DNA from: Phycisphaerae bacterium
GTDB taxonomy: Bacteria; Planctomycetota; Phycisphaerae; UBA1845; PWPN01
Length of the DNA stretch: 64,000 nt
Direction of reading: 5' to 3'
Assembly: GCA_012729395.1 (NCBI GenBank)
Contig: JAAYDF010000104.1
Location: forward strand, 1-64,000
Shown here: piece by piece, positions 1 to 64,000 of the stretch
How the letters are laid out: every line of letters begins with the position of its first letter
Position numbering within the stretch: position 1 is the stretch's first letter
Position numbers and translations under genes: made by a program
Notes under the pieces: model-generated
The model's database searches: none
Told to the model about the DNA's origin: nothing
The model's input: the letters and a program-made list of their open reading frames with translations, nothing else

Positions 1-732
1 ACGGCCTCGCTCATGGTGACATCGACATAGGCGTTATCCGCGGGCACGGTCCCGCCCTCGATAACCGGTGGCAACTCGTCATTGAGATTCAATGCTCCGG
101 TGGTCTGTCCGGCAGCCATCGCGTGGCCCACCGCGTCGAAGATCGAGTTACCGTCGGCCGGGGTGATGGTGACCGTTTCCAGTCCGTCGGGTACGCCGGT
201 GACATCGAGGACCACCCGGATGACGGTCTCGCCGCCCACCAAAGCGCCATCGGCGTTGTTGGTCAGGCTGTTGATCGTGACGTTGGTGGCATTGCCGCCG
301 TTCTGATCGAAGGTCAGGGTAAAGTCAGCCGCCTGCAGGGCCCCGGTCCCGTCGTTGTTGGCATAGACGGCCTCGCTCATGGTGACATCGACATAGGCGT
401 TATCCGCGGGCACGGTCCCGCCCTCGATAACCGGTGGCAACTCGTCATTGAGATTCAATGCTCCGGTGGTTTCGGCGGCATCCATGGGGTTGCCGACCAC
501 ATCGAATATGGAGTTGCCGTCGGCCGGGGTGATGGTGACCGTTTCCTGCCCGTCGGGTACGCCGGTGACATCGAGCACCACCCGGATGACGGTCTCGCCG
601 CCTGCCAAAGCGCCATCGGCGTTGTTGGTCAGGCTGTTGATCGTGACGTTGGTGGCATTGCCGCCGTTCTGATCGAAGGTCAGAGTGAAGTCAGCCACCA
701 CCAAGGCTCCAGTCCCATTGTTGTTGGCGTAG
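1..732 (-). repeat. Two tandem near-identical 366-bp coding repeats
   Basis: The sequence starting at position 1 restarts at 367 with very few changes, and a third start of the same module is seen at 733. The period is exactly 366 bp, so each unit encodes 122 residues in frame. A more diverged relative lies at about 1090-1450. The near identity of the first two copies at the DNA level points to recent duplication inside the giant lipoprotein gene. More copies probably follow beyond the left edge. Confidence 0.9.
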
Positions 733-3700
733 ACAGCTTCACTGATGGTGACGTCGACGTAGGCGTTGTTGGCGGCCACGGCACCGTTGTCGATGGTCGG
801 TAGCGTGCCAATTGCCCCTCCGACGTGGGTACCGCTGTTGCCGCCCGGATCGATGGCCAGGCCGGCCGCATCCTCGACATTGGCGACGGTGATGGTGATG
901 GTGCCGCCGTCGAGCATCTCCTCGGGTGCCAGCCAGGTAAGGCGATAAACGGTTCCGCCCTGATGGGTGACGGAGTCGGGATTATTGGACAGCGTACCTT
1001 GGCCGGTCCCGGAGACGGTGTAGTTGGCGGCCGTCGTGACGCCGGCTCCCATGGTCTCGCTGAAGGTGACGTCGATATTGAGTTCGTCGAACACGCTGAC
1101 GCCGGTAACAGTCGGAGCCAACTGGTCGTTCAGGGTGATGTCACCCGTAGTGGCACCGGCGGGCATGGGGTTGCCTGACGCGTCGAAGATGGTATTGGCC
1201 CCGGCGGGGGTGATGGTGACCCGTTCGACGCCGCTGGGCACACCGGTGATATCGAGGACCACGCGGATCACGGTTTCGCCGCCGGTCAGAGGCGCGCCGG
1301 TATTTCGCGTGAGGCTGTTGATGGTGACGTTGGTTGCGTTTCCGCCGTTCTGGTCGAAGGTGAGGGTAAAGTCGGCGGGCACGAGGGCGCCGGTTCCGTT
1401 GAAGTTGGTGTAGACGCCGAGAGACGTGGTCACGTCGATGTAGGTGTTGTCGGCGGCAATAGCGCCGTTGGTGATGCTGGGTGTAGCGGTGTTGATCACG
1501 ATGGCCTTATTGGCGGCAAGACGATTCGCCACGTCGGGCATGATCACGAGGACATTGTTACCGGCGGCATCGCGAAGCGTGCCCAGCAGCTCGATATTGA
1601 TGGACTCGAGATCAGCGCTGGCATCGCCGGCCTGGACAACGTAGGTACCTGAGGCAATGTCGTTGAGTGCGAAGGGGAAGATTTGGACGACGTAGTTGGT
1701 ATCCAGCCGGACGTTTAGCGTACCGCTGAGCAGCGTGACCGGCTGGGAGAACTGCACGGTGATGTTGACCGCGGAGCTGACGCCGTACACGCCGTCCGGG
1801 GTGGTGGAAGTGATCCCAATCACCTGGGCACCGGTGTTATTGACTTCGACGAGATCGCTATCACTGAGCTGGCTGGCGTTACCGAGCCGATCGGTTCCGG
1901 CGCCGACCCGAGCGCGGAGGGAGTAGTGCCCGTCGCCGGTCACGCCGGTGACGGGGACGATGTAATTTCGAGCATCGAGGGCGGTGATGGCCCCGATGGT
2001 TCCGTCGGCGGTGGTGCCGCCCGAATCATGGACGATCTGGACGCCGGCGGCGCTGAAGCCGGTGACATCCTCGTTGAAGGTCACGGTGAAGCTGACGGTA
2101 GCATCCTGGTTGACGGGTCCGAGGTTGTCGGGTGTCAAGGTCACCAGGGGGCCGGTACGGTCGAGTCGGGCGGCAAGGGTTACCGTGCTCGCGCAGTCAT
2201 TGCTGATAACGGCTCTGTAGAGAGACGGTTCGCCCTGGTCTTCAGGCAGGACCTCGTCAATGGTCAGTGTGGCGGTCAGAGTCCGGGTTTCATCCGTGGT
2301 ATCGGCCGGGGGCACGTTGACGACGATGCGGCCGTCGCCGGTGGAGCGAACGGTTTCGAAACCGTTGCCTACGTTGCGTTCCCAGGTCACGCTAAACAAT
2401 CCGCCGTCGATTCCGGCCTGGGTGGTCACGGAGAAGACGGCCGGATCGGTACCGGCGCCGATCTCGGCAGGCTCCACGAGGATGGCGGGCTCGTCGCCTG
2501 GGTTGCATCGCGTTCCGACGCCTCCTTCCTCGCCCACCTGAGCGGCCAGGGACTGGCGTACACTGTTGCCGCGTTGGTCGGTGACGGTGGCGGCGACGTC
2601 GAAAGTTGCCGCGTCGTCGGGCAGTCTCAAGGCGGCTGAGGTGGCGGTTCCGGAATCGATGATAGCCTGGTTGAGGAACGGCCGGCCAAACGAGTTGGAC
2701 CACGCATAGGTATAGGGAGGCAATCCGCCGCCCACGCCAGCTGAGACGTCGACGGTATCGCCGCCGCGAGGCCGGGCCGGGTTGCTGTTCAACACGATGG
2801 TTAGTGGAGCGGCCACGGTAATGGACAGGGCGGTCGTGGCGGTGTTTCCCTCACCGTCGGTCACGATAGCCCGGAAGAGCGGGGCGCCGATGATCGAGGT
2901 GTCGGCGTTGACCAACATGGTGCTGGTGAAGGTATCGGGCACACCGTCGCCGTCGGTATCGGTGAACAGGACACCGGTCGGCGTGACCACGTCGGGATTG
3001 CCGGGTTGATCGTTGACAAGCCAGTTGATGGCGTAGAACTCGCCGGGCAGGTCGAGGTCGGGTGATCCGCCGATGAGCGTAGCGGTCAAGGTCGTGCTCG
3101 GCGTGGCATTGACGGTGCCTTCGTGTGTGGGATCGGATGGAACGACGATGGACTCGTGCGGGGCCACGGCCAAGCTCACGGTCAAGGGGCGATCGGGCGG
3201 GCGCAGTTCGATGACGCCCGTGCCCAGCAGGAACTCATCATCTCCCACCAAGCGAGCATTACCCGCAACGACGGGGGTTCGGCCGAAGAAGGCGATGGTG
3301 ACTTGCAGCGGCTCGGCGACGAAATCGGGCGGGAAGTAGTCGGCGCCGAACAGATTACCGCCAAGCGAACGTACCGCTTGAGGATCGGTGCTTCCGCCGG
3401 TACCGGCACCGGTGCAAGTCAGCGTACCGAACGCCGGCGTGGGGGCATCGAGTGAGAAGTCGAACAGCAAATCGGTCGCGCCGGGCCTTTTCACCTCGGC
3501 GATGCGGTAGAATACCTGCGAACCATCCAACCTCCGCGGGGTCACGTTGGCCGCCTGGTCACCGGGATCACTCACCAGCGGGGCCTCGAAAACGAAGGTC
3601 ACGCCCTCGCCGCACTGGTTCGTGAAACCGGTAGGCAGAGAGGAGCGAACAACCGATTGGCCTTGTTCGAGGGCCTGGCCATCGAGGGGTACAACCGAGA

Positions 3701-3878
3701 TGGTGTCGCCGGCGCGAGGCGCACGGGTTTCGGGCTCGGGACCCGGCACGGGTGGCCCGGGCGGGATCGGATCTCCCGAGGGCGGATCATAGGGTGCCTC
3801 AGGAGCTGCGGGGACGCATCCCCAAAGGGCCAAAAGCAGAGCGGCACCGACGATGCTCACTATCCACGTGCGGATCAC
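1..3878 (-). CDS. Giant Ig-like repeat lipoprotein, C-terminus beyond window
   Basis: The minus strand is open from a GTG at 3878 through the left edge without a stop, so about 1290 residues are visible and the C-terminus is missing. GGGAGG lies 8 bases before the GTG. The N-terminus has a hydrophobic stretch ending ALLLALWGC, a plausible though not ideal lipobox, followed by a Pro-rich linker. The rest is a chain of beta-rich modules. Near the left edge these become about 122-residue repeats containing the phrase TLTFDQNGGNATNVTINSL and then an ETVTITPADGNSIFD-like phrase, typical of bacterial Ig-like or SwmB-type adhesin domains. One module carries a DTDGDGVPD run that could bind calcium. 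It is the last visible gene of a minus-strand series after the FecR-like and TPR-barrel genes. It is probably a surface or stalk-like structural protein; the exact function is unknown. Confidence 0.82.
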   Translation of the reverse strand, partial: MIRTWIVSIVGAALLLALWGCVPAAPEAPYDPPSGDPIPPGPPVPGPEPETRAPRAGDTISVVPLDGQALEQGQSVVRSSLPTGFTNQCGEGVTFVFEAPLVSDPGDQAANVTPRRLDGSQVFYRIAEVKRPGATDLLFDFSLDAPTPAFGTLTCTGAGTGGSTDPQAVRSLGGNLFGADYFPPDFVAEPLQVTIAFFGRTPVVAGNARLVGDDEFLLGTGVIELRPPDRPLTVSLAVAPHESIVVPSDPTHEGTVNATPSTTLTATLIGGSPDLDLPGEFYAINWLVNDQPGNPDVVTPTGVLFTDTDGDGVPDTFTSTMLVNADTSIIGAPLFRAIVTDGEGNTATTALSITVAAPLTIVLNSNPARPRGGDTVDVSAGVGGGLPPYTYAWSNSFGRPFLNQAIIDSGTATSAALRLPDDAATFDVAATVTDQRGNSVRQSLAAQVGEEGGVGTRCNPGDEPAILVEPAEIGAGTDPAVFSVTTQAGIDGGLFSVTWERNVGNGFETVRSTGDGRIVVNVPPADTTDETRTLTATLTIDEVLPEDQGEPSLYRAVISNDCASTVTLAARLDRTGPLVTLTPDNLGPVNQDATVSFTVTFNEDVTGFSAAGVQIVHDSGGTTADGTIGAITALDARNYIVPVTGVTGDGHYSLRARVGAGTDRLGNASQLSDSDLVEVNNTGAQVIGITSTTPDGVYGVSSAVNITVQFSQPVTLLSGTLNVRLDTNYVVQIFPFALNDIASGTYVVQAGDASADLESINIELLGTLRDAAGNNVLVIMPDVANRLAANKAIVINTATPSITNGAIAADNTYIDVTTSLGVYTNFNGTGALVPADFTLTFDQNGGNATNVTINSLTRNTGAPLTGGETVIRVVLDITGVPSGVERVTITPAGANTIFDASGNPMPAGATTGDITLNDQLAPTVTGVSVFDELNIDVTFSETMGAGVTTAANYTVSGTGQGTLSNNPDSVTHQGGTVYRLTWLAPEEMLDGGTITITVANVEDAAGLAIDPGGNSGTHVGGAIGTLPTIDNGAVAANNAYVDVTISEAVYANNNGTGALVVADFTLTFDQNGGNATNVTINSLTNNADGALAGGETVIRVVLDVTGVPDGQETVTITPADGNSIFDVVGNPMDAAETTGALNLNDELPPVIEGGTVPADNAYVDVTMSEAVYANNDGTGALQAADFTLTFDQNGGNATNVTINSLTNNADGALVGGETVIRVVLDVTGVPDGLETVTITPADGNSIFDAVGHAMAAGQTTGALNLNDELPPVIEGGTVPADNAYVDVTMSEA

Positions 3879-3909
3879 GATCGTTTCCTCCCATTGGCCG
3901 CGGATTCGA

Positions 3910-4905
3910 TCAACGGCCGGGACTTAGATTCAGCGGTGGTCTGACCTCTCGGTTAAACAACAGATTGCTCGGCTCGGGGACTCCGACGACGCGGGCTCGT
4001 CCCAGCCGGGCACCCACCACCACGGAGGCGGGGTTCTCGCTGGCCAAGAGGGCCTGGACACCCGACACCCGTTGCGGAGGCTGACTTGCGGACACACTGG
4101 AAAGCGGCGGCAAGACGTTCGCGGCGGCGGCACTCACCGTCGCGACCTGGGCGGAGGGCTTGGCGACCGCAGCGGCCCGGACCTCCGGCACTTCGAAGGT
4201 ACCCAGCAACTCGCCTTCCGGGTCATTGGGAGTGAGGTCGCCGCGCTCGGCCCGCCCGAGCCAGTCGGCCGGGGCGTCGAGCCCCATGCCGCTGTGCAAG
4301 GCGGCAATCAACGCGGCAGCCTCGGACGAGAGCGGGGCGGGGGTGAGGCTCTGGCCGCCTTCGACGGCTTTGATCTCGCCGGCGGGTGCATGACCGTCGA
4401 ACCGCACCGCGGACCCGGCGGACATGAACGTCCACTCCACCCGGTTGTCGGTAACGGCCACGCGAAGCACGCCACCGTGCAAGCGTACCCAGCCGCCGCC
4501 CGCGACGATCGCCACGGGTTCGCCATCGGACGCCTGGTAACGAATCAGCGCGACCCCTCGTTGCACGGTGATCTGCCGATGACGTACATCCTCGCCCGCC
4601 AAACGCAGCTGGCTGTCGGCGTCGAGGTAGACGCTGGCCTGGGCCGTCGGCGACTGTGGCTCGCCGGCAGCCAAGTAGATCAATGCCGTGTTGCCGGTGA
4701 TTGTGCTGACGCCTGTCGCGGGGCGAAGCCGTTGGCCCTGTCGCAAGTCGCTCTGGCCTGGAGGATCGAGTGCGTAATCGAGCACGAAGCCCGTGTCCGG
4801 GGGGAGAACCACCGTGCAGGCACCTTCCAGGGTCGATGCCTGCGCCCAGACGAGCGGTGCCGGCAGCATCGCCGCAAGCCCGGTCAGCAGAATGGCAACG
4901 CGCAT
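3910..4905 (-). CDS. FecR-like secreted protein
   Basis: A 331-residue protein with an N-terminal signal peptide (MRVAILLTGLAAMLPAPLVWAQA). The chosen ATG at 4905 is preceded by GAGGTGG, and the upstream gene stops 13 bases before it. Residues about 75-190 form a FecR-like beta domain (runs such as ITVQRGVALIRYQ, GWVRLHGGVLRVAV and VRFDGHAPAGEIKAVEGGQS). The C-terminal third is rich in Ala, Ser, Pro and Val. FecR domains are known as periplasmic regulators of sigma factors, but stand-alone secreted versions beside TPR/outer-membrane proteins are thought to have structural or peptidoglycan-related roles. No sigma factor is seen here, so the second type is favoured. It sits between the TPR-barrel gene and the giant lipoprotein gene with short gaps, probably in one operon. 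Confidence 0.6.
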   Translation of the reverse strand: MRVAILLTGLAAMLPAPLVWAQASTLEGACTVVLPPDTGFVLDYALDPPGQSDLRQGQRLRPATGVSTITGNTALIYLAAGEPQSPTAQASVYLDADSQLRLAGEDVRHRQITVQRGVALIRYQASDGEPVAIVAGGGWVRLHGGVLRVAVTDNRVEWTFMSAGSAVRFDGHAPAGEIKAVEGGQSLTPAPLSSEAAALIAALHSGMGLDAPADWLGRAERGDLTPNDPEGELLGTFEVPEVRAAAVAKPSAQVATVSAAAANVLPPLSSVSASQPPQRVSGVQALLASENPASVVVGARLGRARVVGVPEPSNLLFNREVRPPLNLSPGR

Positions 4906-4918
4906 CAGACCACCTCGA

Positions 4919-7066
4919 TCAGTTGAAGGACAACACGAGACTGAAACCGTAGAGCGCTCGCTCATAGGAGAACACGGCCTGCCGGGAGCGATCCCTCACA
5001 TTGCTGTCGTCGATGACAAACTGAACGTCGCCCCGCAGCGTGAGCACCACGCGGTCGACCTTGATGGTGCGACGATTCTCGGGCAGGCCGGGAACGAGCA
5101 CGAAAGATCGCTCGAGCCCAAACCCATACCGCTGAACGAAGTCGTCGCGGCCGCGGCGGTGGAAGTCGATCAGGCTGCCGCCCCGCGTTCCGCCGTAGTT
5201 CTCCCAACGCCATTCGCCGCGGAAATCGAACATGACGCCGTAGGGCAAAGGCACCTCTACCCCCGCGGCAAGCAGGTAGTTCTTGCAGTCCCATTCCTCT
5301 CCGCGGGTGGCGTCCCAGCCGTACTCGACGCCCACATAAGGCCGGAGCCACCGCTGGTCGATTGTGTCGCCTTCCTGTGGATCGTGCCGCAGCCCCCAGG
5401 GCTCCCAGCCGATCCCGCGATACAGGGCGGTCATATCCACCGCATCGTAGGCCTGGTTCAGGAAGAAGGCCAAGTAGTTGCCGTCGCGGTTATACCTGCG
5501 ATCGTACAAGGGTTCGAGGTAGTTGCGGTCCTCGTAACGCATGCCGAAAGTGGTCAGCGCCCGCTGATCGAAAGTGTAGAGGGCGAACCGCGGCGTCACG
5601 CGGTTATTGCGGAGGAAGCCGTCGTTGCCCAGCAGGAAGTAGTCGTAATCATACTGTACGGCGAAGAACAGCGGGCCGTGCTCGGGCCCGTCCTCGTCGC
5701 GTTTGGATTTGAGCAACTCGTATTGCAGAGCCACACTGCCGCCGTGGTCCTGCTCGTTATAGCTGGTGACGTCGCCATGCCAACTGCCGGACGACCGGCC
5801 GCCCAAGCCGAGGGTCAAGCCCTCCAGGTCGGGGCTGAGTTTCGCCAGGTCGAGTGTGTAGCCGAGAGCCACGCCGGTCTCGAAGCGAGTGTCTTTCGAC
5901 CTCCCGATCTCGCGTGGAATGTCCGTCCGCTCACCCAGCAGGATGACGTTGGTGTCGTAGGTCAGCCCCATGCGCCAATCGAGGCGGAAATCTTCCGCCG
6001 GCTCGATCGCCGGGCGAGCCTTGGCCAACTCCGCCTCGATCTTGGCGATCAGGTCGTTGGCCCGCTCGGTGATCACGTTGCTTCGCGACTGGCCCTCTGG
6101 GTCGGTGTCGTAGCGTCGTGCCTGTTCGAGCTGCCGCTGAGCCTCTTTGAGCGTGAGCTGGGCGCGGTCGAAGTTGGTCTGCCGGCCGGCTTGGTGGATG
6201 CTCACCAGGCCAAGGTAGAAGTACGGGTAGCTGAGCCAATGGGGGGCGGCAGCCTGCTCCTCGCGAGGAGCGGCGGCCAGCACGGTCTCGACGTACTCGG
6301 GCGAGGATTCGTCCACCATGGCGGACAGGACCCGGTGAGCCTCCTCCAGCCGGACGAGATCGACGACCCGGTCCTGGCCCTCCTCGACGGGCGGGACCGC
6401 TTGGCGGTACAGGATGACTCCCAGGAAGAATCGGCCGCGAACGCGGTTCAACCCGCCGGCCCCGATCTGACCGGGCTCGACCGCCCGCTGCAGGTAGTGC
6501 TCGAGAGATTGCCGGGCGTGGTCGAGCAGATCGGTCTGCTCGACCTGGGGAACGTCGGGCATGCCCGCCAGCTTGACGCGAGTCACCGCGTCGAGCAGGA
6601 GCACCACCGCCTCACGGCTGGGCAACCCCTCGCGAAGCAGGATGTCCAAGTCGGCGTGCATGCGGGCGTACAACTCGCGAGCCGCCGTCTCTTCCTGCTT
6701 CTGCCGTTCCGTTTCACCCTGGACGGCAAGCCGCCGGGCGGCCCATTGGCGCGGGACCGCCTGCTGGCCGCAACTCAACGCGCGCAGGAACCGGGCGGTC
6801 ATGTTCTGAGGGTCGGCCTCAAGCAGCCGCGTCAGACAGGTCTCGCTGTCTGCGTACTCCCGTGCGTTGTAGAGCATCATCGCCCGGTTGAGCAGCAGGT
6901 GGGGGTCGTCCTCGGTGGGAGCCGCGTCCTGAGCCACCACCCACGTCGTACCCATCATCGGCAGGAGCAATAGGATCACGACGCGTGCGAAGGGTCGCGA
7001 GGCACCGGCAGCCCGCCGGTGTGATTCCGCACTCCTGGAACGCACGCTGAAGCGGGTCGCCTTCAT
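4919..7066 (-). CDS. TPR plus outer-membrane beta-barrel protein (Slam/DUF560-like)
   Basis: A 715-residue protein. The ATG at 7066 has AGAGG upstream; longer starts are possible but lack a ribosome site. After a long basic N-region comes a signal segment (ARVVILLLLPMMGTTWVVAQ). Residues about 40-330 are helical TPR-type repeats (HLLLNRAMMLYNAREYADSE and later similar units). The C-terminal half has alternating beta strands opening with WRMGLTYDTNVIL and ending YGFSLVLSFN with a terminal aromatic strand, typical of an outer-membrane barrel. TPR followed by a barrel that opens with a YDTNV-like phrase is the architecture of surface lipoprotein assembly modifiers (Slam, DUF560). The next genes encode a FecR-like protein and a lipoprotein, a plausible substrate. 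The Slam relationship is inferred from architecture only. Confidence 0.65.
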   Translation of the reverse strand: MKATRFSVRSRSAESHRRAAGASRPFARVVILLLLPMMGTTWVVAQDAAPTEDDPHLLLNRAMMLYNAREYADSETCLTRLLEADPQNMTARFLRALSCGQQAVPRQWAARRLAVQGETERQKQEETAARELYARMHADLDILLREGLPSREAVVLLLDAVTRVKLAGMPDVPQVEQTDLLDHARQSLEHYLQRAVEPGQIGAGGLNRVRGRFFLGVILYRQAVPPVEEGQDRVVDLVRLEEAHRVLSAMVDESSPEYVETVLAAAPREEQAAAPHWLSYPYFYLGLVSIHQAGRQTNFDRAQLTLKEAQRQLEQARRYDTDPEGQSRSNVITERANDLIAKIEAELAKARPAIEPAEDFRLDWRMGLTYDTNVILLGERTDIPREIGRSKDTRFETGVALGYTLDLAKLSPDLEGLTLGLGGRSSGSWHGDVTSYNEQDHGGSVALQYELLKSKRDEDGPEHGPLFFAVQYDYDYFLLGNDGFLRNNRVTPRFALYTFDQRALTTFGMRYEDRNYLEPLYDRRYNRDGNYLAFFLNQAYDAVDMTALYRGIGWEPWGLRHDPQEGDTIDQRWLRPYVGVEYGWDATRGEEWDCKNYLLAAGVEVPLPYGVMFDFRGEWRWENYGGTRGGSLIDFHRRGRDDFVQRYGFGLERSFVLVPGLPENRRTIKVDRVVLTLRGDVQFVIDDSNVRDRSRQAVFSYERALYGFSLVLSFN

Positions 7067-7187
7067 CCTGAAACCTCTTGTGAACGCTCGGTTGTGCTGG
7101 AGGTCGGACCTCACCATCGGCGAAGGGCTCGCGGCCAATCAATGCGGCCAACTTCTTGCCGACTGCTTTCGCCGGACATGTCGGGCG

Positions 7188-7367
7188 TCAGCCCTGTCCC
7201 GCACCCTGCAGGATGGACGCCTCCAGAATGTTGACCACCGTCTGCACCAAGACGCGCACCGCCGTCGAATACGCAAAATCCTGAAGCTGGCGGTCGGTCA
7301 CGCCGCAGCCGAGACTCGACACCGTCACCGGCAGAGTCACCATGGCAAGATACATCAGCCGTTGCAT
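7188..7367 (-). CDS. Small lipoprotein, 59 residues
   Basis: A very short gene with AGAGAGGA upstream of the ATG at 7367. A hydrophobic N-terminus ends in a clear lipobox (TVSSLGC). The mature part is about 37 residues and predicted helical (VLVQTVVNILEASILQG). It lies just upstream of the TPR-barrel gene and downstream of a second gene of almost the same size and similar C-terminal pattern, so the two look like diverged duplicates. The function is unknown. It could be a small accessory of the surface-protein locus. Confidence 0.55.
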   Translation of the reverse strand: MQRLMYLAMVTLPVTVSSLGCGVTDRQLQDFAYSTAVRVLVQTVVNILEASILQGAGQG

Positions 7368-7429
7368 GCTCAAATCCTCTCTGCCCGAAGGCCCGCCGGG
7401 GAGGACAACCGGACACCAAGCCCGCTGAG

Positions 7430-7612
7430 CTACCTGATGGCCACCAGCAGGTTATCCAATACGAATATGCCGATTTCCGTCAGCGTCTGCAGAAACGCCC
7501 GGAACGCGATGTCGGGATCGCTCAACAAACAGGCTTGCTGGAAGACCACCACCGGGCCGCCCAGACCGACGAACGCGCTCCACTTTCGCCAGTTCACACC
7601 TCGATCTGCCAT
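7430..7612 (-). CDS. Small hydrophobic protein, 60 residues
   Basis: The ATG at 7612 has GGAGG five bases upstream. The product has a basic N-terminus (MADRGVNWRKW), a hydrophobic segment (FVGLGGPVVVFQQAC) with a Cys where a lipoprotein Cys could sit, and a hydrophobic helix near the end (IGIFVLDNLLVAI). Length, Cys position and the AFLQTLTEIGIFVLDN tail resemble the next small lipoprotein gene (RVLVQTVVNILEAS). It heads the minus-strand series that ends in the giant repeat lipoprotein. The function is unknown; the reading relies on the good ribosome site and the similarity to its neighbour. Confidence 0.45.
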   Translation of the reverse strand: MADRGVNWRKWSAFVGLGGPVVVFQQACLLSDPDIAFRAFLQTLTEIGIFVLDNLLVAIR

Positions 7613-8190
7613 AGGGTCCTCCGAGCATCGAAGGCCAGATGAAATGCGGGGATGAACCTGAAGGCCCAACTTGCGCCACAGGGCCTTGATGCCCGGCCAC
7701 ACGCCTCCGGGCATGAACACTCCGCACGCGGCACTGGCTTCACCGCAGGTACCGTGAGCATAGGGTACACCCCCTACCGCGTCAAGGCCGGGTACAAGGA
7801 TTCCAGCGCCGATGGCCACCCCGCAACGGGTCCGCGCCACGGGCGACCGGTGCAAGCGAGCCGGGCATCGCTGGACGGCCCATGCGGGAGTAGACTCCGC
7901 CATTCCCGCGACGACCGGTGAGTCGGTACCTCGGCACATGTGGCGGGGCAACTCGTGCCGTGGCAGGACGAGGGAACCCGGGGGCTCGCGTCCCCGGCTC
8001 ACACGTCCCCGGCTCTCGCGTTCTGTGCTCACACGTCCCCGGTCGGGGCACGGTACGTCGGCGCACGCTGGGATGACACGCCTGGCAGTGAGACGACGCG
8101 TCGCAAGGTGGAGCAACTCGTCCCGCAGTGCGGGTGACTCGCCGCGGTGGGCTTCGACCGATACACTGGGTCGGCCGAGAAGGAGGCTTT
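7613..8190. other. Non-coding gap with short GC-rich repeats
   Basis: A divergent intergenic region between the minus-strand surface locus and the plus-strand acyltransferase gene. Between about 7970 and 8046 the phrases CACACGTCCCCGG and GCTCGCGTCCCCGGCTC recur, giving a small imperfect tandem/inverted repeat. The open frames here are low-complexity Arg/Pro/Gly translations of this repeat and I do not accept them. No clear promoter could be picked. Confidence 0.5.
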
Positions 8191-8856
8191 GTGGCGGAGA
8201 CGACAGAAACGCGGCGGCAAGGCGACGAGTGGCGCTCGTTGTTCAAGTCATGCGGGCGGGAGGTGCGCATCGCCCCTGACGCGTGGTTCGAGCATCCCGA
8301 GCGCATGGAGGTCGGCGACCATGTGACCTTCATGCGGGGGTTCCATATGCTCGGGGAGCCGGCCGTCTGCCGCGTCGGCTCGCATGTGACCTTCTATCCC
8401 AACTGCTTCGTGCAGGGCTCGCCCGGCCGGTTCATCGTCGGCGACCACGTCGAGTTCTTCCCCGGTGCCTACATCTCGCTGGGCGACTGGGAGACGAGCT
8501 TCATCGACATCGGCCACCACTGCCACTTCGCCCCAAACTGCGTGCTTTACGGTTGGGGCGGGCTGAGCATCGCCGCGTACTGCAACATTGCCGCCCACGT
8601 GGTGTTCGCCACCGTCGGGCATCATGACGAGATCACCGACCGCCCCATGGCCCTGACCGGCGAGAAGGCGGCACCGATTACCCTGGAAGAGGACGTCTGG
8701 ATCGCGGCCAACGTGACCGTCGCGGCCGGCGTCCGCATCGCTCGCGGCTGTGTCATCGGAGCCAACGCGGTCGTCACCCGCGACACCGAACCGATGGGTC
8801 TGTACGTCGGCGTACCCGCCCGACGACTGCGCGAGCGAAAAATGGTGTCAGGATGA
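8191..8856 (+). CDS. Left-handed beta-helix (hexapeptide repeat) acyltransferase
   Basis: A 221-residue protein. The GTG at 8191 is preceded by AAGGAGG four bases upstream, better than any earlier start. It contains many imperfect hexapeptide turns (VGDHVTFM, VGSHVTFYPN, VGDHVEFFPG, IGHHCHFAPN) and ends with the classic VWIAANVTVAAGVRIARG / IGANAVVTRD / YVGVPARRLRER pattern of maltose/galactoside/serine O-acetyltransferase relatives. The catalytic-type His appears in TVGHHDEI. The acceptor is unknown; surface-sugar acetylation is a reasonable guess. The last codons (KMVSG and the stop) lie inside a palindromic element, so the original C-terminus was probably replaced by element sequence. Confidence 0.85.
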   Translation: MAETTETRRQGDEWRSLFKSCGREVRIAPDAWFEHPERMEVGDHVTFMRGFHMLGEPAVCRVGSHVTFYPNCFVQGSPGRFIVGDHVEFFPGAYISLGDWETSFIDIGHHCHFAPNCVLYGWGGLSIAAYCNIAAHVVFATVGHHDEITDRPMALTGEKAAPITLEEDVWIAANVTVAAGVRIARGCVIGANAVVTRDTEPMGLYVGVPARRLRERKMVSG

Positions 8857-8922
8857 TTTTTGCGGGGGTGAAATTGCGGAGGCGATTCTTACCCCCGCAA
8901 AAATCATCCTGACACCATTTTT
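8838..8922. repeat. Perfect 32-bp inverted repeat, palindromic element copy 1
   Basis: Arms 8838-8869 and 8891-8922 are perfect reverse complements with a 21-base loop. The outer arm contains ATGGTGTCAGGATGATTTT. The same outer arm and a similar loop (containing GCG-A/G-AGGCG) recur at 10942-11022 while the inner arm differs, so this is a mobile palindrome family rather than a simple terminator. As RNA it would also form a very stable hairpin between the acyltransferase and the next gene. Confidence 0.92.
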
Positions 8923-8942
8923 CTCTTGAGAGGAGGCTGCAG

Positions 8943-10334
8943 ATGCGACATGGACTGACACTGCTGTTTGCCATGGGGTTTGCTTGGGGCGGCCCGGCCA
9001 CTGCCGCGGAGCTGTCCGTCGGCGTGGCGACGGTGGAGATCACCCCGCCGCCCGGCTGGCGAATGAGCGGCTACTTCCACGAGCGGATCAACACCGGGAC
9101 ACACGACCCGCTCCACGCCAAGGCCATGGTGTTTGCCGACGGTGCCAACCGTGCGGCCCTGGTGTTCTGCGACCTGATCGGGGTGCCGCGAGAGGTGACG
9201 CACAAGGCCCGCACGCTGGCCGCCGAGCGAACCGGTATCCCCAGGGACCACATCATGGTGGCGGGGACGCACAGCCATACCGGGCCGCTCTACTTCGGCT
9301 TGGTGCGCGACCGTCTGCACGCGCGGGCGGTCAAAGAGCATGAGAAAGACCCCTGCGAACCGATCGACTACGTCGCGGCACTGACCGAGAACATCGCCCG
9401 GGCGGTCGAGCAGGCCCACGCGGCCCTTCGACCGGTCCGCATCGAGACGGGCACCGTCGAGCCGAAACCGCAGCTCGCGTTCAACCGCCGCTTCCACATG
9501 AAGGACGGCAGCGTGCGCTTCAACCCTGGGCAGAACAACCCGGACATCGTCCGCCCGGCCGGCCCGATCGACCCTGAGGCCGGCATTCTGCTCGTGCGCG
9601 ACACCAACGGCGGCAAGCCCCTCGCCTGTCTGACCGTCTTCGCCCTGCACCTCGACACCACGGGTGGCACAGAGTATTCCGCAGATTATCCGCACTACCT
9701 CGAAAAGGGTCTTCGGGCGTCGCTGGGGGAGGGTCTGGTGTCGCTCTTTGGGGTCGGCACGTGCGGCGACGTGAACCATATCGACGTGACCACTACCGAC
9801 CGGCGCAAGGGCGAAGAAATTGGCTCGCTGCTCGCCGACGCGGTGGGTGACGCCGTGCCCCGCCTGCGTTCCGTCGCTTCCGCCCCGCTGGCCGTGCGGC
9901 ACGCCACGATTGAGGCCCCGCTGCACGAGTTCACCACCGAGCAGGCCCAAGAGGCCGCGGAGGTCTTCGAGCAGTTCGGCAGCGGCGAGGTGCCCTTCCT
10001 CCGCATGGTGGAGGCTTGCCGCACTCTGGATCTGCAAGCCCGCGGCGTGCGCTCCATCCCACTCGAAGTCCAGGCCTTCCGCCTCGGCTCCGACGTGGCC
10101 GTCGTGGCCCTGCCTGGCGAGATCTTCGTGGAGTTGGGCCTGGCCATCAAACAGGCATCGCCCTTCCGCACCACGCTGGTCGTCGAGCTGGCCAACGACT
10201 ACCCGTCCTACGTCCCCACGAAGAAGGCCTTTGCCGAGGGCAGCTACGAAACCGTCAACTCCCGCGTCCAGCCCGGCACCGGCGAACGCCTCGTCGAAAC
10301 CGCCACCGCCCTGCTCAAAGCCCTCGCCCCGTAG
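8943..10334 (+). CDS. Secreted neutral/alkaline ceramidase-like amidase
   Basis: A 463-residue protein; GAGAGGAGG precedes the ATG. A signal peptide (residues 1-22, ending GPATAA) is followed by VGVATVEITPPPG, the usual opening of the neutral/alkaline non-lysosomal ceramidase family in Planctomycetota. Metal-ligand-like motifs are seen: GTHSHTGP near residue 103, FALHLDTTGG near 233 and GTCGDVNH near 272. It is shorter than true neutral ceramidases (about 650-750 residues) and matches the shorter environmental subfamily. It probably acts outside the cytoplasm on an amide bond in a lipid or related substrate; the true substrate is unknown. Confidence 0.8.
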   Translation: MRHGLTLLFAMGFAWGGPATAAELSVGVATVEITPPPGWRMSGYFHERINTGTHDPLHAKAMVFADGANRAALVFCDLIGVPREVTHKARTLAAERTGIPRDHIMVAGTHSHTGPLYFGLVRDRLHARAVKEHEKDPCEPIDYVAALTENIARAVEQAHAALRPVRIETGTVEPKPQLAFNRRFHMKDGSVRFNPGQNNPDIVRPAGPIDPEAGILLVRDTNGGKPLACLTVFALHLDTTGGTEYSADYPHYLEKGLRASLGEGLVSLFGVGTCGDVNHIDVTTTDRRKGEEIGSLLADAVGDAVPRLRSVASAPLAVRHATIEAPLHEFTTEQAQEAAEVFEQFGSGEVPFLRMVEACRTLDLQARGVRSIPLEVQAFRLGSDVAVVALPGEIFVELGLAIKQASPFRTTLVVELANDYPSYVPTKKAFAEGSYETVNSRVQPGTGERLVETATALLKALAP

Positions 10335-10405
10335 GCCGGGACGCAGAACTCAAGGCTTGGCTGCGTTTCCTCTTGTATCCCCACGGTGCTGGCGAGTGGC
10401 GTCAT

Positions 10406-10630
10406 TCACAGCAACTCGAGGAAGTCTTCCACTGTCCTGTTGGCTTGGGCCAGGATCCTGCGCAGCGTACCGATACGGATTTCCCTGTGGCCAGGAACCG
10501 TCACCCGCGCGTATGGCTGATCGCGCCGCAGCATGAGGTGACTGCCGCGTTGACGCCGAAACACGAAACCGGCTCGTTCCAAGACGGCGCGCGCCTGCCG
10601 CCCTGACAGATCCGTGGGGAGCTTGGCCAT
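10406..10630 (-). CDS. hicA: HicA-family mRNA interferase toxin
   Basis: 74 residues. The GRQARAVLERAGFVFRRQRG and SHLML phrases give the HicA double-stranded RNA-binding-like fold with the catalytic His in GSHLML, followed by TVPGHREIRIGTLRRIL. The start overlaps the stop of the upstream hicB by one base (TGATG), showing translational coupling. HicA toxins cleave mRNA and are blocked by HicB. The order here is antitoxin first. Confidence 0.88.
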   Translation of the reverse strand: MAKLPTDLSGRQARAVLERAGFVFRRQRGSHLMLRRDQPYARVTVPGHREIRIGTLRRILAQANRTVEDFLELL

Positions 10631-10848
10631 CAGACCACCACCTGGATGTCCAGATACTCTCGCCCCGCCTCCACCGGGACGGGATCGCCGGCCTCGCTGC
10701 AGTCTTCGATGTAGAGTTGAATCGCTTCACGGATGTTCGCCAGGGCCTCGTCGCGGTTGTCGCCCTGGCTCACGCAGCCGGGCAGTGCGGGCACACTCAC
10801 GACGTACCCCCCGTCGGCCTCACGCTCAAGAATAGCAGTGTAACCCAT
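10630..10848 (-). CDS. hicB: HicB-family antitoxin, short form
   Basis: 72 residues with the partial RNase-H fold typical of HicB: YTAILEREADGGYVVSVPAL then GCVSQGDNRDEALANIREAI. It ends soon after, so the C-terminal HTH or RHH DNA-binding domain of longer HicB proteins is absent. This suggests it neutralises HicA by binding but may not autoregulate through its own DNA-binding domain. It is coupled to hicA directly downstream. Confidence 0.88.
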   Translation of the reverse strand: MGYTAILEREADGGYVVSVPALPGCVSQGDNRDEALANIREAIQLYIEDCSEAGDPVPVEAGREYLDIQVVV

Positions 10849-10941
10849 GGATCGGCCTCCTCACGCTCCGTTATGGCAACATGGCCTCGCAGGTCGATGG
10901 CTCGCCAGCCACCGATCCGGCATCTCAGAACCGCCACCGCG

Positions 10942-11022
10942 AAATGGTGTCAGGATGATTTTCTGGGTGTGATATCGCGAAGGCGTTTTGGCACCCAGAA
11001 AAATCATCCTGACACCATTTTT
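10942..11022. repeat. Palindromic element copy 2
   Basis: The arms share ATGGTGTCAGGATGATTTT with copy 1 at 8838-8922. Here the inner stem is CTGGGTG/CACCCAG instead of the GCGGGGGT stem of copy 1, and the loop again carries a GCGAAGGCG phrase. One T is missing in the left arm. It lies in the gap between divergent hicBA and uvrA. The two copies bracket the ceramidase-hicBA block. Confidence 0.88.
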
Positions 11023-11128
11023 CGGGAAGTGTTCCGGGGGGCGAGGTTGCGCGGTAAGCTGGTAGGCTGGTCGCTTCCTGGTTTGTCTTGGGGAGAGCGG
11101 CCTGCGAGCGTGACTCGGGGACTCAGGT

Positions 11129-13960
11129 ATGAACTCGGCACGTTACATCCGCATTCGAGGCGCCCGGCAGCATAACCTGCAGGGCGTCTCCATCGACATC
11201 CCCCGCGATCAGCTCGTGGTCATCACCGGGCTGAGCGGCTCGGGCAAAAGCTCCCTGGCCTTCGACACCATCCACGCCGAGGGGCGACGCAAATACGTCG
11301 AAACCCTCAGTGCCTACGCCCGGCAGTTCCTCGAACAAATGCAGAAGCCGGACGTCGAACACATCGACGGCCTGCCGCCCACCATCGCCATCGAGCAACG
11401 TACCGGCAGCAGCAGCCCGCGCTCGACCGTCGCGACGACCACCGAGGTCTACGACTATCTCCGCCTGCTCTTCGCCCGCGTCGGCGAGCCGCACTGCTGC
11501 GTCTGCCAGCGACGGATCGAGCGTCAGGATCCTGCCCAGATCGTAGACGCCATCCTCGCCTGGCCGGCCGGTACACGCATCCAGGTTCTCGCCCCCCTGG
11601 TCCGTGGAAAACGTGGCACGCATGAAGATGTCTTCCAGCAGATCCAGAAGGACGGCTTCGTCCGCGTCCGGGTCAACGGCACCATCAGCGACCTGCGCGA
11701 TGTACCCGCGCTCACCAAGAACCGCAAGCACACCATCGACGTGGTCATCGACCGCCTGGCCATCAAACCGGACGTGCGCACTCGCCTGGCCGAGAGCATC
11801 GCCCTGGCCCTCAACCTCGGTGGGCAGACCGTGCTGATCGCGGCCGAGCAGGACAAGAACCAATGGAAGGACCACGTTTTCAGCACGCTTTACGCCTGCC
11901 CGCGGCACCCCGAGGCAGCCCTGCCCGATCTGTCGCCGCGGCTGTTCAGCTTCAACGCTCCGCAGGGAGCCTGCCCGACTTGCGACGGACTGGGCATCAT
12001 CCTCGAGTTCGACCCCGAGCTGGTCGTTCCCGACCCCAGTCTGCCCCTGGCCGCCGGGGCCATCGACGCCTGGCGCCACAGCGGCCAGCGCCTTACCACT
12101 ATTTACCGCCAACTACTCGATGAGTTCTGCCTGCGGTTCAAGGTCTCGCCCGACGTGCCCTACAGCAAGCTGCCCGCCAGGCTGCGCGACATCCTCATGA
12201 GCGGCACGACCCGCGAGACCGAGGCCCAGTTCGGCTACCGCTTCGAGGGTGTCCTGCCCAACCTCAAACGCCGCTGGGCGACCACCGAGAGCGAGTCGCT
12301 CAAGCAGCGGCTGCACGCCTACCTGAGCGAACGGCCCTGCGAGGCCTGCGACGGCGCCCGCCTGCGACCCGAGCCCCTGGCCGTGCGCATCGCCGGACAC
12401 AACATCCACGACATCACCCGCATGACCATCGAGCAGGCCCGCGTCTGTTTCGCTGAGCTGGCCTTCACCGGCGAGCGAGAGACCCTCGCACAACCGATCC
12501 TCCGCGAGATCCGGCAACGGCTGCGTTTCATGCAGGAGGTCGGCGTCGGCTACCTGACCCTCGACCGGGCCAGTGCCACCCTGTCCGGCGGCGAAGCCCA
12601 ACGCATCCGCCTCGCCACGCAGGTCGGCAGCGGAATGGTCGGCGTCTGCTACGTCCTCGACGAGCCCACCATCGGCCTCCACCCGCGCGACAGCCATCGA
12701 CTCGTCGAAACCCTCCGGCAGCTCACCGCCGCCGGCAACACCGTTCTCGTCGTCGAACACGACGAGGAGACCATCCGCAGTGCCGACTACCTCATCGACA
12801 TGGGCCCGGGGGCTGGGGCCCAGGGCGGCCACATCGTCGCCCACGGCCCGATGCCCGAGGTATTGAGCGACCCGGCCTCGGTCACCGCCCGATACCTGCG
12901 CGGGGAGGTATCCATCCCCCTGCCCGGGCAACGGCGCAAAGTCGTCCTGCCCGCCCAGTCCATCGAGATCCGCGGCGCCGCCGAGCACAACCTCAAGTCC
13001 ATCGACGTACACATCCCCTTGGGGGCCATCGTCTGCGTCACCGGCGTGTCCGGCAGCGGCAAGAGCACCCTGGTCAACGAGGTCTTTCTCAAAGCCCTGC
13101 GCCGCAAGCTCTACCAGACCCGCGAACGCCCCGGCAAGCACGACCGCCTGCTCGGCGCCTCGCGCGTCGACAAGGTCGTGCAGATCGATCAGTCGCCCAT
13201 CGGCCGCACGCCACGCAGCAACCCCGCCACCTACACCGGGGCCTTCGACCTCATCCGCCAGCTCTTCGCCAAGACCCGCGAGGCCCGCATCCGCGGCTAC
13301 GAGGCCAGCCGCTTCAGCTTCAACGTCAAGGGCGGCCGTTGCGAGGCCTGCCGCGGACAGGGCACCAAACGCATCGAGATGCACTTCCTCCCTGATGTCT
13401 ACGTCCACTGCGACGTGTGCAAGGGCAGCCGCTATAACCGCGAGACGCTCGAAGTCCGTTACCGCGGCCGTAGCATCGCCGACGTGCTCAACATGCGCGT
13501 CGATGAGAGCATCGGCTTCTTCGAGAGTTTCGCCGGCCTGCGGCAGATCCTGCTGGCCCTCGATGACGTGGGTCTGTCCTACATGACCCTCGGCCAGGCG
13601 TCGACCACGCTCTCCGGCGGCGAGGCTCAACGCGTCAAGCTGGCTGCCGAGCTGGCCCGCACGCCCAACGGACACACCCTCTACGTCCTCGATGAGCCGA
13701 CCACCGGCTTGCACTTCGCCGACGTCGAGCACCTGCTCCGCATCCTCAATCGCCTCGCCGACAAGGGCCATACCATCCTGGTCATCGAGCACAACCTCGA
13801 GGTCATCAAGATCGCAGACTGGATCATCGACCTCGGCCCCGAAGGCGGCGACCGCGGCGGCGAGATCGTCGCCGTCGGCCGGCCCGAGGACATCGCACAA
13901 AACGAACGCAGCTACACCGGCCAGTACCTCCGCGACCGCCTCGCACCGCATGGCGACTGA
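11129..13960 (+). CDS. uvrA: Excinuclease ABC subunit A
   Basis: A 943-residue, full-length UvrA, the damage-recognition ATPase of nucleotide excision repair. It has two ABC ATPase halves: Walker A GLSGSGKSSLAFDT near residue 33 with signature LSGGEAQRIRLATQ and LDEPTIGLHPRD; and Walker A GVSGSGKSTLVNEVF near 643 with TTLSGGEAQRVKLA and LDEPTTGLHFAD. Zinc-binding Cys pairs are visible (CACPRHP...CPTCDG, CEACDG, CEACRG...CDVCKG), as is the UvrB-interaction/insertion region. The start is the first ATG with a weak ribosome site. It stands alone, divergent from hicBA. Confidence 0.98.
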   Translation: MNSARYIRIRGARQHNLQGVSIDIPRDQLVVITGLSGSGKSSLAFDTIHAEGRRKYVETLSAYARQFLEQMQKPDVEHIDGLPPTIAIEQRTGSSSPRSTVATTTEVYDYLRLLFARVGEPHCCVCQRRIERQDPAQIVDAILAWPAGTRIQVLAPLVRGKRGTHEDVFQQIQKDGFVRVRVNGTISDLRDVPALTKNRKHTIDVVIDRLAIKPDVRTRLAESIALALNLGGQTVLIAAEQDKNQWKDHVFSTLYACPRHPEAALPDLSPRLFSFNAPQGACPTCDGLGIILEFDPELVVPDPSLPLAAGAIDAWRHSGQRLTTIYRQLLDEFCLRFKVSPDVPYSKLPARLRDILMSGTTRETEAQFGYRFEGVLPNLKRRWATTESESLKQRLHAYLSERPCEACDGARLRPEPLAVRIAGHNIHDITRMTIEQARVCFAELAFTGERETLAQPILREIRQRLRFMQEVGVGYLTLDRASATLSGGEAQRIRLATQVGSGMVGVCYVLDEPTIGLHPRDSHRLVETLRQLTAAGNTVLVVEHDEETIRSADYLIDMGPGAGAQGGHIVAHGPMPEVLSDPASVTARYLRGEVSIPLPGQRRKVVLPAQSIEIRGAAEHNLKSIDVHIPLGAIVCVTGVSGSGKSTLVNEVFLKALRRKLYQTRERPGKHDRLLGASRVDKVVQIDQSPIGRTPRSNPATYTGAFDLIRQLFAKTREARIRGYEASRFSFNVKGGRCEACRGQGTKRIEMHFLPDVYVHCDVCKGSRYNRETLEVRYRGRSIADVLNMRVDESIGFFESFAGLRQILLALDDVGLSYMTLGQASTTLSGGEAQRVKLAAELARTPNGHTLYVLDEPTTGLHFADVEHLLRILNRLADKGHTILVIEHNLEVIKIADWIIDLGPEGGDRGGEIVAVGRPEDIAQNERSYTGQYLRDRLAPHGD

Positions 13961-14269
13961 CCTGCGCAGCAAAGCAAGCATGAACCACAACGGCGACGTA
14001 AGAAACCGCGCGGTGTTTCTCATGATGACTGTCTTGGCGGTCTTTGGTGGCCCGGTTCCGTACCGGGAGGGCGGCGGCCCTGGAATGCCGCGTGTGCGGG
14101 TCTCGTGGATGCGGTGCGTGCGGGAATCGGCTACAATACTGGTACGCGGGATGGGTGGCCTGACGCCGGATGGGGCCTTTGGATTCTCCCGATATCTCTG
14201 CCTGGTTTTCGCGACGCCGACGACACCAATGCGCGACCGGCAGATTACCATGAACAGGAGCGCGGCGTG
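13961..14269. other. Intergenic gap, possible promoter only
   Basis: About 300 bases between uvrA and the next plus-strand gene. A TACAAT at 14132-14137 could be a -10 box for the downstream secreted protein, but no convincing -35 is seen. Nothing else was recognised. The open frame across this gap is treated as an over-extension of the downstream gene. Confidence 0.35.
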
Positions 14270-16555
14270 ATGAGGGCATGGTTGCTCGGAGGGTTGCTGC
14301 TGTGTATCGCGACAGCGGGGTCGGCCCCGGCCGCGGAGGTGGTCATTGACAACGGCGGGCCGGGCTTCACGACTCTCAGCGGTAGCTGGCGCGTCGGCAA
14401 AGCCGGCACCCCCTGGGGCAAAGACTACCTCTTCGTGATCACCGTCGACGGCGAACCCACCGCCGAGGTCGAATGGCGGCCCGACCTGCCAGCCGATGCC
14501 ACATACAAGGTCGAGGTGTGGTACGTCGCGGATCGACATCGTTCGCCCGACGCCCCTTACACCGTGGATCACGCCGGCGGGTCGGAGACCGTCCGCATCG
14601 ATCAGCGGGCCAACAGCGGCCAGTGGGTCAGCATCGGTCAGTTCGCGTTTCGCTCGGGACAGGCCGGGTGTGTGCGTCTGGCCAACAACGCCCAGCGACG
14701 CATGGTTGTCGCCGACGCCGTCCGGTTCACCCCCCTCGATACTCAACCCGACGCGCCACCGGCCGCTTCCCCGGCCTCAGGGCCGGCCCCGGATCAGCCG
14801 GTCAGCACATTCGCCGACGACACTCCCGAGTTCCGCGGCATGTGGATCACCCGCTTCGAGTGGCCCGATCGCGATCCCGCCAAGGCCAAGGCCAAAATCG
14901 ACACCATGATGGCGCAGCTCGCCGAGAACCACTTCAATGCCGCGGTCTTCCAGGTCCGAGGACAGGCGGACACGTTTTACCCCTCGCCGCACGAACCCTG
15001 GTCGCCGCTGATGTCGCCCACGGGTGCCGATCCGGGGTGGGATCCGCTGGAGTATGCCCTGGAGTCCGCTCATGCCAATAAGCTCGAGTTTCACGCCTAC
15101 ATCAACACACACGTCGCCTGGCAAGATGCCAAGCGAGAGCCGCCCGCCGACCCCGGGCACGTCTTCCATCGTCACACCAATACCGCCAGCCCCGAGACCT
15201 GCGACTGGCTGGTTCACGATCAGGACGGCCGGCCTGTGCAATACGCCTCCGACAACTATGTGTGGATCGCTCCGGGTGTTCCCGCCGCACAAGCTTACAT
15301 CCGCGAGCAGGTGATGTACGTCGTTCGCCGATACGCCGTCGACGGGGTCCACTTCGACCGCATCCGCACCGCCGGCGCCAATCATTCGTACGACCCGATC
15401 TCCCGCGCCCGCCAGGCCCCCGGTAGCGAAGGCAACCCGCACAACCTCGACTTCGGCGATTGGACCCGCGACCAGATCACCCGCATGCTCACCGACCTCT
15501 ACGCCCAGATCATGGAAGTTCGACCGGCGGTCCAAGTCAGCGCCACTCCCGTGGGCCTGTACCGACAGGAACGCTACCCGCGTTACCCGGGCGGCTTCCA
15601 CTACGGCTACTCGAAGTGCTACCAGGACGGCCAGGCCTGGATGGCCGCCGGAGCCCTCGATTACATCGCTCCGCAGATTTACTGGGCCGACAGCGACAGC
15701 CCGCCCAACTTCAGCGAGATCCTGCCCGACTGGGTGGCCAACAGCGCCGGTCGGCATGTCTACGTCGGGCTGATCGCCAGCATGTCACCACGCGAGATCG
15801 TTCGGCAGGTACGCTTCACACGCGAGGTCGGCGGACAAGGCAGCATCATGTTCCACCATGGCCGCTTTGCCAGTAAGAAGTATTTCGAGCTCTTCACCCA
15901 GGCCGGCGCACCGTACGCCCAAAAAGTGCCCACGCCCCCCATGCCATGGAAGGACGCCCCCACCGAGGGCATCATCATCGGCACGGTCACCCGCGATGAC
16001 GATGGCGAACCTGTGGTTGACGCTCAGATCACCCGCACCGACTCCGAGTACGTCGCGCTATCTTCCGCCGACGGACTCTACTCGATGCTGAAAGTTCCGC
16101 CCGGCACTTATACGTTGACATGCCGCAAACAAGGACTACCCGAGTGGCAAGTCGCCGATGTCCGGATCACCGCGGGCCAAGTGACCCGCGTCAACATGGC
16201 GCTGGGCGCCGTCGTCGCCGCCGCCCCACCGCCAGAGCCCAAGCCCACGGTACTCGCTGAGTCGCCCGAGACACCCGAACCCACCGCAATCACCCCGCCC
16301 ACCGAGCCAGGCCGCCCCGCGACCAGCCATCAGACACCCTCCGCTGAATCCACAGACACGCCGGCCCCCAAACCCGAGGCAACCGCCAGCCCGGCTCCAT
16401 CGGAGACCACGGAAGATCCGCACGACACGCCGAAGCCATCTACCACCTCTCGCGTGGTAACCATCATTCTGTTCGTGCTGCTGATTGCCGCGGTGGGAGC
16501 CGCGGTGGCCGTCGCGATCTTCCACTTTGTCCTGGACCGCGACAAAACGTCCTGA
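14270..16555 (+). CDS. Secreted GHL10 (DUF187) glycoside-hydrolase-like protein
   Basis: 761 residues from the ATG at 14270 (AGGAG nine bases upstream, followed by a signal peptide MRAWLLGGLLLCIATAGSAP). Domains in order: a golvesin/Xly-like beta domain (VVIDNGGPGFTTLSGSWRVG, residues about 24-150); a GHL10 TIM barrel (FRGMWITRFEW, FNAAVFQVRGQADTFYPS, DGVHFDRIRTAG, VQVSATPVG, IAPQIYWAD, residues about 185-550); a carboxypeptidase-regulatory-like beta domain (about 565-645); a Pro/Thr-rich linker; and a C-terminal membrane helix (IILFVLLIAAVGAAVAVAIF). The family includes peptidoglycan-stem or glycan hydrolases such as DigH. The C-terminal anchor suggests it works facing the periplasm or outside. 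Confidence 0.85.
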   Translation: MRAWLLGGLLLCIATAGSAPAAEVVIDNGGPGFTTLSGSWRVGKAGTPWGKDYLFVITVDGEPTAEVEWRPDLPADATYKVEVWYVADRHRSPDAPYTVDHAGGSETVRIDQRANSGQWVSIGQFAFRSGQAGCVRLANNAQRRMVVADAVRFTPLDTQPDAPPAASPASGPAPDQPVSTFADDTPEFRGMWITRFEWPDRDPAKAKAKIDTMMAQLAENHFNAAVFQVRGQADTFYPSPHEPWSPLMSPTGADPGWDPLEYALESAHANKLEFHAYINTHVAWQDAKREPPADPGHVFHRHTNTASPETCDWLVHDQDGRPVQYASDNYVWIAPGVPAAQAYIREQVMYVVRRYAVDGVHFDRIRTAGANHSYDPISRARQAPGSEGNPHNLDFGDWTRDQITRMLTDLYAQIMEVRPAVQVSATPVGLYRQERYPRYPGGFHYGYSKCYQDGQAWMAAGALDYIAPQIYWADSDSPPNFSEILPDWVANSAGRHVYVGLIASMSPREIVRQVRFTREVGGQGSIMFHHGRFASKKYFELFTQAGAPYAQKVPTPPMPWKDAPTEGIIIGTVTRDDDGEPVVDAQITRTDSEYVALSSADGLYSMLKVPPGTYTLTCRKQGLPEWQVADVRITAGQVTRVNMALGAVVAAAPPPEPKPTVLAESPETPEPTAITPPTEPGRPATSHQTPSAESTDTPAPKPEATASPAPSETTEDPHDTPKPSTTSRVVTIILFVLLIAAVGAAVAVAIFHFVLDRDKTS

Positions 16556-16663
16556 GCAAGCACCGAATCGAAGACGATAAGCAGGGATTCTTCTTTTCGC
16601 CGAATGTTGATGGAAGTCGATTTCGGTGGGAAAGCGAGAAGACGCCCGAGTGGACGGAAAGGC

Positions 16664-17890
16664 TTACAGAAGCCGCCAGTGCGTCGAACGAATTACCGCA
16701 ATCCAGGTTCCCTTGATAACCTCGTACCAAACGGTCTGAATCGAGCCGTCGGGAAGCTGTACCGAAGCGGGATAACCATAATCATGTCCCATGTTATCGA
16801 TGTGCCACAACGTGATCGGTTCCGACCAGGTTTGGCCGCTGTCGTCCGAAACCCGCGCCAGTTCGGCATCCCCATCACGGTAACTGTACGTCATGAGGAG
16901 CCGGCCGTCTTTGAGGCAAATCAAATGGGAAGGAAACCCCGGAACACCGATAGAATGCGTCTTTGTCCAACTGTGCCCACCATCGTGTGATTCGGTCTGC
17001 AAGGTTTCGTTGCAATTCGCCGTGTTATGGTTCCGAATCTGAACGGTAATCGTTCCGTCGGCAGCTTCGACCCCATGAAGTTCGTGATATGCGGCAGGGT
17101 CGTCCCCCGAACGGATCGGAATATCACTAAGCCATTTCCAATTTTTACCGTCGTCGGTCGACTGTACCACACGGATATGCACTTTGGGTGAATGGTCACG
17201 CCCGGGAAAGAGAATCCGACCGTCTCGCAGTTGGAAAGGCCCATGCGGGCTGCTCACCTGGCAGTCGTATCTCCGGCTCCAGCTCATTCCGTCATCGGTT
17301 GAACGGAGCATCCAGCATCGGTTGACTTCCCGTTCCCGCTGTTCGGGCGTCGCGATGCTAGAGGCGGCCAGCCAGCGCTCGTAGCGTTCACCCGTAATTG
17401 CGAATTCGCCGGGTTTCGGCGCTACCCCTTTGGCCAAACGTTCCTGCTGAGCCTTGATCAGGTGGGTACCACCGTCTTGCGTAAAAGCCGTAACCAGAAG
17501 GGTTCCTTTATTCGTTACCAAAATTCCGGTATCACGGTCGTCGAGCGGCCCATCGTAGACGCATTGAGGCCAAGTCCAGGTCTCCCCCAAATCGTGGGAA
17601 CGGAAAAGGAACACCCGACCGAACGGATCGACGTGGTCTTCACGCGCCGAAGCCACAACCAGCAGTTCGTTCTCTTTGGTAATGGCAATCGTCGGCCAAC
17701 CACAAAAAATTCCTTTTTGAGCCGAAACCTGGCCATGAGAAATGATCTCAAAATACGGTGCCGGCGTCGTTTTGACGGCGGCAGCCTTCTGAGCAAAAAC
17801 AAAAGGATGCAGTCCGGTTGTCAGAGCCCCCAAAGCCATCCCCGCCCCGGCACGCTTAATGAAGTCTCGTCGACTTTCGTGAAATGTCAT
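16664..17890 (-). CDS. Tat-exported sialidase-like (BNR repeat) protein
   Basis: 408 residues from the ATG at 17890. The N-terminus has a Tat signal (SRRDFIKRAGAGMALGAL). The rest is a six-bladed propeller with Asp-box motifs (SHDLGETWTW, STDDGMSWSR, STDDGKNWKW, SHDGGHSWTK, SDDSGQTWSE), as in sialidase/exo-alpha-sialidase families. Substrate specificity cannot be read from the Asp boxes. It is clearly homologous along its length to the protein at 51284-52474 (shared GWPTIA, FGRV, SSPHGP/NSPHGP, YHELHG/YHELHA). The DNA is visibly lower in G+C and A/T-richer at third positions than its neighbours, so recent acquisition is likely. Confidence 0.8.
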   Translation of the reverse strand: MTFHESRRDFIKRAGAGMALGALTTGLHPFVFAQKAAAVKTTPAPYFEIISHGQVSAQKGIFCGWPTIAITKENELLVVASAREDHVDPFGRVFLFRSHDLGETWTWPQCVYDGPLDDRDTGILVTNKGTLLVTAFTQDGGTHLIKAQQERLAKGVAPKPGEFAITGERYERWLAASSIATPEQREREVNRCWMLRSTDDGMSWSRRYDCQVSSPHGPFQLRDGRILFPGRDHSPKVHIRVVQSTDDGKNWKWLSDIPIRSGDDPAAYHELHGVEAADGTITVQIRNHNTANCNETLQTESHDGGHSWTKTHSIGVPGFPSHLICLKDGRLLMTYSYRDGDAELARVSDDSGQTWSEPITLWHIDNMGHDYGYPASVQLPDGSIQTVWYEVIKGTWIAVIRSTHWRLL

Positions 17891-18205
17891 TACAGCCTCA
17901 ACTTTCTTATGTAAACCCCCCACCCCCGGAGCCGAGCCGCCGCCCCTTGCGAAATCAGATTTCCTATCAGCTGACATTTCCCATTTGACCTCGCCCGGCT
18001 ACACCCGCCGGGCCGTGGTCGTCATTGTACAGCGTCCGCCCCCCGTTGCGCCAACCCTGTTTTCGAGTTTCTCCGGTCTTCCAGGCTGACGAAGCACTCT
18101 CGTCTGGGTGCCAAGGGGGCCTTTCAGGGTCGTTTCTCGGGTTGGGCGCATGGCACACCCCTGAGGTATCACGACGGGAGCCATTTCGAGGGGCTTGTCG
18201 GGTCA
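17891..18205. other. Intergenic gap, nothing recognised
   Basis: This upstream region of the sialidase-like gene ends at the IS1380-type remnant. It contains a C/G-rich run near 17920-17950 but no hairpin or gene that I could support. Confidence 0.4.
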
Positions 18206-18409
18206 TCATGAAGGGGCCATGTAGGGCGCAGCACGCAGCCGTTGGATGCGCTCCAGGATGGCGGCAAACAGTTTTCGCGAAACCGCCACTTCGGCCAGTT
18301 GGAGCCTCACGCACTTCGCGTGACGCACCACCTTCGCACCGATCTTGATCAACTTCTCCCGCATCGTGGTCAGCGTCCAGCCTGCGTGCATCACCCATTG
18401 GATTCTCCG
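18206..18409 (-). pseudogene. C-terminal remnant of an IS1380-family transposase
   Basis: About 67 codons read RRIQWVMHAGWTLTTMREKL then IKIGAKVVRHAKCVRLQLAE and VAVSRKLFAAILERI, ending at a stop at 18206. This is the C-terminal end pattern of IS1380-family transposases (LREKLIKIGAKVV, QLAEVAVPR-LF-AIL-RI). The frame continues upstream but without transposase-like sequence, and the DDE catalytic regions are absent. It is a decayed insertion-sequence fragment beside a gene of atypical composition (16664-17890). Confidence 0.75.
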
Positions 18410-18879
18410 GATTTCAGCGGCTTGAGGTTCATTTGCGCCTGTATTCATTGGGGAAATCGTCCCCTCAGTGGACGTCGCCACAAGTGTCATCTGGGAAATC
18501 CGGGATAAGGAAATGGGCGTAACTCGCCGTGCGCGGGCGGAATGACCCATGGCGAGTCCATCGCGTAGCGCAGGACCGTGCGGTCGAAGGCGAATCGTCG
18601 CTTCTGTGGTACGAGAAGACGCACAGAAGGCCGCGAGGGTCGCCAAGAAGACACGCACGCCGCATGGGTGTCGATCCTGACTGCCAAACACCCTGGGCAA
18701 TCGTCGCCAACTGGTGGCCATGGATCCCGAGCAGAGCACACTCTGCAAGCTCTTCCGCTGGTCGGGTGTCCCGATTCGGAACTCAGGAAGACCGCCAACC
18801 AGTGGACAACCTCGAACCGTCGAAATATCCTGCCCCCATTCTTCATCGCCGCTTTGACTGAACACGAATTGGGGGACGC
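18410..18879. other. Intergenic gap upstream of secreted GH-like gene
   Basis: About 470 bases between the transposase remnant and the next gene. Open frames on both strands are short and low-quality. The region may hold decayed insertion-sequence DNA and the promoter of the next gene, but no motif was convincing. Confidence 0.35.
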
Positions 18880-20349
18880 ATGAGAATACCATGGCGGTTT
18901 GTAGGTTGTCTGACGGTAGCCTGGGCGGTTGGTTTCGGCTCAACTGAAGCCTCCGAGCCGAGCGAATCGACGGATGTGGTCACCGTACAGCCAAGCGATA
19001 CCGGAGCGGCCCTGGTGAACCCCGCCATGGGCTGGGTGCTGTATTTCTACTCGAATGTTCCCAGCAACTACGGCTCCAAGCTCGACCCTTGCGACACGGT
19101 GGATGATTATCCCGGCGTCTCGACGGTTTATCTCCGGATACCCTGGGCGTTTCTCGAACCACAGGAGGGCCGGTTCAACTGGTCGCTATTGGATACGCCG
19201 GCCCAACGCTGGATCGCCAAGGGCAAACAAATCGCCCTGCGGATCACCTGTTCGGAAAACTGGACCCGTTTTGCCACGCCCGAATGGGTTCGGCAGGCCG
19301 GGGCCAAAGGAACGTTCTACAGCTTCGGTTCCGGACCGGCCGAAGACGGCGGAGCCTGGGACCCCGATTACCTCGACCCTGTCTTCCTGGCCAAACTGGA
19401 TGCGTTTCTCGCCGCGTTGGCCGCCCGTTACGAGGGCAATCCCAACGTCGCCTTCATCGACGTGGGAACGTACGGTCTGTGGGGCGAAGGGCACACCTTC
19501 ATGTCCAGCCAGGTGCCAGAGGAGCGTGTCCCGGAAATCGTGATCCGTCACGCGGACCTGCATCGCAAGCACTTCACAAAGACCCTGCTGTGTATCAGCG
19601 ATGATATTGTCGGCCACGATCGGCCTGGCACTCGTTTCGACCTGACCGACGCGATGCTCGCCCGAGATGTCGGGTTTCGTGACGACAGCATCATGGTCCA
19701 GCCCCCACCGCGTTCCTGGTATCACGCCGAGTTAGCCCAGTCCTACTGGCCGCGGCTGCCGGTGATTCTGGAGCACGAACACTTCGGCAGTTCAAAAAAA
19801 CGCGACGCGTGGGGAGACGGCTCGCTGCTGGTCAAAGCGGTCGAGGATCACCATGCCAGTTACTTGTCCATCCACTGGTGGCCACGGGAGTTCCTTCAGG
19901 CCAATCGTGCCATTATCGATCGCATCAACCTGCGACTAGGCTATCGGCTGCAAGTGCGCCGGATAGCGTGGCCCGAGGTGGTGACCATCGGCAAGCCCTT
20001 CGTCGTTTCCGCCGAGTGGGCCAACGCGGGAGTCGCGCCCTGCTATCCCGGCGGCCATATGGCCCTGACCCTGAAGGATAACCAGGGCGGCATCGTGTCG
20101 GTGCTGGTCAACGATCAGTTCAACATGCGCGATCTTGAGGTTGGCTCGCCCGGGCAGGCTCCGACCAAGCAGACAAACGCCGAGTTCATCATCGGCCAGA
20201 TCGCGCCAGTCACCAAGCCGGGCGATTATCAGGTATTCATTTCCGTCGGGCTCAAAGATGGAACGCCAAGAATCGCTCTGCCTCTGCCCGACGACGACGG
20301 CCAGCATCGCTACAAGCTGGGTTCCATCACTCTCCGGGAGAACAAATGA
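18880..20349 (+). CDS. Secreted TIM-barrel glycosidase-like protein (DUF4832-type)
   Basis: 489 residues. A signal peptide (to about residue 25) is followed by NPAMGWVLYFYSN and a beta/alpha barrel pattern: VYLRIPWAFLEPQEGRFNW (as in GH42/GH35-like enzymes), IALRITCSEN, VAFIDVGTYGLWGEGH with an acidic residue placed like an acid/base. A C-terminal beta-sandwich (LQVRRIAWPEVVTIGKPFVV, WANAGVAPCYPGG) matches the DUF4832-type tail seen in secreted glycosidase-like proteins. The substrate is unknown. It overlaps the next gene by four bases (ATGA), so the two are co-translated. Confidence 0.65.
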   Translation: MRIPWRFVGCLTVAWAVGFGSTEASEPSESTDVVTVQPSDTGAALVNPAMGWVLYFYSNVPSNYGSKLDPCDTVDDYPGVSTVYLRIPWAFLEPQEGRFNWSLLDTPAQRWIAKGKQIALRITCSENWTRFATPEWVRQAGAKGTFYSFGSGPAEDGGAWDPDYLDPVFLAKLDAFLAALAARYEGNPNVAFIDVGTYGLWGEGHTFMSSQVPEERVPEIVIRHADLHRKHFTKTLLCISDDIVGHDRPGTRFDLTDAMLARDVGFRDDSIMVQPPPRSWYHAELAQSYWPRLPVILEHEHFGSSKKRDAWGDGSLLVKAVEDHHASYLSIHWWPREFLQANRAIIDRINLRLGYRLQVRRIAWPEVVTIGKPFVVSAEWANAGVAPCYPGGHMALTLKDNQGGIVSVLVNDQFNMRDLEVGSPGQAPTKQTNAEFIIGQIAPVTKPGDYQVFISVGLKDGTPRIALPLPDDDGQHRYKLGSITLRENK

Positions 20350-21515
20350 TGCATGCTTGTGCCCGCAACATGGCGGTAACTGGTTGTTTGATGGTGGCGG
20401 TGGGCTTGATCGGCTGTACGGCTACCACGCCGGTCGCAACGGTCCAGATAGATGCGTCGCGGCAACTGTCGCCGGCCAATGCTCGACAAGACGCCGACAA
20501 CGGCGTCTGTTGGTACGACGCTCGCGAACTGCTCGTCGAAGGCAAAGGCTGGACGGATACCGAGACATTCTACGACCGCCTGCCCGGTCGGGCCAAGGAG
20601 ACCGTGACCGAAACAGTGTGGACGCGCAGCCGGCACGCGTCGGGGGTCTGCGTCCGATTCGCGACCGATTCCAGGAGCATCAGAGCGAACTGGACGGTGA
20701 CCTCGCCAAGCCTGGCGATGGAGCACATGCCCGCGAGCGGTATGAGCGGGCTGGATCTATACGTTCGGCACAACGGACGATGGCGATGGCTGGCGACCGG
20801 CATGCCGACCCAGCAGAGCAACCAAGCGATCCTCGCCAAGGATCTCCCCCCGGGCTCGCGCGAATATGTGCTCTATTTGCCGCTATACAACGGCACCGAG
20901 TCACTGGAAATCGGAGTGGATGCTGACGCGCTCCTGGCCAAGCCCGCGCCACGGCCGGCAAACCGGGCCAAGCCGGTCGTCTTCTATGGCACATCCATCA
21001 CGCATGGGGGGTGCGCCTCCCGACCGGGCATGAGCTATCCGGCTATCCTTGGCCGCTGGCTGGACCTGCCGGTCATTGCTCTGGGCTTCAGCGGCAGCGG
21101 CAAGATGGAGCCGGCCATGGCCGACTTGCTCGCCGAGATCGACGCCGCCGCCTACGTCCTCGACTGCCTGCCCAATATGCAGGCCGACATGGTCACCGAA
21201 CGCGTCGAGCCGTTTGTGCACAAACTGCGGGCCGTGCGACCCGCCTGCCCCATCATCCTGGTCGAGAACATCACCTACCAGAACAGCTTCCTCGTGGCCC
21301 ACACGTACTCCCGCTCGACCCGATCCAATCAGGCACTCGACGCCGCCTATCAGCGCATGAAGAAGGCCGGTGTCGAGCGACTCTACTACCTACCCGGCGA
21401 TCGGCTTCTCGGCGACGACGGCGAGGCTACCGTCGATGGAACGCACCCCACGGACCTGGGCTTCCTTCGCATCGCCCAGGCCATCGAGCCGGTCCTGCGC
21501 TCGGCACTGGACTGA
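20346..21515 (+). CDS. SGNH/GDSL hydrolase lipoprotein with N-terminal beta domain
   Basis: 389 residues. The lipobox is MVAVGLIGC near residue 24. Residues about 45-205 form a jelly-roll-like N-terminal domain (VTETVWTRSRHASGVCVRF), and the SGNH hydrolase domain starts at VVFYGTSITHGGCASRPG. Block I Ser is in GTSITHG, block V is DGTHPTDLG with the catalytic Asp and His, and block III is replaced by LDCLPNMQ. This two-domain layout is typical of SGNH_hydro_3-type carbohydrate esterases of Planctomycetota and Bacteroidota. It is translationally coupled to the upstream glycosidase-like gene, suggesting deacylation of the same glycan. Confidence 0.8.
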   Translation: MMHACARNMAVTGCLMVAVGLIGCTATTPVATVQIDASRQLSPANARQDADNGVCWYDARELLVEGKGWTDTETFYDRLPGRAKETVTETVWTRSRHASGVCVRFATDSRSIRANWTVTSPSLAMEHMPASGMSGLDLYVRHNGRWRWLATGMPTQQSNQAILAKDLPPGSREYVLYLPLYNGTESLEIGVDADALLAKPAPRPANRAKPVVFYGTSITHGGCASRPGMSYPAILGRWLDLPVIALGFSGSGKMEPAMADLLAEIDAAAYVLDCLPNMQADMVTERVEPFVHKLRAVRPACPIILVENITYQNSFLVAHTYSRSTRSNQALDAAYQRMKKAGVERLYYLPGDRLLGDDGEATVDGTHPTDLGFLRIAQAIEPVLRSALD

Positions 21516-21558
21516 GTATGGATCATGAAACGGGTGACCTTCTGTCCAAGGCAAGGTC

Positions 21559-22545
21559 TCACAACTCGGCCAGCTTGCCCCGTGGGGTGATACAAGCCGC
21601 GCCTGGCCGAACACGCACATGGGGCTCGAGCCAGTCGGCCACCCGGCGGGCACCCGCGGGCGAGAGGTGAATACCATCCAGAGTCAGCGGCTCGGGCAAG
21701 CGGTCGCGGGCGAGCAGCTCCACACTGTACCACAGGCGAAGCCTGCTCTCGGGTACCAGGCTCGCGCCGTGCCGTCGAGCGACGTGACGGTAGACGCCGG
21801 CATAACGGTTCCAGATGATGCCGCTGGGCACCTCGACGATCACCAGTCGGCAGCCGGCCGATGCGATCCTGCCCGCAACGGCGTCCAGACGCTCCCGAAA
21901 CAGGCCGCGCGGCGTGCCGTCAAGGTAGTCGTTGCCACCGATGAACAGCAGTACAGTGGCGGGCTCGTGCGACAACACGTCGCGATCGAGTCGCTTGAGC
22001 AGATCACCCGTCTTATCGTTGGCCACGCCGGCGTTGATGACCGGCCCGGGCAGCATAGTCCGCAGATAAGCGACATAGGTTTCGGCGTCCGATCCGGGCT
22101 TCAATCCGGAGGTCAGGCTGTCACCGGCGCACACCAGAACCGTACCGGCACCGAGTCCGACCTGGGGGAACGAGAACCCGGACCAGCCGGGCCGCAGCAG
22201 AAGCCCAACGGCGAGGATCCACACCACCGGCATGGCACACATGCTCGATCGGCATCCCGGGCCAAACCGCATCCGCCAGACGCCAAGACCGCTCATCACG
22301 GCCAGCCAGGGCACCCACCAGCCGGGATCAAGGCCCGTCGGCACCAGCAGGACCAGCATCGACCCGACAACAAGCGTGCCGTCACGACGCAGCAGGTCTC
22401 GCCATGACCACCGGCCGGGCAAGACCATCAGCGTCGCCGCCAGACCACAGGGGAACCACAGGTAGCGGTACGGCAGGAGCAGGAATGGGATCAGCAGTCC
22501 CGTCCACATCATCGACCGGCTCACCGGTAGCGTGAAGCGAGGCAT
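21559..22545 (-). CDS. Membrane-anchored SGNH/GDSL hydrolase
   Basis: 328 residues from the ATG at 22545 (GGAGGG seven bases upstream). The N-terminal third has several hydrophobic helices (MMWTGLLIPFLLLPYRYL, WLAVMSGLGVW, VVWILAVGLLL), followed by an SGNH domain: LVCAGDSLTSG (block I), NAGVANDKTGDLL, LLFIGGNDYLDG (block III, Asn) and LDGIHLSPAGARRVADWL (block V, Asp and His). It is a multi-helix-anchored esterase or acylhydrolase, possibly acting on lipids or envelope sugars. It converges with the plus-strand SGNH gene and diverges from the secreted protein at 22763. Confidence 0.8.
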   Translation of the reverse strand: MPRFTLPVSRSMMWTGLLIPFLLLPYRYLWFPCGLAATLMVLPGRWSWRDLLRRDGTLVVGSMLVLLVPTGLDPGWWVPWLAVMSGLGVWRMRFGPGCRSSMCAMPVVWILAVGLLLRPGWSGFSFPQVGLGAGTVLVCAGDSLTSGLKPGSDAETYVAYLRTMLPGPVINAGVANDKTGDLLKRLDRDVLSHEPATVLLFIGGNDYLDGTPRGLFRERLDAVAGRIASAGCRLVIVEVPSGIIWNRYAGVYRHVARRHGASLVPESRLRLWYSVELLARDRLPEPLTLDGIHLSPAGARRVADWLEPHVRVRPGAACITPRGKLAEL

Positions 22546-22694
22546 GATGCACCCTCCGGGTATTGTCGCGGGCTTCACCCCAACGACCCCGCCGAACGCC
22601 GAAAAGTTGCGAGCCAACCGCCGTTTTCGGCCGTCTGGACCGGTTGGCGGCCGCTTTTTGGCCAAGATTGCCGCTAACCTCGATAGTTTACATG

Positions 22695-22721
22695 TGTCAA
22701 TAGTAACAGAGTCGGTATAAT
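22695..22721 (+). promoter_or_regulatory. Candidate sigma70-type promoter
   Basis: A perfect TATAAT at 22716-22721 lies in a locally A/T-rich patch within an otherwise GC-rich region. A weak -35 such as TGTCAA lies at 22695-22700 with a 15-base spacer. It is 42 bases upstream of the ATG at 22763. Confidence 0.45.
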
Positions 22722-22762
22722 TAACCGGAACCGTGGCCTCAGGATTTTGGGAGGACTCTGAC

Positions 22763-23515
22763 ATGACGACGACAATCAGACATCGCCAAATGATTGCGGC
22801 GGCAGTAGTTGCGGCCTTGTTGGCGGCTGGACCAGCGGTGGCCCAGGTTCGCGTCGAACGGCGGCCCGGCGGTTTCACCGGCGCCCCCATGACTGGGGCC
22901 CGGGCGGCCTCGGCGGACCGGCTGCGGGTCGTGAGTACGCGACCGCCGACCGGGCACCGTCAACTGGCCGCACCGGTCAGACCGCCTCTCCGCCAGATGA
23001 TGCCCCGACCAGTGCACGACGCTCCGCCCATCGTTCATCGGTCCCCGTCACGTACCACGGTGGCGGTGAGCTTCGGGTTTCATCAGGCGGTGGCGGTGCC
23101 CAGCTATCCGATGGTGGCCGCTCCGGTGCTGGTCAGCGAACCCGTCTATGTCGCTCCGCCGCCGGTGATTGTCGAACGAGCCCCGGTGGTGGTGCAGACG
23201 GTGGCCCCGGCGGTCGCGGCTCCGCCAGCCGGCACGGTGGTGTTCCAGGGTGTCATCAGCGATCGGGAATCTGTCGCTCCCAAGGGGGTCTTGGCCGCGG
23301 ACGGCGTAGCGGTGACGGTCAAGGACACGCACCGCAGTCCGCTGACCGCGGACCTGGAGGTGGGCGTGGACGACTACACGAATCGCTACAAGCGGTTGCC
23401 GATCGGATCCCGCATCCAAGTCCATGGTCGCAGCGGGCAGCTCTACAGTGTGGACATCACGGACATCAACGACGATCTTGAGGCGGTGACCATCGTGGTA
23501 AGCGTCGCGTCTTGA
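22763..23515 (+). CDS. Secreted protein of unknown function
   Basis: 250 residues. The ATG at 22763 has GGGAGG eight bases upstream. The signal peptide is AAAVVAALLAAGPAVAQ. The middle is Pro/Val/Arg-rich and low complexity (PRPVHDAPPIVHRSPSRTT, APPPVIVERAPVVVQTVAP). The last 90 residues look folded and beta-rich (VFQGVISDRESV, VTVKDTHRS, IQVHGRSGQLYSVDITDIND). I do not recognise the family. It could be a periplasmic or surface protein with a small C-terminal beta domain. Confidence 0.6.
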   Translation: MTTTIRHRQMIAAAVVAALLAAGPAVAQVRVERRPGGFTGAPMTGARAASADRLRVVSTRPPTGHRQLAAPVRPPLRQMMPRPVHDAPPIVHRSPSRTTVAVSFGFHQAVAVPSYPMVAAPVLVSEPVYVAPPPVIVERAPVVVQTVAPAVAAPPAGTVVFQGVISDRESVAPKGVLAADGVAVTVKDTHRSPLTADLEVGVDDYTNRYKRLPIGSRIQVHGRSGQLYSVDITDINDDLEAVTIVVSVAS

Positions 23516-23707
23516 GTGGAGATGGGGATCTGTTGGGGCTGAGCTTCTCGCACGCCAATGGCCGGGGTCGGCTGGAAAGCCGGCCCCGGTCCGGCTGGAG
23601 GCAGCGATCCACGGCCGGGCGCCCTGTTGGCTCGCCGTTGAGGTTGCCGTATACTCATCATAGAGGGCTGAGTCCTTAATGGAGTTGCAGGTCGCCACGA
23701 TCAAAGC

Positions 23708-24700
23708 ATGAACCGCATAGTGGATTACCTTCGCACGCTGATGCAGCCCGAGGTCTACGGGCTGGGTGTGATTGCCGCCGAGCTGATTCTGATCGGCGTG
23801 GTGGTTTACACGGTGCTGCGTTTTCTGCATGGAACGCGTGGTGCCCGCCTGCTGCAGAGCATCGGCATTCTGTTGGTTGTGGGTTTCCTGGTGGTGACCG
23901 TTCTGGCGGAGAATTTCCATCTGGATCGCATCGCGGTGCTATACCGGCCGTTTGTGTGGACGATTTTTCTGACGGCTCTGATAGTATTCCAGCCGGAGTT
24001 GCGGCGAGGGTTGCTGCGACTTAGCGAGGCCCGGTGGCGACGTGATCGGCTCGGTGAGATCGAGCAGGTTGTCCGCCCGATCACGGCCGCCTGCACCCAG
24101 TTATCCAAGAACAAAATCGGGGCCCTCATTGCGGTCGAACGCGATATCGGGCTCTCGGGTCTAGCCGAGCAGGGAGTGAAGCTGGATGCCCGGCTAACGA
24201 CCGAGTTGGTCAACACGATCTTCTGGCCGGGTTCCGCCCTGCACGACCTGGGGGTCATCGTGCAGCGAGGGCGTATTGCCGCGGCCGGGTGTCCGTTTCC
24301 CCTTGGCGATGCGGAGGGACTGGATCGCAGCATCGGGAGTCGGCACCGGGCAGCGATCGGCCTGAGCCTGGACTCGGACGCGATCGTGATCGTGGTGAGC
24401 GAGGAGACTGGAGCGATTTCGATCGCGGAGAATGGCCGGCTGCATCGGCACATCCCGCCGGAAACGCTGTACGGCACGCTGAAGCGTTACCTGACCCGCA
24501 ACCAAAGCGTGTCGGGGGAATGGACCGAGGGGCCGGACTCGCCAGCCATCACGACCCTGCCGCGGGGCACGGCCGGGTCAGCCAAACGGGGCGGCCCGGA
24601 GGCGACGGGTGCCGAGAATGATCCGGCGGGCGCGAGTCGTCCTTCCGGTGGGTCGGCGGAAAGCGGCGCCGGCAAGCGTTCGGTCGAGGCGGCGCCATGA
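23708..24700 (+). CDS. cdaA: Membrane diadenylate cyclase, CdaA/DisA_N type
   Basis: 330 residues. Two to three N-terminal membrane helices (LGVIAAELILIGVVVYTVL, LLQSIGILLVVGFLVVTVL, FVWTIFLTALIVF) precede FQPELRRGL, the standard link to the DAC domain. The DAC domain shows KIGALIAVERDIGL, ALHDLGVIVQRGRI, GCPFPL and RHRAAIGLS, plus VVSEETGAISIAENG. This enzyme family makes c-di-AMP from two ATP. The RHR motif is intact, but the usual DGA reads DLG here. The C-terminal 60 residues are a disordered Gly/Ser/Pro-rich tail. It overlaps the YbbR-type gene by four bases, the classic cdaA-cdaR pairing. Confidence 0.88.
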   Translation: MNRIVDYLRTLMQPEVYGLGVIAAELILIGVVVYTVLRFLHGTRGARLLQSIGILLVVGFLVVTVLAENFHLDRIAVLYRPFVWTIFLTALIVFQPELRRGLLRLSEARWRRDRLGEIEQVVRPITAACTQLSKNKIGALIAVERDIGLSGLAEQGVKLDARLTTELVNTIFWPGSALHDLGVIVQRGRIAAAGCPFPLGDAEGLDRSIGSRHRAAIGLSLDSDAIVIVVSEETGAISIAENGRLHRHIPPETLYGTLKRYLTRNQSVSGEWTEGPDSPAITTLPRGTAGSAKRGGPEATGAENDPAGASRPSGGSAESGAGKRSVEAAP

Positions 24701-25785
24701 TGAAGACACAGGCCAGATTGATCGCCGCGACGGTGGTCTTGACCGTGATGATCTGGGTCTATGCCGACCTGAGCAGTCATGAGGTCCAGCGGATTCCCCT
24801 GAGCGTCGTGCTGACGGTTCAGGCCCAGTCGGATCTGCGGATCGAGTTGGAGGGCATGGCGGCGGGCGGGGATGGCCCGGCTGTCGTGGAACTGCCTGTG
24901 AAGATGAGCGGTTCGAAGGCGGCCTTGCGCGAGATTGAGCTGGATCGTCAGCGCAGAGCAAGCCGAAGCCTGCGGATCGAGATTCCGGTGAAAGAAGCGG
25001 TTGGGGAAGACACCATCCAACCCGAGGAACTGCGGGATTACGTGAGCGAATGGGCTCGGCAGCACAGTCTGAAGCTGGTGGATCCGATTCGGCAGTCGAT
25101 CAGTTATCGCGTGGATCGATGGATGCAGGTTTCGGTCGCTATCGAGGTGGACGCGGGGGTGTTCAGCGAGGAGCTCAAGGAGCCGCCGGCGGTGGATCCG
25201 CCTCGGGTGATGGTTGAGTTACTTGCCAGCCGGCTTCCTCGGGTGGAGGGCGCCACCCGACGTCTGATCGTTTCGATCGTAGACGAACTCCGCAGGCACC
25301 CTGAGGAGGAGGCCTCATTCGACGTTCCGCTGGGGCATCAATGGGAAGGCATCGACGGCGTACGGTTCAGCCCGGAACAGGTGCGAATCACGGTGCGTCG
25401 CCAGGAGGGCTCACGGCGGCAGCGGTTGACGGCGATTCCGTTGCACGAGATGTGGCCTTCGAATCGTCCGCCGGGTCAGTATCGCATTGCCTGGCCGGAC
25501 GACCTCGGGCTTGTGCAGCACATCGACGTGCTCGTGCCGGCCGGCAAACCGCGAGCGCTACTCAATACCGACGTGATCGCGTACGTCACCGTCGATCCTG
25601 AGGACTTCCCCGCGGAGCCTTCGACGGGCGCGCCGCAGACGGCACCCGCGGTCGAGCGGAGCGGCATTCCTCGGAATGTTCGTTTTGTCTTTCCGCCCGG
25701 CTTTGAAGACGTGCGTGTCCTGCCGCCGACCCCCAAGGTCCGCTTCAACGTGGTGCGTATCGACCCCACCCAGGCGACGAGGTGA
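24697..25785 (+). CDS. YbbR-domain protein, CdaR-like regulator of the cyclase
   Basis: 362 residues with a single N-terminal membrane helix (LIAATVVLTVMIWVYADLS) and several beta-rich YbbR-like repeats facing outside (HEVQRIPLSVVLTV, RIEIPVKEAV, FDVPLGHQWEGIDGVRFSP EQVRITV). In Firmicutes, CdaR sits in the same operon as CdaA and modulates its activity. The four-base ATGA overlap with the cyclase gene supports that role. GlmM, the usual third gene, is not next to it. Confidence 0.75.
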   Translation: MMKTQARLIAATVVLTVMIWVYADLSSHEVQRIPLSVVLTVQAQSDLRIELEGMAAGGDGPAVVELPVKMSGSKAALREIELDRQRRASRSLRIEIPVKEAVGEDTIQPEELRDYVSEWARQHSLKLVDPIRQSISYRVDRWMQVSVAIEVDAGVFSEELKEPPAVDPPRVMVELLASRLPRVEGATRRLIVSIVDELRRHPEEEASFDVPLGHQWEGIDGVRFSPEQVRITVRRQEGSRRQRLTAIPLHEMWPSNRPPGQYRIAWPDDLGLVQHIDVLVPAGKPRALLNTDVIAYVTVDPEDFPAEPSTGAPQTAPAVERSGIPRNVRFVFPPGFEDVRVLPPTPKVRFNVVRIDPTQATR

Positions 25786-25909
25786 TGGGGGAAGTCGCCC
25801 GCGAGCCAGAGTTGACCGGCTGGCGACGGCGGGGCTCAGCGCCTGTCGGCCCCGGATGAAACCGCCACAGCAGTTCACACAACCGCGTAACGGTGAGTCG
25901 TGAGGGGCG

Positions 25910-26434
25910 TTACTCGTCGATTCCGAGGTCCGCGCGGGTCATGAGGGCGTCGAAGACGAAGCCCGCGCCCTCGATGTTTTCGCGGGCACCCTCTTGGCGA
26001 TCGATGACGGCGACGATTTTCTCGACCCGAGCACCGGCCTCGGCGATGGTCTTGGCGGCTTCGAGCACCTGCCCGCCGGTGGTGGCGACGTCCTCGACGA
26101 GCAGCACCACGTCACCGGCTTCGAGCCGACCCTCGTACATTTTCTGCGTGCCGTAGTCCTTGCGGGCGTTGCGGATGATGGCGAAGGGGAGCCCGCTGGC
26201 CATGGCCGCCGAGGCCGCCAGGGCCACACCGCCCAGTTCCGCCCCCGCGATCCGCGATGTGGCTTGGGTCACATGCTTGGCGAAGCGTCGCCCCAGTTCC
26301 TGCAGAATGGTCGGCTGGCACTCGAACAGGTACTTATCCAGGTAGTACTTGCTCTTGCGGCCGGAGCGGAGGGTGAAGTCGCCGCGAAGCAACGCTGCCG
26401 CACTGACGGCGTCGAACAGTTCCTTGTCGGTCAT
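25910..26434 (-). CDS. pyrE: Orotate phosphoribosyltransferase
   Basis: 174 residues from the ATG at 26434 (AGAGGA upstream). It transfers phosphoribose from PRPP to orotate in pyrimidine synthesis. The PRPP-binding loop is VVLLVEDVATTGGQVLEA near residue 108. Other family features: LRSGRKSKYYLDKY near residue 20 and IIRNARKDYGTQ near 88. It is slightly shorter than the E. coli protein (213) and close to the shorter bacterial/archaeal type. It converges with the YbbR-type gene. Confidence 0.95.
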   Translation of the reverse strand: MTDKELFDAVSAAALLRGDFTLRSGRKSKYYLDKYLFECQPTILQELGRRFAKHVTQATSRIAGAELGGVALAASAAMASGLPFAIIRNARKDYGTQKMYEGRLEAGDVVLLVEDVATTGGQVLEAAKTIAEAGARVEKIVAVIDRQEGARENIEGAGFVFDALMTRADLGIDE

Positions 26435-26502
26435 GCATGCATCCTCTGTGAAAGCGCTTCCACAAAACCGGTGCCCGGCCGCCAACACGACAGTGCCGCT
26501 TT

Positions 26503-26615
26503 GTAGCGGCCGCCGCCTGACTTCGGCGAGCTCGCTTCGTCTGAGCTCAGCGTCGAGCTCAGCCGAGCCGTGGCGGCCGCTGGACAGCGATAGGTCTTCA
26601 GGCGCCGGCCGCTAC
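26503..26615. repeat. GC-rich imperfect palindrome between pyrE and PQQ gene
   Basis: Outer arms 26503-26520 and 26598-26615 are reverse complements with one mismatch (GTAGCGGCCGCCGCCTGA and its partner). Nested inside are GGCGGCCGCT-type arms and two GAGCTC palindromes. The inside resembles, in opposite orientation, the segment at 55701-55740 (GACTTCGGCGAGCTC and CAGCCGAGCCG), so it is a dispersed element family. It could also fold as RNA and end transcription of the long upstream gene. Confidence 0.75.
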
Positions 26616-26621
26616 GATCGG

Positions 26622-29600
26622 TTATCGTGCGGTACCGGTCAAGGGGAACCGCACCGTAACCGCGCCGATGACCACATCGATGGCCTGGGGCCAGACGCGC
26701 ACATCGGCCACTAGGCCGGCGGCTGGATCCTCCGGCAACTCGACGATTGCCGTATCGGTTACCTGTTGCCCGTCGACTCTATCGTACAGCGTCAGCTCCA
26801 ATGTGCCGGCACCACGCAGCGGAGCATCCACGCCGCCGACCTGGATTCCGGTTCTGGGGGCTGTGCCGCGCGGACGATACACCACTACGGGTACGAGCCC
26901 GTCCACCGCGCGCAGCACATCCGCGTTGAGAAACGGACGGGGTCCGATGTCGGCGATCTGCCACAGGACGGCGTTGTCGCTCAACCGAACGGCGCCCAAG
27001 CCCCAACGCTGGCGGGCGAAGTCGGGTCCACGGCCGGTGCCCGAGGTTGGCCCGGCCTCATCGGGTTGCCCCCACGGCCGGACCTGGAACCCGCACGCGT
27101 AGAGGATACCGTCCCGCACAACACCGTCGGTAACTCCTTCGGCACAGGCGTTGAGTCGCGTTTCGTGGAGTACTCTGCCGGTTTGGGGGTCGACGATCAT
27201 CAGCCGGCCTGCGCGGTCGGATAGGGCCAGCCGATCCGGTGCGGGCTTGAAGATCTGGCACAAATCGGCGGGCATGGCCACTCGCCAGCGTTCGATGCCG
27301 GGGGTCGCGAGGTCGAAGGCCGCAACCTCGTTGCCGGCGACCGGCCCACAGATGACCTCATCGAAGAGCGTCAGGCTGACTTTGTCGGGCAACTGGCGGA
27401 ACCGGCAGAAGCCCCGATGCGTGCCGTCTTCAAGTTGGAAGAGATCGACCCGTTCGAGATCCGGGTCGATGGCCACAACCGTCGATCCGCGAATTCGGAC
27501 CCAATACCACTGTCGTTGGGGATTACTCCGCCGCCACAGAATGCTCTGACCGGCGTCGGCCGGTGCGACCTCCAGCCGACCGCGACGATCGACCGTGGCA
27601 ACGTAGCCCCCCTCTGCCCAGAGCCAGGCGTCAGAGCCTGCTACCTCCTGGTGAGCCAGGGCGGGCGGCTCGAAGCGTCGCGACCAGAGTCGTCGGCCGG
27701 TCACGAGCCCCACGGCGTGCAGGCCTTGTGAGCTGTTGAGGATGAACGTCTGGCCGGCCACCGCTCCACGGGCGGCCACCGTCGGTCCCCGGCGGATGCG
27801 GGCGACCGGGGTCTGCAACTCTCGATCGACCTCGGACTGGACGGCCAGCTCGCCGAGGAGGATCAGTTGGGTGGTCCACAACAACCGACCGTCATCCGCG
27901 GCACGGGCCTCGATCTGATTGTCGCCGCCGAGCATGAGGTAGCGGTCCACGAAGGGCGGCTGACGTTCGGCGCGTGGCACAATGGGGCGGCAGTCGGGGT
28001 AGGCCCAGAGCGTTACCTGGCTCAGGTGAGTTGGGAGCTTCACCGGTTCCATGGCGGCCTGGTGCTGAGCGAGGAGGGCTGGGTCGATGAGTCGGCGGAG
28101 TTGTTCCGCTGCCTGCCCTGCGGAGACACGTCCGGTTTCACCCTCCGTCAGGATCTCGCGAGGCAAGTCGCCCGCCGCCAGTTCACCCTCGAGCCGCACA
28201 ATCAAGCTGATCGCGGGGAGCGGCTGATGCAGCTCACCCGGTTGCAGGCAGGTCATCGCCAGCCTTGCGGCGGCCTCCGCCCGCAGCGTGACATCACCGC
28301 GACCTCGCAAGACGCGTGAGAACATGCTTTCCGCCTGCTCGAACCGCGAGCCATGAGCGGCCCAGGCTCCAAGGATCAGGGCGGCTTCATCGCCTGCTTG
28401 ACCGCAGGCGGTGGTCTGAGCAAGTCGGGCGAGCAGGCGCTCATCTCGTTGCTCGATCGCATCCGCCAGGCGTTCACGGATATGCTCTGCCAGCCGGTCG
28501 GCATCGGGTGCCGGCAGGAGTTGAGCCGCGGCCGCCAGTCGCTGCGACGCCGGGATACGAGCCTGACGCTCGAAGCCGGGTTCCTCCGGCAACGGCTCAT
28601 CACCTTCCTCACTGAGGGTGAGAGTCAGGTACTGTCGACAGGCGTCGAGCACTCTGTCCTGCCGCAGGTAATGCTCGCCAAGGGCGAGTGCACTGGCGAT
28701 GCCATCCTGGGGCGTGCGAGCGATGGCCTGGGCTTGCTCCAGGAGGCGAGAGGCCTCGTCCACCGCGGTCTGCTCAGAGCCAGCCAGTTCGAGCATGGTT
28801 TTGACTCGCAGATGGACGAGATGGTTATAGCGATGAGGGTCATCGGTTTCGTATTGCGGCGGCACATGCGAGAGGGCTTCGAGGGCTTCGCTTGGCCGCT
28901 GGCGCAATGACTCGAGCCAGGCCAGCCGGATGGCCGTGTCGCCGTCGGCGGGATTCTCGCGGTGGCGGGCCAGTGCATCGGGGTAGGCGTTCTGCAGGTC
29001 GGGGAACTTGCGGACCTGGCCCGCCAACAGGCTGAAGGTGGCATCCGCAACGACGGCGAGGTTGCCCAGCCAGTCGCCATCGGGCGGCTGTGCGACGTCG
29101 ACTCGCCGGCCGGTGTCCGCCTCCAGGGCCACGAGGCCATTTTCAGTAGGCAGATAGAGCATGTTGCCCGCGAGCATGCCTCGGCCCAGCGGTCGGCCGG
29201 CCGGTGCCGCCCACAACTCCTCACCGGTCGCGACCTCCAAGGAGCAGACCCGATCACCCGCCAGCCATACGCGGTCCCCGGTCGCGGCGATCACATAGCG
29301 CATGTCGCCGCGCGGCACCTGCCAGCGAATCCGCCCCGTGGTGCGGTCGAAGCAGATCAACTGATCCGCGTCTTCGGGCGCCAGGATCACGCTGTCGGCG
29401 AAGGCCAGCGGGGGCAAGGGCAGCCAGGAATCGCCGGCGGTCTTGATCGCGAGGTGGTCGTACCGCGAAGCCCAACGCACGCTGCATTCGGCCAAGTCCA
29501 CGGCGAGAAGGACGCCACGGCCGGTGGGCAGATAGGCCAACCCGTCGGCCAGGCACGGGATGCGCGGATAGAGGGCGTTGAACGGCCCGCCCCCGGTGCC

Positions 29601-31202
29601 GCAGAGGTACAGGTGTTTGACCAGCCTGCCGGTCGCCGGTTCGAGCAGCACGGCGTAGAGATCGTCGACGACTCGGCAGATACCGAAAAGATACTCGCCG
29701 GTGAAGGCCGGAACCGAAAGAAACTGAACGCCCGCCAAGAGGCCTTCATCACCGGCGGTATCGCTGGCCCAGACCAAGCGTCCAGACGCCAAGTCGTAGG
29801 CAGCGAGACGGTTCGGTGATGCGGCAGCCGAGTCATATTGCAGGCCGCGCTGAACCGGTCGCCCGTCGAGGGTCCACAGGGCGACCGGGGCGGGTGGTCC
29901 CGCGGGCCACTCGATGGTGAGAGCCAGTCCGGCAGCCATGGCTACCTGCGAGCCGACGCCGTCCATGAACATGCTCACAAAGAGCGGATCGGCGGCCCAA
30001 TCCCCGGAGTTGCTCCGCTCCGGAGCAATGATCAGCCCGGCACCGGATCGGCGAGTCTGTTCGTCGGCCCCCAGGGCTGCGGCCTTCGCTTGCCATCGTG
30101 GCTGGAAGGTCTCGACGTCGATCGCCAACAGGGCGAGACCACTCTTGACCAAGACGACTCGGCCATCGGTCGCGAGTCCGGCGGCCGGCAGGAGCCCGAG
30201 TTCCCGGGCATGTCGCTGGAAGGTCGGCAAGCCGTCCGCAGGCCATTCCAAGGGCAGGTCGACTCGCCAATCGAGTTCGGGCGGGAAGTCGATTTGCGCC
30301 GGTGGCTTGCGATCCGCGAAGAGATGCCCGGTTATTGGGCCGGCCATCGCCTGCCCCGTCGCAGTCCTGGCCGATGAAAGCCAGCGGCCGATCTCGCCCA
30401 GCCGGTCTTCCACACGGCCAGGCTGGCCACCGACGGGCGTGGAGGCGGCCGCCCGGTCGAGCCGGCTTCTCGCCTGCTCCATTTCGCCGGAGTAGCCGAG
30501 GCAAATCGCCATGCGGGCGTCCACCAGCCAGCCCGGCAAATCCGAATCCGGGTATACCACCTGCAACCACTTGAGGATGCTCGCCGCCTCGGCCAATCGG
30601 CCGTCGTCGATCAACCAGTCGGCCAAGGTAACCGCGGCTTCGTCCCCGACTCCGGTCAGGAGGAACCGATCGACCACGGCACGCAGCAGATCCGCGTCGT
30701 ATTGAGCCACGGCCTGTTCGAGAAGTGCGGCCGCCTCTTTGTCGTGCACCAACCGGTAGGCGCGCAGGCCGGGTTCAGGCAGGGCCGCGATGCGTCGTTG
30801 GGCCACGCGGCCGGCCGACTCATAGACATGCCCGTCACGGGCGAGAATGTGCTCGCCGGGCAGTTCGATCATCCGTTGAAGCGAGTCGATCGCCAGCTTC
30901 CAATCCTGCCGCTCGATGCCTTCCTCGGCTCTGCGCAGGAGCGTGCCGGCCTCCTCCGAGGCGTGCAGCACCGCGGCGAACGGGTTGACCGCGGCAGGGC
31001 TGGCGACGCCCGGCTCAACCATGATCTCGCCTTGCTCTGCCCTGATTTCCTGGCCCGCCGCCCGTGGCACGAAAGAAGCAAACCCGGCGGCAAGCCACAG
31101 TAGACATCGCATCGCCCACACCGCAGAACGGTCGACACGAGACGGTGAAGCTATCGCGGAGGCAATCGGGAGAATCGCACCGAAGCGGAATCGCAAGCCC
31201 AT
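26622..31202 (-). CDS. Very large PQQ-type beta-propeller and TPR protein
   Basis: 1526 residues from the ATG at 31202 (GAGGG upstream, eleven bases after the upstream stop). The N-terminus has a hydrophobic export segment (MRCLLWLAAGFASFVPRAAG). Helical repeats (residues about 70-230, LLRRAEEGIERQDWKLAIDS) are followed by a first WD/PQQ-like propeller (about 290-690, with blades such as YDLASGRLVWASD, FDRTTGRIRWQVPRG and LEVATGEELWAAP). A second helical region follows (about 720-960, RHRENPADGDTAIRLAWLE), then a second propeller (about 1040-1500, AVGLVTGRRLWSRR, VDPQTGRVLHETR). PQQ-enzyme metal and cofactor residues were not evident, so it is probably a scaffold or binding protein, not a dehydrogenase. 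Such TPR/propeller giants are common in Planctomycetota. Confidence 0.8.
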   Translation of the reverse strand: MGLRFRFGAILPIASAIASPSRVDRSAVWAMRCLLWLAAGFASFVPRAAGQEIRAEQGEIMVEPGVASPAAVNPFAAVLHASEEAGTLLRRAEEGIERQDWKLAIDSLQRMIELPGEHILARDGHVYESAGRVAQRRIAALPEPGLRAYRLVHDKEAAALLEQAVAQYDADLLRAVVDRFLLTGVGDEAAVTLADWLIDDGRLAEAASILKWLQVVYPDSDLPGWLVDARMAICLGYSGEMEQARSRLDRAAASTPVGGQPGRVEDRLGEIGRWLSSARTATGQAMAGPITGHLFADRKPPAQIDFPPELDWRVDLPLEWPADGLPTFQRHARELGLLPAAGLATDGRVVLVKSGLALLAIDVETFQPRWQAKAAALGADEQTRRSGAGLIIAPERSNSGDWAADPLFVSMFMDGVGSQVAMAAGLALTIEWPAGPPAPVALWTLDGRPVQRGLQYDSAAASPNRLAAYDLASGRLVWASDTAGDEGLLAGVQFLSVPAFTGEYLFGICRVVDDLYAVLLEPATGRLVKHLYLCGTGGGPFNALYPRIPCLADGLAYLPTGRGVLLAVDLAECSVRWASRYDHLAIKTAGDSWLPLPPLAFADSVILAPEDADQLICFDRTTGRIRWQVPRGDMRYVIAATGDRVWLAGDRVCSLEVATGEELWAAPAGRPLGRGMLAGNMLYLPTENGLVALEADTGRRVDVAQPPDGDWLGNLAVVADATFSLLAGQVRKFPDLQNAYPDALARHRENPADGDTAIRLAWLESLRQRPSEALEALSHVPPQYETDDPHRYNHLVHLRVKTMLELAGSEQTAVDEASRLLEQAQAIARTPQDGIASALALGEHYLRQDRVLDACRQYLTLTLSEEGDEPLPEEPGFERQARIPASQRLAAAAQLLPAPDADRLAEHIRERLADAIEQRDERLLARLAQTTACGQAGDEAALILGAWAAHGSRFEQAESMFSRVLRGRGDVTLRAEAAARLAMTCLQPGELHQPLPAISLIVRLEGELAAGDLPREILTEGETGRVSAGQAAEQLRRLIDPALLAQHQAAMEPVKLPTHLSQVTLWAYPDCRPIVPRAERQPPFVDRYLMLGGDNQIEARAADDGRLLWTTQLILLGELAVQSEVDRELQTPVARIRRGPTVAARGAVAGQTFILNSSQGLHAVGLVTGRRLWSRRFEPPALAHQEVAGSDAWLWAEGGYVATVDRRGRLEVAPADAGQSILWRRSNPQRQWYWVRIRGSTVVAIDPDLERVDLFQLEDGTHRGFCRFRQLPDKVSLTLFDEVICGPVAGNEVAAFDLATPGIERWRVAMPADLCQIFKPAPDRLALSDRAGRLMIVDPQTGRVLHETRLNACAEGVTDGVVRDGILYACGFQVRPWGQPDEAGPTSGTGRGPDFARQRWGLGAVRLSDNAVLWQIADIGPRPFLNADVLRAVDGLVPVVVYRPRGTAPRTGIQVGGVDAPLRGAGTLELTLYDRVDGQQVTDTAIVELPEDPAAGLVADVRVWPQAIDVVIGAVTVRFPLTGTAR

Positions 31203-31213
31203 AACGGCAGCCC

Positions 31214-32452
31214 TCAGCGAGCCGGGGCGCTCTCGACGGCAGCCGGCCCGGACGCCGGGGCGGCACTGCCGGCGACGATCTCCGGCATCGGCAGCGGCAG
31301 CGTCTGGGCCAGTGGACGCAACAGAGGATAGGTTACATCGACATCCATGGTCCACGTGCCCGCCAAAAACGTGCCACGGACTGGTTCCACCCGCGTGTTG
31401 CGGTCCAGGTCAGTCTGCGGGGCCGCCAGAGCCTGTTCATATCGTTGGTGGGCCGCGATCGCGGATGTGGCGTCCGCATACTGGACAACCCAGAGCATAT
31501 TGGGAACGTCGTCGGACAGGACAGGGGAAGCCGCCAGGCCGGTCGTCCCCGATTCACTCTCCTGCGACTCGGCGGCCGAGAGGGGGGCGACTCGCGGCGG
31601 ACGCACCGCTGCGATCCACAACCATGCGTCTCCGGTGAGCCCGAGCCGGCTGTCCAGGTCCGACGTGCTCACTTGAGCCATTTTCACATCGGGTACCACC
31701 CGCAGAGCAGCCGTGCTGCGGACTGCCCATACCTTGGCATCCGCAAGGCGATCCTGGGGAATCACGTGCATGATCAAAGGGGCATCGGCGGAAGGAACGC
31801 CAAAGACGATCCGATTGCACAACTGGCCGACGGCGTTCATGGCCGGCGTCGTCACCGAGCCCGGAAACCGCAGGAGCAGGCAGGTCTTGCCTTGCCAGGC
31901 GAGCATTTTCCAAGCGTCGGTGCCGGCCTCGATAACGCGGATGGTACCGTCCACCGGTCTGACCTGATGCCCGCCTCGCTGGGTCAATAAGGAGAAAATG
32001 CCGAACGCATCGGTGGGCGTGCCTGCCTCGAAGAAAAGCACGTCCGCGGTCGCCCCCGGCCACTCGTAGCCGCATACAGATAGCTGCTCGATCTGAAAGG
32101 TCCGCAGTGCCTTGACCAATCGCTCGTCGCTCAGGAACTTCTCAAGCTCGGCGGGCCCGGCGACCTGGATGGGTTTGACTTTCACCCAACCGGGCAATTC
32201 GTTCGTTCTGGGCAAAACCCGCGGGGCTTTCGGGTGATCCTGGGAATCGACACCAGGGCTGCGGGTTTCGCGAGAGGTGGACGGCTGATCGGGCGATTCG
32301 GCCCCAGTCTGCGACGGGTCAGGTTGCTCGTTGGCCGTGAAGTAACCCGACTCATCCTGCTCGGAGCGATCACACGCCGACAACAGGCCTCCAGCCACCC
32401 ACGCGGCGGCCAGAATCGACAGCCATCTTCGTGTATATGGTTTTCTTCTCAT
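31214..32452 (-). CDS. Lipoprotein coupled to the PQQ-propeller gene (DUF6599-like)
   Basis: 412 residues from the ATG at 32452. The start MRRKPYTRRWLSILAAAW followed by VAGGLLSAC is a clear lipoprotein signal. A polar linker (residues 30-85) leads to a globular region with YEWPGATADVLFFEAGTPTD and AFGIFSLLTQRGG, reminiscent of DUF6599-type secreted proteins, and a repeat of this layout around residues 215-350. The C-terminal tail is Ala/Pro-rich. Its stop is eleven bases from the ATG of the 1526-residue propeller protein, so the two probably work together at the membrane. The family call is tentative. Confidence 0.6.
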   Translation of the reverse strand: MRRKPYTRRWLSILAAAWVAGGLLSACDRSEQDESGYFTANEQPDPSQTGAESPDQPSTSRETRSPGVDSQDHPKAPRVLPRTNELPGWVKVKPIQVAGPAELEKFLSDERLVKALRTFQIEQLSVCGYEWPGATADVLFFEAGTPTDAFGIFSLLTQRGGHQVRPVDGTIRVIEAGTDAWKMLAWQGKTCLLLRFPGSVTTPAMNAVGQLCNRIVFGVPSADAPLIMHVIPQDRLADAKVWAVRSTAALRVVPDVKMAQVSTSDLDSRLGLTGDAWLWIAAVRPPRVAPLSAAESQESESGTTGLAASPVLSDDVPNMLWVVQYADATSAIAAHQRYEQALAAPQTDLDRNTRVEPVRGTFLAGTWTMDVDVTYPLLRPLAQTLPLPMPEIVAGSAAPASGPAAVESAPAR

Positions 32453-32682
32453 GTCACAATCGACCTTGAACAGCAATGCCGGGCACGATAGTACCCCACC
32501 GGGCCGCCGACGTCGAGATGCCGTCGCCGGGACCACGGCAACTTGTTCCTGTTCGTCCGTCGCGTCTGGACACGTCCATCCGCGAGTTGAGTCGGTCCTG
32601 GGAACGAAGCCCGCCGGTTCTGCCTCTCCCCCGGCGACCGCGATCATTGCAGTATCTTCGCCGGGGGTTAACATCCCCGATC

Positions 32683-34590
32683 ATGACATGGGGTTTTACC
32701 GACAAGGTCACGCGCACCCTCGAAGATCCGCAGCTCCGGCAACTCGGCCGGCTGCTGGCCATCTGCGCGCTGGTGGGACTGGTAGCCGGGCTGGGCGCCG
32801 CCGCCTTCTACGTGATGCTCGACGCCAGCCGGGCAGCGTGCCTGGGATACCTCGCCAATTATGATCCGGCGATGCCGGGTTTCGAGAAACCGCTGTTCGA
32901 CTTCGGTTCGTGGCGGAGTGGCGGCAGCATCGTGCGTTGGGCCTTGTTGCTTCTGCCGGCGGCAGGGGGATTACTGAGCGGCATCATTGTGTTCACGTTG
33001 GCCCCTGAGGCGGAGGGGCACGGCACGGATTCAGCCATTGAGGCGTACCACTTCAAGGATGGGTTCATCCGCGCCCGCGTGCCGGTGGTCAAGGCCATCA
33101 CCTCGATGCTGACCATCGGGTCCGGCGGGTCGGCCGGCAACGAGGGACCGATCTCGCAAATCGGGTCGGGCTTCGGGTCGGTCTTGGGGCAATGGCTGAA
33201 GGTTCCACCGCACGAACGCCGGCTCCTAATGGCCGCTGGTATGGGCGCGGGTATCGGGGCAATCTTCCACGCCCCGCTGGCCGGGGCGATCTTTGCCGCC
33301 GAGGTAATGTACCGTGGTCCGGACTTCGAGCATGAGGCCTTGGTCCCCGCCTTCATTGCCTCCATCGTCGCGTATAGCGTCTACGGCTGGATTTTCGGGT
33401 TCCACCCGATGTTCGACACTCCGCAGTACAGCTTTCACCAGCCGGCCTCGCTGCTGGCGTACCTGATCCTTGCGGTGATCGTGTCCCTCGGGGCGCTGCT
33501 GTTCGTCAAGACGCTCTACGGGATGCGGCGAATCACCTTTGTGCGACTGCAGCGTTGGCCCAACCACATCAAGCCCGCGATCGGCGGGCTGCTGGTGGGC
33601 ATCATTGGCTTCTTCCTTCCTGAGGCCCTGGGCACTGGTTACGGCACCGTGCAGATGTGCTTCAACTCGGATGCCGGTCGCGAGCCCGCGCTCATGGCCC
33701 TGCCAACCGCTCAGGCCGTGGTCGCCCTGCTCGGATGGCGGATCAGCCCGGTGGCGTTGGGTGCCGGACTGCTGGCGGCCATCGGACTGGGCAAAATCCT
33801 CACCACGTCGCTGACCGTCGGCAGCGGCGGCAGTGGCGGGGCCTTTGGGCCGGCGGTGGTCATCGGAGCCGCCCTGGGCGGGGCGACCGGGCTGGTCTGC
33901 ATGCACCTGTTCCCCTACCTCGACATCCAGCCGGGAGCTTTTGCCCTGGTCGGCATGGCCGGCTTCTTCGCCGGAGCCGCCCACACGCCGGTGTCCACCA
34001 TCATCATGGTCAGCGAGATCACCGGGAATTACGACTTGCTCGTCCCCTCGATGCTGGTCTGCATTACCTCGTTTGTCCTCTGCCGCCGATTCACCCTGTA
34101 CGAGAAGCAACTGCTCTCGCGGCTCGAAGCGCCCACCAAACTCGGCAACATGGCCAGCGCGATCCTCCGCCGGCTGACGGTGCGTGAGGCCCTGGCTACC
34201 CGGCGCGATACCCCGGTCCTTGTCGCCCGGAGCACCAGCCTCAGCGAGTTGATGAAACGGTTCGCCCAATCCACGCATGCCGCGTTCCCGGTGGTTGATG
34301 AGAAGCAGCAACTGGTCGGCGTGGTTGACGCCGGCGATATCCGCCGCGTGGTGACCGAGGCCGGCGTCGGCGATCTCATCATCGCCGGTGATATCGAGAA
34401 AACCGCCGTCACCATCACGCCGGACGACTCGCTGCTCTCGGCCATCAACTCGATGGTGCAGGCAGGGAGCCTCGATCTCGTCGTGGTCGAGTCGCCGGGC
34501 TCACGGCAAGTGGTGGGCACACTCAACCGGGCGGATATCTTCACCGCCTACAACCGAGCCATGATTGAGCAGACCGTCCCCATCCTCTGA
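32683..34590 (+). CDS. ClC-type chloride channel/transporter with two CBS domains
   Basis: 635 residues from the ATG at 32683. About 10-12 membrane segments cover residues 20-470. ClC selectivity motifs are present: GSGGSAGNEGPISQIGSG (gating Glu kept in NEGP), FHAPLAGAIFAAEVMYR and GSGGSGGAFGPAVVIGA. The position of the proton glutamate (second Glu of E. coli ClC EEM) is Val here, as in eukaryotic ClC channels. Two C-terminal CBS modules follow (STHAAFPVVDEKQQLVGVVD and SLDLVVVESPGSRQVVGTLN), which usually bind adenine nucleotides. The gene stands alone, divergent from the DUF6599-like lipoprotein. Confidence 0.92.
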   Translation: MTWGFTDKVTRTLEDPQLRQLGRLLAICALVGLVAGLGAAAFYVMLDASRAACLGYLANYDPAMPGFEKPLFDFGSWRSGGSIVRWALLLLPAAGGLLSGIIVFTLAPEAEGHGTDSAIEAYHFKDGFIRARVPVVKAITSMLTIGSGGSAGNEGPISQIGSGFGSVLGQWLKVPPHERRLLMAAGMGAGIGAIFHAPLAGAIFAAEVMYRGPDFEHEALVPAFIASIVAYSVYGWIFGFHPMFDTPQYSFHQPASLLAYLILAVIVSLGALLFVKTLYGMRRITFVRLQRWPNHIKPAIGGLLVGIIGFFLPEALGTGYGTVQMCFNSDAGREPALMALPTAQAVVALLGWRISPVALGAGLLAAIGLGKILTTSLTVGSGGSGGAFGPAVVIGAALGGATGLVCMHLFPYLDIQPGAFALVGMAGFFAGAAHTPVSTIIMVSEITGNYDLLVPSMLVCITSFVLCRRFTLYEKQLLSRLEAPTKLGNMASAILRRLTVREALATRRDTPVLVARSTSLSELMKRFAQSTHAAFPVVDEKQQLVGVVDAGDIRRVVTEAGVGDLIIAGDIEKTAVTITPDDSLLSAINSMVQAGSLDLVVVESPGSRQVVGTLNRADIFTAYNRAMIEQTVPIL

Positions 34591-34626
34591 ACGTGTCACG
34601 AAACAAGCCGCGACCGCAAAAGAGCG

Positions 34627-35733
34627 TCATGCAACGCTGTCGGCTCCCTTGCGGTCGTGGCCCAGCGGTTGCGGCGAGGACTCCTCCCAGACGCCTGGAA
34701 TCGCCGTTCCACACCCCGGGCAGCAGCCCGCCCGCAACCGGTTCTCCTCGATGTGAAATCCGCGGCGGCGGATCAACACCTCGCCGCACGCGGGGCAGAC
34801 GGTGTGCTCTCGGTCGCCCGTCCGGCCCGGCGAGTTCCCGGTGTAGACGAACCGCAGCCCGGCCGCCTTGCCCGCGTCGTACGCCCGGATCAGCGTCTCC
34901 GGCGGAGTGGGCGGCGAATCGGTCATTCTGTAATCGGGGTGAAAGGCGGTCACATGCCAGGGGATGTCCGGCGACACACCCGCCAGAAAGCGAGCGATGC
35001 CGGCAAGTTCCTCATCACCGTCGTTGAAACCCGGAACCACCAACGTGACCACCTCGACCCAGAAGGCCATCTCCTTGAGTCGGGTGATCGTATCGAGGAC
35101 GTTGGCCAGCGTGCCGCCCAGGCTACGGTAGTGGCGATCGTCAAAGCACTTGAGGTCCACCTTGTAGAGGTCGACGTAGGGGCGAATGAACGCCAGAACC
35201 TCGGGCGTGGCGTTGCCGTTGGAGACGAATCCGCAGAGGATGCCGCGTGGCCGAGCCAGCTTGAACACCTCGACCGCCCAGTCGGCGGTGATGAGCGGCT
35301 CGTTGTAGGTGCTGACCATGACCGGCGCGCGGTGCTCGACGGCCAGCTCGACAAGACGGTCGGCGACAATCGTCCGCGGAGCGACCACCGCCTCGGCGTC
35401 GCGTAGCGTCTGGCTCGAGATCCAATTCTGGCAGTACCCGCAGTGAAAATCGCACCCCAACATGCCGAACGACAGTGCGCCGCGGCCGGGGCAAACATGA
35501 TAAAAGGGCTTCTTCTCGATGGGATCCACGGCCAAGCCGGCCACGTAACCGGCCGGCACCCGCAGCCGCCCACCTTCGATGAACCGCACCCGGCAAACGC
35601 CCGATTTGCCCTCGCCAATCCGGCAGCGGTGTCCGCACGCAACGCAACGCAGCGCGCTATCTTCCTGCCGCACCAACTCGGGCGCGGACGCCATCGTGTG
35701 CCCCGCCAACAGCTCTTTCAGCGCCATCGCCAT
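34627..35733 (-). CDS. amrS: AmmeMemoRadiSam system radical SAM enzyme
   Basis: 368 residues. The radical-SAM cluster motif is GCDFHCGYCQNW (CxxxCxxC) near residue 95. An N-terminal Cys-rich region (CVACGHRCRIGEGKSGVCR) and VDPIEKKPFYHVCPG are typical of AmrS, the PflA-like member of the AMMECR1/Memo/radical SAM set. A C-terminal zinc-ribbon-like region (CPACG ... CCPGCG) is also present. AmrA and AmrB partners are not seen in this window. GGGAG lies before the ATG at 35733. It follows the trpB-like gene on the same strand by about 150 bases. Confidence 0.92.
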   Translation of the reverse strand: MAMALKELLAGHTMASAPELVRQEDSALRCVACGHRCRIGEGKSGVCRVRFIEGGRLRVPAGYVAGLAVDPIEKKPFYHVCPGRGALSFGMLGCDFHCGYCQNWISSQTLRDAEAVVAPRTIVADRLVELAVEHRAPVMVSTYNEPLITADWAVEVFKLARPRGILCGFVSNGNATPEVLAFIRPYVDLYKVDLKCFDDRHYRSLGGTLANVLDTITRLKEMAFWVEVVTLVVPGFNDGDEELAGIARFLAGVSPDIPWHVTAFHPDYRMTDSPPTPPETLIRAYDAGKAAGLRFVYTGNSPGRTGDREHTVCPACGEVLIRRRGFHIEENRLRAGCCPGCGTAIPGVWEESSPQPLGHDRKGADSVA

Positions 35734-35880
35734 GCACGCTCTCCCGTCTGCGAGATCCGCATCCGAGGTGCCTCACCACGATTGTAGGCGCCCCCTTCGC
35801 GTGCAACACCCGCGACGTGCTTGCCTCTTGGCGACGATGGACGATCTCCAACGACGAAGCCCGACGCAACCGCCGTGCGC

Positions 35881-37269
35881 TCACCACCGCCCGGACTTGG
35901 CCACCTTGGGCTTGGGCAGATCCTTCAGCGCCAACAGCGACTTATTCAGCAGTTCCTCCGGCAGTGGGTAATCCTGCAACCTGCCAGCGAAGAACTTCTC
36001 GTAGCCCACCAGGTCCATCAGTCCGTGCCCGCTGAAGTTGAAGAGGATGACCTTCTCCTTGCCTTCCTCTTTGGCCTTGTTGGCCTCCTGGATGGCCGCC
36101 GCGATGGCATGGCTGGTTTCGGGTGCGGGGATGACGCCCTCGGTACGAGCGAACAGCACGGCCGCTTCGTAACACTCGGTCTGGTGAACGGCCCGCGGGG
36201 TGGCCAAGCCCTCGATGATCGACTGGCTGACCAGCGGGGCAATGCCGTGGTATCGCAACCCACCGGCATGGATCGGCGGCGGCACGAAGGTGTGCCCGAG
36301 CGAGTACATCGGCAGCAGCGGGGTCATGCCTGCCGTGTCGCCGAAATCATAAGCGAACGGTCCACGGGTCATCGTCGGACAGCTTGTTGGCTCGGTCGGG
36401 ATGATGGTGATGTCTGCCCCGGCGATCTTGTCCGCCATGAAGGGGAACGACAGACCCGCGTAGTTGCTCCCGCCACCCGCACACCCGATGACAATATCCA
36501 CCTTCTTCTCGCCGATCTTGGCGAGCTGCTTCTTGGCTTCCAGCCCGATGATCGTCTGGTGCAGCATGACGTGGTTGAGCACGCTGCCCAGCGAGTAGCG
36601 AGTCTGCTTGGTCTCGTCGGTGACCGCGTCCTCGACAGCTTCGCTGATGGCGATGCCCAGGCTGCCCGGCGTGTCCGGATCCTGCTCAAGGATGGCCCGC
36701 CCGGCATTGGTTTCGGTGCTCGGGCTGGGTATGCACTTGCCGCCCCAGGTCTCCATCATGAGCCGGCGGAACGGCTTCTGATCGAAGCTGATGCGAACCA
36801 TGTAAACTTTGCATTCGAGCCCCAGGAGGCAGCAGGCGAAGCTCAGGGCGCTGCCCCACTGGCCCGCCCCGGTCTCCGTGGTGATCCGCTTGATGCCGAA
36901 CTGCTTGTTGTACCAAGCCTGAGCGACCGCGGTGTTGGGCTTGTGGCTGCCCGGCGGGCTGACGCTCTCGTCCTTGTAGTAGATGCGGGCCGGGGTACCC
37001 AGGGCCTTCTCCAGGAAAAAGGCCCGACGCAAGGGCGTCGGCCGCCAGCGGTACAGGATCTCGAGAATCTCCTCCGGGATGTTGATCCAGCGTTCCTGGC
37101 TGACTTCTTGCTCGATGATGTTCATGGGGAAGACCGGAGCGAGCATCTCGGGCGAGATGGGTTTGCCGTCCGGCCCCAGCGGGGGCTGCATCGGGGTGGG
37201 CAGATCCGCGGCCAAATTGTACCACTGACGCGGAATCTCACTCTCTTCCAGCAGAATCTTCACACTCAT
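35881..37269 (-). CDS. Tryptophan synthase beta-like PLP enzyme (TrpB2 type)
   Basis: 462 residues from the ATG at 37269 (AGGAG eight bases upstream). It has the TrpB PLP lysine in [19 protein letters not shown], the RPTPL substrate phrase, [13 protein letters not shown] and [16 protein letters not shown] (phosphate loop), ending [11 protein letters not shown]. The longer N-terminus and [14 protein letters not shown] form place it in TrpB2, which is less dependent on TrpA and often lies outside trp operons. It joins indole with serine to make tryptophan. There is no trpA nearby, consistent with TrpB2. Confidence 0.93.
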
Positions 37270-37584
37270 GGTGTCTCTCCTGCAAATCATTGACGAAGAA
37301 GCGCGGGCCGCCGGCCCCTGCCAGGAAACCTGAAGTGCCGCCCGGAAATTGGGATTGTACCGAAGACACCGGGCGATGTCGATACGCTCGTGCCGGGCGC
37401 CGCCGCGGCAGCAGGGACCGCGACAGCATTTTACCGAAAAGTGTCAACTGACCTGTTGCATTTCCGGTCACCGGTCGGCAGAATATCCGCCGGTAAGCCC
37501 GCGGCGCGGCGGGCCTGAGCCGACCCTATCTGGGTTCCCGAATACCCGTCCGTCTCACGACGGACAATAACAGGAGGCAACGCC
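37270..37584. other. Divergent intergenic region, trpB2 / porin
   Basis: About 315 bases. A possible porin promoter is TTGCAT (37456-37461) with CAGAAT (37479-37484), spacer 17. No open frame of quality and no palindrome stand out. Confidence 0.35.
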
Positions 37585-38943
37585 ATGACTTTCGCGAGAG
37601 TCCTCGGATTCGTCCTGCTCTGTCTGTTCGTCCCGATCGCCGTCGCCCAGCAAGCGACCGCTCCAGCGGAGGAAGAGGCGCAGGCGGCAGCCCCGGCAAC
37701 CACCTTCCAGGGTGCCGACTGGCTGAGCTGGAAGAAAATGACCGGTGACTGGGGCGGCGTGAGGCCGGCCCTCGCCGACTCAGGCATCACCTTCGACATC
37801 GACGTCACCCAGGTGCTCCAGGGTAACGCCCACGGTGGGGCCAGCACCCGGAACGGGCTCCGCTACTCCGGCTCCGCCGACCTCACCCTCACCCTGGACC
37901 TCGGGGCGATGGGGCTGATCCCCGGCGGGCGGATCACCTTGGCCGGTGAGCCCAAGTGGGGCGACGGCATCAATCCCAAGGTCGGATCCCTCATCCCCGT
38001 CAACCTCGACGCCTTCAAGCCCGGAGCGGGCGAGGGATGCACCTTCACCCTCTCCGAGTATTTCTACGAGCAGGTCCTCTTCGACGGGAAGTTGATCCTC
38101 CTGGCGGGCAAACTTGACGGCTCCCGGGCCTTTGAGACCAACGCCTTCGCCAACAACGAGAAAACGCAGTTCATGAACACCGCCCTGCGGAACAACCCGA
38201 TGATCCCCTCTTTCCTGCCCTACACCGTGTTGGGCGTCGGGGCGATCGTCAACCCGACCGACTGGTTGTCGATCCTGACTGCGGTAACCGACTCCGAGGG
38301 TCGCAACAAGACCACCGGGTTCGAGACCGCCTTCCATGGAGCGGTGAATACGACGGTGATCCACGAGTGGGATTTCAAAATCAAGCCGTTCGACATGCCC
38401 GGCACCCAACGCGTCGGGTTCGCCTGGTCCTCGATGGACACCAACAAGCTCTACCCGGTCAGCCCCTTCCGCGAGACCGGCCCGCTGCTCATGAAGTACG
38501 CCCCGGCGATGCTCGAGTTTCTCCAGCCCTATCTGCCGTACGACCAGAACCCCGACAACGTGATGCTCTACTACAACTTCGACCAGTACCTCTACACCGA
38601 GGCTGAGGATCCCACCCAGGGCGTGGGTATCTTCGGGCGGTTTGGCTGGGCCCGGGAGAATGCCAACCCGGTCAACTACTTCTACAGCTTCGGCGTCGGC
38701 GGGAAGGGCATCATCCCCGATCGCGACAACGATACCTTCGGTGTCGGCTACTACTTCATCGACCTGAGCAACGACCTGCCGCCGGCCTTCCACTCGGAAC
38801 AGGGCGTCGAGCTGTTCTACAACGTCGAGATCACCCCCTGGCTGCACCTGACGCCGGACTTCCAGATCATCATGAACCCCGGCGGGACCGACGCTCACGA
38901 CGTGTCCCTGGTTTACGGCCTGCGCCTCCAGATGAACCTGTAG
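37585..38943 (+). CDS. OprB-family carbohydrate porin
   Basis: 452 residues with GGAGG seven bases before the ATG and a signal peptide ending VPIAVAQ. The mature protein opens with the OprB signature (WLSWKKMTGDWGGVRPALAD, GITFDIDVTQVLQGN) and continues as amphipathic beta strands to a terminal VYGLRLQMNL strand. OprB-type porins admit sugars through the outer membrane. It supports a diderm envelope, in line with the other barrel protein at 4919. It probably serves the nearby sugar or polyol genes, but no substrate can be read. Confidence 0.88.
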   Translation: MTFARVLGFVLLCLFVPIAVAQQATAPAEEEAQAAAPATTFQGADWLSWKKMTGDWGGVRPALADSGITFDIDVTQVLQGNAHGGASTRNGLRYSGSADLTLTLDLGAMGLIPGGRITLAGEPKWGDGINPKVGSLIPVNLDAFKPGAGEGCTFTLSEYFYEQVLFDGKLILLAGKLDGSRAFETNAFANNEKTQFMNTALRNNPMIPSFLPYTVLGVGAIVNPTDWLSILTAVTDSEGRNKTTGFETAFHGAVNTTVIHEWDFKIKPFDMPGTQRVGFAWSSMDTNKLYPVSPFRETGPLLMKYAPAMLEFLQPYLPYDQNPDNVMLYYNFDQYLYTEAEDPTQGVGIFGRFGWARENANPVNYFYSFGVGGKGIIPDRDNDTFGVGYYFIDLSNDLPPAFHSEQGVELFYNVEITPWLHLTPDFQIIMNPGGTDAHDVSLVYGLRLQMNL

Positions 38944-38964
38944 CCGCCGGCTTCGGAGAGCCCG

Positions 38965-39049
38965 CAAAAAAGACGAGTCACGTTGGCTTTTCCGGGTCGC
39001 GGCAGTGCCAAGTGCCACAGCCCAGAAAGACCAACGTGACTCTTTTTGT
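38965..39049. repeat. Palindromic element of a second family, possible terminator
   Basis: A perfect 12-bp core GAGTCACGTTGG (38975-38986) pairs with CCAACGTGACTC (39031-39042). The core is flanked outside by A-run and T-run, inside by CTTTT/AGAAAG, with a 40-base middle containing AGTGCCA repeats. The overall design (A-run, about 12-bp core, T-run) resembles the palindromes at 8838 and 10942, but the core differs. It lies right after the porin gene and could end transcription in both directions. Confidence 0.75.
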
Positions 39050-39248
39050 GGTCGCAGCCCGCCGCCCTCGAAGAGGATGACCCGCCCAAGACGCAGTGTC
39101 GTCCCGGCGACCTCTTGCCGAGGCGTCACCCAAGGCGTCAAGACGAGCATCGGCCGAACCTTATACTCGGCGCCTCTCGCTCTTCCCGGTGGAACCGACA
39201 CGGTTCGCGTGCGGATCGCCGCCGGTTCAACGACCGGCAGCTCATGTT

Positions 39249-40496
39249 TCACAACGAGTACTGCGGGATCTTCATGGTCTCGCCGTCTTTCATCGCGGAA
39301 AGATGGGCATAGTAGCCGGGGACGGTCATATTGAGTGCGTCGATGACATCGACGGCCGGCTTGCGCCCCCGCAGAATGGAGTCGATGAAGTCGTCCGACA
39401 GGTAGCCATGCGAGCCGCCGTGCCCGCCCGGTTCCACGCCGGGAGGAAGCGCATACTTCTTGGTTTGCAGGCCCTTCTCGATCGCGTCTTTGAGTCGTTG
39501 CTGGCCCACGGCATCGCCCACGAAACCGTCGGCCTTTCCGTTATGCCAATCGTATCCTGCGTATTCCCCTCGAAGCCGGCCGGCTTCGAGGTACTCACCC
39601 TGGGAACCGCAAACGATGATGCGAGAGATGCCTCCCTCGCGGGTTCGGAACAGGCCGACCTCGGAATTGAAGATATTACCGATGCCATTCGGGACGCGCT
39701 TGCTCTCGTCAAACGGGGCCGTCCCCTGGCAACTGACCTCCACGAAGCTGCCGTGCGTGACCGTGATGTAGTACGCGGTCGCGTGCGTGGGGTACCACAT
39801 GGGCGCCCCGTTCTTGCGCCAATCCTTGTAGGAACCGATGGAAGGTGCGCCCAATGAATGCGGATGACAATACTCGCCTTCGCTGTAGACGATATGGCCG
39901 AAGACGTCGGCCGCGTACAGCTTCTCCATGGCGTACAAATCGTCGTGGAAAACGGAGGTTTCAAACATCGCGTAGACCAGGCCGCGATTCTTCTTGACGC
40001 ATTCCAACAGGCGTTCCGCATCGTCGATATCGCCGCGGAAGACGGGGACCGCCGTGCAGACGTGCTTGCCGTGATTGAGGACCTCGATGCAGTGCTTGGC
40101 GTGCGAGGGAGCGTCAGTGGCCACGAAGATGGCTTCGATGCCGTCGTCCTTCACCATCTCCTCCAGCGACGGGTAGGTCTTCTCGCACTTGACACGTCGA
40201 GCCAAGGCGGCGCAGCGGTCGGGGAACAAATCGCTGACCGCAGCAATCTCGACGTTGGGATGATCTTGAAAACCGAACGCGGCGGAGAATTGACACACGC
40301 CATACCCGACCAGCCCGACTTTGATCTTGCGATCGCTGACGGGTTTCCATGTTTTCGTCTTGTCGTAATCGGTTTGTGTCTGGTCAAAGCCGGGAATGGT
40401 CTCTGCCGCGTTGGCGCTGTTCAGTGCCGAGTGGGCGGCGGCGATAGCAGTCGCGGTACTTCCCAGGAATGAACGTCGGGTGAGCTTGGCGGGCAT
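39249..40496 (-). CDS. Tat-exported Gfo/Idh/MocA-family oxidoreductase
   Basis: 415 residues from the ATG at 40496 (AAAAGGAG upstream). Twin-arginine signal TRRSFLGSTATAIAAAHS. The Rossmann NAD(P) site is KVGLVGYGVCQFSAAFG near residue 60, followed by AIFVATDAPSHAKHCIEVL and a C-terminal Gfo/Idh beta sheet with GYLSDDFIDSILRGRKPAVD. Such secreted members are frequent in Planctomycetota and are thought to oxidise or hydrolyse sugars with a tightly held cofactor. The usual EKP catalytic Lys reads AVPVFRG, so a non-canonical reaction is possible. Confidence 0.88.
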   Translation of the reverse strand: MPAKLTRRSFLGSTATAIAAAHSALNSANAAETIPGFDQTQTDYDKTKTWKPVSDRKIKVGLVGYGVCQFSAAFGFQDHPNVEIAAVSDLFPDRCAALARRVKCEKTYPSLEEMVKDDGIEAIFVATDAPSHAKHCIEVLNHGKHVCTAVPVFRGDIDDAERLLECVKKNRGLVYAMFETSVFHDDLYAMEKLYAADVFGHIVYSEGEYCHPHSLGAPSIGSYKDWRKNGAPMWYPTHATAYYITVTHGSFVEVSCQGTAPFDESKRVPNGIGNIFNSEVGLFRTREGGISRIIVCGSQGEYLEAGRLRGEYAGYDWHNGKADGFVGDAVGQQRLKDAIEKGLQTKKYALPPGVEPGGHGGSHGYLSDDFIDSILRGRKPAVDVIDALNMTVPGYYAHLSAMKDGETMKIPQYSL

Positions 40497-40877
40497 TGTC
40501 TGTACTCCTTTTCTCCATGCTGCTTGGATTGTGGTCCTCAGCCGATCACTGTAAACGGCGAGGTGGCCGTGGGCAAGCAGGTACGCTGTGGCATGCTTTG
40601 TCCGAATTTGCGGCGGCCTTTGGCTCTTGATCTCATGCCTTTGGAGCGAATCCTCGATGCCCATATACACCGCTGGTTCAATTACGATCCAGGTGGCGTG
40701 ATGCGTGAATAATGATGCACCGAAAGTGTCGCGTGGCCGCATTTTTGTCATTGACACGGCCGGACGCGTTTTCGACAATACCATTCCTGAGAATCTAATG
40801 CTGCTCGGGGCACGGACCACAAGTCGTGCCGGCCACAGCCACACCGTTGGGGCTTTTTTCGAGACGGAGGCGTACCG
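40497..40877. other. Divergent intergenic region before the polyol operon
   Basis: About 380 bases between the minus-strand Gfo/Idh gene and the plus-strand dehydrogenase. It contains the promoter listed at 40751-40779 and, downstream of it, a small GCACGGACCACAAGTCGTGC-type hairpin that could be an operator. No gene is supported. Confidence 0.45.
40751..40779 (+). promoter_or_regulatory. Candidate promoter of the dehydrogenase-SorC operon
   Basis: A consensus TTGACA (40751-40756) and GACAAT (40774-40779) are separated by exactly 17 bases. It lies about 100 bases before the dehydrogenase ATG. A likely site of control by the SorC regulator encoded second in the operon. Confidence 0.55.
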
Positions 40878-41936
40878 ATGATCGCTGCGACATATACACA
40901 AGGTGGAGCATTCGCTATTGCCGAGGTTCCCGTGCCGTCGATCGGCGAGGGCGAGCTTCTGGTGAAGGTTGAGGCGACCTCGCTGTGCGGGACGGACGTG
41001 AAGATCACGCGGCACGGCCACCGACGGCTGAAACCCGGCCAGACCATTATTCTCGGTCACGAGTTTGTGGGCACCATCACGAAGGCCGGGTCGAAGGTCA
41101 CGAATTTCGCGGTCGGGGAACGCGTCGGCGTGGTGCCGAACATCGGCTGCGGATTCTGTGAGATGTGTGGCCGTGGTCTCATGAACATGTGCCCGGACTA
41201 CTCGGCGTTCGGGATCAACATGGATGGGTCGCACACCGAGTACGTGCGTATCACCGAGGCGACCATGGCCCAGGGTAACGTGATCAAGCTGTCGAAAACG
41301 GTGTCCTTCATCGCCGCGGCGCTGGCGGAGCCGCTGTCGTGCGCGGTGAATGGCATACGAGTCGCCGGGGTGGAGCAAGGGGACTTCGTGCTGATCTACG
41401 GTGCGGGGCCGATGGGTCTGTTGAATCTGATGCTGGCGTTGCTGTCGGGCGCCTCGGAAGTGTTCGTCGTGGACATGAACGATGAACGGCTGGAGAAGGC
41501 GCGATCGCTGGGTGCCAGCAGGACTTTCAACCCCAAACTCGGCTCAGTGGCCGACTGGGTGATGAATGAGTCGGGCAAGCGAGGGGTCAACGTGGTGATC
41601 ACCGCGGCTCCGTCCCCGGAGATCCAGGCGGAAGCCCTGAAGCTGTTGGCCCCGTTTGGTCGCCTGTGCCTGTTTGCCGGCTTGCCGACGGGCTCGCCTC
41701 CCACGGCGATCGACACCAACGCGATCCACTACAAGAACCTGATCGTCACGGGGATGACGGGAGGAGCACCGCAGGATTATCGGACAGCCCTTCGCTTGAT
41801 CGAGGCGGGCCGCGTCGATCTTTCGCAGGTGATCTCGCACGTGCTTCCGATCAGCGAGGTGGCCAAGGCTTACGACTTGGCCTTGGCGGGGCAGGGCATG
41901 AAGATCGTCCTGGCATCGCGGGAAGCGATGGCGTAA
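40878..41936 (+). CDS. Zinc-dependent medium-chain dehydrogenase (polyol/threonine DH type)
   Basis: 352 residues. Catalytic zinc ligands are in SLCGTDVK and ILGHEFVGTI. The structural zinc Cys are CGFCEMCGRGLMNMC. The NAD-binding loop is IYGAGPMGLLNLML. The family includes L-iditol, galactitol-1-phosphate and threonine dehydrogenases, and the exact polyol cannot be chosen by eye. It is the first gene of a plus-strand series with a SorC regulator, GDPD, OPA transporter and PfkB kinase, so a polyol or polyol-phosphate substrate is likely. Confidence 0.88.
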   Translation: MIAATYTQGGAFAIAEVPVPSIGEGELLVKVEATSLCGTDVKITRHGHRRLKPGQTIILGHEFVGTITKAGSKVTNFAVGERVGVVPNIGCGFCEMCGRGLMNMCPDYSAFGINMDGSHTEYVRITEATMAQGNVIKLSKTVSFIAAALAEPLSCAVNGIRVAGVEQGDFVLIYGAGPMGLLNLMLALLSGASEVFVVDMNDERLEKARSLGASRTFNPKLGSVADWVMNESGKRGVNVVITAAPSPEIQAEALKLLAPFGRLCLFAGLPTGSPPTAIDTNAIHYKNLIVTGMTGGAPQDYRTALRLIEAGRVDLSQVISHVLPISEVAKAYDLALAGQGMKIVLASREAMA

Positions 41937-41978
41937 ACTGGGGCCATCCCGCGTTCGCACGATGCCCCAGGAGAAGGT

Positions 41979-43079
41979 ATGAACCGCCCCGAACACTCAG
42001 CGACCTTCGACTCCGAAGCCACGGGGGGCAGGTGGGCTGTTTCGGTCGGTGGTGGGATGTCGGTGTGCCCGGGGCGGCTCGGCCGCTACCGGGTGAAAAC
42101 TCCGGAAGTCTACACAGACGAACAGCTCCGCGTCGTGGCCCACCTGTACTATCGGGAGCAACTGGACCAGCGACGGCTGGGCGGCCTGCTGAACCTGTCG
42201 CAGGCCAAAGTCTCGCGCATGCTCACGATCGCCCGACAGCGAGGGATTGTGCGATTCTTCGTCGCCGAGTGCGAGCCCCGGGACCGGGATCTCGAGCGGC
42301 GCATCGAGCGGAAATTCGATCTGGAATCTGTGGCGGTGGTCCGGACGCCCGACGGCATGACGCCGGAGAACAAGCGCCAGTATGTCGCCTACTTCAGTGC
42401 GTCGTTTATTACCTCACTCATCTCGCCGCAGACCAAGGTGGTCGTCGCGGGAGGGCGGTCGATTGGTGCCCTGATTCCGCGACTGCCGGAGGATCGCCAT
42501 CGGGGCGTGACGGTTCTGCCGGCGTTGGGTGTGGTGGATTCGGTCGTAGCCCAAGTGGACGCTCCCGAACTGGGGCGTGTGCTGGCCCGGCGTTGGGGTG
42601 GCCGGTTCATGGCTTTGGACACACCGGCGATCGCCCCTGACCGGCAGACGCGAGACTCGGTCCTGCGTCACAGCAAAGCCCGCCTGGTCTGGCGGCGGCT
42701 GGGGCAAGCCGACGCGGCAATTGTCGCGGTTGGCACACCGACGAATTCGGTGTTCGCCAATCGCTATGTGGTGAGTGACGCCGACCACGAGACTCTGGTG
42801 GGATGCGGAGCGATCGGCGAGATGTGCGGACGCTTCTTCGACCGGCGTGGTTGCGAGTGCGATTCGCCCTGGCGAGAGCAGGTGATCAGCGTTGAGCTGG
42901 AGCATCTGAAAGCGTTTCCGCAGGTGATTGCTCTCGTGGTTGGGGGCGACCGGTCCGCCGCCCTGACCGCGGCCATACGCGGCGGGCTCTTGAAGTCACT
43001 GGCTATCGACGTGGAAGGCGCTCGAGCGCTGCTTGAATACGAACCCGTGAAGAAACCTCGTACCGTTGGAAGAAAATGA
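41979..43079 (+). CDS. SorC/DeoR-type sugar-responsive transcriptional regulator
   Basis: 366 residues. GGAGAAGG precedes the ATG. An N-terminal extension of about 45 residues leads to a helix-turn-helix (residues about 50-80, LLNLSQAKVSRML). The C-terminal sugar-phosphate-binding domain has VVVAGGRSIGALIPRL, LPALGVVDS, LGQADAAIVAVGTP and a final VIALVVGGDRSAALTAAI. The SorC family binds phosphorylated sugars or polyols and controls its own operon. It starts 42 bases after the dehydrogenase and overlaps the GDPD gene by four bases. Confidence 0.88.
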   Translation: MNRPEHSATFDSEATGGRWAVSVGGGMSVCPGRLGRYRVKTPEVYTDEQLRVVAHLYYREQLDQRRLGGLLNLSQAKVSRMLTIARQRGIVRFFVAECEPRDRDLERRIERKFDLESVAVVRTPDGMTPENKRQYVAYFSASFITSLISPQTKVVVAGGRSIGALIPRLPEDRHRGVTVLPALGVVDSVVAQVDAPELGRVLARRWGGRFMALDTPAIAPDRQTRDSVLRHSKARLVWRRLGQADAAIVAVGTPTNSVFANRYVVSDADHETLVGCGAIGEMCGRFFDRRGCECDSPWREQVISVELEHLKAFPQVIALVVGGDRSAALTAAIRGGLLKSLAIDVEGARALLEYEPVKKPRTVGRK

Positions 43080-44026
43080 AGCAAACGATCATCGCCCTGT
43101 TGGTGGGTGTGGCGCTCTACGGATGTGCCGCCCAAGACTCCTCTTTCTCCACGTCGCCTTTGGCGATCGACCCACATGGCACGTCACCATGGACCGTCCG
43201 CGGCCATATCCCGCTCAACGAGTTCGTCATTCACAGCCACCGGGGCGCGGGTGACCTGGTCCCGGAGAACACCTTGACGGCTTTCGAGATGGGCTGGAAG
43301 CTCGGCACCGTGCCGGAAGCGGACATGCGCACCACCAAGGACGGCATCCTGGTCGCGTTTCACGACGCGAACTTCAAGCGCACCGTCCACACCAACGACG
43401 CCGAGCTGAAGAAGAAAAGCGTAGGCGATCTGACCTTCGCGGAGCTGTCCCAGCTTGACGTCGGCGGCTGGAAAGGGCCGGCATTCGAAGGCCTGCGAGT
43501 CCCGAAGCTCTCGGAGGTGTTCCAGGCGATGCGCGGGCATCCGGAGCGTCAGCTCTGCCTGGACTTCAAGCATGTCGACTTGAGACAGCTCGCCGCCGAG
43601 GTGCACACATACGGCGTGTCGCGGCAAATCGTCTTCGCCACCACGAACTACAAGATCCTGCGCGAATGGAAGGCGCTGCTGCCCGACTCGGAAACGCTGC
43701 TCTGGCTGGCCGGCTCCGACGACAAGGTCGAGCCCCGTCTGGCAGAGCTGCGAGCTTCCGGCTTCGCGGATATCACGCACTTGCAGCTACACCCCAAGGC
43801 GAACCCCAAGAGCGACTCGGCTGAACCATTCACCATCTCGCGGGCCCTGATCCGATCTCTCGGCGACGAAATGCGATCGCACCGAATCCTCTTCATGGCC
43901 TTTCCGAGGGAGATCACCGACCCGAAACTGTACTGGCAACTACTCGACCTGGGTGTCGCCTCCTTCTCGACAGATGATCCGGAGTTCGCATTGAAGGCGG
44001 TGCGGGAGTACTATGAGCAACCTTGA
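43076..44026 (+). CDS. Lipoprotein glycerophosphodiester phosphodiesterase
   Basis: 316 residues. The lipobox is VGVALYGC near residue 17. GDPD motifs are intact: HSHRGAGDLVPENTLTAF (catalytic His), PEADMRTTKDGILVAFHD (metal Glu/Asp and second His) and LCLDFKH. It cleaves glycerophosphodiesters to glycerol-3-phosphate plus an alcohol, here outside the cytoplasm as a lipoprotein. Its start overlaps the regulator stop (ATGA). It probably feeds the OPA-type transporter encoded next. Confidence 0.9.
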   Translation: MKQTIIALLVGVALYGCAAQDSSFSTSPLAIDPHGTSPWTVRGHIPLNEFVIHSHRGAGDLVPENTLTAFEMGWKLGTVPEADMRTTKDGILVAFHDANFKRTVHTNDAELKKKSVGDLTFAELSQLDVGGWKGPAFEGLRVPKLSEVFQAMRGHPERQLCLDFKHVDLRQLAAEVHTYGVSRQIVFATTNYKILREWKALLPDSETLLWLAGSDDKVEPRLAELRASGFADITHLQLHPKANPKSDSAEPFTISRALIRSLGDEMRSHRILFMAFPREITDPKLYWQLLDLGVASFSTDDPEFALKAVREYYEQP

Positions 44027-44056
44027 ACCAAACGCCGTACGCAGAATAAGAACCTC

Positions 44057-45424
44057 ATGACTCCAGCATCGCCATCCGACGACACGTCCGTACGCGGCTC
44101 GCACCGCTTCTCCCGGCTGTTGCGCGTATTCGAGCCCGCGCCGGCCGCCGAGACGATTCTGCAGGATCCCGAGGAGATCAAGGCCCAGTACAAGTACTGG
44201 CAGCGCCGGATCCTGTTCTCCACGATCGTCGGTTACGCCATGTTCTACTTCGTTCGCAAGAATCTCAGTCTTGCGATGCCGGGCATTCAGCACGACTTGG
44301 GGATCAGCAAAGCCGATCTCGGCCTTTTCCTCACGCTGCACGGACTACTGTACGGCGTCTCCAAGTTCGCCAACGGGTTTCTGGGGGACCGCACCAACGC
44401 CCGGACGTTCATGACCCTGGGCTTGATCCTCTCCGCGACGGTCAACATCTTCTTCGGCTTCAGCTCCGCCGTCTGGACCATGGGGCTGCTATGGATGCTC
44501 AACGGTTGGGTCCAGGGCATGGGGTTTCCGCCTTGCGCTCGGCTGATGGCCCACTGGTTCTCGCCCAAGGAACTGGCGACCAAGTTCTCCATCTGGAACA
44601 CGTCCCATTCGATCGGAGCGGGGCTGGTCGTCATACTCTGCGGTTACCTGGCTACTTATGACTGGCGGCTGTGCTTCTTCGTACCTGCGGGCCTGGCGTT
44701 TCTGTGCGCCATTTTCCTGCTCGTGTCTCTACGAGACACTCCTCCTTCGTTGGGGCTCCCGGAGGTGGAGGGCACGACACAGGCCCCGCCTCGGGAGGGC
44801 TTCTCGGCCGACCTGCTCAAGCAAGTGTTCGCCAACAAGTACATCTGGGCGCTCGGCATGGCGAGCTTCTGCCTTTACACGGTGCGCGCGACAGTGCTGG
44901 ATTGGGGCCCCACATTCCTGACCGAGATGAAAGGCATGCATCTCGCACACACGGGTTGGATGGTCGCGGCGTTTGAGGCGTCAGGGGTGGCGGGCATGTT
45001 GGTCAGCGGCTGGCTGACGGACCGCATCTTCGGCGGACGCGGCGCTCGGCTGTGCGTCATCTCCATGACCTTGGTCGGGGTGTTCGTGCTGCTCTTCTGG
45101 AGACTATCGACCAGTTCGGTCTACGTGAATACCATGCTGCTGTGCCTGACGGGATTCTTTCTGTATGGTCCGCAAGCTCTGGTAGGTATCGTCGTCGCCA
45201 ATCTCGCTACGAAGAGGCTCGCGGCGACGGCCATCGGCTTCACCAGCTTGTTCTCCTACGCGAGCACGCTGCTTTCCGGCTGGGGCCTCGGCAGTCTCGT
45301 GGATCATCGCGGCTGGGATGCCGGTTTCGCCTGCTTGCTGGTCTTCTGCGTGAGCGGCATCATCTTGTTCGCGTTGTGTTGGCGGGCCAAAGCGCACGGC
45401 TACGCGGTTGACGAAAGGACTTGA
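44057..45424 (+). CDS. OPA-family MFS transporter (organophosphate:phosphate antiporter type)
   Basis: 455 residues with 12 predicted membrane helices after a hydrophilic N-terminus. The family signature region is YVRK-like: AMFYFVRKNLSLAMPGI near residue 62, with KFANGFLGDRTNAR and the loop-6 WNTSHSIGAG. It resembles GlpT/UhpT/UhpC, which exchange G3P or hexose phosphates for phosphate. It lies directly after the GDPD gene, so G3P or another phosphorylated polyol is a likely cargo. It is a paralogue of the transporter at 61346-62701, sharing the NGxxQGMGxPPC phrase. Confidence 0.9.
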   Translation: MTPASPSDDTSVRGSHRFSRLLRVFEPAPAAETILQDPEEIKAQYKYWQRRILFSTIVGYAMFYFVRKNLSLAMPGIQHDLGISKADLGLFLTLHGLLYGVSKFANGFLGDRTNARTFMTLGLILSATVNIFFGFSSAVWTMGLLWMLNGWVQGMGFPPCARLMAHWFSPKELATKFSIWNTSHSIGAGLVVILCGYLATYDWRLCFFVPAGLAFLCAIFLLVSLRDTPPSLGLPEVEGTTQAPPREGFSADLLKQVFANKYIWALGMASFCLYTVRATVLDWGPTFLTEMKGMHLAHTGWMVAAFEASGVAGMLVSGWLTDRIFGGRGARLCVISMTLVGVFVLLFWRLSTSSVYVNTMLLCLTGFFLYGPQALVGIVVANLATKRLAATAIGFTSLFSYASTLLSGWGLGSLVDHRGWDAGFACLLVFCVSGIILFALCWRAKAHGYAVDERT

Positions 45425-45429
45425 CGCCC

Positions 45430-46407
45430 ATGCAACAGAGGCCGGCAAGTAAGCCCATCCATGCCGTCACGGTCACGCTCAACCCGGCCATCGACCAGAC
45501 ACTGCAGATTCCTCGGTTCGCGGCGGGCAGAGTCAACCGCGTCCAACGCGTCAGCGAACACCCCGGCGGCAAAGGGGTCAACGTCGCGGCGGCGTTGTCG
45601 GACTTCGGCGTCGGGGTCGCGGTGACCGGCTTCCTTGGTCGCGAGAACGCGGGAAGCTTCGAAGCGATGTTTGCCGATCGCGGGCTCAAAGATCGTTTCA
45701 TCCGCATTCCGGGCCAAACCCGAACGGGCATCAAGATCACGGATTCCGTCGGCCGCCAGACAACGGACATCAACTTTCCCGGATTGGCCCCTCGCCGGTC
45801 GGATGTTGTTGCGCTCACTCGCATACTGCACGGCCTGGCGTCGCCCGGCCGATGGTTTGTCCTGTCCGGCAGTCTGCCCCCGGGCCTGGATACCCGCACC
45901 TATGCCCGACTTGTGGCGGTGCTGAAGAAGGGAGGCGCCCGGGTTGTTCTCGACACCAGCGGCGAACCTCTGCGTGCGGCCGTCCAGGAGAGGCCGGACA
46001 TCATCAAGCCCAACCGCGAGGAACTCGAGGCCCTGGTCGGGCGCAAGCTGAGCGGAACGGCGGACATCGTTCGTGCGGTACGGCCGCTCTTGGCGATGGG
46101 CATCGAAGTGGCCGTCGTCTCCCTGGGAGAACAAGGAGCCTGTTTCGTGACGCCGGAGCGATCTGTGATTGCCCGCCCGCCCAAGGTGGAGGTCGCGAGC
46201 ACGGTGGGGGCAGGTGACGCCATGGTGGCTGGTCTGGTTGTGGCTCAACTGAAAGGCAAGTCGCTGGAAGATACGGCCCGCATGGCCACGGCGTTTTCGC
46301 TCGAAGTGGTGACGCGGGGGCAATCCGGTTTGGGTTCGAGAGCGGCCATCGGGCGTTGGGCTCAGCGGGTAACTTGCACGAACACAATGCATCGGACCAA
46401 GAGGTGA
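45430..46407 (+). CDS. PfkB-family kinase, 1-phosphofructokinase/tagatose-6-P kinase type
   Basis: 325 residues from the ATG at 45430, five bases after the upstream stop. PfkB motifs: VTLNPAIDQTLQIPRF at the start, HPGGKGVNVAAALSDFG near residue 43 and ASTVGAGDAMVAGLVVAQLK (catalytic Asp) near residue 255. TLNPAID and the LSGSLPPG phrase match LacC/FruK-type enzymes, which phosphorylate sugar monophosphates. It may phosphorylate the product of the dehydrogenase in the same operon. A TTG at 45421 is possible but too close to the ribosome site. Confidence 0.9.
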   Translation: MQQRPASKPIHAVTVTLNPAIDQTLQIPRFAAGRVNRVQRVSEHPGGKGVNVAAALSDFGVGVAVTGFLGRENAGSFEAMFADRGLKDRFIRIPGQTRTGIKITDSVGRQTTDINFPGLAPRRSDVVALTRILHGLASPGRWFVLSGSLPPGLDTRTYARLVAVLKKGGARVVLDTSGEPLRAAVQERPDIIKPNREELEALVGRKLSGTADIVRAVRPLLAMGIEVAVVSLGEQGACFVTPERSVIARPPKVEVASTVGAGDAMVAGLVVAQLKGKSLEDTARMATAFSLEVVTRGQSGLGSRAAIGRWAQRVTCTNTMHRTKR

Positions 46408-46485
46408 TCTTCCAGGATGGGTGACAATGCCCCCATGCCCCCGTGGCGAAGTGGGCGATTATTGAGTAGCAGCAGAGAATCTATC

Positions 46486-47271
46486 ATGCAGAATCACTTC
46501 AAGAGCCTGGCGGTGTCGGTGGTTTGCCTGTTTCCGCTCTTCGCGACGGTCGGTTGCGCGACGTCGGACGTGATCGAGCACGCGGGACGTTCGCACGAGG
46601 AGAGGGAAGAACTCATCAGGCCGGGCGACCTCGGCGGTGCTGCCGACAACCGACGATGGTTGTTTGATTTCTGGAACAAGCAGGTGGTCCGCGAAGATGT
46701 GCTCGTGGGCACCGTGTTCATGGGCGACTCGATCACCGAGTTCTGGAACCTGCCGGTGTATTTCACCGCGACCAACGGGATCATGCAGAACCGCGGCATC
46801 GGCGGCGACGTGGCCTCGGTGATGGCGAAGCGTTTCCAGGCGGATGTGGTCCAACTCCTGCCCCGCAACGTCGTCATCCTGGCCGGCTCGAACGACGTGA
46901 CCATCATGCTCACGCAGAAGAAGGATGAAGCGGATATCGTCCGCGAGGTGAGCGCATCGATCGTGGCCATGATGGACCAGGCGCGTGCGGCCGGGATCAA
47001 TACGCTGGTCTGCTCGATCCTGCCGACGCGCAGCGGCCACATCACGCACGCGGCAGGCAAACCGATCATCGCGGCCATCAACGAGCACATCAAGACCGCT
47101 TCTGCGGCCAAAGGCTGCATCTACGTAGACTACGCCGCCCAGATGAGCGACGAAGCGGGCGACCTCCGCAAGGAGTTGGCCTACGATAGCGTGCATCCCA
47201 ACTATGCCGGCTACGAGGTCATGACCCGAATGCTCAGGGACGCCGCCGCCCGGCACGGCCTGCGGCTCTAG
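46486..47271 (+). CDS. SGNH/GDSL hydrolase lipoprotein
   Basis: 261 residues from the ATG at 46486. The lipobox is LFATVGCAT. SGNH blocks: FMGDSITEFW (Ser), NRGIGGDV, ILAGSNDVTI (Asn) and SVHPNYAGYEVM (His, with Asp two residues before Ser-Val). Typical of platelet-activating-factor acetylhydrolase-like or acyl-carbohydrate esterases. It is last in the operon of dehydrogenase, SorC, GDPD, OPA and PfkB genes, 78 bases after the kinase. Confidence 0.85.
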   Translation: MQNHFKSLAVSVVCLFPLFATVGCATSDVIEHAGRSHEEREELIRPGDLGGAADNRRWLFDFWNKQVVREDVLVGTVFMGDSITEFWNLPVYFTATNGIMQNRGIGGDVASVMAKRFQADVVQLLPRNVVILAGSNDVTIMLTQKKDEADIVREVSASIVAMMDQARAAGINTLVCSILPTRSGHITHAAGKPIIAAINEHIKTASAAKGCIYVDYAAQMSDEAGDLRKELAYDSVHPNYAGYEVMTRMLRDAAARHGLRL

Positions 47272-47448
47272 TGGTCTGTGCCAGATATCGTGTGACACAG
47301 CTGTGGCCAGGGCGAGACGCCCTGGGCCCCGCCAAGAGCTTCGTGGGACAAGGCCCCGGCTTCGGCAATGCCAAATGCTGGACCCAATGCGCTGGCGGGC
47401 GGTAGACTAGGGCACACGCAGTGGCGAGGAGCAAGCTCCAACCGCCCG

Positions 47449-47645
47449 CGCGGCCAACGAGCCCCAAGCGCGAGCGCGGGGTTTCGCGCGGAACGCCGAC
47501 GTCCGGGAGCGAACACGCGCGCGGCCAACGAGCCCCAGGCGCGAGCGCGGGCTTTCGCGTGGAACGCCGACGTCCGGGAGCGAACACACGCGCGCGGCCA
47601 ACGAGCCCCAAGCGCGAGCGCGGGGTTTCGCGTGGAGTGCCGGCG
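47449..47645. repeat. Tandem 71-73-bp GC-rich repeats
   Basis: Three units (the third shortened) begin with GGCCAACGAGCCCCAAGCGC at 47452, 47523 and 47596. Each contains GAGCGCGGG, TTTCGCG and ACGCCGACGTCCGGGAGCGAA. Translated frames give low-complexity SPKRERG-type peptides, which I do not accept as genes. This type of repeat is familiar in Planctomycetota genomes. It ends where an inverted-orientation relative begins (47720-47815). Confidence 0.88.
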
Positions 47646-47719
47646 GCCATCAATGAGCACCCCATACCTGCCAACGGGTAACGCTGGGCGCGCGGGGTGT
47701 ACGTCGCTGACGCTCCACA

Positions 47720-47815
47720 TCCCGTCGCTCGCGCTCCGGGCTCGTTGATGGACCGCGTCGGTTGCGCTCCGGGCTCATCGGGGATTGTCCCCGCTTGCGC
47801 TCCGGGCTCGTTGGT
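47720..47815. repeat. Inverted-orientation short repeats related to the tandem array
   Basis: GCGCTCCGGGCTC occurs three times within about 95 bases (near 47729, 47766 and 47801). The reverse complement of the best copy (AACGAGCCCGGAGCGCAAGC) matches the start of the 47449 array units (AACGAGCCCCAAGCGCGAGC). The two blocks therefore form one large inverted arrangement in the gap before the AGE-type gene. Confidence 0.7.
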
Positions 47816-47947
47816 GAGCCTGCACGCGAAGCACTGCTCACAGAGCCCTGGCGCACGAATGTGTGTACGCGGTTAGCGCTGCTCATGGAGAAGTGGTGTA
47901 CAGTGCGGCAACCGGATTCTGACGCTGGCCAGAACGAGGTACGGCTG

Positions 47948-49123
47948 ATGGATTTCCGCGATTTGACGGAACAATATCGCACGACGTTGCTGGAGGATGT
48001 GATCCCGTTCTGGACGCGACACGCGATCGACGCCAACGGCGGGATCAACACCTGCATCGCCGACGACGGCCGGGTGGTCAGCCGCGACCGCTGGAACTGG
48101 TCGCAGTGGCGGGCGGTGTGGGTCTTCAGCAAGCTGTACAACGCCATCGAGCGGCGGAGCGACTGGTTGGACATCGCTCGCGGCATCTACAACTTCGTAA
48201 CCACCCATGGCCCGCTGCCCGACGGGCATTGGCCGCTGCTGCTCGACGGCGATGGGTGCCTGCAACGCGGCTACGAGAGCATCTACGTCGACGGCTTCGC
48301 CATCTACGGGTTGGTCGAGCTGTGGCGAGCGACGGGCGACCCCGCGGTTCTGGACTTGGCCATGCGAACGTTCGAGGCAGCGGAGCATTCGCTGCACAAC
48401 GACGACCCGCTGCCGGCTTGGCCGTACCCCATCCCCTCGGGCCAACTCAACCACGGCGTAAGCATGCTCTCGTCGTTGGTCTATCACGAGTTGGCGGAGG
48501 CCACCGGCGACGCGCGTGTTCGCGACGCGGCAAACAGTCATCACCGCCGGGTAATGAACACGTTCCTGCGGTCCGGCCGGGGCCTGCTGCTGGAGTGGTC
48601 GCACCGCGACGGCCGCGAGGTGGGCCCACCGGAGGGCACGGTCGTCCTGCCGGGACACGCGATCGAGTCGATGTGGTTCCAGATGCACATCGCGAGGGCC
48701 GCCGCCGACCGGGCCACGCAGGATCGGGCGGTGCAGGCCATTCGTCGCCATCTGGAGATCGGCTGGGATGCCGAACATGGCGGGCTGTTTCTGGCGGTGG
48801 ACGCCGACGGCCGGGCGGAGGTTGCCTGGCCGTTTCATGATACCAAGCTCTGGTGGCCGCACACCGAGGCCCTTTACGCGACGCTGCTGGCCTACGAGCA
48901 CAGTGGCGAGCGGTGGTGCCTCGACTGGCATGAGCGTGTGCGGGAGTACAGTTACGCGCACTACCCGGTGCCCGCGCACGGTGAGTGGACGCAGAAGCTC
49001 GACCGCCTCGGCCGACCGATCACCACGGTGGTCGCCCTGCCGGTCAAGGATCCGTTTCACCTGCCGCGGGCGTTGCTGTACTGCATCGAGGCACTCGAAA
49101 GGTGTCAGGAACCTTTTCCGTGA
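47948..49123 (+). CDS. AGE-family epimerase (N-acylglucosamine 2-epimerase-like)
   Basis: 391 residues from the ATG at 47948 (GAGG upstream). The (alpha/alpha)6 barrel family motifs are RWNWSQWRAVWVFSKLY near residue 45, VLPGHAIESMWFQMHIA near residue 233 (the conserved GHxxExxW) and DTKLWWPHTEALYATLLA near residue 300. AGE enzymes interconvert ManNAc/GlcNAc, or mannose and glucose in related members. A sialidase-like gene lies two genes downstream, so an amino-sugar or sialic-acid link is possible but not shown. Confidence 0.87.
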   Translation: MDFRDLTEQYRTTLLEDVIPFWTRHAIDANGGINTCIADDGRVVSRDRWNWSQWRAVWVFSKLYNAIERRSDWLDIARGIYNFVTTHGPLPDGHWPLLLDGDGCLQRGYESIYVDGFAIYGLVELWRATGDPAVLDLAMRTFEAAEHSLHNDDPLPAWPYPIPSGQLNHGVSMLSSLVYHELAEATGDARVRDAANSHHRRVMNTFLRSGRGLLLEWSHRDGREVGPPEGTVVLPGHAIESMWFQMHIARAAADRATQDRAVQAIRRHLEIGWDAEHGGLFLAVDADGRAEVAWPFHDTKLWWPHTEALYATLLAYEHSGERWCLDWHERVREYSYAHYPVPAHGEWTQKLDRLGRPITTVVALPVKDPFHLPRALLYCIEALERCQEPFP

Positions 49124-49204
49124 GCAAGGCGGCAGCTCAGCCGCCCCACGCACCATCCAGGGTACCGGCACCGCTTGGGCCAAGCACTGAAGGATGGACA
49201 CAAC

Positions 49205-51205
49205 ATGAACCAGCGACACACCTGGGAACGCATGGGTATCATCGTGACGTGGGTGACCGCGAGCGTCGCGGGCCAGGCACTCCGAGAACCCGACCGCGGC
49301 GAGCCGGGGGATGTCATGATCCAGGAGTACATGCGACACGAGGCGGAGCGCATCGACGGGGCTTTTCTGGAGGGCATCGCGACGGCGAAGGATTGGCGGG
49401 ACGCCCGCCCGGCGCTGCTCGAAGAGTACCTCTACATGCTGGGCCTATGGCCATTGCCGGCAAAGACCGACCTGCACGTCCAGGTGACCGGCACGCTGGA
49501 TCGCGGCGACTTCCTCGTCGACAAGCTGCACTACCAGAGCCGCCCCGGCCTGTACGTGACCGCGAACCTCTACCGCCCCAAACACGCCGAGCCCGGCAAG
49601 CGCCTGCCCGCCATCCTGTACGTCTGCGGGCATAGCAACATGGGGCGCGACGGCAACAAAACCAACTACCAGGCCCACGGCATCTGGTTCGCCCGGCACG
49701 GGTACATATGCCTGACCGTCGACACCCTGCAATTGGGCGAGATCGCGTCGATCCACCACGGCACCTACCGCGAGAAACGCTGGTGGTGGCATTCGCGGGG
49801 CTATACCCCTGCCGGCGTCGAATGCTGGAACGGCATCCGCGGCATCGACTACCTCATCAGCCGGCCCGATGTCGATCCGGAACGCATCGGCGTCACCGGC
49901 ATCAGCGGAGGTGGGGCCGCCACCTTCTGGGTCGCCGCCGCCGATGAGCGCGTCAAGGTCGCCGTCCCCGTCAGCGGCATGGCCGACCTGGTCTCCTATG
50001 TGCCTCATCGTGTTATCAACGGCCACTGCGACTGCATGTTCATGCACAACGCGTTCAGTTGGCCTTGGACCCAGATCGCCGCCCTGGTCGCCCCGCGTCC
50101 GCTGCTCTTCGTCAACAGCGACCAAGACCGCATCTTCCCCATGGACGCCAACGAGCGCGTCATCAACCGGCTCGAGCGACTCTACAGCCTCTTCGGGGCC
50201 GGCCATCACCTCGAGGCCATGGTCAGCATCGGCGGGCACGCCTATCGCGAGGATATTCGCAAGGGCGCGTACCGCTTCCTCAACATCTACCTCAAAGGCG
50301 ACCCGTCTGAAGTGACCGACAGCGAGATCGACCTGGTCTTTGAAGATGACGACGGCAAGGACTTCCCAATCCCGCGCGAGGAGCTGCGGGTCTTCCCCGC
50401 CGACAGCGACCTGCCGACCGATGCACTCAATGCCGAGATCGATCGGCACTTCGTGCCCATGGCCAGCGTGGCCGTGCCGGCCGCCGGCGAGTTTGACTCC
50501 TGGAAGCAGGGGCTGCTGGCCGAGCTGCGTCGGGTGACCTTCCGCCGATTGCCCGAGCGCATGGCCCCGGCACAACCGGTCGGCGAGCCGGACGGCCCCG
50601 ACCAGCGGCTCACCGCCGAGGAAGGTGCCGAGTATCTGCTGACCGTTCTGCGCGCCGAGGGCAAGCGAAGCTGGCTGGTGGTACTGGGCGAAGACGATCA
50701 GCCCGGCACATCGCCCGCATGGATGGAGGGCCTCGCTCAGGCCGACGATCGAATCTACCTGTGTGAGCCACGGGGCATCGGCCGAACCCGATGGACACGC
50801 AAGAACCCGCCGAACTACGTCGAACGCTGCCACGCGCTGCTGGGCTGGACGGTGGACACCGGCCGTGTGTGGGACATCGCCGCCGCGGCGCGATTCATTC
50901 GACAACGTCACAGCAGCGAGAATATCCAAGTGGTAGGACGGGGCCCGGGCGGCGTGCTCGGCGCGTACGCGGCCTTGTTCGAGCCGGAGATCACCGGCGC
51001 CGTCGTGCTGGCGCCCCCCACAGGCCACATGGAAGCCCAAGCCCCGCAGTTTCTGAACGTGCTGCGAGTCTGCGACCTACCCGAGGTACTCGGAATGCTC
51101 GCCCCGCGCCCCTTGATCCTGCGACAGGCGCCGCAAGCCTTGGCGGCCAAGGCGAGGGCGATTTACAACGCAGCCGGCGTCAAGAGCAAGTGTACAACCG
51201 AATGA
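49205..51205 (+). CDS. Two-domain alpha/beta-hydrolase, acetyl-xylan-esterase-like
   Basis: 666 residues from the ATG at 49205. The first domain (about 90-370) has LPAILYVCGHSNMGR, nucleophile GITGISGGG-like (VTGISGGGAATFW), acid VNSDQDRIFPMD and His in SIGGHAYRED, as in acetyl-xylan-esterase and dienelactone-hydrolase-like enzymes of this phylum. The second domain (about 470-660) keeps the fold, but its nucleophile elbow reads VVGRGPGGVLG, with Gly in place of Ser, so it is probably inactive. A weak N-terminal hydrophobic segment may be an export signal. It lies between the AGE and sialidase-like genes. Confidence 0.8.
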   Translation: MNQRHTWERMGIIVTWVTASVAGQALREPDRGEPGDVMIQEYMRHEAERIDGAFLEGIATAKDWRDARPALLEEYLYMLGLWPLPAKTDLHVQVTGTLDRGDFLVDKLHYQSRPGLYVTANLYRPKHAEPGKRLPAILYVCGHSNMGRDGNKTNYQAHGIWFARHGYICLTVDTLQLGEIASIHHGTYREKRWWWHSRGYTPAGVECWNGIRGIDYLISRPDVDPERIGVTGISGGGAATFWVAAADERVKVAVPVSGMADLVSYVPHRVINGHCDCMFMHNAFSWPWTQIAALVAPRPLLFVNSDQDRIFPMDANERVINRLERLYSLFGAGHHLEAMVSIGGHAYREDIRKGAYRFLNIYLKGDPSEVTDSEIDLVFEDDDGKDFPIPREELRVFPADSDLPTDALNAEIDRHFVPMASVAVPAAGEFDSWKQGLLAELRRVTFRRLPERMAPAQPVGEPDGPDQRLTAEEGAEYLLTVLRAEGKRSWLVVLGEDDQPGTSPAWMEGLAQADDRIYLCEPRGIGRTRWTRKNPPNYVERCHALLGWTVDTGRVWDIAAAARFIRQRHSSENIQVVGRGPGGVLGAYAALFEPEITGAVVLAPPTGHMEAQAPQFLNVLRVCDLPEVLGMLAPRPLILRQAPQALAAKARAIYNAAGVKSKCTTE

Positions 51206-51283
51206 TGCCCCGGTTGCCTGGCGTCTGGTGGCGCCAATCACCCGGCCGGCCCAGGACGAAAGCTTTCTCAGGAGACGATGGCA

Positions 51284-52474
51284 ATGATCAAACCCGCACT
51301 GCACCACGTGTCGAGGCGTTCCTTTGTGAAGGCCGGGGGAGCTCTGGCGGCAGCCGCTCTGCTGGGTGTGCCGCGAAAAGCCAAGGCGGCACCCGCCGCC
51401 AACGTGCTCTCAACCACCGTGATCAGCCACAAAGCCCACAACTACCACGGCTGGCCCACCATCGCCAGAACACGAGCGGGCAGACTACTTGTGGCTTGGT
51501 CGGGTGGACGCGAAGGACACGTCTGCCCCTTCGGGCGCGTCGATTACATGACCTCTGACGACGGCGGCGAATCGTGGGCCTGGCCGCGAACTCTGCTCGA
51601 CAGCGCCATCGACGACCGCGACGCCGGCGTCGTCGAGACCGCCCAGGGCAGCATCCTCGTCACCACCTTTACATCACTTGCCTACGAGCACGTGCTGGCG
51701 ACCGGCGAGAAAAAAGCCCCAGGCGAGCAAGGCGCCTGGTCGGCCGGGCGGCTCCAATCCTGGCGAGCGGCACAGCGCCGCTTCACCGCCGAGCAACGCA
51801 AGGCAGACCTCGGCGAGTGGATGATTCGCTCCACCGACGGCGGCCTCACTTGGTCGGCTCGCTATCCGTCCATCGTCAATAGCCCGCATGGCCCCATTCA
51901 GCTCGCGGACGGCCGGCTGCTTTATGCGGGCAGGCAACTCTGGTCGAAGCCCAATCGCGTCGGCGTATGCGAATCGACCGACGACGGCCAGTCATGGCAC
52001 TGGCTTGCGGAGATCCCCGCCCGGCCCGGCGATGACGCCGAGAGCTATCATGAGCTGCACGCCACCGAGGCCGCCGACGGCCGAATCGTCGTCCACATCC
52101 GCAATCACAACAAAACCAACAACGACGAAACCATCCAAACCGAGTCCACCGACGGCGGCAAGACTTGGGCGGTGCCGCGACCCATCGGCGTCTGGGGGCT
52201 GCCCTCCGCCCTGACCAGGCTTCGCAACGGGAACCTGCTGATGACCTACGGCCATCGGCGAGCACCGCTGGGCAACCAAGCCAGGGTCAGCACCGATCAC
52301 GGCAAAACATGGTCCGAGCCGCTGATGATCTCCACCGACGGAACCTCCGGCGACCTCGGCTACCCCAGCACCGTCCAGCTCGACGACGGCACTTTAGTGA
52401 CTGTCTGGTACGAGGCCATGAAGGGAGATTGGCGGGCCGTCCTCCGCCAAGCCCGCTGGAAGCTCAACATGTGA
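51284..52474 (+). CDS. Sialidase-like (BNR repeat) Tat-exported protein
   Basis: 396 residues. The ATG at 51284 has AGGAGA eight bases upstream; the ATG at 51278 is an alternative. Tat signal SRRSFVKAGGALAAAALLG. Asp-box blades: TSDDGGESWAW, STDGGLTWSA, STDDGQSWHW, STDGGKTWAV and STDHGKTWSE. It is a clear homologue of the protein at 16664-17890 (shared GWPTIA, PFGRV, YHELH, GYPSTVQL/GYPASVQL), but its DNA is GC-rich like its surroundings. Cleavage of sialic acid or another sugar is likely but unproven. Confidence 0.85.
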   Translation: MIKPALHHVSRRSFVKAGGALAAAALLGVPRKAKAAPAANVLSTTVISHKAHNYHGWPTIARTRAGRLLVAWSGGREGHVCPFGRVDYMTSDDGGESWAWPRTLLDSAIDDRDAGVVETAQGSILVTTFTSLAYEHVLATGEKKAPGEQGAWSAGRLQSWRAAQRRFTAEQRKADLGEWMIRSTDGGLTWSARYPSIVNSPHGPIQLADGRLLYAGRQLWSKPNRVGVCESTDDGQSWHWLAEIPARPGDDAESYHELHATEAADGRIVVHIRNHNKTNNDETIQTESTDGGKTWAVPRPIGVWGLPSALTRLRNGNLLMTYGHRRAPLGNQARVSTDHGKTWSEPLMISTDGTSGDLGYPSTVQLDDGTLVTVWYEAMKGDWRAVLRQARWKLNM

Positions 52475-52529
52475 CGCGCCCCACCCTCAGTGGCACACCC
52501 CCAGGGGGGAGCCTTATCCCACCCCGAAG

Positions 52530-52925
52530 GGGCGCCGGGCTGTGGCCGCGTGTGCAATGAGCGGAAGGCAGATGAAACCCGTGGACAACGAGCCCTCGCC
52601 CACCGCGAACTGACACCCCTTCCCAAGCCCCGGTAGGGGCGAAGGGCTGTAGCCACGGGTGCAGTGAGCCCAAGGCGAACGAAACCCGTGGGCAACGAGC
52701 CCGCACCGTATATTCCACCCCGGAGGGGTGGAGGATGGAGGCGACAGATCAGCCGGTCCGCGGATGGGCCAACACGAAGTCAACACCGTGCACACTCCCC
52801 TCCTTCGCCCCTGCCGGGGCGAGCGGAAATGACAACACACGCTCGGTATCCACGGGTTGCGCGTCGGGCGGCTACGCCGCCGCGCCGCTCCACCCGTGGC
52901 TACAGCCCTTGACCCCTCCGGGGTC
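52530..52925. repeat. Compound repeat cassette copy 1 (RAYT-derived, non-autonomous)
   Basis: The cassette has a degenerate then an intact left hairpin (AGGGCTGTAGCCACGGGTG ... ACCCGTGG), a middle with CACCCCGGAGGGGTGGAGG and CGACAGATCAGCCGGTCC, then a right hairpin (CCACGGGTTGCGCG ... CACCCGTGGCTACA) and TTGACCCC. The whole unit recurs almost unchanged at 53930-54345. The same left and right ends also bracket the transposase gene at 53165-53617. It carries no gene. Confidence 0.85.
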
Positions 52926-53029
52926 GACTCCCCCGAAGCTACACCCCTCCCGGGCCCTAACGCTACAACCCTTCGCTTGCCCTGCAGTTACCCCCCTTCC
53001 CTCGACCCGAAGTCACACCCATTCCCCCC

Positions 53030-53150
53030 GCCCCGGCAGGGGCGAAGGGCTGTAGCCACGGGTGCAGTAAGCCGAAGGCGAACGAAACCCGTGGACCACG
53101 ACCCCACACCCTATCTCCCCACCCCGGAGGGGTGGAGGATGGAGAGCATG
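53030..53150. repeat. Left-end repeat of the transposase unit
   Basis: The sequence from GGCAGGGGCGAAGGGCTG through the ACCCGTGG hairpin and CCCCGGAGGGGTGGAGG matches the left parts of the cassettes at 52530-52925 and 53930-54345. Where those copies continue with CGACAGATCAGCC, this one turns into transposase DNA. Confidence 0.85.
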
Positions 53151-53164
53151 ATTTGCTTCGCACA

Positions 53165-53617
53165 TCAGTCAAATAGATAACGAGCGTCATACTCGACACC
53201 ATGGGCCCGCAGCAACGCAACAAGTTCCGCCTTGGAATCCCGTGTTTTGTGATGTTCGAGCTGGCTTTCGATGTACCCTTTGACCTTGGACTCGGCCGAC
53301 TTGCTGACCGCAAACACGGCGTAGCCCTCCTGCCAGGCAAAGGCGGCCTGATCCGCGAAGGTCTCGTGCACCCATCGCGACGATCGGGCCTTGACGATCC
53401 GCATCAACTCCGCGACCGTGCCGTCTGTCCGCCATCGCAGCAGCAGGTGAACGTGGTCGGGTGTCCCGCCGACGGCGTAGAGCGTGCCCTTCTCCGCCCG
53501 CACGACGCCCCCGATGTAGTCGTGCAGCCGAGGGCGCACTGCCGGCTTGATCAGTGCCGCTCGCCCCTTCGTCGAAAAGACGATGTGCAGCAGGATCTGC
53601 GAGTAGGTGCCTGGCAT
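53165..53617 (-). CDS. REP-associated tyrosine transposase (IS200/TnpA_REP type)
   Basis: 150 residues from the ATG at 53617. The HUH metal motif is HVHLLLRW near residue 55 (GGTPDHVHLLL), and the catalytic Tyr is in VKGYIESQLEHHKT near residue 115. Other family features: SQILLHIVFSTKGRAALI at the start, SSRWVHETF, and AFAWQEGYAVFAVSKS. These Y1 single-strand transposases (RAYTs) act on palindromic REP sequences. The gene is single, intact and sits inside repeats that match the empty cassettes on both sides, so it may be the source of enzyme for this repeat family. Confidence 0.92.
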   Translation of the reverse strand: MPGTYSQILLHIVFSTKGRAALIKPAVRPRLHDYIGGVVRAEKGTLYAVGGTPDHVHLLLRWRTDGTVAELMRIVKARSSRWVHETFADQAAFAWQEGYAVFAVSKSAESKVKGYIESQLEHHKTRDSKAELVALLRAHGVEYDARYLFD

Positions 53618-53624
53618 AAGGCCC

Positions 53625-53757
53625 TCCTTCGCCCCTGCCGGGGCGAGCGGAAATGACAACACACGCTCGGTATCCACGGGTTGCGCGTCGGGCGGCTGCG
53701 CCGCCGCGCCGCTCCACCCGTGGCTACAACCCTTGACCCCTTCGGGGTCAGCCTCGG
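53625..53757. repeat. Right-end repeat of the transposase unit
   Basis: CTCCTTCGCCCCTGCCGGGG through CGAGCGGAAATGACAACACA, the CCACGGGT/ACCCGTGG hairpin, and CTTGACCCCTTCGGGGTCAG, matches the right halves of the other two cassettes. It lies just upstream of the transposase start. Confidence 0.85.
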
Positions 53758-53775
53758 CCTCACCTCCGAAAGGGT

Positions 53776-53883
53776 CAGCCGCCCGTCGCCTCTTCCACGA
53801 TGCGGATCTCGTCGGCCGCCAGGTCATACAACGCGTACACGAGTTGGTCAATCATACGCCCGGCGCTGGCGAGGAATGGCGAT
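53776..53883 (-). pseudogene. C-terminal scrap of a restriction-modification methylase, copy 1
   Basis: The minus strand reads LASAGRMIDQLVYALYDLAA then DEIRIVEEATGG and a stop, with an in-frame stop just upstream. The pattern IDxLVYxLYxLxxxEIxIVE is the usual C-terminal end of Eco57I/BREX PglX-like and type I methylase proteins. Only about 35 codons remain. The final part recurs at 54392-54470. Confidence 0.6.
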
Positions 53884-53929
53884 CAACCGGCTTCGCCCGG
53901 GCCGTGGCACAATTGCCCGGATCGCACCC

Positions 53930-54345
53930 GCCACGGCAGGGGCGAAGGGCTGTAGCCACGGGTGCAGTGAGCCGAAGGCGAACGAAACCCGTGGACCACG
54001 AGCCCACGCCCACCGCGAACTGACGCCCCCTTCCCAAGCCCCGGCAGGGGCGAAGGGCTGTAGCCACGGGTGCAGTAAGCCGAAGGCGAACGAAACCCGT
54101 GGACCACGAGCCCGCACCGTATATTCCACCCCGGAGGGGTGGAGGATGGGGGCGACAGATCAGCCGGTCCGCGGATGGGCCAACACGAAGTCAACACCGT
54201 GCACACTCCCCTCCTTCGCCCCTGCCGGGGCGAGCGGAAATAGCAACACACGCTCGGTATCCACGGGTTGCGCGTCGGGCGGCTGCGCCGCCGCGCCGCT
54301 CCACCCGTGGCTACAACCCTTGACCCCTTCGGGGTCAGCCTCGAC
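53930..54345. repeat. Compound repeat cassette copy 2
   Basis: It repeats the 52530-52925 unit with two successive left hairpins (each AGGGCTGTAGCCACGGGTG-type), the CCCCGGAGGGGTGGAGG segment, the CGACAGATCAGCCGG middle, and the right hairpin ending CTTGACCCCTTCGGGGTC. Identity to copy 1 is very high, so the copying was recent. Confidence 0.87.
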
Positions 54346-54391
54346 ATCCCTCCCCCCCCATACGTCATCTCCTCCACCTCGCCTCCACAAA

Positions 54392-54470
54392 AGTCAGCCG
54401 CCCGTCGCCTCCTCCACGATGCGGATCTCGAGCAGCGGGGATAAGCCCAGTGACCTGGTCATCTCCATGA
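54392..54470 (-). pseudogene. Methylase C-terminal scrap, copy 2
   Basis: A 3' end encoding EIRIVEEATGG and stop, followed by GACTTT, matches the scrap at 53776-53883. The sequence 5' of EIRIV is different here. As in copy 1, a repeat cassette starts immediately downstream. A duplicated tail is the simplest view. Confidence 0.5.
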
Positions 54471-54482
54471 TCCTGCCGTACC

Positions 54483-55067
54483 TCACTCGCCGACCTTCCC
54501 GATTCGGCGGAGCACGACCGGCGTGTCGATCTGGAATTGGCGACCGACCTGCTCGGGGTCAACGAACGCGTCAAGCCTGTCCTTGTCAGCGGTGAGCTCC
54601 ACTGCAGTGGAGTGTTTGTGCTTTGTGACTGTCCCGGACAGCCTCCTCTCGTTTACCGCCTCGGCAAAGGCCGCGGCCTGGGGCGGATAGACTACGAGGT
54701 CATCGCCGGTCGTGGGGGCCAACCGGGCGAGCAAGTACTTGGGTTTTTCCTTGTCCGATTCCGGATCTACCAGGTTCACGTACCGCACATCCTGCTCGAT
54801 GGTTAGATAGGCGGCCAACTCACTCAGTTGGAAACGCCCGTCTTTCCACTCGACGCCGGCGATTCGCAGCTCGCCATCGTTGACGTGCTTGATGTACAAA
54901 ACCTGGCCGTCACCACCGAGCCAGACGCCGTCCAGCGACTTGTTTACCGCGGCGTCCTGTGAAGGTGTGCCCAAGGGCACGGTCGAGATCACTGAATCGC
55001 AGCTTGCCAGCAAAAGAGGCACAAGCAGCAACAAGGACCACCGGCCTGGAGCGAGCGTGTTCACCAT
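54483..55067 (-). CDS. Lipoprotein of unknown function
   Basis: 194 residues with GGAGG just before the start. The signal ends LLLVPLLLASC, a clear lipobox. The mature part has a beta-rich region: LDGVWLGGDGQVLYIKHVND then LRIAGVEWKDGRFQL. The phrase VWLGGDGQVLYIKHV resembles small secreted beta proteins but I do not recognise the family. It follows the two-helix membrane protein gene at 55161-55460 on the same strand. Confidence 0.7.
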   Translation of the reverse strand: MVNTLAPGRWSLLLLVPLLLASCDSVISTVPLGTPSQDAAVNKSLDGVWLGGDGQVLYIKHVNDGELRIAGVEWKDGRFQLSELAAYLTIEQDVRYVNLVDPESDKEKPKYLLARLAPTTGDDLVVYPPQAAAFAEAVNERRLSGTVTKHKHSTAVELTADKDRLDAFVDPEQVGRQFQIDTPVVLRRIGKVGE

Positions 55068-55160
55068 GGCACCTCCGAAATTCGTGAAAGGGTCTACGAA
55101 AAGCCGACTGCGGATGCGAGTCGGTCGATGCAGGTTCTCCCGCTTCTGGAACGGACTGCC

Positions 55161-55460
55161 TTACGGCTCGGATGGCTTAAGCGTGGCAGCCGCTCTTCTC
55201 TTCCACCAGAACATATCGAGCAATGTGATCGTCATGCCGCCGGCGGCAACTATCATGACAAGCAAGGTCCGTGTCCGGTGGTTCTCGACCCAGATCAGGC
55301 TGGCACACAAGAAGACCCCAAGAGGCAATAATGCGATCAGGCCGCCCAGCCAGATGCGCCGGCGGCGCCCTTGCGGCCGATCGACTTCCGCCGAGTCTGG
55401 CAGCGAACAGACAGGTGATGACTGCTGACTGCTGTCGGGCGATGCGTCGGGTTCGCTCAT
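55161..55460 (-). CDS. Small two-helix membrane protein
   Basis: 99 residues from the ATG at 55460 (GGAGA nine bases upstream). A polar N-terminus (MSEPDASPDSSQQSSPV) is followed by a basic stretch (QGRRRR) and two hydrophobic helices (IWLGGLIALLPLGVFLCASL and TLLVMIVAAGGMTITLLDMF), then a basic tail. The family is unknown. It is probably co-transcribed with the lipoprotein gene 93 bases downstream. Confidence 0.55.
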   Translation of the reverse strand: MSEPDASPDSSQQSSPVCSLPDSAEVDRPQGRRRRIWLGGLIALLPLGVFLCASLIWVENHRTRTLLVMIVAAGGMTITLLDMFWWKRRAAATLKPSEP

Positions 55461-55559
55461 GGGCGTAGACTCTCCGAGAACGTGGCTTGGCGGGGCCACC
55501 AATAAGAGAGGATTGTCGATCCTTCTGAAGGGGCGGTCAAGGCGGCGTAGCCGTTCACG

Positions 55560-55670
55560 AGTTGAAGCACACAAGCACCAAGGCACCAAGGCACAAAGGC
55601 AGAGGCAGAGAGGCATAAGGCACAGAGGCACGAAGGCAGAAGGGGTAGAACGCATACAGGCGGAAGGGGC
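55560..55670. repeat. Low-complexity AGGCACAAAGGC-type repeats
   Basis: Short imperfect purine-rich units such as AGGCACCAAGGCACAAAGG, AGAGGCATAAGGCACAGAGG and ACGAAGGCAGAAGG recur on the plus strand over about 110 bases. The frame through it gives a Cys/Leu-rich nonsense peptide that would wrongly extend the small membrane protein. Confidence 0.75.
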
Positions 55671-55746
55671 ATGGGGGCGTACACGCTATACGCCGGTCGC
55701 CGCGGCTCGGCTGTCTTCGACGCTGAGCTCGCCGAAGTCGGGGGGC

Positions 55747-55890
55747 GACTGTTGCGGATTGCGTGAGGGCTATACGCCGGTCGCCACGGGGGGCGACCGC
55801 TACGTTATTGGGTGAAGAGGAGACTGTTACGGATTGCGTGAGGGCTATACGCCGGTCACCACGGGGGGCGACCGCTACGTTATTGGGTGA
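55747..55890. repeat. 75-bp direct repeat, two copies
   Basis: The unit GACTGTT-G/A-CGGATTGCGTGAGGG followed by CTATACGCCGGTC, CACGGGGGGCGACCGC and TACGTTATTGGGTGA starts at 55747 and 55822. Just before, at 55701-55740, there is a CGCGGCTCGGCTG...GAGCTCGCCGAAGTCG segment related in reverse to the palindrome at 26503-26615, and another CTATACGCCGGTCGCC start at 55686. Confidence 0.82.
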
Positions 55891-55920
55891 ACGGCTTAGC
55901 GGCAGGTCGAGATTGCTTGC

Positions 55921-57693
55921 TTACTCGGCGACGTAAGGGTACATGAAACGGCCGTCGGGGGCGGCATCGCCGTTGACCCAGAACTCCATGATGTCGCCGG
56001 GCTGCTGGATATTGTCCGCCCACTTGAAGTTGAGGGCGACGGCGGTGGTTTTTTCGGGCAAGCCGAGTGCCGCCCGCGGAATGGACAGGGCCAACTCGCA
56101 ACCCTCGGCGCGGAAGCTGACCTGGGCGATCTTCTCCCATTTCCAGTTGCCTGCGTGTTTCTCGAGCCAGGTGGTTGTTGCGTTGTGGACCTGACGATTG
56201 ACGATGAAATCGTAGCCTTGCCAGCCGGTGGCGGGGTTCTGGTCGATATCGAGCAAGAGCCACATCCAGGCTTGGTCAGTATGCGGGGTGATCGGTTGGC
56301 GCGTGCGGATGTGGAAGCTGATGGTTGTCGCATCACGAGCGACCTTGGAGGCGAGGAGGTCGTTGCGGCCGGTGCGATTGACGTAGTGCAGGCCGCCCGC
56401 GCCGCCGAAGTCGCGCGGCAGGGTATCTTTGGCGTGGTCGCGGAACTCGGGTCGGACCTGTCGCCACTGCTCGAATCCATCCTGGAGGCGGATGGTGATC
56501 GGTGGTGATGCGGGGGGCAGTGCGGGTGCGCCCTTGTATCGCCGGATGTTGGCGACAAGCTGCCAGTAGTAGTTGTCGCCGTGCCCGCCCTTCATCGGTT
56601 CGATGTCGCGGCTATGTTCCTGGTTGTATTGGTCCACGAAAACGATGGGCTGGTTAGGTCGTTGCCATCGGCCGGCGATCCACTCGTTCCATCCGGTGAC
56701 CATGGTGAAGGGGGCCTGGAGGGCCAGGGCTCGCTTCCATTGTTCCTGGGCGTTATGTCCGTGGAGGACGGCGTCGGGCGCGGTATCTATCTTGCCGTCG
56801 CGGAAGCTGCGGCCTCGGGCGTTGCCGTCGCTCATGTTGGTGACCTTGCCGTCGCTGATGCGGAGATTCTGGGCCACGGAGACGTTGACCTGTTCGGGCT
56901 TATTGGGGTCGTCGGTGTAGCCGTAGGCCTGCGGGTAGGTAGCCTCCCAGTGCCACGCGTAAGGGGTGTTGATTTGTTCGAAAGGCCAGTGGGCGCGGCG
57001 GAGGGTGAAGAATCGGCGGAGTTCGTCGTTGGCCTGCTCGGGGTCGCAGATCATGAGCGGCTTGCCCTGCCAGCGGAACCAGAGCTCGGGGTGGAGGCCG
57101 GGCTTGTAGAGCTCGTCATAGATGCGTTGGGCGGTCTCGCCCGCGTGGGTGTTGACCATGAAGGCGATCTGCGGGGTTGTGCCGCCGTCGGCGCGCACCT
57201 CGCGGAAGACGCGGCACAGCTCCATGTAGACATCGCGGTAGGTGACGGCGTTGGTGGTGTCGAAGATCAGGGTGTCGATGCCCGCGTCGGCGAGTTGGTG
57301 GGCATGACGGCGCAGGACCCAGGGATCGCTGCTAAGGTAATAGCCGTAGAGGGGCTCGCCCCAGTAGTGTGACCGGCCGACCGGTCCCCAGAGGGTGGAG
57401 TCGGCTTTCTTGAGGGCGTCGGGATCCATGGCGAGGATGCGGGCCACGTCGTAGGGTCCTTCGTGATGTGGGCTGCGGTTGTCTTTTTCGTTGAGCCACA
57501 GGAAGTAGAAGATCCCGACGAAGCGGCCTTCTTTCGGTGCCCCGACCTCGTCATGGAGGGGCAGTCGGCGGTTCAGGGCATCCGTGGCCGGCCAGGGGGT
57601 GCCTGCCAGTGGGGCCGTCGCCTGATCTGCGGCCTGGGCTGTCGCCCAACCGCACAAAACCGCCACGCAACACGCCCAACGCAATCTGCACAT
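55921..57693 (-). CDS. Secreted GH99/GH71-like glycosidase with C-terminal sugar-binding-like domain
   Basis: 590 residues. The ATG at 57693 has GGGAG seven bases upstream. Signal peptide LRWACCVAVLCGWATAQAAD. Residues about 45-420 fit a TIM barrel of the GH99/GH71 endo-mannosidase-like type: FVGIFYFLWLNEKDN at strand 1, WGEPLYGYYLSSDPWVLRRH, AGIDTLIFDTTNAVTY, FMVNTHAG and VTGWNEWIAGRW. The C-terminal region (about 440-590) looks like a CBM9/DOMON-type beta sandwich (WMWLLLDIDQNPATGWQGYD, PGDIMEFWVNGDAAP). The substrate is unknown, perhaps mannose-containing glycans. Confidence 0.72.
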   Translation of the reverse strand: MCRLRWACCVAVLCGWATAQAADQATAPLAGTPWPATDALNRRLPLHDEVGAPKEGRFVGIFYFLWLNEKDNRSPHHEGPYDVARILAMDPDALKKADSTLWGPVGRSHYWGEPLYGYYLSSDPWVLRRHAHQLADAGIDTLIFDTTNAVTYRDVYMELCRVFREVRADGGTTPQIAFMVNTHAGETAQRIYDELYKPGLHPELWFRWQGKPLMICDPEQANDELRRFFTLRRAHWPFEQINTPYAWHWEATYPQAYGYTDDPNKPEQVNVSVAQNLRISDGKVTNMSDGNARGRSFRDGKIDTAPDAVLHGHNAQEQWKRALALQAPFTMVTGWNEWIAGRWQRPNQPIVFVDQYNQEHSRDIEPMKGGHGDNYYWQLVANIRRYKGAPALPPASPPITIRLQDGFEQWRQVRPEFRDHAKDTLPRDFGGAGGLHYVNRTGRNDLLASKVARDATTISFHIRTRQPITPHTDQAWMWLLLDIDQNPATGWQGYDFIVNRQVHNATTTWLEKHAGNWKWEKIAQVSFRAEGCELALSIPRAALGLPEKTTAVALNFKWADNIQQPGDIMEFWVNGDAAPDGRFMYPYVAE

Positions 57694-57950
57694 GCTCATT
57701 CTCCCAGCGGCGATGGTGACCGGCCGAGCATCTCCCAAACGTCCGGGTTCGGCCGACCGGTCGCATTCTCCCCTTGTTTCGCCGGTGTGGCAAGCTTGTG
57801 GGCGTGTTTCGTCGGGACCAGGGCGGAATCAGCGGGGTGAGTTGCCGGGACCAATGCAGCTTGTTGCGGTTCGTTGCCTGCTTGGGGACGGTCTATCGGC
57901 ACGTTGCCTCGGTTCACAGAGGATGGGCAACCCGCCGATTCACGGATTGC

Positions 57951-58553
57951 TCAGGTGGCGGTTGGGCTGTTGAGTTGCCAGAGTTCGGCGTTGCTGGTGC
58001 TGATGGCTCGGCAACCGCTGGCGATGATGCGTCGGGCGGTGTCGGCGGTGCGAATGAGGCCGCCGGCGATGCGGGGGATGGTGACGCGGGTGAACCGATC
58101 GGCGGTCTCCATGGCGGCCACGCCGGGGATGAGTTCGATGACGTCGGGTCGAGCTTGCTCGATGAGGTGCAGCCCGCGTTCGACGGATCGGCCGTCCTGG
58201 AGGAAAAGTCGGAGGATGGCGGCCATACCCAGGCGGCGGGCGGCGGTGACGAGGTGAGAGCGTACGGTGATGATGCCTTGGAGTCTGTTCATACCGGCCA
58301 GGTATCGCAGGCCGGCCTCATCGCTTGACAGCCCGGCCAGCAGGTCAATGTGTAGCAAGACGGGCACGGCGGCACAGGGCCCGCTCTTGAGCCAATCGAG
58401 TGTCGTGCCCAGGTCGCTGATTTCTCCCCCCTGCAAAAAGATCAGGCTGGCCCGGCCGAGCAGCTCGCGATCGCCGCTCACCTGGGCGACCACGGGGATG
58501 ATCGGCTGGCTGAGCCAGTCGCTGACGTGGGGATGTGCGGGGTTTTTCTTCAT
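57951..58553 (-). CDS. glpP: Glycerol-3-phosphate-responsive antiterminator
   Basis: 200 residues from the ATG at 58553. GlpP-family features include IIPVVAQVSGDRELLGRASL at the start, ASLIFLQGGEISDL, VPVLLHIDLLAGLSSDE, LQGIITVRSHLV, DVIELIPGVA, IPRIAGGLIRTADTA and the end TSNAELWQL. In Bacillus subtilis, GlpP binds glpD and glpFK leader RNAs with G3P and prevents termination. Here it is divergent from a phosphatase-glpD-glpT operon whose leader holds a textbook terminator. The two start points are about 240 bases apart. Confidence 0.92.
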   Translation of the reverse strand: MKKNPAHPHVSDWLSQPIIPVVAQVSGDRELLGRASLIFLQGGEISDLGTTLDWLKSGPCAAVPVLLHIDLLAGLSSDEAGLRYLAGMNRLQGIITVRSHLVTAARRLGMAAILRLFLQDGRSVERGLHLIEQARPDVIELIPGVAAMETADRFTRVTIPRIAGGLIRTADTARRIIASGCRAISTSNAELWQLNSPTAT

Positions 58554-58571
58554 GCCGATCCATTGGGCCGG

Positions 58572-58601
58572 TTGACACGCGGCACCGGTTTCGGGTAGTC
58601 T
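58572..58601 (+). promoter_or_regulatory. Candidate promoter of the glp operon
   Basis: A consensus TTGACA at 58572-58577, then TAGTCT at 58596-58601 after 18 bases. The -10 is weak. Transcription would start near 58608 and run through the leader terminator at 58661-58693. Confidence 0.45.
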
Positions 58602-58660
58602 ATCGCATGCGGATCGGCGTGACCAATCGCCGGGCGCACGGTGGGCCAGAGTTATAGAGA

Positions 58661-58693
58661 AAGGCCCCCGCGTGATGTCGCGGGGGCCTTTTT
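58661..58693 (+). terminator. Leader terminator of the glp operon, probable GlpP attenuator
   Basis: A perfect 12-bp stem AAGGCCCCCGCG (58661-58672) and CGCGGGGGCCTT (58679-58690) with a six-base loop and a run of five T. It lies after the promoter and before the phosphatase ATG, so it would stop the operon unless prevented. A competing upstream stem GGGCC (58643-58647) with GGCCC (58663-58667) would block the terminator and may be the antiterminator form. Confidence 0.88.
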
Positions 58694-58791
58694 GCGCGCG
58701 CCGAGCGGCATGGAAGGGTGCCGTGTCGCCGCTCACGGCTTCGCGGGTAGTTGAGAAGGCCGGCCGCTCGCCGGTGCGTAGAAGGATGCTT

Positions 58792-59670
58792 ATGCAACAA
58801 TCATCATCATCGGGACAGGGATCACCGTCGACAGCGATATCGCTCGCGGCTCGGCTTGCGCGGGTTCGCCACCTGGCCTTGGACATGGACGGTACGCTAT
58901 ACCGAGGCGGCACGCTGTTTGATTTCACGCTGCCGTTCCTGGCTCGGTTGGACAGGCTGGGTATCGGGTACACCTTTCTGACGAACAACTGCTCTCGCAG
59001 TGTGCGCGATTACATGGCCCATCTGGATCGGCTGGGCATTGCCGCCAAGGCGGACCAGATCTACACGTCGAGCCTGGCGACACTGGCCTACTTGAGGAGC
59101 GGCCATCCGGATGTTCGGCGAGTGTACCTGGTGGGCACGCCGAGCTTGCAGCGGGAGTTCGAGGAAGCGGGCTATGAAGTGACGGATGGCGCGGAACCTG
59201 ATGCCGTCGTGGTGGGTTTTGATACGGCGCTGACCTTCGAGCGACTGTGTCGGGCGGCCTGGTGGATCAAACAAGGCAAGCTGTTTGTCGCCACGCATCC
59301 GGATCTGGTCTGCCCGACGGACAAGCCGACCGTCTTGGTGGATTGCGGTTCGGTTTGTGCTTGTCTGGAGCGAGCCAGCGGGCAATCGCCGATTGCGGTG
59401 CTGGGCAAGCCGCACCCGCTCATGTTGGCCGGGATTCTGGCTCGCCATGGGCTGGAGCCGACCGAGTTGGCCATGGTCGGGGACCGGCTGTACACGGACA
59501 TGGCCATGGCCCGCGCGGCCGGGGCGATCGGCGTACTCGTACTCACCGGCGAGTCCCGCCGCGAGGATCTGCACGGCTCCGCCTTTCAGCCGGACGTGGT
59601 GGTGGAGTCGGTGAAGGAACTGGGCGAGAGCCTGGAGCGAGCGCGAAGTGAGAGGCGATCTCGGGAGTAG
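58792..59670 (+). CDS. HAD-superfamily phosphatase of the NagD/PGP type
   Basis: 292 residues. The ATG at 58792 has AAGGA five bases upstream. HAD motifs: LALDMDGTLYRGG (nucleophile Asp), YTFLTNNCSRS, LGKPHPLMLAGIL (Lys) and MVGDRLYTDMAMARAAG (metal Asp). The cap is of the C2 NagD/AraL type. Its place in front of glpD and glpT suggests a glycerol-phosphate or related phosphatase, but other small phosphate esters cannot be excluded. Confidence 0.85.
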   Translation: MQQSSSSGQGSPSTAISLAARLARVRHLALDMDGTLYRGGTLFDFTLPFLARLDRLGIGYTFLTNNCSRSVRDYMAHLDRLGIAAKADQIYTSSLATLAYLRSGHPDVRRVYLVGTPSLQREFEEAGYEVTDGAEPDAVVVGFDTALTFERLCRAAWWIKQGKLFVATHPDLVCPTDKPTVLVDCGSVCACLERASGQSPIAVLGKPHPLMLAGILARHGLEPTELAMVGDRLYTDMAMARAAGAIGVLVLTGESRREDLHGSAFQPDVVVESVKELGESLERARSERRSRE

Positions 59671-59700
59671 CGATGGTGACCAGAGCCGCGACGGTGAGAG

Positions 59701-59735
59701 AGCGGTTCTTCACGGACGGAGGGAACCGCTTTTTT
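59701..59735 (+). terminator. Intrinsic terminator between the phosphatase gene and glpD
   Basis: A perfect 8-bp stem AGCGGTTC (59701-59708) and GAACCGCT (59723-59730) with a 14-base loop followed by six T. The upstream sequence GACCAGAG ... GAGAGAGCGG shows a loose likeness to CCAGAG ... GAGAAAGG before the first terminator, so it may be a second GlpP target controlling glpD. Confidence 0.78.
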
Positions 59736-59822
59736 ACGGGCGCGGTTCTGCTGGTGGCGCGGTTCTGTTTGCGGGGCGGTTTGAGACAATGTGGTGACAG
59801 ACTCCTTGAGGGAGGTTGAGGG

Positions 59823-61349
59823 ATGATCGGATCGGGCAATACTGGGCGGGCGGTGTTGTTGCGGGATTGGAGCACAGAGCCGCTGGATGTGTTGGTGGCC
59901 GGTGGGGGTATCGTGGGTGCGGGGATTGTGCGCGACGCGGCTATGCGTGGGCTGCGGGTCGGGCTGGTCGAGCAGCACGACTTCGCGTTCGGCACGAGCA
60001 GCCGGTCGAGCCGGTTGTTGCATGGTGGGCTGCGGTACCTGGCCCAGGGGCGGGTTGGCCTGGTGCGTGAGGCCAGCATTGAGAAGCGCGTGCTGCACGG
60101 CATCGCCCCGCACGTGAGTGCCCCGCTGGCGTTTGTTTTTCCCACGTATCGCTGTGCTCCTTGGGCTCAATGGGCGTTGTGGAAGCTGCGGATCGGCGTG
60201 CGGTTGTACGATTTGCTCTGCGGCGGACGAAACCTGGGGCGGTCGAGTTCGCTGAACGCGGCAGGTCTGACCGCTCACGTTCCGGGGATACGCTCGGAGA
60301 GGCTGACCGGTGCCGTGCGTTACTTCGACGGGCTGACCAGCGATGCCCGATTGGTGATGGACACGTTGCGGTCGGCGGCGTCGGGGGGCGGCATGATGGT
60401 GAACTACTGCCGGCTCGAGCACGCCGAGGCGACCGCCGGCCGATGGCAGTGCACGCTGAATGACGTGCTGACCGGTGAGCAGATGAGCGTCGCCGCCAAG
60501 TGCGTGGTCAACGCCACCGGGCCCTGGGCTCAGCAGTTCAAGCAGAGCGGCGTCCAATTGCGATTGACCAAGGGTGTGCATCTGGTTATCGAGCGTGAGC
60601 GATTGCCGGTGCCCGACGCGGTGGTGATGACTGAAGGGGCCAGGATTCTCTTCGCGATTCCCTGGGGCGAGCGGGTGATCCTTGGAACCACGGACACCGA
60701 CTATGATGGCCCGATCGAGGACGTGCGGACGGATCGGGACGACGTGCGGTACATCCTGGGCGTGGTGAACGAGGCGTTTCCTGGTGCGGGCCTCATGGAG
60801 GCGGACGTGATCAGCGCCTGGGCGGGCCTGCGACCTCTGCTGGCGGATCCCAACGGCCGGCCGTCGGATATCTCCCGTTCGCACGAGATCCGCAGTCCGC
60901 AACCCGGGTGGTGGGACGTGGCCGGCGGGAAGCTGACCACCTATCGCTTGATGGCTGAGCAGACGGTCGATCAACTGGAGCGCTATCTCGGGCGTGGCCC
61001 CTCCGAGTGCATGACCGCGACGCACTTGCTGCTTCCCCCGGACGAGGTCCGAGACGTTAGCGGCATCATCCCGCCGGACGTGACCCGGGCGGCGGTTGAG
61101 CACTACTGCACGCGGGAGTGGGCTTGGCACCTGGATGATGTTATGGTTCGCCGAACGTCCTGGCATTACTACCACCGCGAGGCGCCGGCCATTGCGGAAC
61201 GGGTGGCGGATTGGATGTCCACGCTGCTCGGCTGGGACGCCGGGCAACGAGCCGAGGAATTGGCCCGGTATCAACGCGTGACGGCCTTGTCGGCCGGACG
61301 ATCACCGCAGCACGCCCCCGTGGCGGCATGCGCGAAGGGGTCAGCATGA
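59823..61349 (+). CDS. glpD: FAD-dependent glycerol-3-phosphate dehydrogenase
   Basis: 508 residues, preceded by GAGGGAGGTTGAGGG. FAD site DVLVAGGGIVGAGIVRDAAM near residue 22; GlpD signatures FGTSSRSSRLLHGGLRYL and the C-terminal WWDVAGGKLTTYRLMAEQTV, VINAWAGLRPL-like ISAWAGLRPLL. It oxidises G3P to dihydroxyacetone phosphate and passes electrons to quinone. It overlaps the transporter gene by four bases (ATGA). Confidence 0.95.
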   Translation: MIGSGNTGRAVLLRDWSTEPLDVLVAGGGIVGAGIVRDAAMRGLRVGLVEQHDFAFGTSSRSSRLLHGGLRYLAQGRVGLVREASIEKRVLHGIAPHVSAPLAFVFPTYRCAPWAQWALWKLRIGVRLYDLLCGGRNLGRSSSLNAAGLTAHVPGIRSERLTGAVRYFDGLTSDARLVMDTLRSAASGGGMMVNYCRLEHAEATAGRWQCTLNDVLTGEQMSVAAKCVVNATGPWAQQFKQSGVQLRLTKGVHLVIERERLPVPDAVVMTEGARILFAIPWGERVILGTTDTDYDGPIEDVRTDRDDVRYILGVVNEAFPGAGLMEADVISAWAGLRPLLADPNGRPSDISRSHEIRSPQPGWWDVAGGKLTTYRLMAEQTVDQLERYLGRGPSECMTATHLLLPPDEVRDVSGIIPPDVTRAAVEHYCTREWAWHLDDVMVRRTSWHYYHREAPAIAERVADWMSTLLGWDAGQRAEELARYQRVTALSAGRSPQHAPVAACAKGSA

Positions 61350-62701
61350 TTGGATCAGCACTACGCTCTCTTTTCGCTCCCGCCCCGCACATTCCCCGTT
61401 TGCCGGACGACGAGGTCCGGCGGCTCTACCCGTGGTATCGCTGGCGGATCATGGAGTCGACCTTCCTCGGGTACGCGTCGTTTTACCTGGTGCGCAACAA
61501 CCTGGCGGTGGTGGCCAAAGACATCGAGGGCGCACTGGAATACGACAAGGCGATGGTGGGCAGCATCCTGGCGGTGACGGCCATCAGCTACGGGGTGGGC
61601 AAGTTCGTGATGGGGGCGTTGTCGGATCGGAGCAACGCGCGGGTGTTCATGGCCTGCGGCCTGCTGATGACGGCGCTGTGCAACTTCGCGTTCGGTGCGG
61701 TGGCGAGCTTTCATGTCCATCTGGCCTTATGGACGCTCAACGGGCTCTTCCAGGGCATGGGCTGGCCGCCCTGCGGTCGCTGCATGGGCCACTGGTTCAG
61801 CGAGCGGGAGCGAGGTCTGACGTTCAGCATCTGGAACACGGCTCATAACGTGGGCGGCGGCGTCGCGGGGCTGATCGCCGCTTGGGCGGTAGGACGCTAC
61901 GGGGGTTGGCAATACGCCTTTTACTTCCCGGGGGCTCTCGCGTTGGTAGGGTCGGCGTACCTTTTCTGGCGGTTGCGTGATACCCCACAATCAGTCGGGT
62001 TGCCGCCGATTGAGGAGTACCGCGGCGACTACCCGGAAGGGCTGAAGGCCGGCACGACGCACGAGCGTGAGCTGACCACCTCGGAGCTGCTGTTCGGATA
62101 CGTGCTGACCAACAAGTACATCTGGCTGCTGGCCTTCGCGAATTTCTTCGCCTACATCGCCCGGTACAGCATGTTGGATTGGGGGCCGACCTACCTCAGG
62201 GAAGTCAAGGACGCGACCTTAGGGGAGGGCGGTCTCGCCACCCTGGCCATCGAGTTCGGCGGTATCCCCTCGACGATTCTTCTGGGCTGGGCTTCGGATC
62301 GGGTCCGTGGGCGGCGAGGTATGGTGGCCGTCTTGTGTTTGGCTCCCGTGATGTTGGCTTTCACCACAATCATGTTGACTCCGCCGGGCTACAAGTGGCT
62401 GGATATGGCCATGTTGGCGCTGGTGGGCTTCCTGATCTACCCGGTGATCAACTTCATCGTGATCATGGCCCTGGACCTCACGTCCAAGAAGGCGATCGGC
62501 ACGGCGGCGGGGTTCATCGGTCTGTTCGGGTACCTGGGGCGAATGGCGGAGAGCCAGGGCTTCGGTTCGCTGCTCAAGTACTGCGAGCCCATCTACGGTC
62601 ACGAGGCTGCCTGGAAGCTGGTGCTGGTGTTGGTCGTGGCTTGCAGCGGCATGGCCACCCTGCTGATGGCCTTTACCTGGCGACTCAAGCCCCGGGCCTG
62701 A
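61346..62701 (+). CDS. glpT: OPA-family glycerol-3-phosphate transporter
   Basis: 451 residues, 12 predicted membrane helices. Family features: STFLGYASFYLVRNNLAVV near residue 35, VGKFVMGALSDRSNARVF, LNGLFQGMGWPPCGRCMGHW, IWNTAHNVGGGVAG and YARYSMLDWGPTYL-like IARYSMLDWGPTYL. Its start overlaps the glpD stop, so G3P import and oxidation are co-expressed. It is a paralogue of the transporter at 44057-45424. The end overlaps the 3' end of the convergent gene by 17 bases. Confidence 0.92.
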   Translation: MIGSALRSLFAPAPHIPRLPDDEVRRLYPWYRWRIMESTFLGYASFYLVRNNLAVVAKDIEGALEYDKAMVGSILAVTAISYGVGKFVMGALSDRSNARVFMACGLLMTALCNFAFGAVASFHVHLALWTLNGLFQGMGWPPCGRCMGHWFSERERGLTFSIWNTAHNVGGGVAGLIAAWAVGRYGGWQYAFYFPGALALVGSAYLFWRLRDTPQSVGLPPIEEYRGDYPEGLKAGTTHERELTTSELLFGYVLTNKYIWLLAFANFFAYIARYSMLDWGPTYLREVKDATLGEGGLATLAIEFGGIPSTILLGWASDRVRGRRGMVAVLCLAPVMLAFTTIMLTPPGYKWLDMAMLALVGFLIYPVINFIVIMALDLTSKKAIGTAAGFIGLFGYLGRMAESQGFGSLLKYCEPIYGHEAAWKLVLVLVVACSGMATLLMAFTWRLKPRA

Positions 62702-63875
62702 CCCGCGGACGGTCCGTCGCCTGCGGGAAGTCGTGCAGCAGGTGGCGGAGGCAGCTTCGCAGCGCGGCGGTGTGGTGCTCGGGATCGAGCACTTTGTAGA
62801 CGTGCATATTCGCGTTGTCGGCGAACTCCGCCCACTGGGTGATGCCCTGATCGTCAACGGTTACCCGGGCGGGCACAAAGGTAAACACATCCGCGAGTTC
62901 GATACCGGGCGGAGATGAAGCCACATCCGCGGGCGAGGTCGCGGGCGCGGGGTGAGATAGCGCCTCGGCGGAGGCGATCCAATCATCGCCGATACGCCAG
63001 ACGTGCCGCCCGGCGGCGTGGAGCAGCGGGCCCGTGCACCACATCTGACGCTCCATCGGCAAGAGTAGATGCCGCCAGGGACGCAGGTCGCCGCGCAGGG
63101 CGGCCATTGGATCGATCTCGTCGGGCGGCACGCGCTGAAGGGCGTAGACGAAGAAGTTCAGCAGCGGCAGGGGCATGCCGTCGAACAGGTCGTCGTGCCG
63201 AAACTTCCAGTGCGTGCTGCGATTCTCATTCATCGGCAGGCAAGGGCACCAGTAGATCGGCAGCCCGGTACGCATGATGCCCACGTATGCGTGCCGATCC
63301 AGACGCACGTTCCACTCTTCCTGGCTGGCGTCCAGGTTGCCGATGTTGATGTAGAGCCGGGCGATCTTCTCACGCAGCAGGTCCGGCTCGCGGTTGAACG
63401 CTGCGCACACATCCCGCACACTGCCCGCGGTGACCACGACCACGGGGCGAGGCGAAGCCCGCAACGTGGCGAGCAGCAGCTCGATGGCTCGCTGGCTCTC
63501 GGCCGGCTGATCCAACCCCGCGTCAGCAGGCGATCGCAACGGCTCGTCGAGGCCGACCGCGTAGGGCGCTCGCCGGCCGGTCAGGGTGAACATCTGCTCG
63601 ACAGGCACCCGCCCTGGGCGTTCCTGTTGTCGTTCGCCCAGGTCCAGCAGGATCGCCCGCACGTCGAACTCCGGCAAGGCGAAGACCGTGGCCAGATCGA
63701 AGTGATCGTCCGGATCGTCGTGCGGATGGAACAGATCCGTGCCATAGATCAACGGCACGCGCTCGGCCGGTGCGTCCCGGACGGCAGGGCCCACGGACGA
63801 GACGCCACACCCCATGCCGAGCATGCACCATGCCGCCAGATGGATCCCCGTGCCGAGATACGCAGGGCGGGTCAC
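62685..63875 (-). CDS. Nucleoside-hydrolase-like lipoprotein
   Basis: 396 residues from the GTG at 63875, whose first bases overlap the stop of the preceding gene (GTGA). The lipobox is AWCMLGMGC. The N-terminus has an Asp-rich loop (TDLFHPHDDPDDHFDLA) like the metal site of inosine-uridine nucleoside hydrolases, though the spacing is longer than the usual DTDxGxDDA. Further family-like parts are VVVVTAGSVRDVCAAF and RLYINIGN. Length and the C-terminal insertion (about 240-370) are unusual. A sugar- or nucleoside-cleaving role outside the cytoplasm is possible but uncertain. Confidence 0.7.
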   Translation of the reverse strand: MTRPAYLGTGIHLAAWCMLGMGCGVSSVGPAVRDAPAERVPLIYGTDLFHPHDDPDDHFDLATVFALPEFDVRAILLDLGERQQERPGRVPVEQMFTLTGRRAPYAVGLDEPLRSPADAGLDQPAESQRAIELLLATLRASPRPVVVVTAGSVRDVCAAFNREPDLLREKIARLYINIGNLDASQEEWNVRLDRHAYVGIMRTGLPIYWCPCLPMNENRSTHWKFRHDDLFDGMPLPLLNFFVYALQRVPPDEIDPMAALRGDLRPWRHLLLPMERQMWCTGPLLHAAGRHVWRIGDDWIASAEALSHPAPATSPADVASSPPGIELADVFTFVPARVTVDDQGITQWAEFADNANMHVYKVLDPEHHTAALRSCLRHLLHDFPQATDRPRVRPGA

Positions 63876-64000
63876 TTCGTGCGCGTCCAGTTGAGGCTGA
63901 CTCGCGTCAGCTTGTCTTCGGAATTGCGCTCGATTACCGCAACGCCCTGCGTCTCGTCGGATTGTCCCGACAGGATGACCTCGTTCCTGTCTTCACCTTG
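63872..64000 (-). CDS. Partial gene at the right edge, C-terminal 42 residues
   Basis: The minus strand is open from the right edge to a TGA at 63872-63874, ending VAVIERNSEDKLTRVSLNW TRTK. Its stop overlaps the GTG start of the nucleoside-hydrolase-like gene, which supports both. The visible tail is too short to identify. Confidence 0.6.
   Translation of the reverse strand, partial: QGEDRNEVILSGQSDETQGVAVIERNSEDKLTRVSLNWTRTK

Follow-up and report, generated by a model that had tools for sequence, protein, structure and literature searches.

Slam (DUF560) proteins, described from Proteobacteria, fuse a periplasmic TPR arm to an outer-membrane barrel and act on clients that are encoded nearby and may or may not be lipidated (PMC8406197, PMC9090332). 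In the LptD-LptM pair, a very small lipoprotein acts with an outer-membrane barrel (PMC10567701). MYXO-CTERM proteins, such as TraA, CglD and MtsC, combine TSP3 repeats with a Cys-TM-Arg tail; the cysteine of this tail is believed to carry a lipid that anchors the protein on the surface, with the type II secretion system (T2SS) as the presumed export route (PMC11980579). A TPR arm joined to a barrel also characterizes the exopolysaccharide exporters BcsC and PgaA, and a periplasmic FecR fold is found in anti-sigma regulators such as PupR and BDI_1681. To our knowledge, the route by which very large planctomycete proteins reach the cell surface is largely open. We report a planctomycete locus that shares single features with each of these systems and whose core is most likely an outer-membrane platform exporting or anchoring giant surface proteins. 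Among open-licence papers on FecR, Slam, giant genes and Phycisphaerae surface systems, we found no description of this gene set. Its compactness, conservation and clear architecture make it a concrete candidate for giant-protein display in planctomycetes.

Organization of the locus

The window, i.e., the whole 64,000-nucleotide stretch of DNA analysed, opens with the first base of contig C67, which belongs to a 5.7-Mb draft genome with an estimated completeness of 99.55%. The five same-strand genes of the original prediction are all present where they had been placed (Table 1). From T1 to the giant gene, the intergenic gaps are 62, 121, 13 and 31 bp, a spacing which suggests that the five genes form a single operon. 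A promoter and terminator scan returned one weak promoter-like site approximately 145 bp upstream of T1, a consensus match that alone is no proof of a promoter, and an Rfam search of positions 1-9000 gave no match.

Table 1. Features of the locus in window coordinates
Feature	Position	Strand	Length	Basis and remarks
T1 tiny lipoprotein	7430..7612	-	60 aa	Shine-Dalgarno-like GGAGG upstream of ORF
T2 tiny lipoprotein	7188..7367	-	59 aa	Family alignment
TPR + 14-stranded outer-membrane barrel protein	4919..7066	-	715 aa	Sec signal peptide; AlphaFold2
Secreted stand-alone FecR-fold protein	3910..4905	-	331 aa	AlphaFold2 core + weak Pfam FecR
Giant lipoprotein, N-terminal part	3..3878	-	1292 aa, open frame	Lipobox read directly
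Tandem repeat within giant gene, where the contig breaks	1..781	-	366 bp (122 aa)	TRF: 2.1 copies, 90% matches

Conservation of the gene block

Whole-genome searches identified barrel orthologs in relatives from the same family, order and class, and the named records with close barrel relatives come from uncultured Planctomycetota, most of which bear the label Phycisphaerae or Phycisphaerales. The order T1-T2-TPR/barrel-FecR-like is kept in 35 genomes, namely those with a barrel ortholog, scored only where the contigs reach. These genomes represent five families of one, mostly Phycisphaerae, order, with barrel identities across the conserved loci as low as 25%. In a 294-genome sample of the phylum, no long barrel orthologs were found outside the window's order; two weak matches occurred without partner genes. 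Both tiny genes are located upstream of the barrel gene in every genome whose contig reaches far enough, the count being 35 genomes for T1 and 36 for T2 (G321 included, where the adjoining stretch is masked), with T1 always upstream of T2. In G314 the T1 position lies beyond the contig, and in G005 the T1-T2 pair closes one contig while the barrel gene opens another. In the window's own genome, the only copy of T2 is the one at this locus. Wherever it could be tested, a FecR-like gene directly follows the barrel gene; a profile recognized it in 33 genomes, and in G238 it was assigned from position and size alone.

The gene that follows the FecR-like gene encodes a large lipoprotein in 16 genomes and a large Sec-exported protein without a lipobox in 4; the same place holds a run of N in 5 genomes, no giant in 3, and cannot be read in 7 because of a contig end, a gap or a frameshift. 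Of the 28 judgeable genomes, 25 thus have a large Sec-exported gene or, at its expected position, a run of N. At six loci (L049, L052, L055, L056, L058 and L059), the runs of N at this position are several kb long. The five-gene adjacency of the original prediction recurs across the related genomes surveyed, with the giant absent beside the core in three (G042, G088 and G238) that retain the other four genes. Because these four genes persist without an adjacent giant, and because lipidation of the giant varies, what is conserved is a core of four genes whose cargo can be exchanged. Previously taken for accessories, the tiny lipoproteins and the FecR-like protein are rather parts of this core.

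In many genomes, the region upstream of T1 encodes a protein of 1400-2300 aa with a degenerate protein-kinase domain, in both orientations (L046, L047, L055, L056, L058, L059, L075, L077, L078, L080, L083 and L084). The Pfam Pkinase match in L080 has an E-value of 1.3e-06, and the catalytic loop reads HGGLCPG, not HRDxKxxN. In the window, this kinase-like protein does not adjoin the block.

Tiny lipoproteins T1 and T2

The two products of about 60 residues, left as either hydrophobic proteins or lipoproteins in the original prediction, come from real genes, and both are lipoproteins: in each family, an invariant lipobox cysteine follows a hydrophobic stretch. Among the 20 aligned T1 members, C28, F50 and N54 are invariant, a Q and an L are nearly so, and the lipobox is loose at position -3; among the 23 aligned T2 members, C21, Q27 and F31 are invariant. 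The mature part of T1 comprises ~33 residues with a hydrophobic C-terminal helix, and that of T2 ~39 residues with an amphipathic helix, within a range of about 28-47 residues over both families. The moment of T2 is usually above that of 65-100% of shuffles, whereas T1 is more evenly hydrophobic. The two profiles are alike (hhalign 96.3%), a likeness partly accounted for by the signal peptide.

In close pairs, T1 has pN/pS values of 0.10 and 0.18 and T2 a value of 0.31, so both tiny proteins are under purifying selection in the pairs tested. Since members of both families precede the barrel gene throughout and pN/pS is low (0.10-0.31), chance ORFs were ruled out. Neither protein has a Pfam match at E-values up to 1, and LptM was rejected as their family for this reason. 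T1 and T2 also differ from LptM in occurring as two in tandem; the role that we propose for them resembles that of LptM, and they would then be a further case in which mini-lipoproteins are constant partners of an outer-membrane barrel.

T2-like tiny lipoproteins are also encoded between the genes for an SH3-domain-type protein and a CsgG-like lipoprotein (L112:1063-1236 and L125:4773-4943), in genomes that showed no long barrel. More T1/T2-like lipoproteins of 50-60 aa, with the pattern GGC...FLQTxFLGITAAGxIAIxQNI, are located at L111:6436-6594 and L113:969-1130, the former adjoining an exosortase-like and polysaccharide gene cluster. The tiny-lipoprotein family may be wider than this locus.

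Predicted folds of the TPR-barrel and FecR-like proteins

The union of a TPR domain with a barrel, as originally proposed, is borne out by an AlphaFold2 model based on a 15-sequence alignment (mean pLDDT 82.9, pTM 0.54), in which 12 TPR-like helices precede 14 strands; at this pTM, the angle between arm and barrel is uncertain. In Foldseek searches, the barrel part matched CymA and OmpG, both of 14 strands, and the TPR part matched BamD. By sequence, NCBIfam matches were almost only to TPR families, and TPR proteins were the only PDB sequence matches of note. A search of a viral structure library returned generic barrels and TPRs only.

The FecR likeness of the next protein is weak by sequence (Pfam FecR E-value of 0.004, below the cut-off) but was confirmed by its predicted fold. 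The AlphaFold2 core, residues 65-190, which is about the only part modelled with confidence, matched the FecR-family structures 4m0h/4m0n and PupR 6ovk as its top four chains, and the next match dropped to a probability of 0.06. Judged by this model, the core has a true FecR fold. It lies between low-complexity flanks and is accompanied by a conserved C-terminal motif. Unlike the FecR anti-sigma regulators, which share the periplasmic fold, this protein is secreted by Sec on its own: the signal peptide is followed by a periplasmic domain only, with no transmembrane helix or cytoplasmic anti-sigma region seen, and no sigma factor or TonB receptor gene lies beside it in the neighbourhoods read.

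Giant proteins and their anchors

In the window, the giant starts with the lipobox LLALWGC, followed by a Pro/Gly/Asp-rich tether and by Ig/PKD-like and 122-aa repeats. Because contig C67 starts at the first base of the window, the giant gene is cut by the contig end inside the 366-bp repeat. A search with this repeat located the C-terminal end of the protein on another contig (G000:C4:1-690), where two further repeats precede the end of the frame; the complete giant is therefore at least about 1,500 aa long. The next gene past it (C4:774-2249) encodes TSP3 repeats and a Cys-TM-Arg tail. In five genomes, the giant is followed by a protein of this TSP3/C-terminal-anchor type, the homologs beside the giant being those in L045, L048, L123 and L109.

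Lipoprotein giants of the same type (lipobox, Pro/Gly/Asp-rich tether, Ig/PKD-like repeats) occupy the same place in 15 further genomes, and in most of those from family f3 the repeats are preceded by an N-terminal domain that bears a SxxRSxLIRxDxxEG-like motif. The lipid-anchored giant that had been predicted is thus found, with Ig/PKD-like repeats, in 16 genomes, but it is not a constant feature, since one barrel clade adjoins giants without a lipobox. Two non-lipoprotein giants are complete (G275 and G123), both with Sec signals and LCGFG-TM-Arg-rich C-terminal tails; the G275 protein carries invasin/Big_1-like and TSP3 repeats. The tails and TSP3 repeats of the non-lipoprotein giants and of the post-giant gene product resemble those of MYXO-CTERM proteins, from which they differ in having no NCBIfam match to the CTERM model itself; only the TSP3 part matches the CglD/MtsC models, far below the cut-offs. 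Pfam scans of the giants detected Ig, PKD, SprB, Big_1, invasin D3 and TSP3 only, and no TbpB-type 8-strand barrel domain.

A maximum-likelihood tree of 34 barrels is divided by a main split with a support of 100/100. Clade 1 includes 16 barrels with lipoprotein clients, i.e., all 16 whose client is known, and 3 with unreadable clients. In clade 2, no client is a lipoprotein: 4 are non-lipoproteins, 5 positions hold a run of N, 3 have no giant and 3 are unreadable. Genomes of family f5 fall in both clades, two of them in clade 1, indicating that the type of client goes with the barrel rather than with the species family. The match of clade to anchor corresponds to a single split of the tree and thus counts as one evolutionary contrast. 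This division between N-terminal and putative C-terminal anchors would offer a direct test of what the barrel recognizes.

A proposed outer-membrane platform and its main alternatives

Based on these observations, we propose, with about even confidence, that T1, T2, the TPR-barrel protein and the FecR-like protein together make up a single outer-membrane platform whose clients are the adjacent giant, repeat-built surface proteins. The formation of the complex, the direction of transport, the surface exposure of the client and the part played by each subunit all belong to this model. The barrel would reside in the outer membrane and, with its TPR arm in the periplasm, would bind the client after Sec export. 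T1 and T2, as helices of about 30 residues in the inner leaflet, may stabilize or gate the barrel in the manner of LptM with LptD. A beta-rich adaptor linking client and TPR arm might be provided by the secreted FecR-fold protein. The client would then be transferred to the cell surface or retained there by its lipid, at the N-terminal cysteine in one clade and probably at a C-terminal cysteine in the other.

A 14-stranded barrel is narrow as a protein channel unless it opens, which counts against the platform as the exporter itself. The main rival to the proposed platform, somewhat unlikely in our judgement, is that the giants cross the outer membrane elsewhere, e.g., through a T2SS, and that the barrel with T1, T2 and the FecR-like protein only anchors or retains them. 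The small barrel fits this docking role, as does the presence of secretins of the T2SS/T4P type in all eight genomes tested, which makes an alternative export route possible; additionally, the Cys-TM-Arg tails of the non-lipoprotein clade resemble those of MYXO-CTERM proteins, which are thought to be exported by the T2SS (PMC11980579). Nevertheless, no secretin gene was seen beside the locus, and retention alone requires neither a dedicated TPR arm nor two lipoproteins. In five genomes of family f5, the secretin domain is part of an unusually long open frame of 4200-4900 aa (G088:C2:918895, G238:C1:2508492, G123:C8:99203, G275:C80:4295 and G117:C29:129948).

We consider it unlikely that the core is an outer-membrane/peptidoglycan or barrel-assembly device with a role of its own, beside which the giant is merely a frequent neighbour. 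The three genomes that have the core and no adjacent giant would fit such a device, and T1/T2-like lipoproteins beside CsgG-like lipoproteins in G319 and G252 indicate that the tiny lipoproteins are not tied to giants. On the other hand, a large exported gene comes next in most of the readable genomes, and the client type tracks the barrel clade across species families.

There is a real chance that the block is a system separate from the other TPR-barrel outer-membrane machines. More specifically, and only as a tentative possibility, it may be a distinct system for outer-membrane secretion or surface display that belongs to none of the numbered types and consists of a TPR/14-strand barrel, a pair of dedicated mini-lipoproteins and a FecR-fold adaptor, with giants lipid-anchored at the N terminus or by a MYXO-CTERM-like C terminus and each barrel clade matched to its anchor.

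Comparison with described TPR-barrel machines

A polysaccharide exporter of the BcsC/PgaA kind, with the giant as a matrix protein, is very improbable: the TPR plus barrel architecture is shared and BcsC is among the best structural matches of arm and barrel together (9b8a, structural match 3), but no polysaccharide synthase gene lies beside the core in any neighbourhood read, none of 21 barrel orthologs matches the BCSC_C or PgaA Pfam families, and the best barrel matches are 14-stranded (CymA, OmpG), whereas the BcsC and PgaA barrels are 16-stranded.

Equally improbable is a true Slam/DUF560 (type XI) system so distant that sequence similarity has been lost, although the TPR arm and barrel layout, the client beside the gene and the lipid-anchored clients of one clade all recall Slam, and 2 of the 21 orthologs touch the Slam TPR model (best E-value of 0.033). 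Generic TPR models far outscore that model, and the arm-barrel layout, common to BcsC and PgaA, is not specific to Slam. PF04575 (SlipAM) matched none of the 21 orthologs at E-values up to 0.1 and nothing in the window's own genome at E-values up to 1; it had no match over 150 genomes, among which no positive-control genome matched either. No Slam structure was among the Foldseek PDB matches of the barrel model. The clients here, giants composed of Ig/PKD/invasin-type repeats, lack the TbpB-type barrel domain, the neighbourhoods contain no TonB or TonB receptor gene, and T1, T2 and the FecR-fold protein, fixed partners here, are not known in Slam loci. Membership of the Slam family, to which the original prediction had likened the barrel, is thus not upheld; with two tested Slam-defining features, the domain family and the client domain, having failed, Slam is at most the nearest working likeness of the core.

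Short barrel paralogs of about 440-600 aa, examined at 15 loci of the same order, have no T1, T2 or FecR-like neighbours at the thresholds used, apart from one weak, distant T2 match in L070; the gene set is therefore specific to the long TPR-barrel. The window's own genome encodes, without T1, T2 or FecR-like partners, one further member of this paralogous family, a shorter TPR-barrel protein of 479 aa (G000:C264:553-1989, L011).
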